NCBI GenBank assembly: GCA_021647785.1
Contig: JAKIUC010000033.1
Location: forward strand, 1-44,791
Direction: 5' to 3'
Origin: Melioribacteraceae bacterium
Lineage (GTDB): Bacteria > Bacteroidota > Ignavibacteria > Ignavibacteriales > Melioribacteraceae
DNA: 44,791 nt
This document shows positions 1 to 44,791 of this stretch, piece after piece. Numbering within the stretch: position 1 is the first letter of the stretch; every line of letters begins with the position of its first letter. Under the pieces are notes generated by a model. It was not told where the DNA came from and ran no database searches. It saw only the letters and a program-made list of their open reading frames with translations. The position numbers and the translations under genes were made by a program.

Positions 1-2
1 AA

Positions 3-902
3 GCTATAATAAAAGAGCCCATTGTGGGAATTTACAATGGGTATCAAATTATTTCTACTGCTCCCCCATCAGGTGGTGGGACTCATTTGGTTGAGTTGTT
101 AAACATACTTGAGACTTATAATTTACGTTCGCTTAAACATAATAGCACCGAGTATATTCACATACTTGCTGAGGCAATGAAAATTATATTAGCCGATAAA
201 TCTGTAAATATGGCTGACCCGGATTTTCATTCTGTTCCAGTTAACATTTTAACAAGCAAAGAATATGCTGAAAAGGTACGAAAAAATATTAATCCGAAAA
301 AAGCAAATTTTGATTACAATGCTAAACGTATATTGGATAATGAATCTAACAGCACAACTCATCTATCTGTTGTAGATAAAGATGAGAATATAGTTGCTTT
401 AACTCAAAGTATAAATCATTGGTTCGGTTCGGGCATTACAGTTAAGGGGACAGGGATTTTACTCAATAACCATCTTGGAGATTTTTCTAAACAAGCTGGA
501 ACCATTAATTCAATTGAGCCAAACAAGAGACCAGTTAGTAGCATTGCACCAACACTAATTTTAAAAGATGGAAAGCCATTTCTTACAATTGGAACTCCCG
601 GAGGCTCACGTATTATAGGAGCTTTAGCACAAATTATAATGAATATTATTGATTTTAATATGGGTATTGATGATGCTATTGAGGCTCCGCGTATTCATAC
701 TTCAAAAAAGATTTTACACGTTGAGGGAAGAATTGAAGAGCAAGTAATAAACGAACTTGAAAAACTTGGGCATAAAGTGAAAGTTCATCCGGATTTTGAT
801 AACTATTTTGGAGGTGCTCAAGGAATTCTTATTGATGCCAAAACAAAGGAGCTAAGAGGTGGAGCAGATTCTCGCCGTGATGGCGTTGCTGTTGGATATT
901 AA
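3..902 (+). CDS. ggt: gamma-glutamyltransferase, C-terminal part (5' end outside window)
   Basis: The reading frame is open from base 3 and gives AIIKEPIVGIYNGYQIIS, a conserved internal stretch of gamma-glutamyltranspeptidases, so the gene begins before the window and the GTG at 24 is not its start. The enzyme cleaves or transfers gamma-glutamyl groups after self-processing into two subunits. The expected N-terminal nucleophile of the small subunit is the first Thr of TTHLSVVDKDEN (codon near 354), followed by a GSG loop, GILLNNHLGDFS and the PGGSRIIGA substrate-binding stretch. All C-terminal hallmarks are intact. Placed next to a racemase-like gene and the pgs genes, it may act on poly-gamma-glutamate like CapD or B. 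subtilis Ggt; that role is inference. Any signal peptide lies outside the window. Confidence 0.93.
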   Translation, partial: AIIKEPIVGIYNGYQIISTAPPSGGGTHLVELLNILETYNLRSLKHNSTEYIHILAEAMKIILADKSVNMADPDFHSVPVNILTSKEYAEKVRKNINPKKANFDYNAKRILDNESNSTTHLSVVDKDENIVALTQSINHWFGSGITVKGTGILLNNHLGDFSKQAGTINSIEPNKRPVSSIAPTLILKDGKPFLTIGTPGGSRIIGALAQIIMNIIDFNMGIDDAIEAPRIHTSKKILHVEGRIEEQVINELEKLGHKVKVHPDFDNYFGGAQGILIDAKTKELRGGADSRRDGVAVGY

Positions 903-1042
903 AAACTAAAGATGAGTTTACTTAGAAAAGTTATGTTCTGATTAACCACGTGTTTTACACGAGGGAAACACAATAGAGCAACTCTCAAACATACTTTAGT
1001 CCTGTTGAAGTTTTTAGAAGTGAATTAAAAAATGGAGTTAAA

Positions 1043-2068
1043 ATGAAAAAGACAAAATACCTTTATAGCTTATTGGCAATATTACTATTGGCAAATTATC
1101 AACTAAGTGCACCACAAAAATCGTTTGATGAATTATTAAGTGAGTTCTTCAAAAAAGAAAATGTGAAAATTGTTGTAACCGATTCGGGGCTGGGTGGTGT
1201 ATCTGTTGCTGCCGATGTTGTTAGCAGAATGAAAAATTCAGGTGTGTTCAAAAATGTTGAAATCATATTTTTTAATTCGCAACCCCATAAAAAATCAGGC
1301 TACAACTCGATGAAAACAACCGAGCAGAAAGTAGAGGTTTTTAATAATGCATTAGAGGCAATGCAAAAACATTTCCAACCGGATATGTTATTAATTGCTT
1401 GTAATACATTATCAGTTATTTATGATTATACAAAGTTTTCCAAAACAGTGAAATTTCCTGTTGTTGGAATTGTTGAAACTGGTATAGATTTAATTAATGA
1501 AAAATTAGAGAAAGACCCAAACTCTAACGTGATTATTTTTGCAACTAAAACTACAGTAAAACAGGGGCAGCATAAAAAAGGGCTTCTCGAATTAGGCATA
1601 AATAAAAACAATATTTATGTAGAAGCATGCCCAAAACTTGCTGGAAGAATTGAACGAGGTCCTGATAGCGATACTACAAAATCACTCGTTAATATATACG
1701 TAAAAGAGGCAATGCAAAAATATGAAAATACTGGTGAGCCTTTATACGTAAGCTATAACTGCACGCACTACGGTTATGTTGATACACTTTTTAAAAAAGC
1801 ATTTAAAGCACATGGTGTTGAGGTTAAAGAATTTTTAGACCCAAATCCGCTGATGGCAGATTTTATGTTCACGAAAAATCTTCTCAATCGTTTTAAGAAT
1901 ACTGAGGTATCTGTAAAAATAGTTTCACAACCTGAATTGTCTCCTGGAAAATTAGGAGCAATCTATGGATTAATAGAGCCCATCTCAGATGAAACTGCCG
2001 AAGCATTAATGGAGTATGAGTTTACTCCAGATTATTTTGAATGGGAATCCATTGCAAATAGAGAGTAA
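1043..2068 (+). CDS. exported aspartate/glutamate racemase family protein
   Basis: This is a MurI-like fold of 341 residues: DSGLGG (residues 47-52), the first catalytic cysteine in ACNT (C120), VGIVETG (141-147) and the second cysteine in NCTHYG (C240). Both catalytic cysteines of the two-base glutamate racemase mechanism are present. Unusually, the protein begins with a basic tip and hydrophobic stretch (MKKTKYLYSLLAILLLANYQ) that looks like a signal peptide or anchor, and about 25 residues precede the racemase domain. Cytoplasmic MurI lacks this and is about 260-270 residues long, so this protein also has a longer C-terminus. It stands 3 bp before the M14-like lipoprotein gene. Interconversion of L- and D-glutamate linked to poly-gamma-glutamate is the likely role, but another acidic amino acid substrate is possible. 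Confidence 0.85.
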   Translation: MKKTKYLYSLLAILLLANYQLSAPQKSFDELLSEFFKKENVKIVVTDSGLGGVSVAADVVSRMKNSGVFKNVEIIFFNSQPHKKSGYNSMKTTEQKVEVFNNALEAMQKHFQPDMLLIACNTLSVIYDYTKFSKTVKFPVVGIVETGIDLINEKLEKDPNSNVIIFATKTTVKQGQHKKGLLELGINKNNIYVEACPKLAGRIERGPDSDTTKSLVNIYVKEAMQKYENTGEPLYVSYNCTHYGYVDTLFKKAFKAHGVEVKEFLDPNPLMADFMFTKNLLNRFKNTEVSVKIVSQPELSPGKLGAIYGLIEPISDETAEALMEYEFTPDYFEWESIANRE

Positions 2069-2071
2069 ATA

Positions 2072-2920
2072 ATGGGGTTTAAGAATATGAATTTAAAAAT
2101 AATTATAATGCTATTAGTTTTAGTAATGAGTGTTGGATGTTCATCATCATATACAATAACGGATGATGCACAACGGATAATTAATAATTTCCCAAATATT
2201 AAGAATGCAAAACAAGTTCAAATAATGAAAGGAACTCAATACGCCACACCTGCATTTATTTTTGATTCCGGAATAAGTGGAAAAAACGTAATGATATTAG
2301 GAGGAACTCATGGTAATGAACCTGCAGGTTACGAAGCTGCACTTAGATTACTTGAACAACTTGAAAATAAATTACCGAAAAGTGGCAAAGTAATTTTAAT
2401 TCCACTTGCCAATAAGCAATCGATAATTAATAAAAGTCGCCGTATTCCTGTTCCTGACGGTGCAGATTATGAACGAGGTAATTTAAATCGCTGTTACCCA
2501 GGTAAAGAGAGCGGATTGCCGATGGAGCAGATGGCATACGAAATAGAACAATTAACACGAGAACACAAAGTAAATGTTTTTATAGATATACACGAAGCAA
2601 GATTTTTCCATTTAGACACACCAAAAAAAAGTAAACGTAAAAAAGGTTTAGGGCAGACGATTATCTATTATCCAAATGAAAAAGCATCCTGGATAGTGAT
2701 GAACTTGATAGATACCATTAACGAAACAATTGATGTTAGTGAGGAACAGTTTTCGGCAATAGAACGCCCAATTTTAAATAGTGCGGCTTGGTGGGCAGGA
2801 AAGTATTTAGAAATCCCGGGATTTACTTTTGAAACAACACAAAAAATGGATTTGGAAAAAAGAATAAACTTTCATCTTTTGCTTGTTAAAACAGTTTTGG
2901 AATTATCCGAAATTTGGTAA
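2072..2920 (+). CDS. M14-type (AstE/aspartoacylase-like) lipoprotein hydrolase
   Basis: A zinc carboxypeptidase/desuccinylase fold of 282 residues. The zinc ligands are visible as GGTHGNEPAG (H80, E83) and DIHEA (H174); GNLNRCYPG (136-144) matches the substrate-binding NxNR region, and FTFETT supplies the candidate catalytic Glu (E254). The N-terminus is a lipoprotein signal with lipobox SVGC (C23), so it should sit in the periplasm on a membrane. ATG at 2072 or the in-frame ATG at 2087 could be the start. It follows the racemase by 3 bp and its 3' end overlaps pgsW by 49 bp tail to tail. The setting suggests cleavage of gamma-glutamyl or N-acyl-glutamate bonds; the substrate is not shown by sequence. 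Confidence 0.82.
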   Translation: MGFKNMNLKIIIMLLVLVMSVGCSSSYTITDDAQRIINNFPNIKNAKQVQIMKGTQYATPAFIFDSGISGKNVMILGGTHGNEPAGYEAALRLLEQLENKLPKSGKVILIPLANKQSIINKSRRIPVPDGADYERGNLNRCYPGKESGLPMEQMAYEIEQLTREHKVNVFIDIHEARFFHLDTPKKSKRKKGLGQTIIYYPNEKASWIVMNLIDTINETIDVSEEQFSAIERPILNSAAWWAGKYLEIPGFTFETTQKMDLEKRINFHLLLVKTVLELSEIW

Positions 2921-4017
2921 AATCTTTTTCTATTCAACTTTGTAATCGCACCAATTATTAAAATCAAAAAAAACAACAAAATAGCAATCAACAGTTTTGA
3001 TTTTTCTTTGATAAAGTAAATATCTGCTTCACCAAGTTTTTGGGTATGATTAGGAAGCAAATCTATCCCATTCTCTAAAGCTATTTCCCTAATATTAAGC
3101 ATGTGGATAATTGGTATTTTGTTTTGATTTAATTTCTGAATTAGACCGAAGCAAGTAGTGTTGTTGCTTCGAATAGATTCCGTAATTAAACCGTGTGTAT
3201 ATTCCATGCTACAGGGTACTGTGCCAAGTGCCGATTGATTTCCACCAATGTTAATAAACAAACTAAAAGGCTTTTGTGAATTAATAAAGTCCATTTTTTT
3301 CTCTATTGCACCTGATAAATTTTTTGGGACAGTAATTTGCATGGCATTTCTTGCGGCGGCTTTTTTTGTTGCCTCCAAACCACCTTCCCAAAATGATGAA
3401 CCATTATCATTCTGCCCGCCAGGCGTGGCGTAGAGAGTTTTGTTATTAATAATTTTTTCTCTAAAAAGTAAATTTTCTATATCCCAATATGTTAGGTTAG
3501 TAATATTTGCACCAAAACTTGAAGCCCCTATTGAGCTAAGTATTATTGGTTCTAACCCAAATTCTTCACTTGCAATAATTGAAGCAATGCCTAATGCAGG
3601 AAAAGAACCTGATATATGAATAATTACTTTATCCCCTTTTTCTAACCCAAGTTCATAAAACCAGCGAATAAATAACGCTGAAAAATCCGGATTGGTGGAG
3701 GTTTGCTTTGCTCTTAAATCACCCAAGGTAGTAGTTATAGGAGAGAACTCAATGCCTATAAATCCTGATTGCAAAGGATCGTTTTGTAAATTTATTTCAA
3801 AATTGTTTGCTTCACGAAAAGCTCTTAATACATTTTCGGCTTGTTGCATTTTTGTTGCAGCACTTTGCATTTTACCACTTCTCTTATGCGGTGTTTTTAC
3901 TTCTGTAAGTTGAACTAACAAAATTATCATAACAGCAACAGTGGATATAACAAATAATTGCAAAGAAGAAAATTTAATTCCCAACTTGTTTTTTTTGTCT
4001 TTGGTTAGCCCCATCAT
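2872..4017 (-). CDS. pgsW: poly-gamma-glutamate system protein PgsW
   Basis: A 381-residue membrane-anchored protein with an N-terminal transmembrane segment (about residues 18-36), a large extracytoplasmic domain, and a C-terminal transmembrane segment (about 340-358) followed by a basic tail. Its place directly after pgsC, with a 4-bp ATGA overlap, and features such as HISGSFPALGIA and a glycine-rich FINIGGNQSALG segment fit the family found only with PgsB and PgsC and named PgsW (poly-gamma-glutamate system protein). Its biochemical role is unknown; it may replace PgsA/CapA, which is not seen in this window. Start: two ATGs in tandem, 4017 and 4014. The last 49 bp overlap the convergent M14-like gene. 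Confidence 0.78.
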   Translation of the reverse strand: MMGLTKDKKNKLGIKFSSLQLFVISTVAVMIILLVQLTEVKTPHKRSGKMQSAATKMQQAENVLRAFREANNFEINLQNDPLQSGFIGIEFSPITTTLGDLRAKQTSTNPDFSALFIRWFYELGLEKGDKVIIHISGSFPALGIASIIASEEFGLEPIILSSIGASSFGANITNLTYWDIENLLFREKIINNKTLYATPGGQNDNGSSFWEGGLEATKKAAARNAMQITVPKNLSGAIEKKMDFINSQKPFSLFINIGGNQSALGTVPCSMEYTHGLITESIRSNNTTCFGLIQKLNQNKIPIIHMLNIREIALENGIDLLPNHTQKLGEADIYFIKEKSKLLIAILLFFLILIIGAITKLNRKRFYQISDNSKTVLTSKR

Positions 4018-4442
4018 TTCAATAAATTAAGTATTAAATAAACTATACTTACCACAATTGTAATAGCCATTACTGTTTTTGCAACTCCTTGTTTAAAAAA
4101 TTCATTAGCAATAATTCCAGGAATAATATAACCAATTGCCTGTAACTCAATTCCCGAATCCACTATAAATAGATTTAGGTAATCCAAAATGGACCGAATA
4201 ATAAAACCTATTAGAATCATAATGAAAAATCTGCGTTTTCCAAAAACAATAAGTCTGCCTGCAAAAAGATAAACAATACCGTATGTAATTAAACTCACAA
4301 GAAGGGTTACTAATATTTTCACAGGGTCATTTATAAACAAAGCCAAATAGCCGGGTACAATTATACCACCTGCAATAAGTCCTGTAATTTCAAAAAATAG
4401 AAACCCAATAACTATTCCAATTCCAAATGCAGCAACTAACAT
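4014..4442 (-). CDS. pgsC: poly-gamma-glutamate synthase subunit PgsC/CapC
   Basis: A 142-residue, almost wholly hydrophobic protein with about four to five membrane helices and the family signature region GLIAGGIIVPGYLALF near the N-terminus. PgsC/CapC forms the membrane part of PGA synthase and is thought to help export the chain. It lies 1 bp after pgsB and overlaps pgsW by 4 bp, so the three genes are almost certainly one translation-coupled operon. The length matches the family (about 145-150 residues). Confidence 0.9.
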   Translation of the reverse strand: MLVAAFGIGIVIGFLFFEITGLIAGGIIVPGYLALFINDPVKILVTLLVSLITYGIVYLFAGRLIVFGKRRFFIMILIGFIIRSILDYLNLFIVDSGIELQAIGYIIPGIIANEFFKQGVAKTVMAITIVVSIVYLILNLLK

Positions 4443-4443
4443 A

Positions 4444-5598
4444 TTATTTTGCTACTCCCATTCTCGTTGTAAAATTCATTATTGCCATTTGTAACTTCTC
4501 GGTTCCTTTATTATTTCCGATAGAATAGAATGTGGAATTTTTTGTAATTATTTGTTCAATATTCATAATTGTTCTATCCTCTTTAAACATTACTATATTA
4601 TCTTTTGAAAAATTATTTTTTTTGAAAATATTTTTTGCTAAATATTTACCATTTCCCATTAGTAGTATTTTTGAAGTTTTAAAATTATCCGAAATATATT
4701 GAGCAAATTCTTTTGTTCGTAAAGGTCTATCCATTCTGCAATTTAATATAAAACCAACATCATTTTTCGGTTTCACATTAGTCGAAAATTGGATAAACCT
4801 CTTTGTTGTAACAATATCATTGACTGAAAATAAATTCCAAATTTCAATATTCAATTTTGGGATTTCAAGTTTAATGTTTTTATCTATAGTCTGCCATTCA
4901 AATAAAAATTGATCCCTTGCAATTTGTTTATCCAAATTTAACTCTTTTGTTATCCCGTTAATAATAGACCAGCTTTCACTAATAATCTCTTTGGGAATAT
5001 TTTTAAAATCAAAATTAAATTCAGTTTGGCTTACAATAGATACTTTATTATGTGTGCAGTTTACATTTTTCAAAATATTGTTTGTTTCTGAAGTTACAAG
5101 TAAGGTTGAGTTTTTATTCACACATTCAAGTAAGGTTAATAAATTTTCTTCAATTGTATCCCCCATTATTTCTTGATGGTCGGGCAGAACATTAACAATT
5201 ATAGCATAATGAGGCTTAAAAATTATTTTACTAAGAATCTTTTGTGTTTCTGATTGTAACGCCATACACTCCATTACCATAGCATCCGACTTCTCTTTGG
5301 CAATCTGCCGTAGCAACCGTATGTTTTCTTTTATGCTAATGGGGGCAAATCTTTTTAATAGTTTTTTTGTTCCATCATGGTTAAATAAAATGGGATTATT
5401 ACCAGTTATTTTAGCATAGACTTTATATCCATTTTTCTGCAAAATATTATAGATTATTTTTACAGTAGTAGATTTTCCGCGTGTTCCGTTAACTAATATT
5501 CGCAGAGGTATTTTTCGTATTGAGATAGATAGAAGATAGTATTCTACAACCAAATAAATGGATATTATAAATGTTATAGTAAGATAAAATTTGAGCAT
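4444..5598 (-). CDS. pgsB: poly-gamma-glutamate synthase ligase PgsB/CapB
   Basis: A 384-residue Mur-ligase-like amide ligase, close to the usual length of about 390. An N-terminal membrane anchor (residues 3-25) is followed by VNGTRGKSTT, the ATP-binding P-loop (about 36-45), then MECMALQ and the IIVNVLPDHQEIMG region typical of CapB. It uses ATP to join glutamate through the gamma-carboxyl. It is the first gene of pgsB-pgsC-pgsW. The start ATG at 5598 leaves 236 bp to the divergent ZIP gene, which must hold the operon promoter; no clear regulator site was seen there. Confidence 0.92.
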   Translation of the reverse strand: MLKFYLTITFIISIYLVVEYYLLSISIRKIPLRILVNGTRGKSTTVKIIYNILQKNGYKVYAKITGNNPILFNHDGTKKLLKRFAPISIKENIRLLRQIAKEKSDAMVMECMALQSETQKILSKIIFKPHYAIIVNVLPDHQEIMGDTIEENLLTLLECVNKNSTLLVTSETNNILKNVNCTHNKVSIVSQTEFNFDFKNIPKEIISESWSIINGITKELNLDKQIARDQFLFEWQTIDKNIKLEIPKLNIEIWNLFSVNDIVTTKRFIQFSTNVKPKNDVGFILNCRMDRPLRTKEFAQYISDNFKTSKILLMGNGKYLAKNIFKKNNFSKDNIVMFKEDRTIMNIEQIITKNSTFYSIGNNKGTEKLQMAIMNFTTRMGVAK

Positions 5599-5834
5599 TT
5601 TGTTTTATAAAGTGGAAATTAACATAAGGCGATAAACCAATATTATGAATTATTATTTTTTTCTAACACTTAAAAATACTAAAACAAAAATATAAATTAT
5701 TTACGTTTATTCCATTAAGAGTTTTGACACGTCTGATATTTCTAAAGAGTTATTACCACAAAAGGAAACATTGATTTTAAATTTGCATATTCTCTATATT
5801 TCGATTTAGATTTATTAATGATAGGAAATATAAA

Positions 5835-6650
5835 ATGAATATAGAATGGTTACTTGAATATAACCCAGTGTTATTAGCACTTGGAGCAACTCTCTTTACT
5901 TGGGGTTTTACTGCTCTTGGTTCTGCGATGGTTTTTTTCTTCAAAAATATAAATAGAAGAGTGTTAAATGTAATGCTTGGTTTTGCTGCCGGTGTTATGA
6001 TTGCTGCAAGTTTTTGGTCATTGTTAGCACCCGCTATAGCAATGGCAGAGGAGAGTGGTACGCCAGGATGGATACCAGCAGTTGTAGGGTTTTTATCTGG
6101 CGGAGTCTTTTTATTTGCAGTTGATAAAATACTCCCGCATCTTCACATGGGTTTAACTATTGATAAAGCAGAAGGAATAAAAACCCCCTGGCAAAGAAGT
6201 ATTTTACTTGTGCTTTCAATTACTATACATAACATACCCGAAGGACTTGCCGTTGGTGTTGCATTTGGTGCATTAGCTTTAAATCCGGAAATGGGTGTTT
6301 TGGCACCAGCCATTGCTCTCGCAGTTGGTATTGGGTTACAAAATTTTCCAGAGGGTGCAGCCGTTTCAATTCCGTTAAGGCGTGAAGGTTTTTCGAGATT
6401 AAAGGCATTTAATTATGGACAGCTTTCCGGAATTGTTGAACCAATTGCCGGCGTTCTTGGTGCATATTTAATTATCACAGTGCAGCCAATACTGCCGTAT
6501 GCGTTGGCTTTTGCAGCCGGTGCTATGATTTTTGTGGTTGTGGAGGAACTAATTCCAGAATCGCAAACCGGACATGAAACCGATTACTCAACAGTTGGTG
6601 CAATGATTGGCTTTACTGTTATGATGTTTCTTGATGTAGCCTTAGCTTAA
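5835..6650 (+). CDS. ZIP family metal transporter (GufA-like)
   Basis: An inner-membrane divalent-metal transporter, most likely for zinc, with about eight hydrophobic helices in 271 residues. The paired metal-site motifs are HNIPEG (132-137) in TM4 and QNFPEG (169-174) in TM5; Gln in place of His in the second motif is common in the GufA subfamily. A His pair sits in PHLHMG (101-106). The methyltransferase gene starts 1 bp after its stop. A Fur/Zur-type regulator and a TonB receptor with a His/Glu-rich loop follow, which supports a metal-uptake setting. The palindromes found at 7819-7878 were not seen upstream of this gene. Confidence 0.9.
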   Translation: MNIEWLLEYNPVLLALGATLFTWGFTALGSAMVFFFKNINRRVLNVMLGFAAGVMIAASFWSLLAPAIAMAEESGTPGWIPAVVGFLSGGVFLFAVDKILPHLHMGLTIDKAEGIKTPWQRSILLVLSITIHNIPEGLAVGVAFGALALNPEMGVLAPAIALAVGIGLQNFPEGAAVSIPLRREGFSRLKAFNYGQLSGIVEPIAGVLGAYLIITVQPILPYALAFAAGAMIFVVVEELIPESQTGHETDYSTVGAMIGFTVMMFLDVALA

Positions 6651-6651
6651 A

Positions 6652-7278
6652 ATGAAAATTGATGAAGCATATAATTTGTGGGCTGATACTTACGACACAA
6701 ACGATAATGTAACTCGTGATTTAGAATTAGCGATTTCGAAATCAATTCTTGCTGGTAAGAGTTTTTCAAAAATTATTGAACTTGGTTGTGGTACTGGCAA
6801 AAACACAGAATGGTTAATTGATAAATGTGATTCACTTCTCGGAGTCGATTTTTCATCCGAAATGCTTCGAAAAGCAAAAAGGAAAATTAAATCGGACAAA
6901 GTAAAATTTCTACAAGCTGATTTAACAAAAGAGTGGACATTCAATAATACTTCTGCTGATTTGGTAACATCCAGTCTAATTTTAGAACATATCAACAATT
7001 TGGATTTCATCTTCGCTGAAGCACACAAATCACTATCTGTAAATGGACAGTTCTATATTTGTGAACTTCATCCTTTCAAGCAATATGCTGGAAGTAAAGC
7101 ACGGTTTGAATTGAATAATGAAATTGTAAAATTAGAAACTTTTGTTCATCACATTTCGGATTACTTGCAATCAGCCGCTAAAAATAATTTCAAATTATTG
7201 GAACTAAATGAGTGGTTTGATGAAAAGAATAGGGCTGAAATACCAAGATTGGTTTCATTCCTTTTTCAAAAAAAATAG
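6652..7278 (+). CDS. class I SAM-dependent methyltransferase
   Basis: A 208-residue Rossmann methyltransferase. Motif I is IIELGCGTGKNTEWL (about residues 40-54), followed by LLGVDFSSEMLRKA (acidic motif II region), FLQADL and the DLVTSSLILEHI motif IV-like stretch. It resembles small-molecule or UbiE-like methyltransferases; the substrate is unknown. The start is 1 bp after the ZIP stop, so it is probably cotranscribed with the transporter. A badly decayed copy of its two ends lies at 10202-10362, beyond the fur and TonB receptor genes. Confidence 0.88.
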   Translation: MKIDEAYNLWADTYDTNDNVTRDLELAISKSILAGKSFSKIIELGCGTGKNTEWLIDKCDSLLGVDFSSEMLRKAKRKIKSDKVKFLQADLTKEWTFNNTSADLVTSSLILEHINNLDFIFAEAHKSLSVNGQFYICELHPFKQYAGSKARFELNNEIVKLETFVHHISDYLQSAAKNNFKLLELNEWFDEKNRAEIPRLVSFLFQKK

Positions 7279-7385
7279 CCCGATTTATAATTTTTAAGAA
7301 GTATTACAGAATTGATTAAATATTTTAAATCTTTACATTTATCACAATGCTAGTGGTTATTGAAAAAAATGAGAGTTTAGAGCAA

Positions 7386-7787
7386 TCAAGCATTACATTT
7401 TTTACACAACCCTGTAGCTTGTATTTCTAATTGCTCAATTTTATATTTGGGCAGTATTATTGCAGGAAATTTCCCTATTTCAACACAAGAGACTATTCCA
7501 CATCTGTTACACTTAAAATGAATGTGCTGATGATAATGTAAATTTGTAACGCATTCTTCTTGACAAATTGCATAATTCGATTTTTCTCCAGTTATAATGA
7601 TTTCGTGAATAATACCTTTTTCTAAGAAAATTTTTATCGTCCGATATAGCGTAATTCGATTGTATTCTCTTAATTCTTTCTCAACTATAGACAAAGGAAT
7701 TGCATTATTGTATTTAGTAAAAATAGATAGAACTTCTTTTCTGAAAGGGGTTTCACTTATTTTTTTATTCTTTAATAAATTTGTCAT
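7386..7787 (-). CDS. Fur/Zur family metal-responsive repressor
   Basis: A 133-residue Fur-superfamily regulator. It has an N-terminal winged helix (ISETPFRKEVLSIF through NRITLYRTIKIFLEKGII, where TLYRT is the recognition-helix motif), a His-rich metal site HYHQHIHFKCNRCG, and a C-terminal CKKC, which gives two Cys pairs for structural zinc. It is divergent from the TonB receptor gene; the 131-bp gap carries two strong palindromes, which suggests that it controls both genes. Given the ZIP gene and the receptor's His/Glu loop, Zur is a better guess than an iron-sensing Fur, but sequence alone cannot decide. Confidence 0.88.
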   Translation of the reverse strand: MTNLLKNKKISETPFRKEVLSIFTKYNNAIPLSIVEKELREYNRITLYRTIKIFLEKGIIHEIIITGEKSNYAICQEECVTNLHYHQHIHFKCNRCGIVSCVEIGKFPAIILPKYKIEQLEIQATGLCKKCNA

Positions 7788-7818
7788 AAAATTGTTATTA
7801 TTGTCATAAAATTATTAT

Positions 7819-7833
7819 TGCAACAATGTTGCA
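7819..7833. promoter_or_regulatory. perfect 7-1-7 palindrome, candidate Fur/Zur operator 1
   Basis: TGCAACAATGTTGCA is a perfect palindrome with a 1-bp centre. It lies between the divergent regulator and receptor genes and contains the TTG that fits the -33 element of the receptor promoter. Binding by the adjacent Fur/Zur protein is inference. Confidence 0.7.
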
Positions 7834-7859
7834 TAAAATAAAAACTATTTCTATATTTG
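7829..7859 (+). promoter_or_regulatory. Bacteroidota-type promoter of the TonB receptor gene
   Basis: TATATTTG at 7852-7859 matches the TAnnTTTG -7 element, and TTG at 7829-7831 lies 20 bp upstream as the -33 element. Each element sits inside one of the two palindromes, so a bound repressor would block polymerase. The expected transcript start lies near 7866, about 50 nt before the start codon. Confidence 0.6.
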
Positions 7860-7878
7860 CAACACTGTTACAAATATA
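7852..7878. promoter_or_regulatory. 27-bp inverted repeat, candidate Fur/Zur operator 2
   Basis: The arms are TATATTTGCAACA and TGTTACAAATATA around a central C (13 bp each, a single mismatch). The core TTGCAACA matches the first palindrome. It overlaps the -7 element of the receptor promoter. Confidence 0.68.
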
Positions 7879-7926
7879 ATAACTAATTATGAAAAATTTC
7901 AACAAATTATAACTAATTATGAAAAA
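7879..7926 (+). repeat. 18-bp direct repeat spanning the TonB receptor start codon
   Basis: ATAACTAATTATGAAAAA occurs at 7879-7896 and again at 7909-7926, a 30-bp duplication. The second copy holds the real ATG (7919). The first makes an upstream ATG (7889) that opens a 7-codon reading frame ending in TAA before the real start. It may be a recent tandem duplication. Confidence 0.75.
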
Positions 7927-10177
7927 CATTATAAGTATCACTCTAATTTTACTCACATCAATAACAGTTTTTGGGCAAAACTTTACAGGAACAGTTTTAG
8001 ATAAAGAAAGTAAAGAACCAATCCCTTACGCACAAATCTATTTTGTAGATTTAAAAACAGGAACTACAACTGATAATAATGGAATTTTTAAAATTGAACA
8101 TTTCAATCAAAAAACAATTCATATTCAAATAACTTTTGTTGGTTACAATATTATTGATGAAATCATAAATCTTGACACTACTAAAGAAAAAATATTTTAT
8201 CTTGAACAAGGTCATTTTGATTTAGAAGAAGTTGTGGTTTCTGCACCGGCTGGTAGATTGCAAGGAGAAAATATTGTAAGTATTGAGCATAAAAAAATTA
8301 CTGAATTACAACAAACTTCCCCTTTAACGTTGTCAGAAGCCATCAGTAATATTTCAGGTGTAGATCAAATTACAACTGGAGCAGGAATTGGCAAACCTGT
8401 AGTTAGAGGTTTATCAGGAAACAGAATCGTAACTTATGCTCAAGGAATTAGAATTGAAAATCAACAATGGGGAGATGAACACGGTTTGGGAGTTGGAGAA
8501 GTAGGTATAGAAAGTGTAGAAGTAATAAAAGGACCTGCATCATTACTTTATGGTTCGGACGCTTTGGGTGGTGTGCTATATTTTATTGACGAACGATATG
8601 CAAGTCAGAATAGAGTTGAAGGATTTGCTCAAATAAAATTTCTTTCAAATACTTTAGGTTCTATAAGTAATGTAGGGTTTAAAATCAATAGAGGAAACTT
8701 GAAATTTAATCTATTTGGTGCGTATTCTTCACAAGCAGATTACCAAGTACCAAATTTTGACAGAGTATTTAATACACGATTTGACGAAAAAAACATTAAA
8801 AGTTCAATTGGTTTCAACACAAAAAATTGGATTTCAAATATTAGGTACAGTTATCTGCAAAATAATTACGGAATAGTAGAAGATGCTACTTACACTAATG
8901 CCACTCAAAGAAAACTCATACTGCCATTTCAGACAATTGACAATCACAATTTAAGCTTTGAAAACATAATATTTACAGGTAATTCAAAACTAAACTTTAC
9001 TTTAGGATATACCAACAATTACCGAAAAGAGTTTGAAGATGATAGTAATAATCATGCATTAGGTTTAAAATTAAACACATTTACTTATAACTTGAAATGG
9101 TATTCACCATCTTTTAAAGACCAATTTGATTTTATAGTAGGCTCGCAAGGAATGGCACAAGAAAATAAAAATAATGGAGACGAAATATTAATTCCAGATG
9201 CAACAACAATAGATTTTGGTGCTTTTGTTTTAGGTAACTTGAATTTTAACAAACTTCAATTACAAGGAGGAATAAGAGCAGACTATCGAAATATTGACAC
9301 CAAAGAAATGATAATAGAGCATCACGAAGAAGAAAAAGAAGAAGAGGAAGGTAGTTTTCCAGCCATTAAAAATTCATATAGCGGACTTACGTTTTCAGGT
9401 GGAGCAGTTTATAAAATGGGAAAAACAAAACTAAGAGCCAATATTTCAAGTGGTTTTAGAGCACCCAATACAACCGAATTACTTTCTGATGGTGTGCATC
9501 ACGGAACTAATCGCTATATAAAAGGTGATGTTAATCTTAAAAATGAAAATGCTACTCAAATTGATTTTTCTTTTGATTACAAAGACGAACATTTAAGTTT
9601 TTCAGTAAATCCTTTCTACAATGCTATTCAAAATTATATTTTCCTTTCCCCAACAGAAATATCTATTGATAACAATCATGTTTTTGAATATTTGCAAACT
9701 AATGCCTTTTTATATGGCGGTGAATTGGGTTTCCATTATCACCCACATAAAATTCATTGGTTGCATTTAGAAAGTAATCTTTCAACTGTTATTGCAGAAG
9801 ATAGAAATGGAAATCCACTCCCATTAATTCCTCAGACAAAGCTCAGCTCAACAATAAGTACTGAATTTTCTCATAAAGGAAAAGTAAAGCTAAAAAACGT
9901 ATTTGTACAACATATTTATAAATTCAAACAAAACAGAACAAGTATTTTCGAAACCCCAACAAATGATTATAACCTAATAAATATTGGTTTAAACTTTGAA
10001 ATCACAACTAAAAACAATCCGATAGAAATTACAACAGGTATTAACAACTTATTAAACACTAAATTTATTGACCACCTCTCACTATTTAAGACATTAGAAA
10101 TACCAAATCAAGGAATTAATTTTTATATGGGAATAAAAGTAAAACTAAACAAAGAATTGAAAGAAGAAAGGGGATAA
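7919..10177 (+). CDS. TonB-dependent outer-membrane receptor, probable zinc uptake
   Basis: A 752-residue receptor. It has a signal peptide ending near VFGQ, a carboxypeptidase-regulatory-like domain (about residues 22-100, GTVLDKESKEPIPYAQIYF), a plug (about 108-225, with GKPVVRGLSGNR and VIKGPASLLYGSDALGGV), then a beta-barrel ending in an aromatic/hydrophobic terminal strand. A loop near residues 464-477 is very rich in His and Glu (EHHEEEKEEEEG), as in zinc receptors of the ZnuD type, and ENQQWGDEHG in the plug adds acidic and His residues. It is divergent from a Fur/Zur regulator with shared operators. The general receptor call is firm; zinc as ligand is inferred. Confidence 0.93.
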   Translation: MKNIISITLILLTSITVFGQNFTGTVLDKESKEPIPYAQIYFVDLKTGTTTDNNGIFKIEHFNQKTIHIQITFVGYNIIDEIINLDTTKEKIFYLEQGHFDLEEVVVSAPAGRLQGENIVSIEHKKITELQQTSPLTLSEAISNISGVDQITTGAGIGKPVVRGLSGNRIVTYAQGIRIENQQWGDEHGLGVGEVGIESVEVIKGPASLLYGSDALGGVLYFIDERYASQNRVEGFAQIKFLSNTLGSISNVGFKINRGNLKFNLFGAYSSQADYQVPNFDRVFNTRFDEKNIKSSIGFNTKNWISNIRYSYLQNNYGIVEDATYTNATQRKLILPFQTIDNHNLSFENIIFTGNSKLNFTLGYTNNYRKEFEDDSNNHALGLKLNTFTYNLKWYSPSFKDQFDFIVGSQGMAQENKNNGDEILIPDATTIDFGAFVLGNLNFNKLQLQGGIRADYRNIDTKEMIIEHHEEEKEEEEGSFPAIKNSYSGLTFSGGAVYKMGKTKLRANISSGFRAPNTTELLSDGVHHGTNRYIKGDVNLKNENATQIDFSFDYKDEHLSFSVNPFYNAIQNYIFLSPTEISIDNNHVFEYLQTNAFLYGGELGFHYHPHKIHWLHLESNLSTVIAEDRNGNPLPLIPQTKLSSTISTEFSHKGKVKLKNVFVQHIYKFKQNRTSIFETPTNDYNLINIGLNFEITTKNNPIEITTGINNLLNTKFIDHLSLFKTLEIPNQGINFYMGIKVKLNKELKEERG

Positions 10178-10201
10178 CAAAGTCTATAAAACAAAGACTT
10201 C

Positions 10202-10362
10202 ATTGTTCGTATAATTTGTGGTCCTATTATTTACGATATAAACAGCAATGTAGCTTGTGATTTAGAAATTGTAGTGAGGAAATCAGTTCGAGTAAAAGAA
10301 ATAAAATTCCAAGATTAGTTTCTCCGTAGGAGTCTCACAGACATTTCTTTTTCAGAAAATGT
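10202..10362 (+). pseudogene. decayed methyltransferase copy with large internal deletion
   Basis: Bases 10206-10295 align by eye with the first part of the intact methyltransferase gene (about 6666-6755): shared blocks include ATAATTTGTGG, TTACGA, TGTGATTTAGAA and AAATCA. Bases from about 10293 on match its last codons (near 7222-7275), shared as CCAAGATT-GTTTC and TTTCTTTTTCA. The roughly 450 bp between are missing, and a short hairpin repeat (10321-10343) has entered the tail. No usable frame remains. It is in the same orientation as the intact gene, with fur and the TonB receptor between them. Confidence 0.7.
10321..10343. repeat. short double-hairpin dispersed repeat
   Basis: Two 3-bp-loop hairpins in a row: CTCC-GTA-GGAG and GTCT-CAC-AGAC. 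The inverted form, GTCTGTGAGACT followed by TTCTTTGGAGAA, recurs at 16329-16351. Here it interrupts the methyltransferase remnant. Confidence 0.6.
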
Positions 10363-10370
10363 AAATGCTT

Positions 10371-10760
10371 TTAGATTTTATATGGAATTTTAACAAACCC
10401 CATTTCTTTATTGAAATCCTTCGTGTTTCTGGTAACAAGAAGTAAATTATTCTTCAAGGCAATTGCTACTTGAAATGCATCTGGTAATTTAATTCTAAAT
10501 TTATTCCTTGATATAGCTGCCAAGTCAGCAATTTCTTTATCAATAATAATACATTCAAAACTGTTTAACCAAGTAGTAATTTTCAGTCTTTCTTCTTCTG
10601 AAGTTCCAACTAATATTTCTGCTCTTGTTACAACTGAGATAGCAGAATTTAAAGCCCCATTCTTTTTAAGCCAATTTGTTGCTTTAGTAAACCCATTGAG
10701 ATGATCAATCAAAATTACAGAATCTATTAAATATTTTTTAGAAGATATTTTACCACTCAT
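10371..10760 (-). CDS. vapC: PIN-domain ribonuclease toxin, VapC type
   Basis: A 129-residue PIN-domain protein. The acidic active-site residues are visible: Asp in LIDSVILIDH (residues 12-21), Glu in TRAEILVG, Asp in LPDAFQVAIA, and the RNTKDF end with a final Asp. VapC toxins cut tRNA or rRNA. The start ATG overlaps the end of the antitoxin gene by 11 bp, typical of a coupled pair. The length matches the family. The partner and downstream layout (antitoxin first) are canonical. Confidence 0.87.
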   Translation of the reverse strand: MSGKISSKKYLIDSVILIDHLNGFTKATNWLKKNGALNSAISVVTRAEILVGTSEEERLKITTWLNSFECIIIDKEIADLAAISRNKFRIKLPDAFQVAIALKNNLLLVTRNTKDFNKEMGFVKIPYKI

Positions 10761-10980
10761 TTCTTAATGATTCCACATATTCTAAGCCATCTTTATTTTT
10801 TGCTTTCCATAAACCAGAAGTTTGTGAAAGCAAATCAACTTCCGTTTCAATTTCCATTCTTTTTTTGTAAGCATAAATTGCTTCTCTAATTGTTTCGGCT
10901 GTAGGTCTATTATTGCTTTTGCTGAAATCGTCAAGCCATATTTTTAATTCATTCGGTATGCTAATTATTGTTCGTGTCAT
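10750..10980 (-). CDS. vapB: ribbon-helix-helix antitoxin of the VapC pair
   Basis: A small protein starting MTRTIISIPNELKIWLDDF, the beta strand and helix of a ribbon-helix-helix DNA-binding domain, followed by a helical toxin-binding tail with SGLWKAKNKDGLEYVESLRN, a tail often seen in VapB antitoxins. The ATG at 10980 is preferred; a TTG three codons upstream (10989) would add MLK. It should bind the inverted repeat at 10993-11012 just upstream and neutralise the PIN toxin. Confidence 0.85.
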   Translation of the reverse strand: MTRTIISIPNELKIWLDDFSKSNNRPTAETIREAIYAYKKRMEIETEVDLLSQTSGLWKAKNKDGLEYVESLRNEW

Positions 10981-10992
10981 TTTTAACAACTA

Positions 10993-11012
10993 TATATCAG
11001 TTAAGTGATATA
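10993..11012. promoter_or_regulatory. inverted repeat, candidate VapB operator
   Basis: TATATCA and TGATATA arms are separated by 6 bp, just upstream of the antitoxin start and downstream of the metX stop. The position fits autoregulation by a ribbon-helix-helix antitoxin. Confidence 0.55.
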
Positions 11013-11017
11013 CAATA

Positions 11018-12166
11018 TTACAAATTGTTTTTATCAAAGAAAAGAGAAATTATTTTCCCCATCTGTTCAAACTCAATCAAAAATGCATCGTGCCCGTGTA
11101 TCGATTCTACCTCTGCATAGGTAGAGTTTGGAATCAATTCTGCAATTCTTTTTTGCTCTGCTGCGGGATAGAGAATATCGGATGAAATACCAATTGAAAG
11201 TGATGGAATTTTTATTTCACCAAGTACTTCATCTAATTTTCCTCTGTCTAATGCAACATCGTGTAAATCCATTGCATGGCTTAAGTAGAGATATGTGTTT
11301 GCATCGAACCGCTCATTTATTTTTTTTCCATGATGATTTAAATAACTCTCAATTTGAAATATATTCTCTTTATCTAATTTATCACCAGTTTCACTTTTTC
11401 TACTTCGCGAAAATTTAGCTTCAAATGAATCGGGGCTTCTGTAACTAATCATAGCAATTTTACGTGCAAGTGCAAATCCTTTTGTTGGCTGCTCTTTATA
11501 ATTACCATTGTTCCAAATAGGATCATTAGTTATAGCCTCTCTTGATGCTTGATTTAGCGAAATAGCCCAAGGCGAGTGCTGCACAGATGTTGCAATCGGA
11601 ATTATCGATTCAAGCATTTCCGGATACATTAAAGCCCATTCGAGTACTTGCATTCCACCGAGAGAACCTCCTATAGCTGTCTTTAATTTTTTAACCCCAA
11701 GATGCTCAAGTAATTTTTTTTGAACTTTTACCATATCACGAACTGTAACGGTGGGGAAGTCAAGTCCATATTTTCTGTGAAACATATTTTTAATTGAAAC
11801 AGACCCAGTAGTACCGTAACAACTTCCAAGAATGTTGGATGAAATAATGAAGTATTTATTGGTATCAAAAAGTTTACCTTCACCAATTAAATTATCCCAC
11901 CAACCCTTTTTCCCTTTATTAAGTTTACAATATTTTTCTAATAAGTCAGGATTACTATTTAAGTCCGTTTCAATTTCAGTAATTGTTCCAGCAGCGTGGG
12001 CATTTCCGGTAAGTGCGTGGCAAACCAAAATAGCATTTGTTCCATCACTATTAAGTTCACCATAAGTCTGATAAGCCACTTGAACTGGAGATAGTTCATC
12101 TCCGGTTTCAAATTTAAGTGGGTCGTTAAAATTAAACAGACTTACTATTTTAGTTTTTGCGTTCAT
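11018..12166 (-). CDS. metX: homoserine O-acetyltransferase
   Basis: An alpha/beta hydrolase acyltransferase of 382 residues that activates homoserine with acetyl-CoA for methionine synthesis in the cytoplasm. The nucleophile elbow is GGSLGGMQ (S168), the acid is in SSDILYP (about D330) and the catalytic His is in HGHDAFL (about H359). The oxyanion and family motifs [10 protein letters not shown] and [11 protein letters not shown] are present. The next step, sulfhydrylation, is encoded by metY just upstream on the same strand, and the riboswitch before metY should control both. An acyl-acceptor switch to serine or a succinyl donor cannot be ruled out, but the synteny favours MetX. Confidence 0.93.
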
Positions 12167-12239
12167 TCTAGTCTTTTTTATTTAAGTATATCATCTAATC
12201 ACATCCAAAGGGATTGAATAGCTTTGGGTTAAGAATAAG

Positions 12240-12298
12240 AAGGCTTTGCACCTTGATATTTAATGAGATTCCCGCTAGAATCATGTGGGAATGACATC
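12240..12298. repeat. dispersed hairpin repeat between metY and metX
   Basis: GAGATTCCCGCTAGAATC followed by GTGGGAATGAC forms an imperfect hairpin (ATTCCC/GGGAAT). The same words occur in a longer inverted-repeat element at 28205-28290. It lies inside the metY-metX operon gap of 185 bp. Confidence 0.5.
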
Positions 12299-12351
12299 AA
12301 ATTTTAGGTTATGCAAAGGGTTCTTGAAATCAAAATTCTTGTTCAGTTTTT

Positions 12352-13737
<1,386 letters not shown>

Positions 13738-13836
13738 TTATCTCTCCCAAATAAATGGGTTGGAATTAGCACCTTGAATAAATCTTCAGGTTGCTAAGGC
13801 GTCACAGGGCCTATCCCTCAGCCTTTCTTGATAAAA
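13738..13836 (-). ncRNA. SAM-I (S-box) riboswitch aptamer
   Basis: Read on the minus strand, the region has the conserved S-box blocks in order: TTATCAAGAAAGGC, GAGGGATAGGCCC, TTAGCAACC, AAGGTGCTAATTCC, and a closing GAGAGATAAG that pairs with TTATC to form P1. A terminator and then metY-metX follow. High SAM should favour the aptamer and terminator and switch the operon off. The assignment rests on matching consensus blocks by eye. Confidence 0.92.
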
Positions 13837-13839
13837 TTA

Positions 13840-14148
13840 AAAAAGTATGTTTAAGAACTAAAATCTTGAAAACGAAAATAGAGATAAATAGATATTTTGT
13901 CAAGAGATTGTTACAAATATTATATAAGAAAAGAGTTGACTGCATAAATATGCAATTATATCAATATTACAGAATGTTAATCTTATATCATTCTGGTTAA
14001 TTGAAAAGTATTATTTAAAAGAGCTCAAAAATAAATCTCACTTTTTCATTAAACTTAAAAAATTCATATTTTCATGATACTAACAAATAATTAGAGGAGT
14101 AAAATTTGAACACCGAACAGAGTTAACATAATTATACAGGGGAAGAGA
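13840..14148. other. intergenic, nothing recognised
   Basis: This stretch upstream of the metY riboswitch is very AT-rich and carries no convincing reading frame on either strand. It must contain the promoter for the riboswitch transcript on its left edge, but no clear element could be assigned. Confidence 0.5.
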
Positions 14149-14205
14149 ATGAAAAGTGTAATAATTGCAGACGACTCACCTTTAATTCTGAACAGCTTTG
14201 TCTAA
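14149..14205 (+). pseudogene. response-regulator receiver domain stub
   Basis: A purine-rich GGGGAAGAG leader precedes an ATG that opens MKSVIIADDSPLILNSFV and then stops. IADDSPLI is the exact type of start seen in receiver domains, with the acidic DD pair. Only 18 codons remain; no continuation was found in the other frames, so a gene has been deleted after its 5' end. Confidence 0.55.
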
Positions 14206-14256
14206 GTATTGTGGTTCGCTGGAAAACGCTCTCACAATCTAACCTTATTCGTTAGG

Positions 14257-14588
14257 CTATTGATATATGCACGCATCTAAAATACCCAATACTTCATTCA
14301 TAATACTTCCAGATGCTTTCTCAATAAGTTTGATTTTCCGACTCTTAAAATCTATAGATTTAACATGTTCAACCATGATATAACCAGTTAAAATAGAATC
14401 TAGTGGAATTTCAACATGAAATGGAAAAGAACGTTTTGTTTTTGTGATTGGACAAACATATCAATTATTTCTTCGGATAATGGCAAATTCTCTATAAAAT
14501 AACTTCCCGCCCAATTCAATAAATCTTCCAAATTCTCAAATTGAGTTCGGGATAATTTTTCATCATTTTTGATAGTAATAATAGTCAT
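14257..14588 (-). pseudogene. toxin-antitoxin remnant: antitoxin-like start fused to MazF tail
   Basis: From 14588 downward a frame encodes MTIITIKNDEKLSRTQFENL and about 30 more plausible residues, resembling the N-terminus of a small antitoxin. From 14457 another frame reads VCPITKTKRSFPFHVEIP, then GYIMVEHVKSIDF and further to a stop at 14257. That is the C-terminal half of a MazF/PemK endoribonuclease (VCPIT...FPF and VEHVKSID motifs). The first half of MazF and the end of the antitoxin are missing and the frames do not agree, so one deletion probably fused the two genes. Confidence 0.65.
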
Positions 14589-14751
14589 TATTTTCCCCTT
14601 TTATTTCATTACAAAACTAATAGTCTATAGTGGAAAATGCAAGTTTTCGATTTGGAACTGCATACGAACCCCAATGAGCTATTCAAATGTAATTTATTAT
14701 GGAAATTACAAGTTTCTATCTACCTCAACGATACAGAATTATTTAGTATTT

Positions 14752-15420
14752 TTACTTCCAATTTATTGGTGCAATAATTACAACAAATTCACCTTTTAAT
14801 TTGTGTTCAGGTAACGATTCTAGAAGTTCGTTTGGGTATCCACGCCATAATTCTTCAAACTTTTTTGTCAATTCTCGTCCAATGGCAATAATTCGTTTGG
14901 GCATATATTCGTTTAATTCGTTTATCAATTTTTCAATTCTGTACATCGATTCGTAGAGTACGATTGTTCTCTCTTCTTCAGCTAAGGTTTTCAGTTTCTT
15001 TTGGCGACCCTTTTTTTGTGGAAGAAATCCCTCGAAAACAAATGAGTCGGTTGGTAAACCTGCAATTGATAGAGCCAAAATTGCTGCATTTGCTCCTGGA
15101 ATTCCCACTACTTCAATTTCGTTTTTATGAGCCATGTTTACCAATCTAACTCCAGGATCTGAAATTGCTGGTGTTCCTGCATCAGATAAGAGTGCACAAG
15201 TATCGCCCAATTTTATTCTGCTAATTACAGAATTGATTTTCTTCTCTTCCATTCTTGCATTGAAAGAGATTAATTTTGTATGCAAATCGAAATGTCTTAA
15301 AAGATTTCCTGTTGTTCTGGTATCTTCACAAACAATAAAATCTACTTTTTGAAGTATTTCTAAAGCTCTCAGAGTTATATCTTTTAAGTTTCCTATTGGC
15401 GTTGCAACAATGTAAAGCAT
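14752..15420 (-). CDS. rsmI: 16S rRNA (cytidine1402-2'-O)-methyltransferase
   Basis: A 222-residue member of the tetrapyrrole-methylase fold. It begins with the family signature MLYIVATPIGNLKDITLRAL, then CEDTRTTGNLL, LLSDAGTPAISDPG and GIPGANAAILALSIAGLPTD, the RsmI motif series. It methylates the ribose of C1402 in 16S rRNA with SAM. It is slightly shorter than E. coli RsmI (286), lacking the C-terminal extension, which is common in Bacteroidota. It stands alone, convergent with nothing nearby; decayed accessory DNA lies downstream. Confidence 0.95.
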   Translation of the reverse strand: MLYIVATPIGNLKDITLRALEILQKVDFIVCEDTRTTGNLLRHFDLHTKLISFNARMEEKKINSVISRIKLGDTCALLSDAGTPAISDPGVRLVNMAHKNEIEVVGIPGANAAILALSIAGLPTDSFVFEGFLPQKKGRQKKLKTLAEEERTIVLYESMYRIEKLINELNEYMPKRIIAIGRELTKKFEELWRGYPNELLESLPEHKLKGEFVVIIAPINWK

Positions 15421-15575
15421 TCTGTTCTCTTAAATTAAATGAAAAATAAAAATAGGAAATTAATACCAAAATTGTTTGTTTTGAAACTAACAACAGGTGC
15501 AGCAAATTTAAAACTTCATATTTTGTAAAGTACAACTTATAAAATCAAAAATATTTTGCCATTTAAGTTAAAAAA

Positions 15576-15594
15576 TGTTACACTTACTGTAACA
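15576..15594. promoter_or_regulatory. inverted repeat, candidate Rrf2 operator
   Basis: TGTTACA and TGTAACA arms with a 5-bp spacer end 13 bp before the start codon of the Rrf2-family gene. Autoregulation is inferred from position and symmetry. Confidence 0.55.
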
Positions 15595-15607
15595 AATTAA
15601 AGAAATT

Positions 15608-16033
15608 ATGTCAGTTTCAACAAAATTATCGTCTTCAGTCAAAGCTCTCTGTTTTCTTGCAGAGTGTTCCCCCACTCCAAAAACGAGTAAAGAGATTGCA
15701 GAAAATACAGGTATTAATGCCTCGAAATTAAGGAAGCTTTTGTCGTTATTATCTAAATCTAAAATTGTTAAGAGTAACCAAGGTACCAAAGGCGGTTTTC
15801 AATTATTGAAATCGCCATCAAAAATTCACTTACAGGAAATATATTGTGCAATAGAGGATAGAAAAGCATTTCATTTGAAAGTCTCGGATATTAATGGGTA
15901 TGATGGATATGATTATTTAGGATATTTTGAAAATCTATTTTCTAATATTCAAATAGATATTGAAGATAAGATGACAAAAATTTCTCTTTTATCAGTTATG
16001 AATGATTTGAAAATAGAGACAAAGATTAAATAA
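15608..16033 (+). CDS. Rrf2 family transcriptional regulator
   Basis: A 141-residue winged-helix regulator: KLSSSVKALCFLAE, the KTSKEIAENTGINASKLRKLLSLL helix-turn-helix and the TKGGFQLLKSP wing are typical of Rrf2. The C-terminal half lacks the three cysteines used by IscR/NsrR to hold an iron-sulfur cluster, so it is probably a cluster-free type (YwnA-like) with another signal. A 19-bp inverted repeat lies just before it. The ALDH7 gene downstream is separated by a MITE-like element, so joint control is uncertain. Confidence 0.88.
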   Translation: MSVSTKLSSSVKALCFLAECSPTPKTSKEIAENTGINASKLRKLLSLLSKSKIVKSNQGTKGGFQLLKSPSKIHLQEIYCAIEDRKAFHLKVSDINGYDGYDYLGYFENLFSNIQIDIEDKMTKISLLSVMNDLKIETKIK

Positions 16034-16040
16034 TAAGCAA

Positions 16041-16256
16041 AACCTTCAAGGTGGGGTGTAATAAATACTTAGTTTTGTGTTTTTATTCTACGTTCCAAAA
16101 TTGAATTAAATTTGTTTAGTGTCGTCCCTCTGGGACTTTCTTCTAATTACTTTTATGGGTTGTTACCATAATGTTGCTCCTATGGAGCTAATATTTCTTT
16201 TAGTGCCAGAGGCACGAAATTATGGTAAATATTTATTACACCCCACCTTCAAGGTT
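16041..16256. mobile_element. MITE-like element with 25-bp terminal inverted repeats
   Basis: The ends at 16043-16067 and 16230-16254 are inverted copies (CCTTCAAGGTGGGGTGTAAT and on) differing at one base. Inside are three 5-bp-stem, 3-nt-loop hairpins in a row: GTCCCTCTGGGAC, GCTCCTATGGAGC and GTGCCAGAGGCAC, plus an inner inverted pair TTACCATAAT / ATTATGGTAA. There is no coding frame. The size (about 215 bp), terminal repeats and lack of genes fit a non-autonomous element or a structured dispersed repeat. It starts right after the Rrf2 stop. Confidence 0.72.
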
Positions 16257-16320
16257 ATGAGTAGTGTAGAGTTTTTAGAATAAATAATATTTAATGTGGT
16301 AGTAGTTTTATAAATATTGT

Positions 16321-16356
16321 TAACCTTGTCTGTGAGACTTCTTTGGAGAAGGTTAT
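16321..16356. repeat. double-hairpin dispersed repeat (second copy)
   Basis: AACCTT and AAGGTT enclose GTCTGTGAGAC and TTCTTTGGAGAA. It is the inverted counterpart of the repeat at 10321-10343. It lies 55 bp before the ALDH7 gene. The rest of the 16257-16410 gap shows no other feature. Confidence 0.5.
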
Positions 16357-16410
16357 CAAAAGAAATAAAAATAAATTTAATGTTTTAGTGAAATAAATTA
16401 TGGAGTAAAA

Positions 16411-17943
16411 ATGGAATTCTTAAAAAAATTAGGAATTAAAAAGAAAAACTTTGGAGCATCCACTGGTGTTAAGTGGTTTGGTTCAGAAAAGAATCAAGAG
16501 TTAAAAATATATTCACCATTAAATGGAAAGTACTTAGCATCTGTTTTTCAGGCAAGCGAAAAAGATTATGAAAGAGTGATTGCAAAATCGCATGAGGCAT
16601 TTAAGGAATGGAAGAAAATTCCAGCACCACAGCGTGGAGAAGTAGTTCGCGAAATTGGCAATAAGTTACGCGAGTATAAAGATCCGCTCGGCAAATTGGT
16701 TACGTACGAAATGGGTAAATCACTTCAAGAAGGTTGGGGCGAAGTGCAAGAGATGATTGATATTTGCGATTTTGCAGTTGGTCAATCGAGAATGCTTTAT
16801 GGCTCTACAATGCACTCGGAGCGACCGAGCCACAGAATGTACGACCAATATCATCCGCTTGGTGTTGTAGGTACAATTTCTGCATTCAACTTTCCGGTAG
16901 CAGTGTGGGCTTGGAATGCAATGATAGCAACGGTTTGCGGCGATACCAACTTGTGGAAGCCTTCATCAAAAGTTCCGTTAACTGCAATTGCTGTTCAAAA
17001 TATTATAGGCGAAGTTGTTAAGAAACACAAATTGCCGGAGGGTCTGTTCTCACTTGTAATTGGTAAAGGTTCAACAGTTGGTGAAAAATTAATAAATGAT
17101 AAACGAATTCCACTTGTATCAATTACTGGTTCAACAAGAGTTGGAAGAATGGCAGCACAAAAAATTGCAGCTCGTTTTGGTAGAGCTATTTTAGAGTTAG
17201 GTGGAAACAATGCAATAATTTTAACTCCCAATGCAAATCTTAAAATGGCTCTTCCTGCAATGGTGTTCGGGGCTGTTGGCACTGCCGGACAGAGGTGTAC
17301 GTCAACTCGCCGCTTAATTATTCACGAATCAATTTACGATAAAGTTAAAACAATTTTGGTTAAAGCATATAAAGGTTTGAAGATTGGTTCATCAATGGAT
17401 CAGAAAAACCACGTTGGACCACTAATTGATAAATCAGCAGTTGAAGATTTTATGGCTGCAATTGAATCGGCAAAAAAAGAAGGCGGCAAAGTTCTTTATG
17501 GTGGGAAACCCCTTACTGGCAAAGGGTATGGCTCCGGATGTTACGTTCAGCCCGCTATTGTTGAGGCTGAGAACCATTTCGAAATTGTGCAGGAAGAGAC
17601 CTTTGCTCCAATCCTTTATTTAATTAAATATAAAGGTAGTGTAGAAAAAGCAATTGAACTTAACAACGATGTAGTACAGGGGCTTTCCTCATCAATATTT
17701 ACAGACAATATGCAGGAAGCTGAAACATTCCTTTCTAATTGGGGAAGTGATTGCGGTATTGCAAATGTTAATATTGGTACTTCGGGTGCTGAGATTGGTG
17801 GGGCATTTGGCGGTGAAAAAGAGACTGGCGGCGGACGCGAGTCTGGCTCCGATTCTTGGAAGGCATATATGAGACGCCAGACAAATACAATGAACTTTGG
17901 GAAAGACCTTCCATTGGCTCAAGGTATTAAATTTGATATTTAG
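16411..17943 (+). CDS. amaB: alpha-aminoadipic semialdehyde dehydrogenase (ALDH7 family)
   Basis: A 510-residue NAD-dependent aldehyde dehydrogenase. It has [14 protein letters not shown] (157-170), [11 protein letters not shown], the ITGSTRVG cofactor loop (238-245), general base E262 in LELGGNN, and the nucleophile in [12 protein letters not shown] (C296). The QRCT context and length match ALDH7A1/antiquitin, which oxidises alpha-aminoadipic semialdehyde (piperideine-6-carboxylate) in lysine breakdown. The gene after it encodes a lysine-ketoglutarate reductase, which strongly supports this substrate. ATG start at 16411. A possible hairpin with an internal T run follows the stop. Confidence 0.92.
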
Positions 17944-17960
17944 TTTGTAGGAAAGAAAAC

Positions 17961-18033
17961 ACGAATTACACGGATTTACACAAAAAAAGTTTTTTTTAAT
18001 AAAAACTAATTCACAAAAATTCGTGTAATTTGT
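17961..18033. repeat. imperfect inverted repeat between the lysine-catabolic genes
   Basis: The arms ACGAATTACACGGATTT (17961-17977) and AAATTCGTGTAATTTGT (18017-18033) pair with two mismatches; a poly-A/poly-T stretch lies in the loop. It may be a weak terminator or another dispersed repeat. Confidence 0.5.
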
Positions 18034-18075
18034 ATCAACCGCCTGCTATTAAGCTCTTAAGGAAAATATAAATAC

Positions 18076-19416
18076 GTGAAAAAACTAATTGGAATTAGAC
18101 GAGAAGATAAAAATATTTGGGAACGCCGTGTTCCTTTAATTCCAGAACATTTGGAAAAATTAAAAAATAATTTTGGAATTGATACAATAATTCAGCCATT
18201 TGAACGCCGTGCATTTTTGGAAAATGAATTCACAGAAGTTGGAGTAACTATAAAAGAGGATTTATCTGAAGCACCAATTGTGTTTGCTGTTAAAGAGATT
18301 CCGATAAAACTTTTACAGAAAGATAAAACATATATTTTCTTTTCGCATACAATTAAAGGGCAAGATTACAATATGCCATTGCTCCAAAAGCTGATGGATT
18401 TGAATGCAACTTTAATTGACTACGAAGCTATAGCTAATGAAGATGGTAAACGTCTTGTTTTCTTTGGGAAGTATGCAGGTCTTGCAGGAATGATTGATGC
18501 ACTTTATGGATACGGAATTAGATTGAAAAATCTTGGTTACGAAACTCCACTATTAAAATTAAAACCAGCATACGAATATAAATCTGTTGAAGAAGCGAAA
18601 GAGGAAATTGCAAAAGTTGGAAGAGAGATTGCAGAGAATGGAATGGCAGTTGAGAAAGCTCCATTTGTTTTTGGATTTATGGGCTACGGAAATGTTTCTA
18701 AAGGAGCACAGGAAATATTTGATGTACTTCCGCACAAAGTAATTGAACCAGATGAATTAAAAAACTTGGATGATACTTCGGCGATGCTCAGCAACCATAC
18801 TTCGGCGATGCTCAGCAACAATAAATCGGATAAATATTTCTATAAAGTTGTGTTTAAAGAGGAACATCTTGTTGAGCCGAAAAACAAAGAGGATAAATTT
18901 GAGTTAATGGATTATTTCAAAAACCCAGAAAAATATAAATCAAAATTTGAAGAGTATATTCCATTCATGAGTTTACTTGTTAATGCCATTTATTGGACGG
19001 AAGCATCGCCAAGATTTTTGACCAAAGAATATTTCAAATCGAAAGAGAAACATAAACTTGATGTTATTTGCGACATCACTTGTGATATTGATGGAGCAGT
19101 TGAGTTTACTGTTAAATCAACTCCATCCGATAATCCAGCTTATGTGTATAATCCAAAAGATGATTCAATCACGGATGGCTACGCAGGGAGTGGGATTTTG
19201 GATATTGCCGTTGATAATCTCCCAACAGAATTGCCGAGAAATTCCTCAATTGAGTTTTCCACATCACTAAATAAATTTGTTCCGGGAATTGTTAATGCTG
19301 ATAAAACTAAGTCGTTTGAAAATGCCGGATTTCCATCCGAGATTGAACGAGCAGTAATTGTTTACAACGGTGAACTTACCCAAAAGTATAAATACTTAGA
19401 AGAGTTTCTCAAATAA
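18076..19416 (+). CDS. lysine-ketoglutarate reductase (saccharopine dehydrogenase, lysine-forming)
   Basis: The 446 residues match the reductase half of the eukaryotic bifunctional aminoadipic semialdehyde synthase: IGIRREDKNIWERRVPLIP at the N-terminus, FFSHTIKGQDYNMPLL, YAGLAGMIDALYGYG, the nucleotide-binding FGFMGYGNVSKGAQEIF (about 194-210) and ICDITCDIDGAVEFT. It condenses lysine with 2-oxoglutarate to saccharopine. The GTG at 18076 starts it. The saccharopine-cleaving partner is not in the window; ALDH7 upstream does the later oxidation. About residues 233-248 are encoded by a duplicated 24-bp dispersed repeat that adds TSAMLSNH twice. Confidence 0.88.
   Translation: MKKLIGIRREDKNIWERRVPLIPEHLEKLKNNFGIDTIIQPFERRAFLENEFTEVGVTIKEDLSEAPIVFAVKEIPIKLLQKDKTYIFFSHTIKGQDYNMPLLQKLMDLNATLIDYEAIANEDGKRLVFFGKYAGLAGMIDALYGYGIRLKNLGYETPLLKLKPAYEYKSVEEAKEEIAKVGREIAENGMAVEKAPFVFGFMGYGNVSKGAQEIFDVLPHKVIEPDELKNLDDTSAMLSNHTSAMLSNNKSDKYFYKVVFKEEHLVEPKNKEDKFELMDYFKNPEKYKSKFEEYIPFMSLLVNAIYWTEASPRFLTKEYFKSKEKHKLDVICDITCDIDGAVEFTVKSTPSDNPAYVYNPKDDSITDGYAGSGILDIAVDNLPTELPRNSSIEFSTSLNKFVPGIVNADKTKSFENAGFPSEIERAVIVYNGELTQKYKYLEEFLK
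18773..18820 (+). repeat. tandem 24-bp repeat inside the reductase gene
   Basis: Two adjacent copies built on ACTTCGGCGATGCTCAGCAA, differing only at the last base. The unit is more GC-rich than its surroundings, is divisible by three, and keeps the frame open. Confidence 0.85.
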
Positions 19417-19469
19417 AAAAATATTTAGTTTATTAAATGAGGCGGTACATTTACCAGTTGAAACAAAGC

Positions 19470-19518
19470 AGCCGCAAATTCGCGAATGAAAATATTTATT
19501 CGTGCATTCGCGGCTTTC
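19470..19518 (+). terminator. hairpin after the lysine-ketoglutarate reductase gene
   Basis: AGCCGC (19470-19475) pairs with GCGGCT (19510-19515); inner words ATTCGCGAAT and GCATTCG extend the fold imperfectly, and TTTCTT follows. The word pattern also looks like a dispersed repeat. Confidence 0.45.
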
Positions 19519-20022
19519 TTCTGTTTTCATTTTCCTAACACCCTAAAAATATTTCGAGATAGTTTGCACAACTCTGCTTGCTTTGCATTCATTTTAATTA
19601 GCACTTAAAAAAGTTGTGCTTTTGTTGATAGTAAATAATGTGTTATCCATTCATAATTACAAAATAATATCCACTATTTATTCAAGTTTTAAATAAATAG
19701 AAAAATAATAGAAACATTTAGAACACTTCTCCGTCTATACCATCAGCTAATATATCTAACAATTCATTTTTCTGGGGGGAATAAAATGGAAAACTTAATA
19801 AGAGTTATACTTATCATATTTGTTTATTTATCCACTTTAATAAATATTTATGCAAAATAATCATATAGCAAAAAATGGATAGTTCCTAAGCAGTTATTGA
19901 AGAAACACTTTTAGTAAATTTAGGATCTAAGAACTTAGCTTTAACTGATATTTCTAATCCTCTGAATAAAAAAAGAGGAAGTTCCTGTAGTTAGTGAATA
20001 ATTGGTGTTATTCAACTACTTT
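19519..20022. other. long gap with a tiny terminator-bounded transcription unit
   Basis: This stretch has no normal-sized gene. It holds the 24-codon frame at 19786-19860 and, at about 19876-19995, a frame reading MDSS-stop then 34 residues ending in NPLNKKRGSSCS and a stop. A strong terminator follows at 20023. The region may be a small RNA gene, a pair of tiny genes, or a decayed gene; no family was recognised. Confidence 0.4.
19786..19860 (+). CDS. possible 24-residue hydrophobic peptide
   Basis: MENLIRVILIIFVYLSTLIN followed by IYAK and a stop. A strong purine-rich TGGGGGGAA lies 5 bp before the ATG, unusual in a genome whose genes mostly lack such a site. The peptide is one hydrophobic segment and could be a membrane micro-protein, or the signal peptide left from a lost secreted protein. 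Confidence 0.3.
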   Translation: MENLIRVILIIFVYLSTLINIYAK

Positions 20023-20053
20023 AAATGCCGAAATTTATTTCGGCATTTTTTTT
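20023..20053 (+). terminator. strong intrinsic terminator
   Basis: AAATGCCGAAAT and ATTTCGGCATTT form a perfect 12-bp stem with a 2-nt loop (TT), followed by a run of T. It lies 88 bp before pcm and therefore ends a plus-strand transcript arising in the 19519-20022 gap or from the lysine genes. Confidence 0.88.
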
Positions 20054-20140
20054 TGCAGTTCATTAAAAAAAATACTTATATCTTACCTTATAAAATTAAA
20101 ATTAGTATTATCTTTACTCTTTAAAAATTATTGAAATAAA

Positions 20141-20779
20141 ATGTACGAAACAGAAAAAGAAGAATTAATAAAAGTATTAAATAAGAAGGGTATCACTGAT
20201 GAAAATGTATTAAAAGCATTTCTAAAAGTTGAACGACACCTTTTTGTACCTGAAATAATTAAGCACCACGCATACTCTGATGTTGCACTTCCCATCGGAC
20301 ACGAACAGACAATTTCACAACCCTACACTGTTGCTTTTATGACACAAGCATTAGAGTTGGAAGGGAGAAATAAAGTTCTAGAAATTGGAACAGGTTCAGG
20401 ATTCCAGGCTGCTATTTTAGTTGAAATGGGAATGAAAGTATTTTCGATTGAAAGAAATTATGAAATTCATCAAAGAGCACAAAAGTTGTTTGATGAATTA
20501 GGAATAAGAGCAGCACTAATTTATGGTGATGGTACATTAGGCTGGGAAGAATCGGCACCGTACGATAGAATTATTGTAACAGCAGGTGGACCAGAGGTAC
20601 CAAAAAGATTATTGAAGCAACTTGCTGTTGGGGGAAAAATGGTAATTCCAGTTGGTGATAGAAAAACACAGACGATGCAGATAATTTCAAAAATTTCAAC
20701 TGATGAATATAAAACAATTGAAATCCCAAATTTTAAATTTGTTCCACTAATTGGAAAAGAGGGTTGGAAAAGCGAGTAA
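20141..20779 (+). CDS. pcm: protein-L-isoaspartate O-methyltransferase
   Basis: A repair enzyme that methylates damaged isoaspartyl residues with SAM, 212 residues. Visible family features are ERHLFVPE, ALPIGHEQTISQPYTVAFMTQAL (substrate and cap region), the SAM-binding VLEIGTGSGFQAAIL (about 79-93), and the C-terminal YDRIIVTAGGPEVPKRLLKQL with GGKMVIPVG. The length matches the short bacterial form. Its last 16 bp overlap the miaA start, so the two are translationally linked. Confidence 0.95.
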   Translation: MYETEKEELIKVLNKKGITDENVLKAFLKVERHLFVPEIIKHHAYSDVALPIGHEQTISQPYTVAFMTQALELEGRNKVLEIGTGSGFQAAILVEMGMKVFSIERNYEIHQRAQKLFDELGIRAALIYGDGTLGWEESAPYDRIIVTAGGPEVPKRLLKQLAVGGKMVIPVGDRKTQTMQIISKISTDEYKTIEIPNFKFVPLIGKEGWKSE

Positions 20780-21699
20780 TTGTAATATTAGGTCCAACCT
20801 GCTCTGGTAAAACTTCACTCTCGTTAAAATTATCAGAATCCCTTAAGAGTGAAATAATTTCTGCTGATAGCAGGCAAGTCTATCAAGTTCTTTCCATTGG
20901 TACTGCAAAACCAACTCTAAAAGAATTATCAATTACTAAACATCATTTTGTAGATACTTTAAAACCTACTGAAGAATTTAATGTAAGTACGTTTGAAATA
21001 GAGGCTTTAAAAATTATTGATGAACTTCATAAAAAAAACAAAATACCAATAGTTGTTGGTGGCTCTGGGCTTTACATCAAAGCTATTGTTGAGGGTTTAT
21101 GGAATGATGTTGATACAGATATTGTTTTTAGAGAGAAACTATTAAAAGAGAAAGAGGAATTTGGAAATCAATTCCTTTATGATAGGTTAGTTGAAGTTGA
21201 TTCTTTTAGTGCAGAAACAATGTTACCGCAAAATTGGAAAAGAGTAATCCGTGCACTTGAAGTATTTCATCTTACGGGAAAATCTATTTCGAAATTTCAT
21301 CAGGAACATAAGCGAGTCTCTGATTTAGAGTTTCATCAATTTGGCTTGAAGTGGAGTAGGGAAGTGCTTTATCAAAATATTGAAGCACGAGTTGATGAAA
21401 TGATTACTGCCGGATTAGTTGATGAAGTGAAAAATATTTTGGAATTGGGTTATTCGCAAAAGCTGAATTCCCTTAACACCGTTGGATATAAAGAGATTAT
21501 CGCTCATCTAAATGACGAGTATAACTTGGAGCGTGCTGTAGAATTGATTAAAAGAAATACTCGCAGATTTGCAAAACGACAAATGACGTGGTTCAGAAAG
21601 GATGATAGTATAGAGTGGTATGATATTGTAGATGGAAGTGAAATTGATGAAATTGTGAAGTCAATTATTTCGAAAATTAAATACATAAATCGAAAGTAG
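20764..21699 (+). CDS. miaA: tRNA dimethylallyltransferase
   Basis: Adds a dimethylallyl group to A37 of tRNAs reading codons that start with U. The 311-residue protein has the P-loop GPTCSGKTSL (residues 10-19), SADSRQVYQVLSIGTAKP (DSRQVY, the prenyl/tRNA site), VGGSGLYIKAI and the C-terminal NTRRFAKRQMTWFRKD, all signature stretches of MiaA. The start is TTG at 20764 inside the 3' end of pcm (16-bp overlap). The length is normal. Confidence 0.96.
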   Translation: MEKRVIVILGPTCSGKTSLSLKLSESLKSEIISADSRQVYQVLSIGTAKPTLKELSITKHHFVDTLKPTEEFNVSTFEIEALKIIDELHKKNKIPIVVGGSGLYIKAIVEGLWNDVDTDIVFREKLLKEKEEFGNQFLYDRLVEVDSFSAETMLPQNWKRVIRALEVFHLTGKSISKFHQEHKRVSDLEFHQFGLKWSREVLYQNIEARVDEMITAGLVDEVKNILELGYSQKLNSLNTVGYKEIIAHLNDEYNLERAVELIKRNTRRFAKRQMTWFRKDDSIEWYDIVDGSEIDEIVKSIISKIKYINRK

Positions 21700-21736
21700 T
21701 GTTGTGTTAATTGTATTTTGTTACTTAATTAAGGGA

Positions 21737-21808
21737 CTCACCCCAACCCCTCTCTTAAAAAAAGAGGGGCTTTTACCATCTCTCTCTTTGGGAGAGGGTT
21801 GGGGTGAG
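21737..21808. repeat. GC-rich inverted repeat downstream of miaA
   Basis: CTCACCCCAACCCCTCTC (21737-21754) and GAGAGGGTTGGGGTGAG (21792-21808) pair with one bulge; inside, CCTCTCTT and AAGAGGGG form an inner hairpin. It is a type of dispersed repeat seen in many bacteria and may also stop transcription. The remaining gap to prfB shows nothing else. Confidence 0.75.
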
Positions 21809-21905
21809 GGGTAAGTTGTCCGACACTATATATTTAACTTAACAGTAGTAAAAAACGTGACTGCAAACTAACGGTTTTAAAAAGCATAGAAAAAACGGGT
21901 TACAA

Positions 21906-23006
21906 ATGTTAAATGACGAATTAAAAATATTAAAAGACTATTCAGAAAAAGTGGCTCAATTAAAGAACTATCTCAGGATTGATGAAAAAGAGAATAGAGT
22001 TCAAATTTTAAGAGATATAAGTGAAGCAGATGGGTTTTGGGATTCGCAGAAATCAGCACAAAAAACATTACAAGAAATTAAGCAGAACCAAGATTGGATT
22101 GATTACTGGCAGAGTGAAAATAAGAAAATTGAAAGTTTGAAAGAACTTATTGAAATGGCACAGATGGAAGAGGATGAATCACTTGAGGATGATATAAAAA
22201 GTGAATTACGATCTATTAAAAAATCGATTGCTGATTTAGAATTTAAAAGTATGCTTAGTGGTGAGGATGATAAACTCGATTGCATTTTAACTATTCACTC
22301 TGGTGCTGGTGGAACGGAGTCGCAAGATTGGGCAGATATGCTTTTGCGAATGTACTTGCGATGGGGTGAGCAAAATAATCAGCGAATGAAAATAATGGAT
22401 AGATTGGATGGCGATGGTGCAGGAATTAAAAGTGTAACTATCGAGGTTACTGGCGAATTTGCTTACGGATATTTAAAAGCAGAAAATGGCGTTCACCGTC
22501 TTGTGCGTATCTCCCCATTCGATTCAGCCAAACGGCGTCATACTTCTTTTGCCTCAGTGTTCGTCTATCCAATTATTGATGATACAATTGAAATTGAAAT
22601 TAACACTGCTGATTTAAGAATTGACACGTATCGCTCTGGTGGTAAGGGTGGACAGAATGTAAACAAAGTTGAAACGGCTGTACGCATTACTCATATTCCC
22701 ACTGGTTTTGTTGCCGCTTGCCAAAGTGAACGCTCTCAAGGTCAAAACAAAGTTAATGCAATGAAAATGCTTAAAGCAAAATTGTATCAGGCAGAGGTAG
22801 AGAAAGCAGAAGCAGAAAAGGATGAAACCGAAAAGGGTAAAATGAAAATTGAGTGGGGCAGTCAGATACGCTCGTATGTTTTTCATCCATACAACATGGT
22901 AAAAGATCATCGCACAAATAGCGAAACCTCAAATGTTCAATCAGTGATGGATGGAAATATCAATCAGTTTATAAAATCGTTTTTGTTGAAATTTTCAGAA
23001 AATTGA
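21906..23006 (+). CDS. prfB: peptide chain release factor 2, no frameshift site
   Basis: Releases finished proteins at UGA and UAA. The 366 residues include the stop-codon reading motif SPF (RISPFDS) and the catalytic GGQ in [14 protein letters not shown] (about residue 250), plus [17 protein letters not shown] near the end. In most bacteria prfB needs a programmed +1 frameshift at a UGA near codon 25; here the corresponding place reads [10 protein letters not shown] in one unbroken frame, so the autoregulatory frameshift is absent. ATG start at 21906. Confidence 0.96.
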
Positions 23007-23468
23007 AATTTTGTAAATTCTATGTAGGGGCTTACCGTAAAAGGCAATTCCAAAAGTTCATTGAGCGTAGTCGAAATGAACGGGCGATTACAATTCCATT
23101 CTTAAGTTTACACCATTACCTTTTACAGTCGGGCTTCACGCTCCATCCCGCCCTGCGGGATCCCGCTGCAATCCCTAAGCCTTTGTCTTTAAATTCCATT
23201 CAAATAATTAGTGTGTTATTTATTTATGACTATACCCAACCCTCAAGATTAGTGTACGGTAGATTGGGTGTTGTAAACTGGGAATAAAAAAAGCTTGTAC
23301 AAGTGACTCTTGAGAAGATTATTGATTTGGTATTGCAAACTTACCGCAACACTTCAAAGACCTTTTATATACTATAATAATTGCAAAAATTATAAATTGC
23401 TCTTGCCTTTTTTGTTATTCTTATTTAGATTACGTCCAAATAAAAATAACAATATGCGGATTCTAAAA
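23007..23468. repeat. mosaic of dispersed repeats between prfB and the porin gene
   Basis: The gap contains CATTGAGCGTAGTCGAAATG (from 23061), a word related to the tandem array at 35947-36080, and a GC-rich block with the perfect hairpin ATCCCGCCCTGCGGGAT (23145-23161) after GGGCTTCACGCTCC. A frame open across part of it (23003-23287) is compositionally repeat sequence and not a credible gene. The right part is AT-rich and should hold the porin promoter. Confidence 0.6.
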
Positions 23469-24542
23469 ATGAAATGGAAAACAATACTAACCTTAGCAGT
23501 AATTTTACTTATCAGCAGTTCTCATATTAATGCTCAGTTCGATTTTTTTGAAAAGAAGGTATCCATTGGCGGGTATGGCGAAATGCACTACAATTATATA
23601 GAAAAAAATGAAGATATTTCAAAAACTTTAACTTTTCATCGTTTTGTTCTTTTCTTTGGTTATTCATTTTCAGAAAAATGGTCATTCAAATCGGAAGTTG
23701 AAATTGAACATAATTATGTAAGGGATGGAGCAAAGAATGGCTACCTATCTTTAGAACAAGCATTTATTGATTACCACTTTAAAGATTATCTTGGCTTCCA
23801 GGCTGGAGTTTTACTGGTATCCAGCGGACTTACAAATATCTACCACGAACCAACAAATTTTTTGAGTGTGGAAAGACCACGCTATTCACGATATATAATT
23901 CCATCAACTTGGTTTGGAAATGGTTTTTCGATGTATGGAACAAAAAGCGGATTTGAGTACAAATTTAATTTTATGGAAGGACTTAATAGTGATAGATTTA
24001 GTTTGAATAAAGGGATTAGAAATGGAAGACAGAAGGGGTCTAAAGCAGATGCTTCAGCAATGATTTATAATTTAATGATTAATTATGTAAACATCCCAGG
24101 ATTAAATATTGGAGGTTCAATTGTTTATAACGATGCTGTTGGTGATACATCTAACACTCCGTTAACCTTAATTGAAGTTCATGCCGATTTTCGCAAAAAT
24201 GGTTTCATAGTAATTGGTGAATATGGAAATATCAATTACAAAAATTCAAACCTTGAGCAATCTGCTGGTTTCTATCTCGATTTTGGATATGACTTTGCAC
24301 GGATATTCAATTGGGAATGGCAAACAATTCCGTTTGTTCGCTACACAGATTTCAATACTGCTGCTTCAACAATTAACGGTGGCGATGAAACAAAAGCGAA
24401 CCATCATAAGGCTTGGATGGTTGGAGTATCAGTTCTTCCACTTGATAGTATAGTTCTGAAAGCAGACTACTCCATTGACACAGTAGAACTAAATTCAGTT
24501 AATACTACATATTTTAATCTTGGAATTGGATATAGGTTTTAA
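23469..24542 (+). CDS. outer-membrane porin-like beta-barrel protein
   Basis: A signal peptide (MKWKTILTLAVILLISSSHI then NAQ) is followed by a protein rich in alternating aromatic strands, ending in the beta-barrel terminal FNLGIGYRF. KVSIGGYGEMHYN, FHRFVLFFGYSFSEKWSFKSEVEIEH and YLGFQAGVLLVSSGL resemble phosphate-selective-porin-like (OprP/porin O) family members of Bacteroidota. ATG 23469 gives the best signal peptide; ATG 23454 is also possible. An FMN-binding protein gene begins 5 bp after it, and a membrane protein and an alkyltransferase-like gene follow. Confidence 0.8.
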   Translation: MKWKTILTLAVILLISSSHINAQFDFFEKKVSIGGYGEMHYNYIEKNEDISKTLTFHRFVLFFGYSFSEKWSFKSEVEIEHNYVRDGAKNGYLSLEQAFIDYHFKDYLGFQAGVLLVSSGLTNIYHEPTNFLSVERPRYSRYIIPSTWFGNGFSMYGTKSGFEYKFNFMEGLNSDRFSLNKGIRNGRQKGSKADASAMIYNLMINYVNIPGLNIGGSIVYNDAVGDTSNTPLTLIEVHADFRKNGFIVIGEYGNINYKNSNLEQSAGFYLDFGYDFARIFNWEWQTIPFVRYTDFNTAASTINGGDETKANHHKAWMVGVSVLPLDSIVLKADYSIDTVELNSVNTTYFNLGIGYRF

Positions 24543-24547
24543 GAGTA

Positions 24548-25072
24548 GTGAAAAAAATAATTCTAATCATATTGTTACTCTCTGTCTTAATTTCAGCTAA
24601 TGGAATACAAGAGAAAACAGAATCGATTATCAAAAATGAATTTGGTGAAAATGTTGAAATTGCATTCTCCAAATATCATATACCTGCAAAACTTAAAAAC
24701 GAAATTGAAGTTGCGAGCAAGCAAAGATTCTTTGCCGAAAGTCTCTTTGTCTGGTTGGTAACAGATAAAGATTCCATAATTGCTATAGGGTTAATGGATA
24801 ATGTTTACGGTAAGGCACAGCCAATTACATTCCTAACTATATTTTCTTTGGATGGAAGTATATACTCAAATCACGTAGTAAAATATCGGGAAGAACGTGG
24901 CGGACAAATAGCTAACAAAAAGTGGAACAAACAGTTTGTTGGTATGGATACAAAATCAGATGTAAATAAAGTAGATGCAATAAGCGGTGCAACAATTTCT
25001 GTAAACTCAATAAAGAAGGGTGTACGGAAACTTATTCTTCTTTATGAAACTATTGAAAATGAAGTAAAATAA
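24548..25072 (+). CDS. exported FMN-binding domain protein
   Basis: A 174-residue protein with a hydrophobic signal (MKKIILIILLLSVLISANG) and the FMN-binding domain found in RnfG/NqrC. The attachment signature DAISGATISVNSI (about residues 143-155) carries the threonine (near 149) that takes FMN through a phosphoester bond. It should therefore be a periplasmic redox carrier. GTG start 5 bp after the porin stop. The maturation enzyme ApbE is not in the window. Confidence 0.82.
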   Translation: MKKIILIILLLSVLISANGIQEKTESIIKNEFGENVEIAFSKYHIPAKLKNEIEVASKQRFFAESLFVWLVTDKDSIIAIGLMDNVYGKAQPITFLTIFSLDGSIYSNHVVKYREERGGQIANKKWNKQFVGMDTKSDVNKVDAISGATISVNSIKKGVRKLILLYETIENEVK

Positions 25073-25096
25073 TATAAATATAAAAATAAAAATATT

Positions 25097-25600
25097 ATGA
25101 AAAATGAATTATATAAAATTGATAAGCAATTAAAAAGATTTCTATCAACATTTCTAATTGTATTAACTATTGGTGTTACAGTTGGGCTATTCTATTTATA
25201 TTCAACTACAAGCATGACAACTGAAGGAACTGTTGAGCGTTATAATGGCTCTACCATTGAGGCTGATGAGTTTGAGATAGCTGAGAGTTATCCTAAACCA
25301 ATAACAGAAATGTTGCTTACAACACATTCACACATAATTTCGTTTGCATTTATCTTTGGTTTAATAGGAATTATATTCTACTTCAATTCTGTTGTAGTGG
25401 GCTTTTGGAAAAACTTTCTATTAATTGAGCCGCTTGTTTCAACTGTAATTACATTTTTTTCTATTTGGGGAATTCGTTATTTTCATGAATGGTTTGTATA
25501 TGTTACAATAATATCGTCATCACTAATGTATATTTCATTTTATGTTGTTTCAGCAATTTCTCTTTACGAATTAAATTTCAAGTCTAATGGAAAAGAATGA
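25097..25600 (+). CDS. four-helix inner-membrane protein of unknown function
   Basis: A 167-residue protein with about four transmembrane helices (near residues 16-35, 75-95, 105-125 and 134-157) and a soluble loop after the first helix. Histidines sit at the membrane: THSH at the start of helix 2 and FHEWF before helix 4, which could bind heme, but this is speculation. It lies between the FMN-binding protein gene (24 bp upstream) and the alkyltransferase-like gene (14-bp overlap). No family was recognised with confidence. Confidence 0.75.
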   Translation: MKNELYKIDKQLKRFLSTFLIVLTIGVTVGLFYLYSTTSMTTEGTVERYNGSTIEADEFEIAESYPKPITEMLLTTHSHIISFAFIFGLIGIIFYFNSVVVGFWKNFLLIEPLVSTVITFFSIWGIRYFHEWFVYVTIISSSLMYISFYVVSAISLYELNFKSNGKE

Positions 25601-25898
25601 TTTCTTCGATAAGGTTTTTAAAGTAGTTGCAAAAATTCCTTATGGAAAAGTAACAACATACGGTGCTATTGCTGAAGTTTGTGGTACTAAGTCCGCTGCA
25701 CGTTCCGTTGGATGGGCTTTGAATAGTGTAGCAAATTCAAACCTCCCGTGCCACAGAGTCGTAAATAGATTTGGTGCATTAAGTGGGAAAATACATTTTG
25801 GTTCTCCAACATTAATGCAAGAATTATTAGAATCGGAAGGAATAGAATTTGATGATGATTGTGTAAATATGAAGAAACATTTTTGGCAGCCTGAGTAA
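25587..25898 (+). CDS. MGMT-type alkyltransferase-like protein with active-site Cys
   Basis: The 103 residues cover only the DNA-binding/active-site domain of O6-alkylguanine-DNA alkyltransferase: IPYGKVTTYGAIAE (17-30), SAARSVGWAL (helix-turn-helix with the Arg finger) and PCHRVV (54-59). Short stand-alone members of this size (ATL type, as E. coli YbaZ) usually have Trp in place of the Cys; here the Cys (C55) is kept, so real alkyl transfer is possible. It overlaps the membrane-protein gene by 14 bp and is the last gene of the operon. Confidence 0.87.
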   Translation: MEKNDFFDKVFKVVAKIPYGKVTTYGAIAEVCGTKSAARSVGWALNSVANSNLPCHRVVNRFGALSGKIHFGSPTLMQELLESEGIEFDDDCVNMKKHFWQPE

Positions 25899-25920
25899 AC
25901 TCTAACTTCTGCAATATCAA

Positions 25921-26181
25921 CTATTTAATATAAACATCTTTCCGATGCCTAACTTTTACTACAATTATAATTAATTTATCATCAAATATTTGATAAAGTA
26001 TTCTGTAATTTCCAACTCTCAATCTGAACTTCTCATCTCCAGAAAGTTTAATAGCTCCAAATAGTCTTGGATTATCTGCCAACAACTCAATTTTTTTAAG
26101 AATTTTTTTTAGCTCTTTAATTGGCAATTTAGAAATCTCTTTAACTGCTGATTTCTTTATTTCAATTTTATATTTTGCCAT
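25921..26181 (-). CDS. RelE/ParE-type toxin
   Basis: A compact 86-residue protein of the RelE fold: YKIEIKKSAVKEISKLPIKE, ADNPRLFGAIKLSGDEKFRLRVGNYRILYQIFD and VVKVRHRKDVYIK. The RVGNYRILY and HRKDVY stretches are hallmarks of RelE-type ribosome-dependent mRNA interferases. ATG at 26181 is preferred over the TTG one codon earlier. It overlaps the upstream antitoxin gene by 14 bp. Confidence 0.9.
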   Translation of the reverse strand: MAKYKIEIKKSAVKEISKLPIKELKKILKKIELLADNPRLFGAIKLSGDEKFRLRVGNYRILYQIFDDKLIIIVVKVRHRKDVYIK

Positions 26182-26401
26182 CAAGTTTAAACTTTTTTAA
26201 CATCGATTCGTAAGTTACTGTTGGTTCAGAAACTCTATCAGCAAAAACATTTAAATCCGATTCATCTTCAAGAAATTCTTTTCTAATAAGATCATTAACT
26301 ATTTCAGATAATGATTTTGAGACTTCAACAGACTTCATCTTGAGAGTTTTATGAATTAGTGGGTCAAAGTAGATAGTTGCTCTTTTTGTTAACATTGCCA
26401 T
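26168..26401 (-). CDS. antitoxin of the RelE-type pair
   Basis: A small protein beginning MAMLTKRATIYFDPLIHKTL and continuing KSLSEIVNDLIRKEFLED, which looks like a ribbon-helix-helix DNA-binding domain, followed by an acidic toxin-binding tail. ATG 26401 is chosen; a GTG two codons upstream (26407) is possible. A perfect 20-bp palindrome lies 28 bp upstream and is the likely operator. Confidence 0.85.
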   Translation of the reverse strand: MAMLTKRATIYFDPLIHKTLKMKSVEVSKSLSEIVNDLIRKEFLEDESDLNVFADRVSEPTVTYESMLKKFKLDGKI

Positions 26402-26429
26402 ATTCACTCCAATTATTTATAGCAAAATA

Positions 26430-26449
26430 ACATTATAACGTTATAATGT
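26430..26449. promoter_or_regulatory. perfect 20-bp palindrome, candidate antitoxin operator
   Basis: ACATTATAACGTTATAATGT reads identically on both strands and lies just upstream of the antitoxin start. Its symmetry suits a ribbon-helix-helix dimer pair. Confidence 0.68.
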
Positions 26450-26859
26450 CAAAGCGATAATCCTAAAGCAGTTGACGTTTATCTCAAGATAATTTATGAA
26501 CTATTCACAATACAAATAGTTGGTGTTATTTTGTCATTTATAGTCATTTATAGTCATTTATAGTCATTTATAGTCATTTATAGTCATTTATTGTGCAAAA
26601 AATAACATAAACAATTTGTTGGTCAAAGCTTGCGTCTAAGCACATAATAGTTGTAATGCAGAATACTAATCAATGCTGCACAATATTAATTAATATAATT
26701 GGAAAATACTTTTGTAGAGTCCAGTACCTAATTGTGATTTATCCAAATTTTGCTTTCTTCTGCGTCTTAGCGTCTCTGCGGTTCAATCTCTATTTCAAAT
26801 AATCTAATACTTTAATTTCAAAATCTGTTTATATTTGGAAAGTATAATAATAATGGTGC
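26450..26859. other. intergenic gap upstream of nfeD
   Basis: Apart from the 10-bp tandem array at 26531-26590, the gap contains only AT-rich sequence and short words such as TCTGCGTCTTAGCGTCTCTG (from 26759) that look like repeat fragments. TATATTTG at 26830-26837 matches the -7 element of Bacteroidota promoters and would start an nfeD transcript about 20 nt before its start codon; no good -33 TTG was seen. Confidence 0.4.
26531..26590. repeat. six direct 10-bp repeats
   Basis: TAGTCATTTA is repeated five times in perfect tandem after a first variant copy (TTGTCATTTA). The period of 10 bp is close to one turn of the helix, so every copy faces the same side. It may be simple slippage, or a cluster of binding sites. 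Confidence 0.9.
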
Positions 26860-28185
26860 GTGATGAATAAACTTCAAAAAATATTTATTTTATTTCTTTT
26901 AATTAGCTCTACAATTATTCCGCAAAACAATAAAGTTTATTTTGGAACTATTGAAGGGGATATTGATTTAGGCTTAGCCCCGTATGTTAAAAGGGTGGTA
27001 GCAGAAGCAGAGAAAAATAATGCATCGCTCATTATTTTTAGAATAAATACATTTGGCGGAAGGGTAGATGGTGCTACTCAAATTAAAGATGCAATTATAA
27101 ATTCAAAAGTTGAAACAATTGCTTTCATTGATAAACGTGCAATCTCTGCTGGTTCGCTAATTGCGTTATCGTGCAATAAAATTGTGATGGTGCCCGGTGC
27201 ATCAATTGGAGCAACAACGGTGGTTGATCAAGCAGGGAAGAAGCAGGCAGAGAAGGCTCAATCGTACATGCGTTCTGAAATGCGCTCTACTGCTGAACGA
27301 ACCGGACGGAGGACAGATATTGCTGAAGGTATGGTTGATGAACGAGTTGAAATTGAAGGACTTGTAGATAGCACGCAACTAATTACTCTAACTTCCAAAG
27401 AAGCTGTGGAATATGGAATTGCTGATACCGTTCTTGCAACTATTAATGAAGTGCTGGACTATACTGGAAATTCTAACGCAAGTATTATTGAACTTGAAGT
27501 AAACTGGGGTGAGAGTTTTATTCGGTTCATTAATAATCCTGTAATCACATCAATTTTAATGATGGTTATTATGGTTGGGATGTTTATGGAAATTAAAACT
27601 CCAGGGTGGGGAGTGCCGGGAACTGCTTCGCTAATTGCTCTTGCACTCTTTTTTGGTGCAGGTTATATTCTTGAACTTGCATCAATAATGGATATTCTTC
27701 TTTTTATTATTGGTGTTGCATTATTGGTTGTCGAGATTTTAATAATTCCGGGTTTCGGAGTTTTTGGCATTGCTGGAATAATTTTAATGGTTGCCGGACT
27801 TTTCCTGGGGCTTGTTTCCGATTTTCCATTAGTTGAAACAGATATACTTTCCCTTGCAATAATGCAGCTTGCTGGTTCTTTTCTGCTTAGTGGAGTTGTG
27901 CTATATTTTCTTGTAAGAACTTTACCCAAAACTAATATTTGGAATAACTTAATTTTAAGCAAAGGAATAAAAGCAAAATCTGGATATACTTCTAATAAAG
28001 AATTAAAAAAACTAATTGGATTACAAGGTGAAGCACTAACTGATTTACGTCCATCTGGTACAGCCATTATTGAAGGAAAACGATACGATGTTGTAACACA
28101 GGGGGATTACATTGTTAAAGATTCTAAAATTGAGGTAATGGAAGAAGAAGGCTCTAAGATTGTTGTGAAGATTTTAGAGGGTTGA
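26860..28185 (+). CDS. NfeD family membrane-bound serine protease (ClpP-like)
   Basis: A 441-residue NfeD1b-type protein. After a signal/anchor comes a ClpP/crotonase-like protease domain (about 20-200): RINTFGGRVDGATQIKDAI and DKRAISAGSLIALSCNKIVM, where the Ser in SAGS is the candidate nucleophile. Several membrane helices follow (about 225-365), then a C-terminal OB-fold NfeD domain (LIGLQGEALTDLRPSGTAII). These proteins are linked to membrane quality control with stomatin-like partners; none is adjacent here. The start is GTG 26860 or ATG 26863. Confidence 0.92.
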   Translation: MMNKLQKIFILFLLISSTIIPQNNKVYFGTIEGDIDLGLAPYVKRVVAEAEKNNASLIIFRINTFGGRVDGATQIKDAIINSKVETIAFIDKRAISAGSLIALSCNKIVMVPGASIGATTVVDQAGKKQAEKAQSYMRSEMRSTAERTGRRTDIAEGMVDERVEIEGLVDSTQLITLTSKEAVEYGIADTVLATINEVLDYTGNSNASIIELEVNWGESFIRFINNPVITSILMMVIMVGMFMEIKTPGWGVPGTASLIALALFFGAGYILELASIMDILLFIIGVALLVVEILIIPGFGVFGIAGIILMVAGLFLGLVSDFPLVETDILSLAIMQLAGSFLLSGVVLYFLVRTLPKTNIWNNLILSKGIKAKSGYTSNKELKKLIGLQGEALTDLRPSGTAIIEGKRYDVVTQGDYIVKDSKIEVMEEEGSKIVVKILEG

Positions 28186-28204
28186 TTTTAATAATGATAA
28201 TGAT

Positions 28205-28290
28205 ATTGTCATTCCAACATGTTTGAAAGGGACATCTTGTGAATTGGTGAGATTCCCTTTAGTTCTGCATGGCACGACAGGAATGACAAT
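28205..28290 (+). repeat. inverted-repeat element after nfeD, possible terminator
   Basis: ATTGTCATTCC and GGAATGACAAT are perfect 11-bp ends, 64 bp apart, with GAGATTCCC inside. The right end is followed by TGTTTTTTTT, so the structure may also stop nfeD transcription. Similar words occur at 12270-12298. Confidence 0.65.
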
Positions 28291-28298
28291 TGTTTTTT

Positions 28299-29654
28299 TT
28301 ACTTAAACACATCAAATATTTCACTACTTGTCATAGGTTTAGAAATTAACTCACGGTTTTTATCTACCAAAAACATTGTTGGTGTTGCATAAATATAATA
28401 ATCCAACATTGTTTTTCCACTCCATCCTTTTAAGTCTGAAACATTAAGCCAATTTAATTTGTAATCTTTTATGAGTTTAATCCATTCATCCCTATCTTCA
28501 TCAAGTGAAACTGCAAGTATCTCAATTTTTTTCTCTTTTTGGGTATTGTATAGTTTTACAAAATCTGGCAGATTTATTTTACAATAAGGACACCAGCTTG
28601 CAAGGAAAAGGATTAATACTTTTTCCGCTTCTATTTTGCTCAAATCAATTTCACTTCCATCCAAATCCGGAAGTACAATATTCGGAACTCTACTTCCAAT
28701 TTTGAAATACTTTGCTTGATCAATCCTTTTCTGAATTGTTGATCCAATTTCAGCGTCGAGGCATAAATCATCTTTTATTATATAATTATCAACTATGTAA
28801 TTTATTATCACATCAAAACCAAATTTTGTAAAGCCATCAATTAAGTATTCTGTGGTATGCCGATAAACCAACTCATTTACTTTTGCTTTGTTTAGCAATG
28901 TATCAACTGCCGCCATAAATTCTTGTTCCAATAATGCTTTTGGCAACTGCTGATTTCTGTAATATGTTAAATACTCAATACTTTTATTTGTGTACAAATC
29001 TGAATAAATCATTTCGGTATCATTAAAATCAACATTATCGAGAGAATGCTTTTTTAGATAAGTAAGAAATTCTTCAGTTGGCGTATCAATTTTAACAATA
29101 GGTAACTGAGCAGATTTAATATATCTCGCAATAAATGAATTTGGATTTTCTTGTGAAGTTACTTCAACAAATTGTTGATAGCTGTTTTGTATTTCCAGCA
29201 ATTTCTCTTTAGTTGTATTGTAATAGCTATCATCTTTTGGATAATTTGCTAAAATAATATTTAGAAGTTCACTTTTAGTTTTATATGCTTTGTTTCGTTC
29301 AATAAATTCAAAGTAAAGTTTGTTGCTTAGAGAATTTTCTACTTTTAAACTCTCTTTTATATTTTTGAAATCTGCTGATATCTTAACACCTTTTCCATCA
29401 TTTATGAAATCCAATCTGTGTTTGTTATCAAACTGTAAACTGTAAAATCCATTATGCTTACCATTTAAATTAAATTTGAAAGTATCATTTTGGGAAATGA
29501 TAGAATCAATTTTACTTGTTTTTTCTCCCTCTAATTGGAATAGAATAGCTTTCTCTGGTGAGCCAGCTATTTTGAATTCAAATTTTTGTGCAAGATTGCT
29601 GCTAAACGTAAAAGTAAACAACAGGAGATAAACTAACTTGTAATATTTAAACAT
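28299..29654 (-). CDS. TlpA-like thioredoxin-fold protein
   Basis: A 451-residue exported protein. A signal peptide (to about residue 22, SNLAQ) and a beta-rich N-terminal domain (KFEFKIAGSPEKAILFQLEG, DUF4369-like) precede a helical middle part, and a C-terminal thioredoxin domain (about 318-451) carries the redox motif in ASWCPYCKINLP (WCPYC at about 354-358) and the cis-Pro in IYATPTMFLVD. It belongs to the AhpC/TSA-TlpA group common in Bacteroidota, which reduces periplasmic disulfides. Specific partners cannot be read from the sequence. Confidence 0.88.
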   Translation of the reverse strand: MFKYYKLVYLLLFTFTFSSNLAQKFEFKIAGSPEKAILFQLEGEKTSKIDSIISQNDTFKFNLNGKHNGFYSLQFDNKHRLDFINDGKGVKISADFKNIKESLKVENSLSNKLYFEFIERNKAYKTKSELLNIILANYPKDDSYYNTTKEKLLEIQNSYQQFVEVTSQENPNSFIARYIKSAQLPIVKIDTPTEEFLTYLKKHSLDNVDFNDTEMIYSDLYTNKSIEYLTYYRNQQLPKALLEQEFMAAVDTLLNKAKVNELVYRHTTEYLIDGFTKFGFDVIINYIVDNYIIKDDLCLDAEIGSTIQKRIDQAKYFKIGSRVPNIVLPDLDGSEIDLSKIEAEKVLILFLASWCPYCKINLPDFVKLYNTQKEKKIEILAVSLDEDRDEWIKLIKDYKLNWLNVSDLKGWSGKTMLDYYIYATPTMFLVDKNRELISKPMTSSEIFDVFK

Positions 29655-29879
29655 AAAATAAACTCTATTGGTTAAAAAATTTCTGCACTATTTTCGGAAG
29701 TTCAAATTTATTAAAATTTAGACTTCTGAAAATTATATTTCTTACTTTTTTCTATAACTATCCAATATAAAAAATAATAGTAAAACTCCCTACAAGCGGG
29801 AATTCCTATTCGTATTTACGTTTATTTTGAGCAGATGTAATTTCAGGGTAATAATCTATAATGCAGCATCACGATAAAG
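29655..29879. other. intergenic, probable repeat fragment
   Basis: The gap contains ACTCCCTACAAGCGGGAATTCC (an imperfect hairpin of the GGGAATnnC type seen at 12270 and 28205) and is otherwise AT-rich with no reading frame of note. Confidence 0.4.
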
Positions 29880-31541
29880 TTATTTCAATAAAAGTGCTTT
29901 TTTTACTTGTGAAAAATTTTCATTAGAATTCAGTTCGTCAACTCTAATAGTAATTAAATAGACTCCACTTGAATAATTTGCTGCATTAAATGTTACGTTG
30001 AACTCTCCAGCTTCTTTATTTCCATTCACTAAAGTTGCAACTTCTTCTCCCATCATGTTATAAATCTTTAGAGTTACATAACTTGCATTGGGTAAACTGT
30101 ATGCTATTTCTGTTGTAGGATTAAATGGGTTTGGATAGTTCTGCGATAACGAAAATGATTTAGGCAACTTTAGTTTATCGTTAATATTGGTGATTGTCTG
30201 AGTTGAATAATTATAATTTCCTACTCCGGAACTTTGCTGATTTGAAATTACAAAAATTATTTGATTCCATCTTTCATCAAAGTCTTGCATATTGTAAATA
30301 GCATTTTGCTGGGCATCAATTTCTAATTCCTCAATAATTGGGTTGTGTGCAGTATCAATTTTAATAACGCTTACGTGAAAAATTCCACTATCATTTCCAT
30401 CAAAAATAAAATTTTGAGGTGTGCCATTATTCATCCAAATGTAATCGGCAGCCCAAGGAGAGACTGAGCCATTAACTTGTTCAATTGGATAATTGGAGTG
30501 GGAACGAAATGTTTCAAACTCTGGTAATTCTATATTGAAATAACCGTACTTCCCATTATTCTGAGTTGTATCATCCAAATAATTTGCAATTGCCCAGTTG
30601 GAAAAAACCTCGTTCATCGTATCACTGTAACCAAGCGTAGATAGTGCTTGCGTAACCCCTTCAGTACCATTACGTTTCTCTTCAACAAGAGCTTTAATGG
30701 CATTAGCCCCTCCATATTGCTCAAACAAATACATTATAAAAAGATACGATTGCACATAATCGGAAAATCCGGAATCCCACATTGTTAAATCATTATCAGG
30801 ATACATATTGAAAATTATTATTGGGTCTGGAAACCCATATAAATACATTGCATATTCACCGCAGCCTTCGTTAATCCAGCTCTCTTCATCAGCATCCCAA
30901 TTCCAATGTATCATGTGCTGAAATTCGTGAGCAACAACTGAAAGCATTAGGTTTGATGATATATCATTTCTTGCATTTAAATTTAAAATCTCTTTTTCAT
31001 TACTATAATATAATCCTGCACCATACAGTGAGTCTATTGTTGCTTGAGTATATTGGTTAAAAGCAAAAAAAGAACCATTGCCATATCCACCCATATCATA
31101 AAATAGAATGTATATTTTGGGGTCTCCATCTAACGAGTTTGGAGCTGGACCAAAATTTTCGATAATGGTTTCATATATTCCTTTAGTAGAATCCCTCAAG
31201 GTTTGTTCCTCAAAACTTTTATGAACATTAGCAATATCAATAGAATCAACAAATCCGGCATCCCACATACCAGTCTCAACAAAGATATAACTATTTTCAC
31301 CAACAGCTTTACATACAGCCTTTATCTTTGCCCAAGGATGTTTGAAAACCCAAAATTCTAATGTATCACCAACTACATTTTCAATAAATTCTCTATCAAT
31401 ACTTTTTGCTAATTTCTGATGATGTGATAACTCAATTCGTTCTTTATCAAATAGGTTTGATAAACATTTAACCCTACGTTCTGTTTGACTAAAAACCACA
31501 GATGTAGAAATTACAATTAGGAGTACTATTGTTTTTTTCAT
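29880..31541 (-). CDS. secreted zinc metalloprotease with type IX sorting domain
   Basis: A 553-residue protein with a signal peptide (MKKTIVLLIVISTSVVFSQ). The zinc site is HEFQHMIHW (H205, E206, H209), with the downstream WINEGCGEYAMYLYG supplying the third ligand region (E225/E229); this pairing resembles the M30/M6-like peptidases. The last ~98 residues form a T9SS type A sorting domain: FSLSQNYPNPFNPTTEIAYS, LKIYNMMGEEVATLV and SSGVYLITI. It should cross the outer membrane by the type IX system and stay cell-attached or be released. This protein gives the best phylogenetic hint in the window. Confidence 0.9.
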   Translation of the reverse strand: MKKTIVLLIVISTSVVFSQTERRVKCLSNLFDKERIELSHHQKLAKSIDREFIENVVGDTLEFWVFKHPWAKIKAVCKAVGENSYIFVETGMWDAGFVDSIDIANVHKSFEEQTLRDSTKGIYETIIENFGPAPNSLDGDPKIYILFYDMGGYGNGSFFAFNQYTQATIDSLYGAGLYYSNEKEILNLNARNDISSNLMLSVVAHEFQHMIHWNWDADEESWINEGCGEYAMYLYGFPDPIIIFNMYPDNDLTMWDSGFSDYVQSYLFIMYLFEQYGGANAIKALVEEKRNGTEGVTQALSTLGYSDTMNEVFSNWAIANYLDDTTQNNGKYGYFNIELPEFETFRSHSNYPIEQVNGSVSPWAADYIWMNNGTPQNFIFDGNDSGIFHVSVIKIDTAHNPIIEELEIDAQQNAIYNMQDFDERWNQIIFVISNQQSSGVGNYNYSTQTITNINDKLKLPKSFSLSQNYPNPFNPTTEIAYSLPNASYVTLKIYNMMGEEVATLVNGNKEAGEFNVTFNAANYSSGVYLITIRVDELNSNENFSQVKKALLLK

Positions 31542-31584
31542 TGAGGTAAGACCTTAATTATTTTAGAACCACAATATTTTCATT

Positions 31585-32628
31585 TCACTTTTGCCTATAT
31601 TTCAAAAGTTCAACAATATTAGTATTTGAAGTATTATCAGTTCGTTTAGCTTTAATAGGTAAACTGTTTTGGTCAATTCCTGAAATATCCGTTTCCATTT
31701 CCATACTTGTAGAAGTTTTTGAATAAACTACTAACCCTTTAGATTTACTGAATTTAATAGTTCCGCCTCCGGAAACAACAGGGTCGTAAAAATAGAAATC
31801 CATCCCTTGCTCACTTGCATTACGCTCACCAATAAAATTGATTGAAAGCCCAGCATTAAAAACTAAAACGGAATCGTTGTTTGAAGTATCAACATCCGAT
31901 AATTGAAAGTTCGCAATGTTTTCAATTTTAAATAATGCAAATTCTGAATAATATTTTTCACTCCACGAGTAATTTACTGCAACTTTTTCAGAGGGGAATT
32001 TTCTAAAAATCTGTTCTGAAAGTGGACGAAGGGAAGAAGTAGAAAATTCATTCCTTAGCTCTCTCTTTTGCTGTGCCGAAACACTATTTGTTAGCTGCTG
32101 AATTGACAGTAATTCTGCAATAATTGAATCAATATTATAGACTTTTAAAATTTCACCAGTGCTATTAATATCAATTCTGAATTTTTTCTTTTTAATCGCT
32201 TCATATTGTGCAAACATCATTCGCTCTTGCGTACTATAAATATATTTTGAATCATAGCTAATTTCTTGACCGTTAAATAATCCATTTACAATAATCGATT
32301 CAATTAATAAATCTATTTTTGCAATTCTATTTGTGTCAACATTTACCACAACAAGTTTAACTCTATATTCAACATTTAGTTCGGTTTTAGTTGTAACAAC
32401 AGAATCGGAGACTAACTCTTGAGAGGTTGATGAGAGTGTATTAATTTTATATTTGTATATATCACCCTTGTTAAAGTTATAGTTAATATAAAATCCATCC
32501 ACTTTTGGAGGGGCTATTAGTTTACTACTAATTTTAGTAGAAGTATCTTCAGATGTTGTTTTAATTTCTTTTTTGTCTGAACAAGCCAAAAGTGAAATAA
32601 ATAAAAGGAAAGCAATTAAATTTTTCAT
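31585..32628 (-). CDS. DUF6263-like lipoprotein of unknown function
   Basis: A 347-residue protein with lipoprotein signal MKNLIAFLLFISLLACSDKK (lipobox Cys 16). The rest is mostly beta-strand: GDIYKYKINTLSSTSQELVS, a FRIDINSTGEILKVYNID stretch and a C-terminal GSGGT-like GGGTIKFSKSKGLVVYSKTS. Such repeated transthyretin-free beta domains occur in Bacteroidota DUF6263 proteins, whose function is unknown. It lies 11 bp after namZ on the same strand and 43 bp before the protease gene, so the three may be cotranscribed. Confidence 0.7.
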   Translation of the reverse strand: MKNLIAFLLFISLLACSDKKEIKTTSEDTSTKISSKLIAPPKVDGFYINYNFNKGDIYKYKINTLSSTSQELVSDSVVTTKTELNVEYRVKLVVVNVDTNRIAKIDLLIESIIVNGLFNGQEISYDSKYIYSTQERMMFAQYEAIKKKKFRIDINSTGEILKVYNIDSIIAELLSIQQLTNSVSAQQKRELRNEFSTSSLRPLSEQIFRKFPSEKVAVNYSWSEKYYSEFALFKIENIANFQLSDVDTSNNDSVLVFNAGLSINFIGERNASEQGMDFYFYDPVVSGGGTIKFSKSKGLVVYSKTSTSMEMETDISGIDQNSLPIKAKRTDNTSNTNIVELLKYRQK

Positions 32629-32639
32629 TCTAATACCAA

Positions 32640-34001
32640 TTAATATAATAAATATTTTTTACGAAGCTGTTTAAAATCTTTTAATTCATTAGCCCAAGTT
32701 TCAAAAATTTCATTTGGGTTTGAATTGTTTTTTAACATTTCTGTTAAGTTTTTATTCCCAAATAATTTATCCAACCAATTTTTACGGAATTCAAACTTAT
32801 TTGGGTAGAGTTTATGGATTGAATAGAGGACTTCAATTCCAAATCTGAGAGCATTTATTTTCTCTTTATCAACAACTTTTATTTCAATTCCATTACACTC
32901 AATATTATTATATTTAGGATAAGTTGACATATTAGGAATCGATTTTGGAGTAAAACTAATAGCACTTAATTCAATTCCGGAATTATTGAATTCTTCTAAC
33001 TCTAACAATAAACTATCAGAATTTATAAATGGAGCACCAAATGTTAGAAAAGGAGAGTAAGTTCCTCGTCCTTCCGAAACATTAACCCCTTCAATTAAAC
33101 ACATTCCAGGATAAACAACAGCAGTCTCCAAATTTGGCATATTAGGAGATGGAGCAATCCACGGCAATTTGCAATCATCAAAGAAATATTCCCGATTCCA
33201 ACCATTCATTTTAATAATGGTTAAGTTTGCTTTCAATCCATTTCCCAGCCAATATTCTTCATTAAACATAATTGCAAGTTCACCAATTGTCATTCCGTGT
33301 TGGATTGGAATTGGAGCAATAGCCACAAATGACTTAAATTCCTCCGTTCTAATTGGACCATCAACCGTAACACCATTTATCGGGTTTGGTCTATCTAAAA
33401 CGATAATTGGAATATTATTTTCAGCAGCAGCAATTAAAGTATAATGGAGTGTGGAAATATAAGTGTAAAATCTTGCACCAATATCTTGAATATCAAATAT
33501 TAGAATATCAATATTTTCAAGCATCTCTTTTGTCGGTTTCCGAACCTTTCCATAGAGTGAATATACTGGCAATCCAGTTTTGGAATCAACACCATCTTTA
33601 ATTGAATGTCCATCGGGAGCATTGCCTCTTATTCCGTGCTCCGGTCCGAAAAGGGTTGTAACTTTTACATTAGGCAATCTAACTAATGTGTCAACTAAAT
33701 GTGTTCCATTACTTAAAATTGCAGAATGATTTGTAACAATTCCAAGTTGCTTGTTTTCAAGTAAATGGAGGCTATCTGCCACCAAAACATCTGCTCCGAC
33801 AGTAACTTTTACTTCTTGAGCATAAACATCAGTTGGATGTAGATAAGTTGTTATAAATAATGCAAATAGGGTGAGTATAATAAAGTACTTAAAGGTGGTA
33901 AAATGCCAAGTTATTGAAAAATATTCATTGTTTGAAAATTCAGATGAAACTTGAGGGATTTCGGTTGATAATTTGGTTTTGCAGTTCATAATTAACTTCA
34001 A
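32640..34001 (-). CDS. namZ: exo-beta-N-acetylmuramidase NamZ (DUF1343)
   Basis: A 453-residue protein with the DUF1343 motifs in order: GIVTNHSAI, TTLFGPEHGIRG, PVYSLYGKVRKPT, IDILIFDIQDIGARFYTYIS, VLDRPNPING, PIPIQHGMTIGELA, WIAPSPNMPN and EGVNVSEGRGT. Members characterised as NamZ cleave terminal MurNAc from peptidoglycan fragments during cell-wall recycling. An unusually long N-terminus (about 35 residues) precedes a hydrophobic export signal ending near VYAQ, so the true start may be further in, though no better ATG stands just before that signal. Confidence 0.9.
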   Translation of the reverse strand: MKLIMNCKTKLSTEIPQVSSEFSNNEYFSITWHFTTFKYFIILTLFALFITTYLHPTDVYAQEVKVTVGADVLVADSLHLLENKQLGIVTNHSAILSNGTHLVDTLVRLPNVKVTTLFGPEHGIRGNAPDGHSIKDGVDSKTGLPVYSLYGKVRKPTKEMLENIDILIFDIQDIGARFYTYISTLHYTLIAAAENNIPIIVLDRPNPINGVTVDGPIRTEEFKSFVAIAPIPIQHGMTIGELAIMFNEEYWLGNGLKANLTIIKMNGWNREYFFDDCKLPWIAPSPNMPNLETAVVYPGMCLIEGVNVSEGRGTYSPFLTFGAPFINSDSLLLELEEFNNSGIELSAISFTPKSIPNMSTYPKYNNIECNGIEIKVVDKEKINALRFGIEVLYSIHKLYPNKFEFRKNWLDKLFGNKNLTEMLKNNSNPNEIFETWANELKDFKQLRKKYLLY

Positions 34002-34020
34002 ATTGTTTATAAAAATTGAA

Positions 34021-34046
34021 GGAGCATATAATTTAAATCATGCTCC
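34021..34046 (-). terminator. possible terminator after ndk
   Basis: GGAGCAT and ATGCTCC form a 7-bp stem with a 12-nt loop. On the minus strand the stem is followed by TTCAATTTTT. It lies in the 100-bp gap between ndk and namZ. Confidence 0.45.
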
Positions 34047-34101
34047 GTAAAAGATTCCCGTCTCTCTGGTTTCAAGAGAAGGCGGAACTACAATTGAACT
34101 T

Positions 34102-34533
34102 TTAGTCAATATAATTTTCTAATAATTCTTTTCTCGAAAAGAAATGAGAAATTTCTAATGCTGCGTTTTCATCTGAATCGGAACCATGAATAATGTTTGC
34201 CTCAATACTATCGGCATAAAGTTTACGGATTGTACCCTCAGCAGCTTCTGCTGGGTTTGTAGCTCCAATTAGTTTTCTAAAATCCTCAACAGCATTCTCT
34301 TTTTCAAGAGCTATCGGCACAACTGGTCCAGATGTCATGTATTTGATTAAATCGTTATAAAATGGGCGTTCTTTATGAATTTCATAAAATCCACCGGCAG
34401 ATTCGTTTGTTAATTGTGTCATTTTCATAGCTTTAATTTTGAAACCTGCTTTAGTAATTTGTGCAATTACTTTTCCTACCAAGTTTTTTTCAACACAGTC
34501 TGGTTTTAACATAGTGAATGTTTTGTTGCTCAT
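34102..34533 (-). CDS. ndk: nucleoside diphosphate kinase
   Basis: Balances NTP pools by phosphate transfer through a phospho-histidine. The 143 residues have the usual start [19 protein letters not shown], the [20 protein letters not shown] stretch, and the active-site NIIHGSDS with its catalytic His, plus the C-terminal EISHFF. The length and all motifs are normal. It is the first gene of a possible minus-strand run with namZ and the lipoprotein. Confidence 0.97.
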
Positions 34534-34585
34534 AATTTTTATTCCTTTATTTATTATAAATCAAATTTTTATGCACAAAAACAAG

Positions 34586-34625
34586 CAACCGTTGTGCATA
34601 TAGTATAACATATGCACAACGGTTG
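34586..34625. promoter_or_regulatory. 16-bp perfect inverted repeat downstream of the Fic gene
   Basis: CAACCGTTGTGCATAT and ATATGCACAACGGTTG are separated by 8 bp; a third TTGTGCATA copy follows at 34624-34632. It lies between the ndk start and the Fic stop. The same core is found on the other side of the Fic gene, at 35728-35760. Confidence 0.7.
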
Positions 34626-34633
34626 TGCATATG

Positions 34634-35716
34634 TTAGCCTTTAATTAGCTCATAAAGAGCTATATTTTTAAAAATAAGTTCTTTGCCTATTTTTTCTTTT
34701 TCCAAAATCTTTGCATCTACAAGTTTAGTAAAATACTTTGCAACTGTATTACGTGAAGCAATTTTGTTTTCTTCTAAAAAAGAATACTTTGAGTAAACCT
34801 GATTAAAGAGAATTTCAATTAGTTCAAAACTATAAATCTCGGGTAAATCATTTTTTATTTTATCTTTGGTCTTTTCTATTATATCAATAATTCCGAGAAC
34901 TTTATTTAGAGTATATATTGCGGTATTTTCAACTGCTTTTAGCATATAAATAAGCCAATTATGCCATTCATTATTCTCTGTTACTCCTTGCAATAACATA
35001 TAATACTCTCTTCTGAATTCATTAATATACTTTGAAAGATAAAGAATTGGTTCATCCAAAAGATTAAATGAAGAGAGCAATAAAACATTTAAGACTCTAC
35101 CAGTTCTACCATTTCCATCTTTAAATGGATGTATTGTTTCGAATTGGTAGTGTAGCACAGCAAGTTTAATTAGAGGTTCTATTTCATCTTTGTTATTTGC
35201 ATACTCAAGCCAGTTGTTTAATTTATCAACTAAAACATCTTTGCAGCATGGAGGTGTATAAATTGTTTCAAAAGAGTTTCCAATATATACCTCGAAATCT
35301 CTAATTCCATCCGTTTCATCTTTAATGTTTCTGTAAATATTTTCTATCAACTCAATTGAGAATTTTGTGCCAGATTTAATAACCTTAAAAGCATCTACCA
35401 AACTTTTACCATATCTAAGAACTTCCGTCGTCTGTTTATCGGTAGTGCTGGATGATGTAAAGGCTTTGAAAAGTTTATCGTTTGTAGTAAAAATATTTTC
35501 TATTGATGAACTATCTTTCGCTTCTTGAAGGCTCAAAGTATTAATTAAAATTTGTGGATTAGGGATTGCAGAAAGTCGCCCTTTTAATTCTGCCAATGCT
35601 TTATTCGCCTTATTTACTTGTTCGTATATCGTAATTGTTTTCCAATGCTTTTCATCTGGGAAAAGTAGTGGCAAACTATTATATGGTTTTTGTGGATTAA
35701 AAATTGGTTTTCTCAT
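34634..35716 (-). CDS. Fic family adenylyltransferase with C-terminal winged helix
   Basis: A 360-residue Fic protein. An inhibitory-helix motif SSSIEN (residues 69-74, pattern S/TxxxE-G/N) near the N-terminus marks a self-inhibited class II type, followed by the Fic active site HPFKDGNGRTGR (196-207) with the catalytic His and phosphate-binding loop complete. The C-terminus (about 295-355) has a winged-helix look: ASRNTVAKYFTKLVDAKILE. It may transfer AMP to a protein target and bind DNA. Inverted repeats with the core TTGTGC(A/G)TA lie on both sides of the gene. ATG start at 35716. Confidence 0.92.
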   Translation of the reverse strand: MRKPIFNPQKPYNSLPLLFPDEKHWKTITIYEQVNKANKALAELKGRLSAIPNPQILINTLSLQEAKDSSSIENIFTTNDKLFKAFTSSSTTDKQTTEVLRYGKSLVDAFKVIKSGTKFSIELIENIYRNIKDETDGIRDFEVYIGNSFETIYTPPCCKDVLVDKLNNWLEYANNKDEIEPLIKLAVLHYQFETIHPFKDGNGRTGRVLNVLLLSSFNLLDEPILYLSKYINEFRREYYMLLQGVTENNEWHNWLIYMLKAVENTAIYTLNKVLGIIDIIEKTKDKIKNDLPEIYSFELIEILFNQVYSKYSFLEENKIASRNTVAKYFTKLVDAKILEKEKIGKELIFKNIALYELIKG

Positions 35717-35727
35717 TTATCTTATTT

Positions 35728-35760
35728 ATACGCACAAATATAAGTAAATATTGTGCGTAT
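35728..35760. promoter_or_regulatory. inverted repeat upstream of the Fic gene, candidate operator
   Basis: ATACGCACAA (35728-35737) and TTGTGCGTAT (35751-35760) are perfect arms 13 bp apart, ending 12 bp before the Fic start codon. The TTGTGCnTA core also forms the inverted repeat at 34586-34625, and a half-copy TTGTGCAT lies near 35792. Confidence 0.68.
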
Positions 35761-35839
35761 TGCAAAACTAATGCTCAAAATATCACAAAAATTGTGCATT
35801 GGTTATTTCTCAATAAAAAAAACTATGTTCTTAAAAAAC

Positions 35840-35875
35840 AAAGCACTTCTATTGAATTAACTAAAGAAGTGCTTT
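35840..35875 (-). terminator. intrinsic terminator, probably of sucD
   Basis: AAAGCACTTCT and AGAAGTGCTTT form a perfect 11-bp stem. On the minus strand it is followed by a GTTTTTT run. It lies 220 bp beyond the sucD stop, before the Fic gene; on the plus strand only a short T run follows. Confidence 0.7.
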
Positions 35876-35946
35876 TATAATTTATAACCGGTTTTCTAAA
35901 GTAGAAGATTTCTCAATAGTTGCGGCAGAAAGAATCGGAACTCATT

Positions 35947-36080
35947 TCGAAATGCGGTGCATTGAGCTAAGTCGAAATGCGGTGCATTGAGCTAAGTCGA
36001 AATGCGGTGCATTGAGCTAAGTCGAAATGCGGTGCATTGAGCTAAGTCGAAATGCGGTGCATTGAGCTAAGTCGAAATGC
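35947..36080. repeat. 25-bp tandem repeat array (five copies plus a partial)
   Basis: TCGAAATGCGGTGCATTGAG then CTAAG is repeated perfectly five times, starting at 35947, 35972, 35997, 36022 and 36047, with a partial copy at 36072-36080. The word CATTGAGCnnAGTCGAAATG is a dispersed repeat that also appears at 23061. There are no unique spacers, so it is not a CRISPR. It lies 17 bp downstream of the sucD stop, so it would be transcribed in its 3' end. Confidence 0.92.
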
Positions 36081-36096
36081 CATTTTAGAAACGCTA

Positions 36097-36981
36097 CTAT
36101 TTTTTTCTATCAGCTAACGCTTTTTTCATAGTAATACCAATATCAGCAGGTGATTCAACAACATAAATTCCAGCTTTTTTCATAGCTTTCATTTTCTCAT
36201 CGGCTGTTCCTTTTCCGCCAGAAATAATTGCTCCTGCATGACCCATTCGGCGTCCGGGTGGTGCAGTTCTTCCTGCAATAAATCCAACAACTGGTTTTTT
36301 AACATTCTTTTTAATGTAAGCAGCTGCTTCTTCTTCAGCACTTCCGCCAATTTCGCCAATCATTACAATTCCTTCCGTACCTGGGTCTTCATTCAACAAT
36401 TTAATTACATCAATAAATTGAGAGCCAATAATTGGGTCACCGCCAATTCCGATACAAGTTGATTGACCAATTTTAAGATCAGAAAGTTGTTTTACTGCTT
36501 CGTAAGTTAAAGTTCCACTTCGCGAAACAACTGCAATTTTCCCTTTTCTATGAATAAAGCCTGGCATAATACCAATTTTTGCTTTCCCTGGCGAGATAAT
36601 CCCAGGACAGTTTGGACCAATAAGTCGGGTATCCATATTTTTAATTACGTTGTAAACTTTTACCATATCTGCTGCGGGAATGCCTTCAGTGATACAGACA
36701 ATTAGTTTAATTCCAGCATTAGCAGCTTCAAGAATTGCATCAGCAGCAAATGGAGGGGGAACAAATATTGCAGAAGCAGAAGCTTTTGTAGCTTTTACTG
36801 CATCGGCAACTGTGTTAAAAACTGGAACAACTTTGTTGAATTTGGCACCACCTTTACCAGGAGTTACGCCAGCTACAACGTTTGTACCATATTCTAACAT
36901 TTGAGTTGTGTGGAATGTACCTTCGCTACCGGTAATTCCTTGAACAACTACTTTGGTTCTTTTGTCGAGTAGAATACTCAT
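36097..36981 (-). CDS. sucD: succinyl-CoA ligase alpha subunit
   Basis: The ADP/GDP-forming TCA-cycle enzyme's CoA-binding subunit, 294 residues. It starts [20 protein letters not shown], has GGVTPGKGG-like [25 protein letters not shown]-type [40 protein letters not shown], and the phospho-His in [10 protein letters not shown]. It stands alone; the beta subunit gene (sucC) is not next to it, which is common in Bacteroidota. A 25-bp tandem array and a terminator follow the stop. Confidence 0.96.
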
Positions 36982-37061
36982 TATTTTAATTCCTTATTTA
37001 ATTTATATCGTAAAAATTTGTTGCCAAAATTAAAAAAATATCAAATAATTAAACATAATTT

Positions 37062-37259
37062 TTAATTTGCTGGAGGTGGTGGTTCTTCAGTATTCATATT
37101 GGAAAACTTATCTGCTAATTTATCCGGGTTATGAATTAATGTTGGTAAACATTGTGTACAAATCCAAGTTGGGTTTTGTGCAAAAGTGATTGATACTAAT
37201 GGTATAACACTTTCTGGTCTTTCGCAGTTTATGCAGGTTTTAAGATTTTCGTTACTCAT
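37062..37259 (-). CDS. small zinc-ribbon-like protein of unknown function
   Basis: A 65-residue protein with two CxxC knuckles, CINC (residues 9-12) and CTQC (34-37), set to bind one zinc ion, then an acidic, proline-rich tail (TEEPPPPAN). Nothing else is recognised. It lies between gatA and sucD on the same strand with 80 bp to sucD. It may be a structural or regulatory partner of a larger complex. Confidence 0.7.
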   Translation of the reverse strand: MSNENLKTCINCERPESVIPLVSITFAQNPTWICTQCLPTLIHNPDKLADKFSNMNTEEPPPPAN

Positions 37260-37310
37260 TTTTGTTCCTTTATTTTTATTTAATAAATAGTTTTAATAGC
37301 TTTTGTTGAT

Positions 37311-37401
37311 AACCTTGAAGGTCATCAGTAATAATTGAATATTTGTTCTTTTATCTTTTCAAAAACCTATGAATTATTTTCATTTGTTGACCTTCAAGGT
37401 T
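37311..37401. repeat. inverted repeat that supplies the gatA stop codon
   Basis: AACCTTGAAGGTCA (37311-37324) and TGACCTTCAAGGTT (37388-37401) are perfect inverted 14-bp ends, 63 bp apart. The word AACCTTCAAGGT also forms the ends of the MITE-like element at 16041-16256. The gatA stop codon (37394-37396) falls in the right arm. Confidence 0.75.
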
Positions 37402-38809
37402 TTAATTTTTTTGCAGTTTGTAATAAAATTTCTTCGTTAAACTGATTTGCAAGTAACTGCATCCCAATTGGTAATCCGTTAGAATCATTCCCTACTGGGA
37501 TGCTAATTCCTGGAATACCAGCGAGGTTTGCAGATGTTGTGTAAATATCGCTTAAATACATTTCAAGAGGGTCGGATGTTTTTTCTCCAATTTTAAAAGC
37601 TGTAAAAGGAGAAGTTGGGGTTAAAATTACATCAACATTTTTAAAAGCATTATCAAAATCTTCTTTTATAATTCTTCGTACTTTTTGTGCTTTTGTGTAG
37701 TACGCATCATAATAGCCCGATGATAAAACATACGTGCCAAGCATTATTCTTCGCTTCACCTCATCACCAAAGCCTTTAGAGCGAGTCTGGGTGTACATAT
37801 CATTTAGTTCTGTTTGTTCAGAATCGCGGAAACCATACCGCACACCATCGTATCTTTGCAGATTGGCGGAGGCTTCGGCTGTAGTTAAAATATAATATGC
37901 AGCTATCGAATATTCATTATGTGGTAAATGGATATCTACAAATTCAATATCTTCATTTTCTGAAAGTAAATTTATCTTATTTACAATTGCAGATTTCACT
38001 TCTTCGTTTAATCCTTCACCAAAAAACTCTTGCGGAATTCCAATTTTAATTTTTCCAGATTTGGAAAGTGAATCAGAATAATCTGGCACATCAACCTCTT
38101 TGCTTGTGGAATCGAGTTCATCTTTACCAGCAAGCACCGATAAAACTAATGCTATATCTTCAACATTATTTGCAAATGGTCCAATAGAATCGAAGGATGA
38201 TGCAAATGCAGTTAAGCCATATCGTGATACTCTACCATAGGTTGGCTTTAATCCGTAAATGCCGCAGAAGGAAGCTGGTTGACGAATTGAACCACCAGTA
38301 TCTGTACCGAGTGAAACATCGCATAAATTTGCAGCAACTGCAGCAGCAGAGCCGCCACTTGAGCCGCCAGGTACACGAGTTTTATCAACAGGATTTAATA
38401 CATTCCCGAAAGCAGAATTTTCGTTGGATGAACCCATTGCAAATTCATCGCAATTTGTTTTACCAATAATTATTGCATCTTCATCAATAAGTTTTTGAAC
38501 TGCAGTTGCAGTATAAACTGAATTAAAATTCTCGAGTATTTTGGATGAGCAAGTTAGGGGTTTCTCTTTTATTGAGAGCACATCTTTAATTGCAATTGTC
38601 ATTCCAGCTAATCTACCAGCAGAATTATTATGAATTTTTTCTTCAATTATTTTTGCTTGAGTTAAAGCATCATCAAAAACAAAGTTGAAAGCGTTAATAT
38701 CTTTTTCCGATTCAATTCTATCTAAAAAAGATTGCACATTTTCAACTAATGAAATTTCTTTTGATTTTATTTTTGCAAGTTTTTCAGAGTGGTTTTTATA
38801 TTGTAACAA
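37394..38809 (-). CDS. gatA: Asp-tRNA(Asn)/Glu-tRNA(Gln) amidotransferase subunit A
   Basis: Frees ammonia from glutamine to amidate mischarged tRNAs. The 471 residues carry the amidase triad in family positions: K75 (IAIKD), S150 (in PGGSSGGSAAAVA) and the nucleophile S174 (TGGSIRQPASFCG). FASSFDSIGPFA and the C-terminal NLAGIPGISIPVG are typical of GatA. The last codons (KLKP-stop) are made by a dispersed inverted repeat, so the native C-terminus may have been trimmed slightly; the usual length is about 480. tatA is 23 bp upstream; gatB and gatC are not in the window. Confidence 0.95.
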   Translation of the reverse strand: MLQYKNHSEKLAKIKSKEISLVENVQSFLDRIESEKDINAFNFVFDDALTQAKIIEEKIHNNSAGRLAGMTIAIKDVLSIKEKPLTCSSKILENFNSVYTATAVQKLIDEDAIIIGKTNCDEFAMGSSNENSAFGNVLNPVDKTRVPGGSSGGSAAAVAANLCDVSLGTDTGGSIRQPASFCGIYGLKPTYGRVSRYGLTAFASSFDSIGPFANNVEDIALVLSVLAGKDELDSTSKEVDVPDYSDSLSKSGKIKIGIPQEFFGEGLNEEVKSAIVNKINLLSENEDIEFVDIHLPHNEYSIAAYYILTTAEASANLQRYDGVRYGFRDSEQTELNDMYTQTRSKGFGDEVKRRIMLGTYVLSSGYYDAYYTKAQKVRRIIKEDFDNAFKNVDVILTPTSPFTAFKIGEKTSDPLEMYLSDIYTTSANLAGIPGISIPVGNDSNGLPIGMQLLANQFNEEILLQTAKKLKP

Positions 38810-38832
38810 CTAATTTCCTATTACTAAAAATA

Positions 38833-39015
38833 CTAATCCTTCTTCTCATCATCTTCCATTTTAATATCTTCTTCAACTTCTTTTACAGCTTTTTTAAATT
38901 CCTTCATCCCTTTGCCAATACCTTTCGCAAATTCTGGAATTTTTTTTGCTCCAAATAAGATTAAGATTGCTGCAACTATTATAAAAATTTCCATAGGTCC
39001 TAAACTACTAAACAT
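38833..39015 (-). CDS. tatA: twin-arginine translocase subunit TatA
   Basis: A 60-residue Tat component: a short periplasmic N-terminus with the FGPMEI-type [20 protein letters not shown] transmembrane segment, the hinge [20 protein letters not shown] that starts the amphipathic helix, and an acidic tail. These are the defining parts of TatA/TatE. It would form the pore for folded proteins. It lies between pssA and gatA on the same strand. Confidence 0.94.
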
Positions 39016-39041
39016 TGTAACCTCAGTTAAATTAAATAAAA

Positions 39042-39782
39042 TTATTTGTCTGCTGTTTCCAATTCTGAATTATTAAATATCATAAAATAGATATGCCTAA
39101 ATAATCCAAACAGAATATGAAAAACAATCATATAAAAAAATGCTTCACCATCAGTAAAATAAACTAAAACCAATAAAATTATTGCAAATAGATAGATTGA
39201 AATTTTACTGAATAAAGATAGCGTCTTCATTTTAGGTAAAGTGTTATATCTAATTTTGCTCACCATAAGTAGAGATAAAACTATAACTGCCGGAAGAAGA
39301 ATAGAGTTAAATGGTTTAATGATATTAACTCCATTATGATAAAAAAGAATAAGTGAAGCAATAGTAATTGCTGATATTGGAATTGGTAAACCGAAAAAAT
39401 CTTGTTTTATTTTTATATCCTCAACCTGAACATTAAATCTAGCGAGCCGAAGTGCACCAAAGATAAGGGGAAGGGAACTAATAAGAATTCCCACATATCC
39501 ATAATCAATAAAATAGGCTTTGTAAATTAGGAATGAGGGAGCAACACCGAAACTAACAACATCGGCAAGTGAATCTAATTCAACTCCAAACATACTTGTA
39601 GTTTTAGTTAGGCGTGCAAGTAAGCCATCAATCAAATCAAAAAAAGTTGCAATAAAAATAAAAAGTGCCGAGAGATGGAAGTTACCATCGCTTGCAAATA
39701 TTATTGCCATAAACCCACTTAATACATTCAACGATGTAGCAGTATTAGGGATTGTTGATTTAGGAATTTTGAATTTACTCAT
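39042..39782 (-). CDS. pssA: CDP-diacylglycerol-serine O-phosphatidyltransferase
   Basis: A membrane enzyme of 246 residues making phosphatidylserine. The CDP-alcohol phosphatidyltransferase signature [10 protein letters not shown] plus GVELDSLAD (pattern DxxDGxxAR-x8-GxxxDxxxD) is complete, and the protein has about seven helices. It overlaps psd by 4 bp, so the two steps to phosphatidylethanolamine are coupled. The [13 protein letters not shown] stretch is typical of PssA type II. Confidence 0.95.
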
Positions 39783-40471
39783 TTATTATACTCGAAAAGA
39801 ATTGTTTCACCTGCACTTACAATGTCGTTTACTTTTACTTTTAAATCCCAATCGGTGCTAACAATAACATCACAACGGCTTCCAAATTTTATCATTCCAA
39901 ATCTGTTGCCCATTTTAACGTCATCACCTTCTTGCAAATCATACACAATTCTACGAGCTACAAACCCAGCAACTTGTGTATAGAAAACTTTTCCATATTT
40001 ACTTAAAATTCCAATTTCAGAGCGTTCGTTTCGTTCATCAGCTTTATCGTGGAAGGCTACGAGATATTCACCTTTTACGTAATTAACTAATTCAACTTTT
40101 CCATCAATTGGTATTCTGTTTACGTGAACATTAAGCGGCGACATAAAAACAGAGACTTGCCACGCCTCGCCACTTACATATTTATTCGATTCAACTTTTT
40201 TTATAAGGAGTACTTTTCCATCTGCTGGAGTAACTATAACATTCTCAAGTTGTGGAGATGTTCTTTCGGGGTCTCTGAAAAAATAGAGTGTAAAAATTAA
40301 AAATATAAGCGTAATACTCGCCAAACCAATTCTGATATATGTGTTTCCTAAAAAGTAAGAGACAACAAACAAAATTAGAGAGACTGTTGCAATAATTGTT
40401 ACATTTACATATCCATATTTGGTAATCATTTTTATCTTATAATTATTCTTGGAATTTTTTATTACAACCAT
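39779..40471 (-). CDS. psd: phosphatidylserine decarboxylase, short (PSD-A) type
   Basis: A 230-residue enzyme that makes phosphatidylethanolamine. After two membrane helices come FFRDPERTSPQ, ADGKVL, VFMSPLNVHVNRIPIDG and the self-cleavage region MGNRFGMIKFGSRCDV, where processing between Gly and Ser makes the pyruvoyl cofactor. The short length and the lack of an LGST motif mark the PSD-A subfamily. ATG at 40471 or the ATG 14 codons in (MITKYGY) may be the start. It overlaps pssA by 4 bp. Confidence 0.95.
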   Translation of the reverse strand: MVVIKNSKNNYKIKMITKYGYVNVTIIATVSLILFVVSYFLGNTYIRIGLASITLIFLIFTLYFFRDPERTSPQLENVIVTPADGKVLLIKKVESNKYVSGEAWQVSVFMSPLNVHVNRIPIDGKVELVNYVKGEYLVAFHDKADERNERSEIGILSKYGKVFYTQVAGFVARRIVYDLQEGDDVKMGNRFGMIKFGSRCDVIVSTDWDLKVKVNDIVSAGETILFEYNK

Positions 40472-40720
40472 AAATGTAACATATTAAATTCATAATTTCC
40501 TTGTAAAATATATTTTTATTAGTTTTGTTACTATTATTTTACTAATTTAATACGAAGTAATGAGTCCAACAATATTCAATTTGAAGATTATGAGAGTTAT
40601 CCATTAAAGCAAAAAATATCTAACAATATAATATTTGCAACTTGTTCTTAGCAAGCAGTAAAGACGGACAATGTCAAATGAAAATAGTACATTTGCAAAA
40701 AAGAAAAATATAAGAAATTC

Positions 40721-41878
40721 TTGAATGTAGAACATAACATATCACGCTTAAAGCAACTATTGTCAATGTATAGACTTTCTGTACAAGAATTTCTTACATT
40801 GATAAGCAAGGGACTTAAGACGCCCATCTCTCTTGAAGAAGTTTTTTCTAAAGAAATTAAGATTTCATATTTAAAACGAATTGACAAGGTTTTTGAAAAA
40901 GGACTTCATTATTATATAGACCCCAAAGCACCTGAGACTTCAAAAGAAGCAAGTGTTTTTTTTAGAAAAAAAAATTTTGCAACAGAAGACCTTAATATTG
41001 GTGCTATTAAAATTGTAAATCATTTTGAAGAACTAAAATTGTCACTATCAGCAATAGCAAAACTTTCTAATCTAAAATTTAAAAGAAAAATACTCAAATA
41101 TTCTGTTAATGATAACCCTCAAGAAGTTGCTAACACAATTAGAGAATTACTTTATCCTAAATTTAACCCATCTAGACGAGATTTTTTAAAGGCTCTTATT
41201 TCAAAATTTGCAGAGCATAATATTTTAGTCTTTGAGTTTATTGAAACTTGGAATAAAAAAGAGAAGGCAAATATTGATGGCTTTTTCCTAAAACCCAATA
41301 TGATTGTTTTAAAACGTCATCAAGCATTTAGACGAGAAATATTCACCTTGGCTCACGAACTAGGTCATTATCTTCTTGAAGAAGAAGAAATAGAACAATT
41401 AGATTATCAAACTTTAGCACAGAAAAACTTATCGAAGTTAGAAAGGTGGTGTAATGATTTTGCACACTACTTCCTTATTGGAAAGTACTCTAAAACTATT
41501 GACATCTTAGATAAAGCATCTGCAAATAATGATTATCATTTTGACTTAATTAAAACCATTTCCGATAATACACATTTAAGTCAGATTGCTTTGTTTACAA
41601 GACTTCTTTTCCAAAATCAAATTTCTAAATCATCGTATAACAATGTTAAAAATGAACTTGATGAAATATTTAGAAAAAGAGAGGAAAATAAAGAACGAGA
41701 AAAACAAAGGTTGAAAGACCACGGAATTAAACAGAGAGGTTCGGTTGCAAAACCCATTCCTTCACCTTTATTCATATCAACTATTCAGACTGCATTTTAT
41801 GAAGGAGTGTTAAACGAGTATGAAGTATGTAAAAGATTAAATATTAAACCTGAAAAACTGGAAAAATATATCCAATGA
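40721..41878 (+). CDS. ImmA/IrrE metallopeptidase protein, toxin partner
   Basis: A 385-residue protein with an N-terminal helical part that may be a divergent helix-turn-helix (SRLKQLLSMYRLSVQEFL) and a central COG2856 zinc-peptidase domain with HELGH (212-216). The C-terminal 90 residues are highly charged (FRKREENKEREKQRLKDHGI) and end in a small helical domain. The TTG at 40721 is the only plausible start: an in-frame stop lies 36 bp upstream and the next ATG is at codon 16. It overlaps the DUF4411 gene by 4 bp (ATGA). Such XRE/COG2856-DUF4411 pairs are known as predicted type II toxin-antitoxin modules. Confidence 0.88.
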   Translation: MNVEHNISRLKQLLSMYRLSVQEFLTLISKGLKTPISLEEVFSKEIKISYLKRIDKVFEKGLHYYIDPKAPETSKEASVFFRKKNFATEDLNIGAIKIVNHFEELKLSLSAIAKLSNLKFKRKILKYSVNDNPQEVANTIRELLYPKFNPSRRDFLKALISKFAEHNILVFEFIETWNKKEKANIDGFFLKPNMIVLKRHQAFRREIFTLAHELGHYLLEEEEIEQLDYQTLAQKNLSKLERWCNDFAHYFLIGKYSKTIDILDKASANNDYHFDLIKTISDNTHLSQIALFTRLLFQNQISKSSYNNVKNELDEIFRKREENKEREKQRLKDHGIKQRGSVAKPIPSPLFISTIQTAFYEGVLNEYEVCKRLNIKPEKLEKYIQ

Positions 41879-42447
41879 AAGTAGTAATAGATACAAGTTC
41901 GCTATTGTCCTTGGTGCGTTACTACTTACCATTTGACACAAATGACAGACTTTTTAAGTTCATTCAAAATCAAATTGAGAATGGGGGACTAATTATAATT
42001 GATGAAGTACTAAATGAATGTAAGTTTACTTCAAAAGGGTTGGTGCTAGATAAATTGACCTATCTAACCGATAAGGAATTTAGAAAAGTACATAAAATTC
42101 CTACAAAAACTAAAGACCTTTTACCCCCTTCAACAAGAAAGTTCTATAACTTGGTTGATAATAATTTTCGTACACCTTTATCAAGGAGATTAAATGATGC
42201 TGAATTTGAACAAAGAAAGAAAGAATTTTTATCATCAGCAGATGCTAGAATGATTATATATGCTTTGAATGAAAGGCATAGCAATTCGGATTTAGAAATT
42301 ATATTAGTGACGGAAGAAACAGAGACTGCAAATGACAATAAAGCATTCAAGAAAATTCCATCAATATGTAACATTCTCAAAATTGAAGTGATTACACTAC
42401 CCGATTTATTGGAGAAGTATAACGGAATAAATATTGAATTTAATTAA
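41875..42447 (+). CDS. DUF4411 PIN-like toxin
   Basis: A 190-residue PIN-fold protein of the DUF4411 type. The first acidic residue is in MKVVIDTSSLLSLVRYY (D6), the second in IIDEVLNEC, then SSADARMIIYAL, and a last acidic cluster in LVTEETETANDNKAFKKIP, together the expected nuclease site. It starts inside the end of the metallopeptidase gene. The second-place order (partner first) and coupling fit a toxin-antitoxin module. RNase activity is inferred from the family. Confidence 0.87.
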   Translation: MKVVIDTSSLLSLVRYYLPFDTNDRLFKFIQNQIENGGLIIIDEVLNECKFTSKGLVLDKLTYLTDKEFRKVHKIPTKTKDLLPPSTRKFYNLVDNNFRTPLSRRLNDAEFEQRKKEFLSSADARMIIYALNERHSNSDLEIILVTEETETANDNKAFKKIPSICNILKIEVITLPDLLEKYNGINIEFN

Positions 42448-42608
42448 AATGTAGAATAGTCAGCAGAGAACAATGTATAATAATAACGGTTTTAGTATAA
42501 ATTTATAATAAGATTTAACAAAATCAGTAAACTTTGATTTTGTGGGAAAACTTGATGCGTAAAAAAGAATAAAAATTTAATAATAAAAAACAAATATAGG
42601 AGTTAAAT

Positions 42609-42938
42609 ATGATGAAAGGTGGAATGCAGGGAATGATGAAACAAGTTCAAAAAATGCAGGCTGAAATGGAAAAAGTGCAGAATGAACTTGAGAACAAAGT
42701 AGTTACAGAAGAGAGTGGCGGTGGAATGGTTAAAGCCACTGCAAATGGTAAAAAAGGTATAGTTTCTATTGAAATTGATAATGAAATTATAGAATCGGGT
42801 GATAAAGAAATGATTGAAGATTTAGTTGTTGCTGCGGTGAATAAAGCTCTCGATTCTGCTGGCAGAATGGCTGAAGAAGAGATGGGAAATGTTACAAAAG
42901 GTATGATCCCTCCGGGGATGAATATTCCAGGATTTTAA
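42609..42938 (+). CDS. nucleoid-associated protein, YbaB/EbfC family
   Basis: A 109-residue protein of the YbaB/EbfC family: the helical start MQGMMKQVQKMQAEMEKVQN, the strand-rich GGGMVKATANGKKGIVSIEI and the EDLVVAAVNKALDSAGRMAE helix. The family binds DNA as a dimer. It lies 1 bp before recR, the classic ybaB-recR pairing. Start ATG at 42609; a Met-rich, Gly-rich start (MMKGGMQGMM) is normal for the family. Confidence 0.95.
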   Translation: MMKGGMQGMMKQVQKMQAEMEKVQNELENKVVTEESGGGMVKATANGKKGIVSIEIDNEIIESGDKEMIEDLVVAAVNKALDSAGRMAEEEMGNVTKGMIPPGMNIPGF

Positions 42939-42939
42939 T

Positions 42940-43536
42940 TTGTTAATTCCGGAAACATTACAAAGAGCAATTGATGAATTAAGTAAACTTCCATCAATAG
43001 GAAGAAAGTCTGCTCAACGCTTAGCACTTCATATTTTGAAATCGGAAGTTGTGGATGTTCAAAATTTATCGGACTCACTTATTGATTTGAAAGAGAAAAC
43101 AAAAGTGTGCGAAAAATGTTTTAATATTTCGGAAGAAGTAGTTTGTGATATTTGTAAAAGTGAGAAACGGGATAAATCCTTAATCTGTGTGGTAGAAGAA
43201 ATTAGTGATGTAATTGCTGTTGAAAGAACTAATGAGTTCTCAGGTCTTTATCATGTTCTCGGCGGAGTTCTCTCACCTCTAAGTGGTAAAGATGCTGAGT
43301 CATTAAATATTAATGAACTACTTGCTCGAGTAAAAAACGGAAATATTTCTGAAGTGATTTTAGCATTAAACCCCGATACAGAAGGGGAGACAACCTCCCT
43401 TTATCTTGCAAAGTTGTTGAAACAGTACAATATAAAAGTTACCCGATTAGCAAGAGGGCTGCCAATTGGAGGTGATTTAGAATTTACTGATGAAGCAACA
43501 ATTGGTAGAGCGGTATTGAATAGAATTCAACTTTAG
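42940..43536 (+). CDS. recR: recombination protein RecR
   Basis: Works with RecF and RecO to load RecA at gaps. The 198 residues show the helix-hairpin-helix LSKLPSIGRKSAQRLALHIL, the four-Cys zinc finger CEKC...CDIC, and the Toprim domain beginning LICVVEEISDVIAVERT with VILALNPDTEGETT. The TTG at 42940 starts it 1 bp after the ybaB stop. The length is normal. GGGGGC just after the stop pairs with GCCCCC at 43619-43624 followed by a T run, a possible but long-looped terminator. Confidence 0.96.
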   Translation: MLIPETLQRAIDELSKLPSIGRKSAQRLALHILKSEVVDVQNLSDSLIDLKEKTKVCEKCFNISEEVVCDICKSEKRDKSLICVVEEISDVIAVERTNEFSGLYHVLGGVLSPLSGKDAESLNINELLARVKNGNISEVILALNPDTEGETTSLYLAKLLKQYNIKVTRLARGLPIGGDLEFTDEATIGRAVLNRIQL

Positions 43537-43665
43537 GGGGCTTCGCAAACAATTTCTATTTTGGAAACTTATTCTGTTTTATGAGGAAAAAATTATTTAA
43601 TAAAATATTTTATGCTACGCCCCCTTTTTGCAAACCGATAGAGTTGTTTTATATGGCTGCTTACA

Positions 43666-44400
43666 ATGGGTGATTGGTACAAAGATTGGTTTGCTTCTGA
43701 ATTTTATTTGAAAGTATATGCCCACCGTAATAATGCTGATGCTGAGAATTTATTTAAACTTATTTTAAATAATATTGAGATACCAACCAATGCAAAAATT
43801 TTAGATGCTGCTTGTGGAAATGGAAGACACTCAATAAAATTTGCAGAACTTGGTTACAAAGTAATTGGATTCGATTTAAGTAAAACACTTCTGCAAGTAG
43901 CACAAAAAAGTAAGTTAAAGTGTAACTCAACAGCATTTTTTTTCTGTTCCGATATTAGAAATATTCCAATAAAAAAAACGTTCAATTTAATTTTAAATCT
44001 TTTTACAAGCTTTGGATATTTCAAAACAGATAGTGAGAATTTTGCACTTGTAGATTTTGCAAGTAAGAATTTAAGTGTCGGGGGTTATTTTGTTTTCGAT
44101 TATTTAAATCCGGAGTTTGTTAAAAAGAATTTAATTGAATCTTCGGAGAAAATTATTGATAGGAAAAGAATAATTGAACGGAGAAAAATCAAAAATAACA
44201 GAGTGGAGAAAGAGATTGTAATTATAGAGGATGAATTTAGACATAGATATTTTGAGTCAGTTCAGTTATATTCATTTCAAGAAATATTAACCATGTTTAA
44301 ACATTTCGGATTTTATTCTATTAAAGAGTTTGGAAATTATAGTGGTGATATTTATAACGAGAATAGTTCGGAAAGGATGATAATCATTTTTAAAAAATGA
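43666..44400 (+). CDS. class I SAM-dependent methyltransferase
   Basis: A 244-residue methyltransferase with motif I ILDAACGNGRHSIKFAELGY (about residues 45-64), VIGFDLSKTLLQVA as the acidic post-II region, FCSDIRNIP and LILNLFTSFGYF. The N-terminal DWYKDWFASEFYLKVYAHRN is a family mark of Bacteroidota methyltransferases of unknown substrate. The start codon of the following lipoprotein gene overlaps its stop (ATGA), so they are coupled. Confidence 0.86.
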   Translation: MGDWYKDWFASEFYLKVYAHRNNADAENLFKLILNNIEIPTNAKILDAACGNGRHSIKFAELGYKVIGFDLSKTLLQVAQKSKLKCNSTAFFFCSDIRNIPIKKTFNLILNLFTSFGYFKTDSENFALVDFASKNLSVGGYFVFDYLNPEFVKKNLIESSEKIIDRKRIIERRKIKNNRVEKEIVIIEDEFRHRYFESVQLYSFQEILTMFKHFGFYSIKEFGNYSGDIYNENSSERMIIIFKK

Positions 44401-44791
44401 AAAAGATAGTAATCATATTATTATTATTTCTCTACTCGGGATGTGATATATTAAGCACACGAGATGCAGAGTTACCAGATACACAGAGGAAAAATTATCT
44501 TCCGGCAACTACTCCTGATATTCTTTTTCTTAATATTAAAAATTCTTTAAAAGAGAAAGTTCTCGAGAATTATATGGCAAGTTTTGTTGATCTCGCATAC
44601 TCCTCGTATCCATTTATATTTATTCCTGCATCGGAAGCAGTTGCATCATTCCCAGGTCTCGTTGAGTGGAGCCTCCAATCTGAGCAGCAATACTTTAATA
44701 ATTTGTTAGTCGGAACAAAAGAGGATATTCCAATTATTTTGGATTTGCAGAATGAAATAAAGAGCACTATGGGTGATAGTGCTATATATCA
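44397..44791 (+). CDS. lipoprotein, 3' end outside window
   Basis: A frame opening at 44397 (ATGA overlap with the methyltransferase stop) runs to the window edge without a stop, 131 codons. It starts with a lipoprotein signal MKKIVIILLLFLYSGC (lipobox Cys 16), then RDAELPDTQRKNYLPATTPD and ILFLNIKNSLKEKVLENYMA. That layout is common in Ignavibacteria-type lipoproteins with a helical, repeated unit. Function unknown. Confidence 0.72.
   Translation, partial: MKKIVIILLLFLYSGCDILSTRDAELPDTQRKNYLPATTPDILFLNIKNSLKEKVLENYMASFVDLAYSSYPFIFIPASEAVASFPGLVEWSLQSEQQYFNNLLVGTKEDIPIILDLQNEIKSTMGDSAIY

What the first reader, a model, noticed from the sequence alone, without database searches (positions are those of the whole stretch)
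3..5598. Six-gene poly-gamma-glutamate locus: synthase facing three extracytoplasmic processing enzymes
pgsB-pgsC-pgsW run on one strand, and gamma-glutamyltransferase, racemase-like protein and an M14-type lipoprotein run toward them on the other. The synthesis side is recognised by family; PgsA/CapA is missing and PgsW takes its place. The three facing enzymes have chemistry suited to cutting, releasing or epimerising gamma-linked glutamate outside the cytoplasm. A complete make-and-process module in an FCB-group bacterium is rarely described.
Basis: partly seen in the sequence, partly recalled or inferred. Interest (0 to 1): 0.7.

Follow-up and report, generated by a model that had tools for sequence, protein, structure and literature searches.

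The report
Poly-gamma-glutamate make-and-recycle gene cluster
This stretch of an uncultured bacterium's genome seems to be one end of a larger gene cluster that builds a glutamate polymer and also cuts it up and takes it back, a pairing that recurs in several distant bacterial phyla and that we could not find described.

Summary
The six genes are real and correctly placed, but the window starts at a contig edge: its GGT is only a 3' half, and the matching 5' half ends contig C85, where the locus appears to continue (DctM-like permease, AstE-type hydrolase, DUF6305, another GGT). "GGT + racemase + lipoprotein" is not the natural unit. The recurring unit is permease–AstE–DUF6305–pgsBCW ("form B"), often with GGT or a C69 peptidase: 30 of 67 named pgsW loci have at least two of the three partners. 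GGT abuts pgsB in 11 of 11 other visible loci of the window's PgsW clade; the window's own pgs genes are inverted. Form A (pgsBCW without these partners) is another clade. The racemase-like protein belongs to a MurI-like family, 17 of 30 with signal-like N-termini; it is in 12 of 15 class genomes with DUF6305 and 1 of 10 with pgsW but no detected DUF6305, yet 14 of its 25 genomes lack pgsW. The lipoprotein has no close relative in 294 class genomes. Most likely: poly-γ-glutamate synthesis coupled to extracytoplasmic trimming, racemisation of freed glutamate and re-import. Every activity is inferred. PgsA is absent from the locus, not the genome.

The parts
3..902 (+). gamma-glutamyltransferase, 3' half (small subunit with the TTH motif); a complementary 5' half lies at the end of contig C85
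   Evidence: PF01019 positions 209-512, 296 bits; complementary half at C85:42544-43167; T118/T119 near-invariant among 23 GGTs aligned, while G128E, T136S and a gap at a third such position depart; that TTH is the catalytic Thr motif is recalled
1043..2068 (+). MurI-like (glutamate-racemase-like) protein with signal-type N-terminus
   Evidence: TIGR00067 84.6 bits, below cut-off 146.65; D47, C120, C240, H242 in 30 of 30 family members; gap to canonical MurI, 153.8 against 47.8 bits
2072..2920 (+). AstE/AspA-type zinc hydrolase, predicted lipoprotein (VMSVGC near the N-terminus; lipobox reading from recall), divergent paralogue
   Evidence: PF24827 70.5 bits; H80, E83, R140, H174, E254 in 42 of 42 aligned relatives; no close relative in 294 class genomes
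2872..4017 (-). PgsW (poly-gamma-glutamate system protein), found where PgsA would be expected
   Evidence: TIGR04332 306.6 bits over cut-off 100; groups with form-B PgsW, 13-row set, SH-aLRT 97, on a long branch
4014..4442 (-). PgsC
   Evidence: TIGR04011 122.6 bits over cut-off 96.45; PF14102 120.3 bits
4444..5598 (-). PgsB, Mur-ligase-like amide ligase with P-loop GTRGKS
   Evidence: TIGR04012 195.0 bits, below cut-off 222.7; 27 of the 29 near-invariant positions of 62 aligned PgsB kept, deviations N209S and S264T

Best explanation
The window holds one end of a form-B poly-gamma-glutamate locus. PgsB and PgsC (with PgsW in PgsA's place) make and extrude a gamma-linked glutamate polymer. Exported enzymes trim it: GGT from the amino end, AstE-type zinc hydrolases at gamma-glutamyl or terminal amides, and a C45/AAT-like Ntn-hydrolase on C85. 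A DctM-like permease with periplasmic DUF6305 takes the released glutamate back, and the exported MurI-like protein interconverts D- and L-glutamate so that one carrier and one metabolic route can use both. Shown: gene content, conserved active-site residues, recurrent co-localisation in several phyla. Inferred: every enzyme activity, the polymer, the substrate of the permease, the direction of flow, and the join of the two contigs.
For: PgsBCW family matches and kept residues. Same gene order permease-AstE-DUF6305-GGT-pgsBCW in Ignavibacteria. GGT directly upstream of pgsB in 11 of 11 other visible loci of the window's PgsW clade. 30 of 67 named pgsW loci carry at least two of AstE, permease and DUF6305 in the fetched DNA, 28 of 67 all three. 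DUF6305 is in 31 of 34 pgsW genomes whose titles are not Bacteroidetes-type and in 4 of 16 that are (50 of the 67 were given). Reciprocally, of 15 class genomes with DUF6305, 13 have pgsW and one more has pgsB at a contig end. Of 3 further DUF6305 genomes from the class of Rectinema, 2 have pgsBCW beside it. The racemase family is in 12 of 15 DUF6305 genomes, 1 of 10 pgsW genomes in which DUF6305 was not detected, and 12 of the remaining 269. GGT removes single residues from the amino end of gamma-PGA in B. subtilis (PMC4497714 passage).
Against: No activity or polymer is shown. The window's pgsBCW is inverted relative to relatives and its PgsW sits on a long branch (1.63). 37 of 67 named pgsW loci show none of the three partners in the fetched DNA: 13 are form A, 24 unassigned, many of them cut short. 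Of the 30 form-B loci, 11 have GGT and 6 a C69 peptidase; in 13 neither was detected. 14 of 25 racemase genomes have no pgsW match, and on a tree its signal sequence does not track form B beyond relatedness. The permease is only weakly DctM-like (18.8 bits, below cut-off, on C85; 25.3 in one relative; no Pfam match in another). The window lipoprotein has no close relative in the class sample. G156 has permease-racemase-AstE-DUF6305-GGT without pgsW, and a second DUF6305 locus of the Rectinema genome shows no pgs genes in 19 kb (L211).
Confidence: 0.5

Rival explanations
1. Capsule anchoring and maturation rather than recycling: the GGT works like CapD, tying poly-gamma-glutamate to the envelope, and the AstE-type enzymes set chain length; the permease and DUF6305 serve another purpose.
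For: GGT-family CapD sits in the B. anthracis cap operon and links gamma-PGA to the wall (PMC4497714 passage); GGT abuts pgsB in 11 of 11 other visible loci of the clade.
Against: Does not explain why permease, DUF6305 and AstE together are commoner beside pgsW across phyla (28 of 67 loci with all three) than GGT (13 of 67).
Confidence: 0.2
2. Form-B PgsBCW does not make a long polymer but short gamma-glutamyl chains or conjugates that are exported and then processed and re-imported.
For: PgsB of the window is below the equivalog cut-off (195.0 against 222.7); form A and form B part cleanly in the PgsW tree.
Against: PgsC and PgsW clear their cut-offs and 27 of 29 near-invariant PgsB residues are kept; nothing identifies another acceptor.
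Confidence: 0.15
3. The facing genes are a scavenging kit for gamma-glutamyl peptides (for example from peptidoglycan) that is merely near pgsBCW.
For: G156 has the kit, racemase included, without pgsW; 14 of 25 racemase genomes have no pgsW match; L211 has GGT, DUF6305, permease and AstE with no pgs genes in the fetched 19 kb; the lipoprotein shows a sub-threshold match to the peptidoglycan carboxypeptidase family M99.
Against: 14 of 15 class genomes with DUF6305 carry pgsW or pgsB, and co-localisation recurs in Thermotogota, Spirochaetota, Bacillota, Acidobacteriota and Aminicenantes loci.
Confidence: 0.1
4. The exported racemase-like protein is not a racemase but a glutamate-binding sensor part for a two-component pair seen beside it at several loci.
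For: Histidine kinase and sigma-54 regulator beside it at L071 (Pfam) and look-alikes by eye at L074, L080, L089 and L140.
Against: Both catalytic cysteines, the aspartate and the histidine are in 30 of 30 members; no such pair is seen beside it in the window or in the 17 kb fetched from the end of C85.
Confidence: 0.1

Closest known systems
PgsBCA / CapBCA(DE) poly-gamma-glutamate operons of Bacillus and Fusobacterium
   Same: PgsB and PgsC families; a GGT-family enzyme in the locus as with CapD (PMC4497714 passage)
   Different: No PgsA in the locus; PgsW instead; permease, DUF6305 and AstE-type hydrolases as frequent partners; exported MurI-like protein
TIGR04332
   Same: PgsW matches over cut-off
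   Different: The family does not separate form A from form B; no partner genes are named in the entry I saw
MurI glutamate racemase
   Same: Sequence homology to solved racemases, best E 3.4e-15; catalytic residues kept
   Different: Signal-type N-terminus, below the MurI cut-off, separate family alongside the genome's own MurI (C19)
AstE/AspA-type zinc hydrolases (DoeB, aspartoacylase; more distantly M99 Csd4)
   Same: Zinc-site and base residues (roles recalled), PF24827
   Different: Exported and lipid- or membrane-anchored by N-terminal reading; below the cut-offs of all four NCBIfam models it touches

Membership tests
PgsBCA poly-gamma-glutamate synthase | PgsB equivalog TIGR04012 over cut-off | tested here: not met
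   195.0 bits against 222.7, though nearly full length (profile 6-372 of 380)
PgsBCA poly-gamma-glutamate synthase | PgsB P-loop and near-invariant residues | tested here: met
   27 of 29 near-invariant positions kept in the window PgsB
PgsBCA poly-gamma-glutamate synthase | PgsC equivalog TIGR04011 over cut-off | tested here: met
   122.6 against 96.45 bits
PgsBCA poly-gamma-glutamate synthase | PgsA/CapA in the operon | tested here: not met
   the only CapA-domain match in the genome is on C99, away from the locus; its neighbours look unrelated by eye
PgsBCA poly-gamma-glutamate synthase | makes gamma-linked polyglutamate | not testable with these tools
   needs chemistry
TIGR04332 (PgsW) | curated score cut-off | tested here: met
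   306.6 against 100 bits
MurI glutamate racemase | TIGR00067 equivalog cut-off | tested here: not met
   84.6 against 146.65 bits
MurI glutamate racemase | two catalytic cysteines with Asp and His (roles recalled) | tested here: met
   30 of 30 for D47, C120, C240, H242; T241 is Ser in 4 of 30
MurI glutamate racemase | cytoplasmic location | tested here: inconclusive
   17 of 30 members, the window's among them, have a hydrophobic N-terminal stretch by a simple hydropathy reading assigned by eye; no signal-peptide program was available
gamma-glutamyltransferase (PF01019) | full two-subunit protein | tested here: inconclusive
   complementary halves on two contigs; TIGR00066 305.1 against 357.85 on the half
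AstE/AspA (PF24827) | family cut-off and zinc/catalytic residues | tested here: met
   70.5 against 25 bits; five residues in 42 of 42
Peptidase M99 (Csd4) | family cut-off | tested here: not met
   24.1 against 27 bits
CapD-type anchoring enzyme | covalent attachment of polymer to envelope | not testable with these tools
   needs biochemistry

The most novel reading that the evidence does not exclude
Form-B pgsBCW is a dedicated extracytoplasmic glutamate bank: cells polymerise glutamate outward with PgsBCW and withdraw it with AstE/GGT/C69 hydrolases and a DUF6305-assisted DctM-like permease. In Ignavibacteria an exported MurI-like racemase also erases the D/L distinction outside the cytoplasm. 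This would be a cross-phylum system distinct from capsule-type pgs loci (form A).
Probability: 0.3. Interest if true: 0.75.

Novelty: new variant of a known kind. Interest (0 to 1): 0.52.

Why it matters
Poly-γ-glutamate is mostly studied in Bacillus; one review's table names Fusobacterium nucleatum as its only Gram-negative producer (PMC3815933 passage). Finding two separable pgsBCW systems in Gram-negative and anaerobic phyla, one with recurrent uptake and hydrolysis partners, gives candidate roles to DUF6305, to a poorly assigned permease family and to a MurI-like exported family. It also makes the question 'capsule or recyclable store?' testable by gene removal.

Tried and rejected
Rejected: the six genes as the natural unit (contig edge). 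Rejected: PgsA absent from the organism (one CapA-domain protein), though its neighbours look unrelated to pgs by eye. Rejected: the window's lipoprotein as the conserved AstE partner; that is the ~373-residue protein next to the permease and DUF6305. Tested without support: that the racemase's signal sequence tracks form B independently of relatedness (too few independent pairs). No base-composition sign of recent transfer within the window (GC 0.320 for 1-5600 against 0.322 for the rest; 0.349 for the C85 stretch). Profiles of PgsW and DUF6305 against PDB sequences gave nothing convincing (best E 0.83; best E 0.0086, a partial match to an alanine racemase that I do not credit). A viral-contig scan with PgsW matched patterns in 4 stretches, none a relative. 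Paper searches gave nothing on this system; I saw listings only (20 of 24).
Full report
OBSERVATION. The window is the whole of contig C81 (44,791 bp) of a 99-contig, 4.25 Mb genome. The six reported ORFs are present at the stated coordinates and strands. Families: GGT 3-902 (PF01019, but only positions 209-512), racemase-like 1043-2068, AstE/AspA-type lipoprotein 2072-2920, PgsW 2872-4017, PgsC 4014-4442, PgsB 4444-5598. PgsB is nearly full length but scores 195.0 against an equivalog cut-off of 222.7; PgsC and PgsW clear theirs. PgsW and the lipoprotein gene converge and overlap by 49 bases.

THE LOCUS IS LARGER. A GGT search of the genome found a complementary half, positions 2-207, ending exactly at the last base of contig C85. 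The contig ends share five bases and would read through in frame (read by eye; the script saw no exact overlap of six or more). On C85, in the same direction, come a TonB-type receptor, a 955-residue protein not searched, a PorV-family protein, a DctM-like permease, a ~374-residue AstE-type protein, DUF6305, three proteins with type IX sorting tails (one C45/AAT-like; another resembles it by eye only), a full GGT and the half GGT. The contig join is an inference.

FORM B. In Ignavibacteria the order permease–AstE–DUF6305–GGT–pgsB–pgsC–pgsW recurs (pgsC was not always called as a separate ORF by my picker). The class name comes from records whose contig lengths equal those of G243, G093 and G216 (CAISDA010000064, CAIOTF010000051, JAAYVN010000137). 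A scan of named genomes with a PgsW alignment gave 67 loci. With iterated HMMs, 30 of 67 carry at least two of AstE, permease and DUF6305 in the fetched DNA, 28 of 67 all three, 13 of 67 a GGT, and 1 of 67 the racemase. The other 37 show none of the three: 13 are form A by gene-length pattern and 24 are unassigned, many on short contigs. Form-B loci come from Thermotogota, Spirochaetota, Bacillota, Acidobacteriota/Aminicenantes, a Desulfobacteraceae and Bacteroidota. Of the 30, 11 have GGT and 6 a C69 dipeptidase (5 by motif; L156 by Pfam); in 13 neither was detected, so GGT is not universal. DUF6305 is in the genome of 35 of 50 pgsW loci examined (50 of the 67 were given): 31 of 34 not titled as Bacteroidetes-type and 4 of 16 that are or were grouped with them. 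The reverse search is consistent: of 15 class genomes with DUF6305 over cut-off, 13 have pgsW, one more has pgsB running off a contig end (L197), and one (G156) has none. In 168 genomes of the class of the Rectinema genome, 4 have DUF6305 over cut-off. Besides that starting genome, 2 of 3 have pgsBCW beside it, and the third lies on a 10 kb contig without it; the starting genome's own second DUF6305 locus (L211) shows GGT, permease and AstE but no pgs genes in 19 kb.

FORM A. Thirteen of the 67 named loci, and 7 more in the class genomes, have pgsBCW followed by ~300- and ~380-residue proteins and none of the form-B partners; the one pair tested has no Pfam match. In a quick-method tree of 82 PgsW proteins (38 labelled B, 20 A, 24 unassigned; the window's label B was set by hand) forms A and B need a single change. 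The form-A clade also holds 5 unassigned rows. The window falls in a 13-row set of 12 B and 1 unassigned (SH-aLRT 97), on a long branch. In that set GGT directly precedes pgsB in 11 of 11 visible loci, the window itself (pgs genes inverted) and the 3 kb contig of G507 set aside. One Bacteroidales genome bin carries both a form-A and a complete form-B locus (L114 and L213), which suggests two systems; contamination of the bin was not checked.

THE RACEMASE. The window protein belongs to a family clearly apart from canonical MurI: 29 places in 25 of 294 class genomes score at least 153.8 bits, and the next score is 47.8. In a phylum sample of 296 genomes, every listed place over 150 bits is in the same class. 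The genome's own MurI is on C19. The catalytic Asp, both Cys and the His are in 30 of 30 members; 17 of 30 have a hydrophobic N-terminal stretch (simple hydropathy, assigned by eye). The family occurs in 12 of 15 DUF6305 genomes, 11 of 23 pgsW genomes, 1 of 10 pgsW genomes in which DUF6305 was not detected (G507, whose PgsW lies in the form-B clade on a 3 kb contig), and 12 of the remaining 269. Fisher tests are strong (3e-12 for racemase with DUF6305; 0.002 for racemase in form-B against other pgsW genomes) but ignore relatedness. A tree-aware test of signal sequence against form B had too few independent pairs. Of the 12 genomes with both, the racemase lies within about 10 kb of module genes on one contig in 6 (G000, G156, G469, G478, G406, G243), about 25 kb away in one (G093), and on other contigs in 5. 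14 of 25 genomes with it have no pgsW match, one of them (G411) with pgsB at a contig end. At L071 it sits beside a histidine kinase and an NtrC-type regulator, and similar neighbours are seen by eye at L074, L080, L089 and L140. So it is an accessory of form B in this class, not a core part.

THE LIPOPROTEIN. It keeps H80, E83, R140, H174 and E254, invariant in 42 of 42 AstE-type relatives, but differs elsewhere, and its best match in 294 class genomes is only 55.4 bits. It is a divergent extra copy; the conserved partner is on C85.

HOW IT LIKELY WORKS. Shown: gene content, residues, co-localisation. Inferred: PgsBC polymerise glutamate by γ-amide ligation with PgsW in place of PgsA. GGT removes residues from the amino end, as B. 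subtilis GGT does (PMC4497714, passage). AstE-type and other hydrolases cut further, and the permease with DUF6305 re-imports the product. A racemase outside the cytoplasm cannot supply PgsB, whose D-residues should come from free D-glutamate inside (PMC3815933, passage), so it most likely acts on released monomer.

LITERATURE. Searches for pgsW with poly-gamma-glutamate, poly-gamma-glutamate with Ignavibacteri*, DUF6305/TIGR04332/PF19823, and secreted or periplasmic glutamate racemase in the held library returned nothing relevant in the listings; two searches listed mainly Bacillus papers and γ-PGA reviews. The library lacks most subscription journals.

VERDICT. A real and recurrent association, wider than reported and with different core partners; function inferred. 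New variant of a known kind.

Noticed in passing
L016:6668-8749 and equivalents in L014, L015, L017, L111, L114, L129, L130, L135, L137, L171, L175: Form-A pgsBCW loci are followed by ~300- and ~380-residue proteins (often a ~335-residue one next), the first two without a Pfam match at L016; a possible outer-membrane export kit for poly-gamma-glutamate in Bacteroidota.
   Followed up: partly
L114 and L213 (genome G552): One Bacteroidales genome bin holds both a form-A and a complete form-B pgsBCW locus.
   Followed up: partly
L071:3926-12503, L080:5421-13872, L089:5131-13598: Racemase-family genes sit with a two-component pair (Pfam-checked at L071 only), a ~611-residue lipoprotein-like protein and a ~425-residue protein; at L089 (G406) the form-B genes follow about 10 kb downstream on the same strand (L191).
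   Followed up: partly
G000:C95:24982-25890 (L062:8956-9867): A second racemase-family copy in the same genome without a signal-type N-terminus.
   Followed up: no
G000:C99:15926-16669 (L190:7468-8775): An unlinked CapA-domain (PF09587) protein among genes that look unrelated by eye.
   Followed up: partly
window 10371-10760 and 41875-42447: Two ORFs that look PIN-domain-like by eye; not searched.
   Followed up: no
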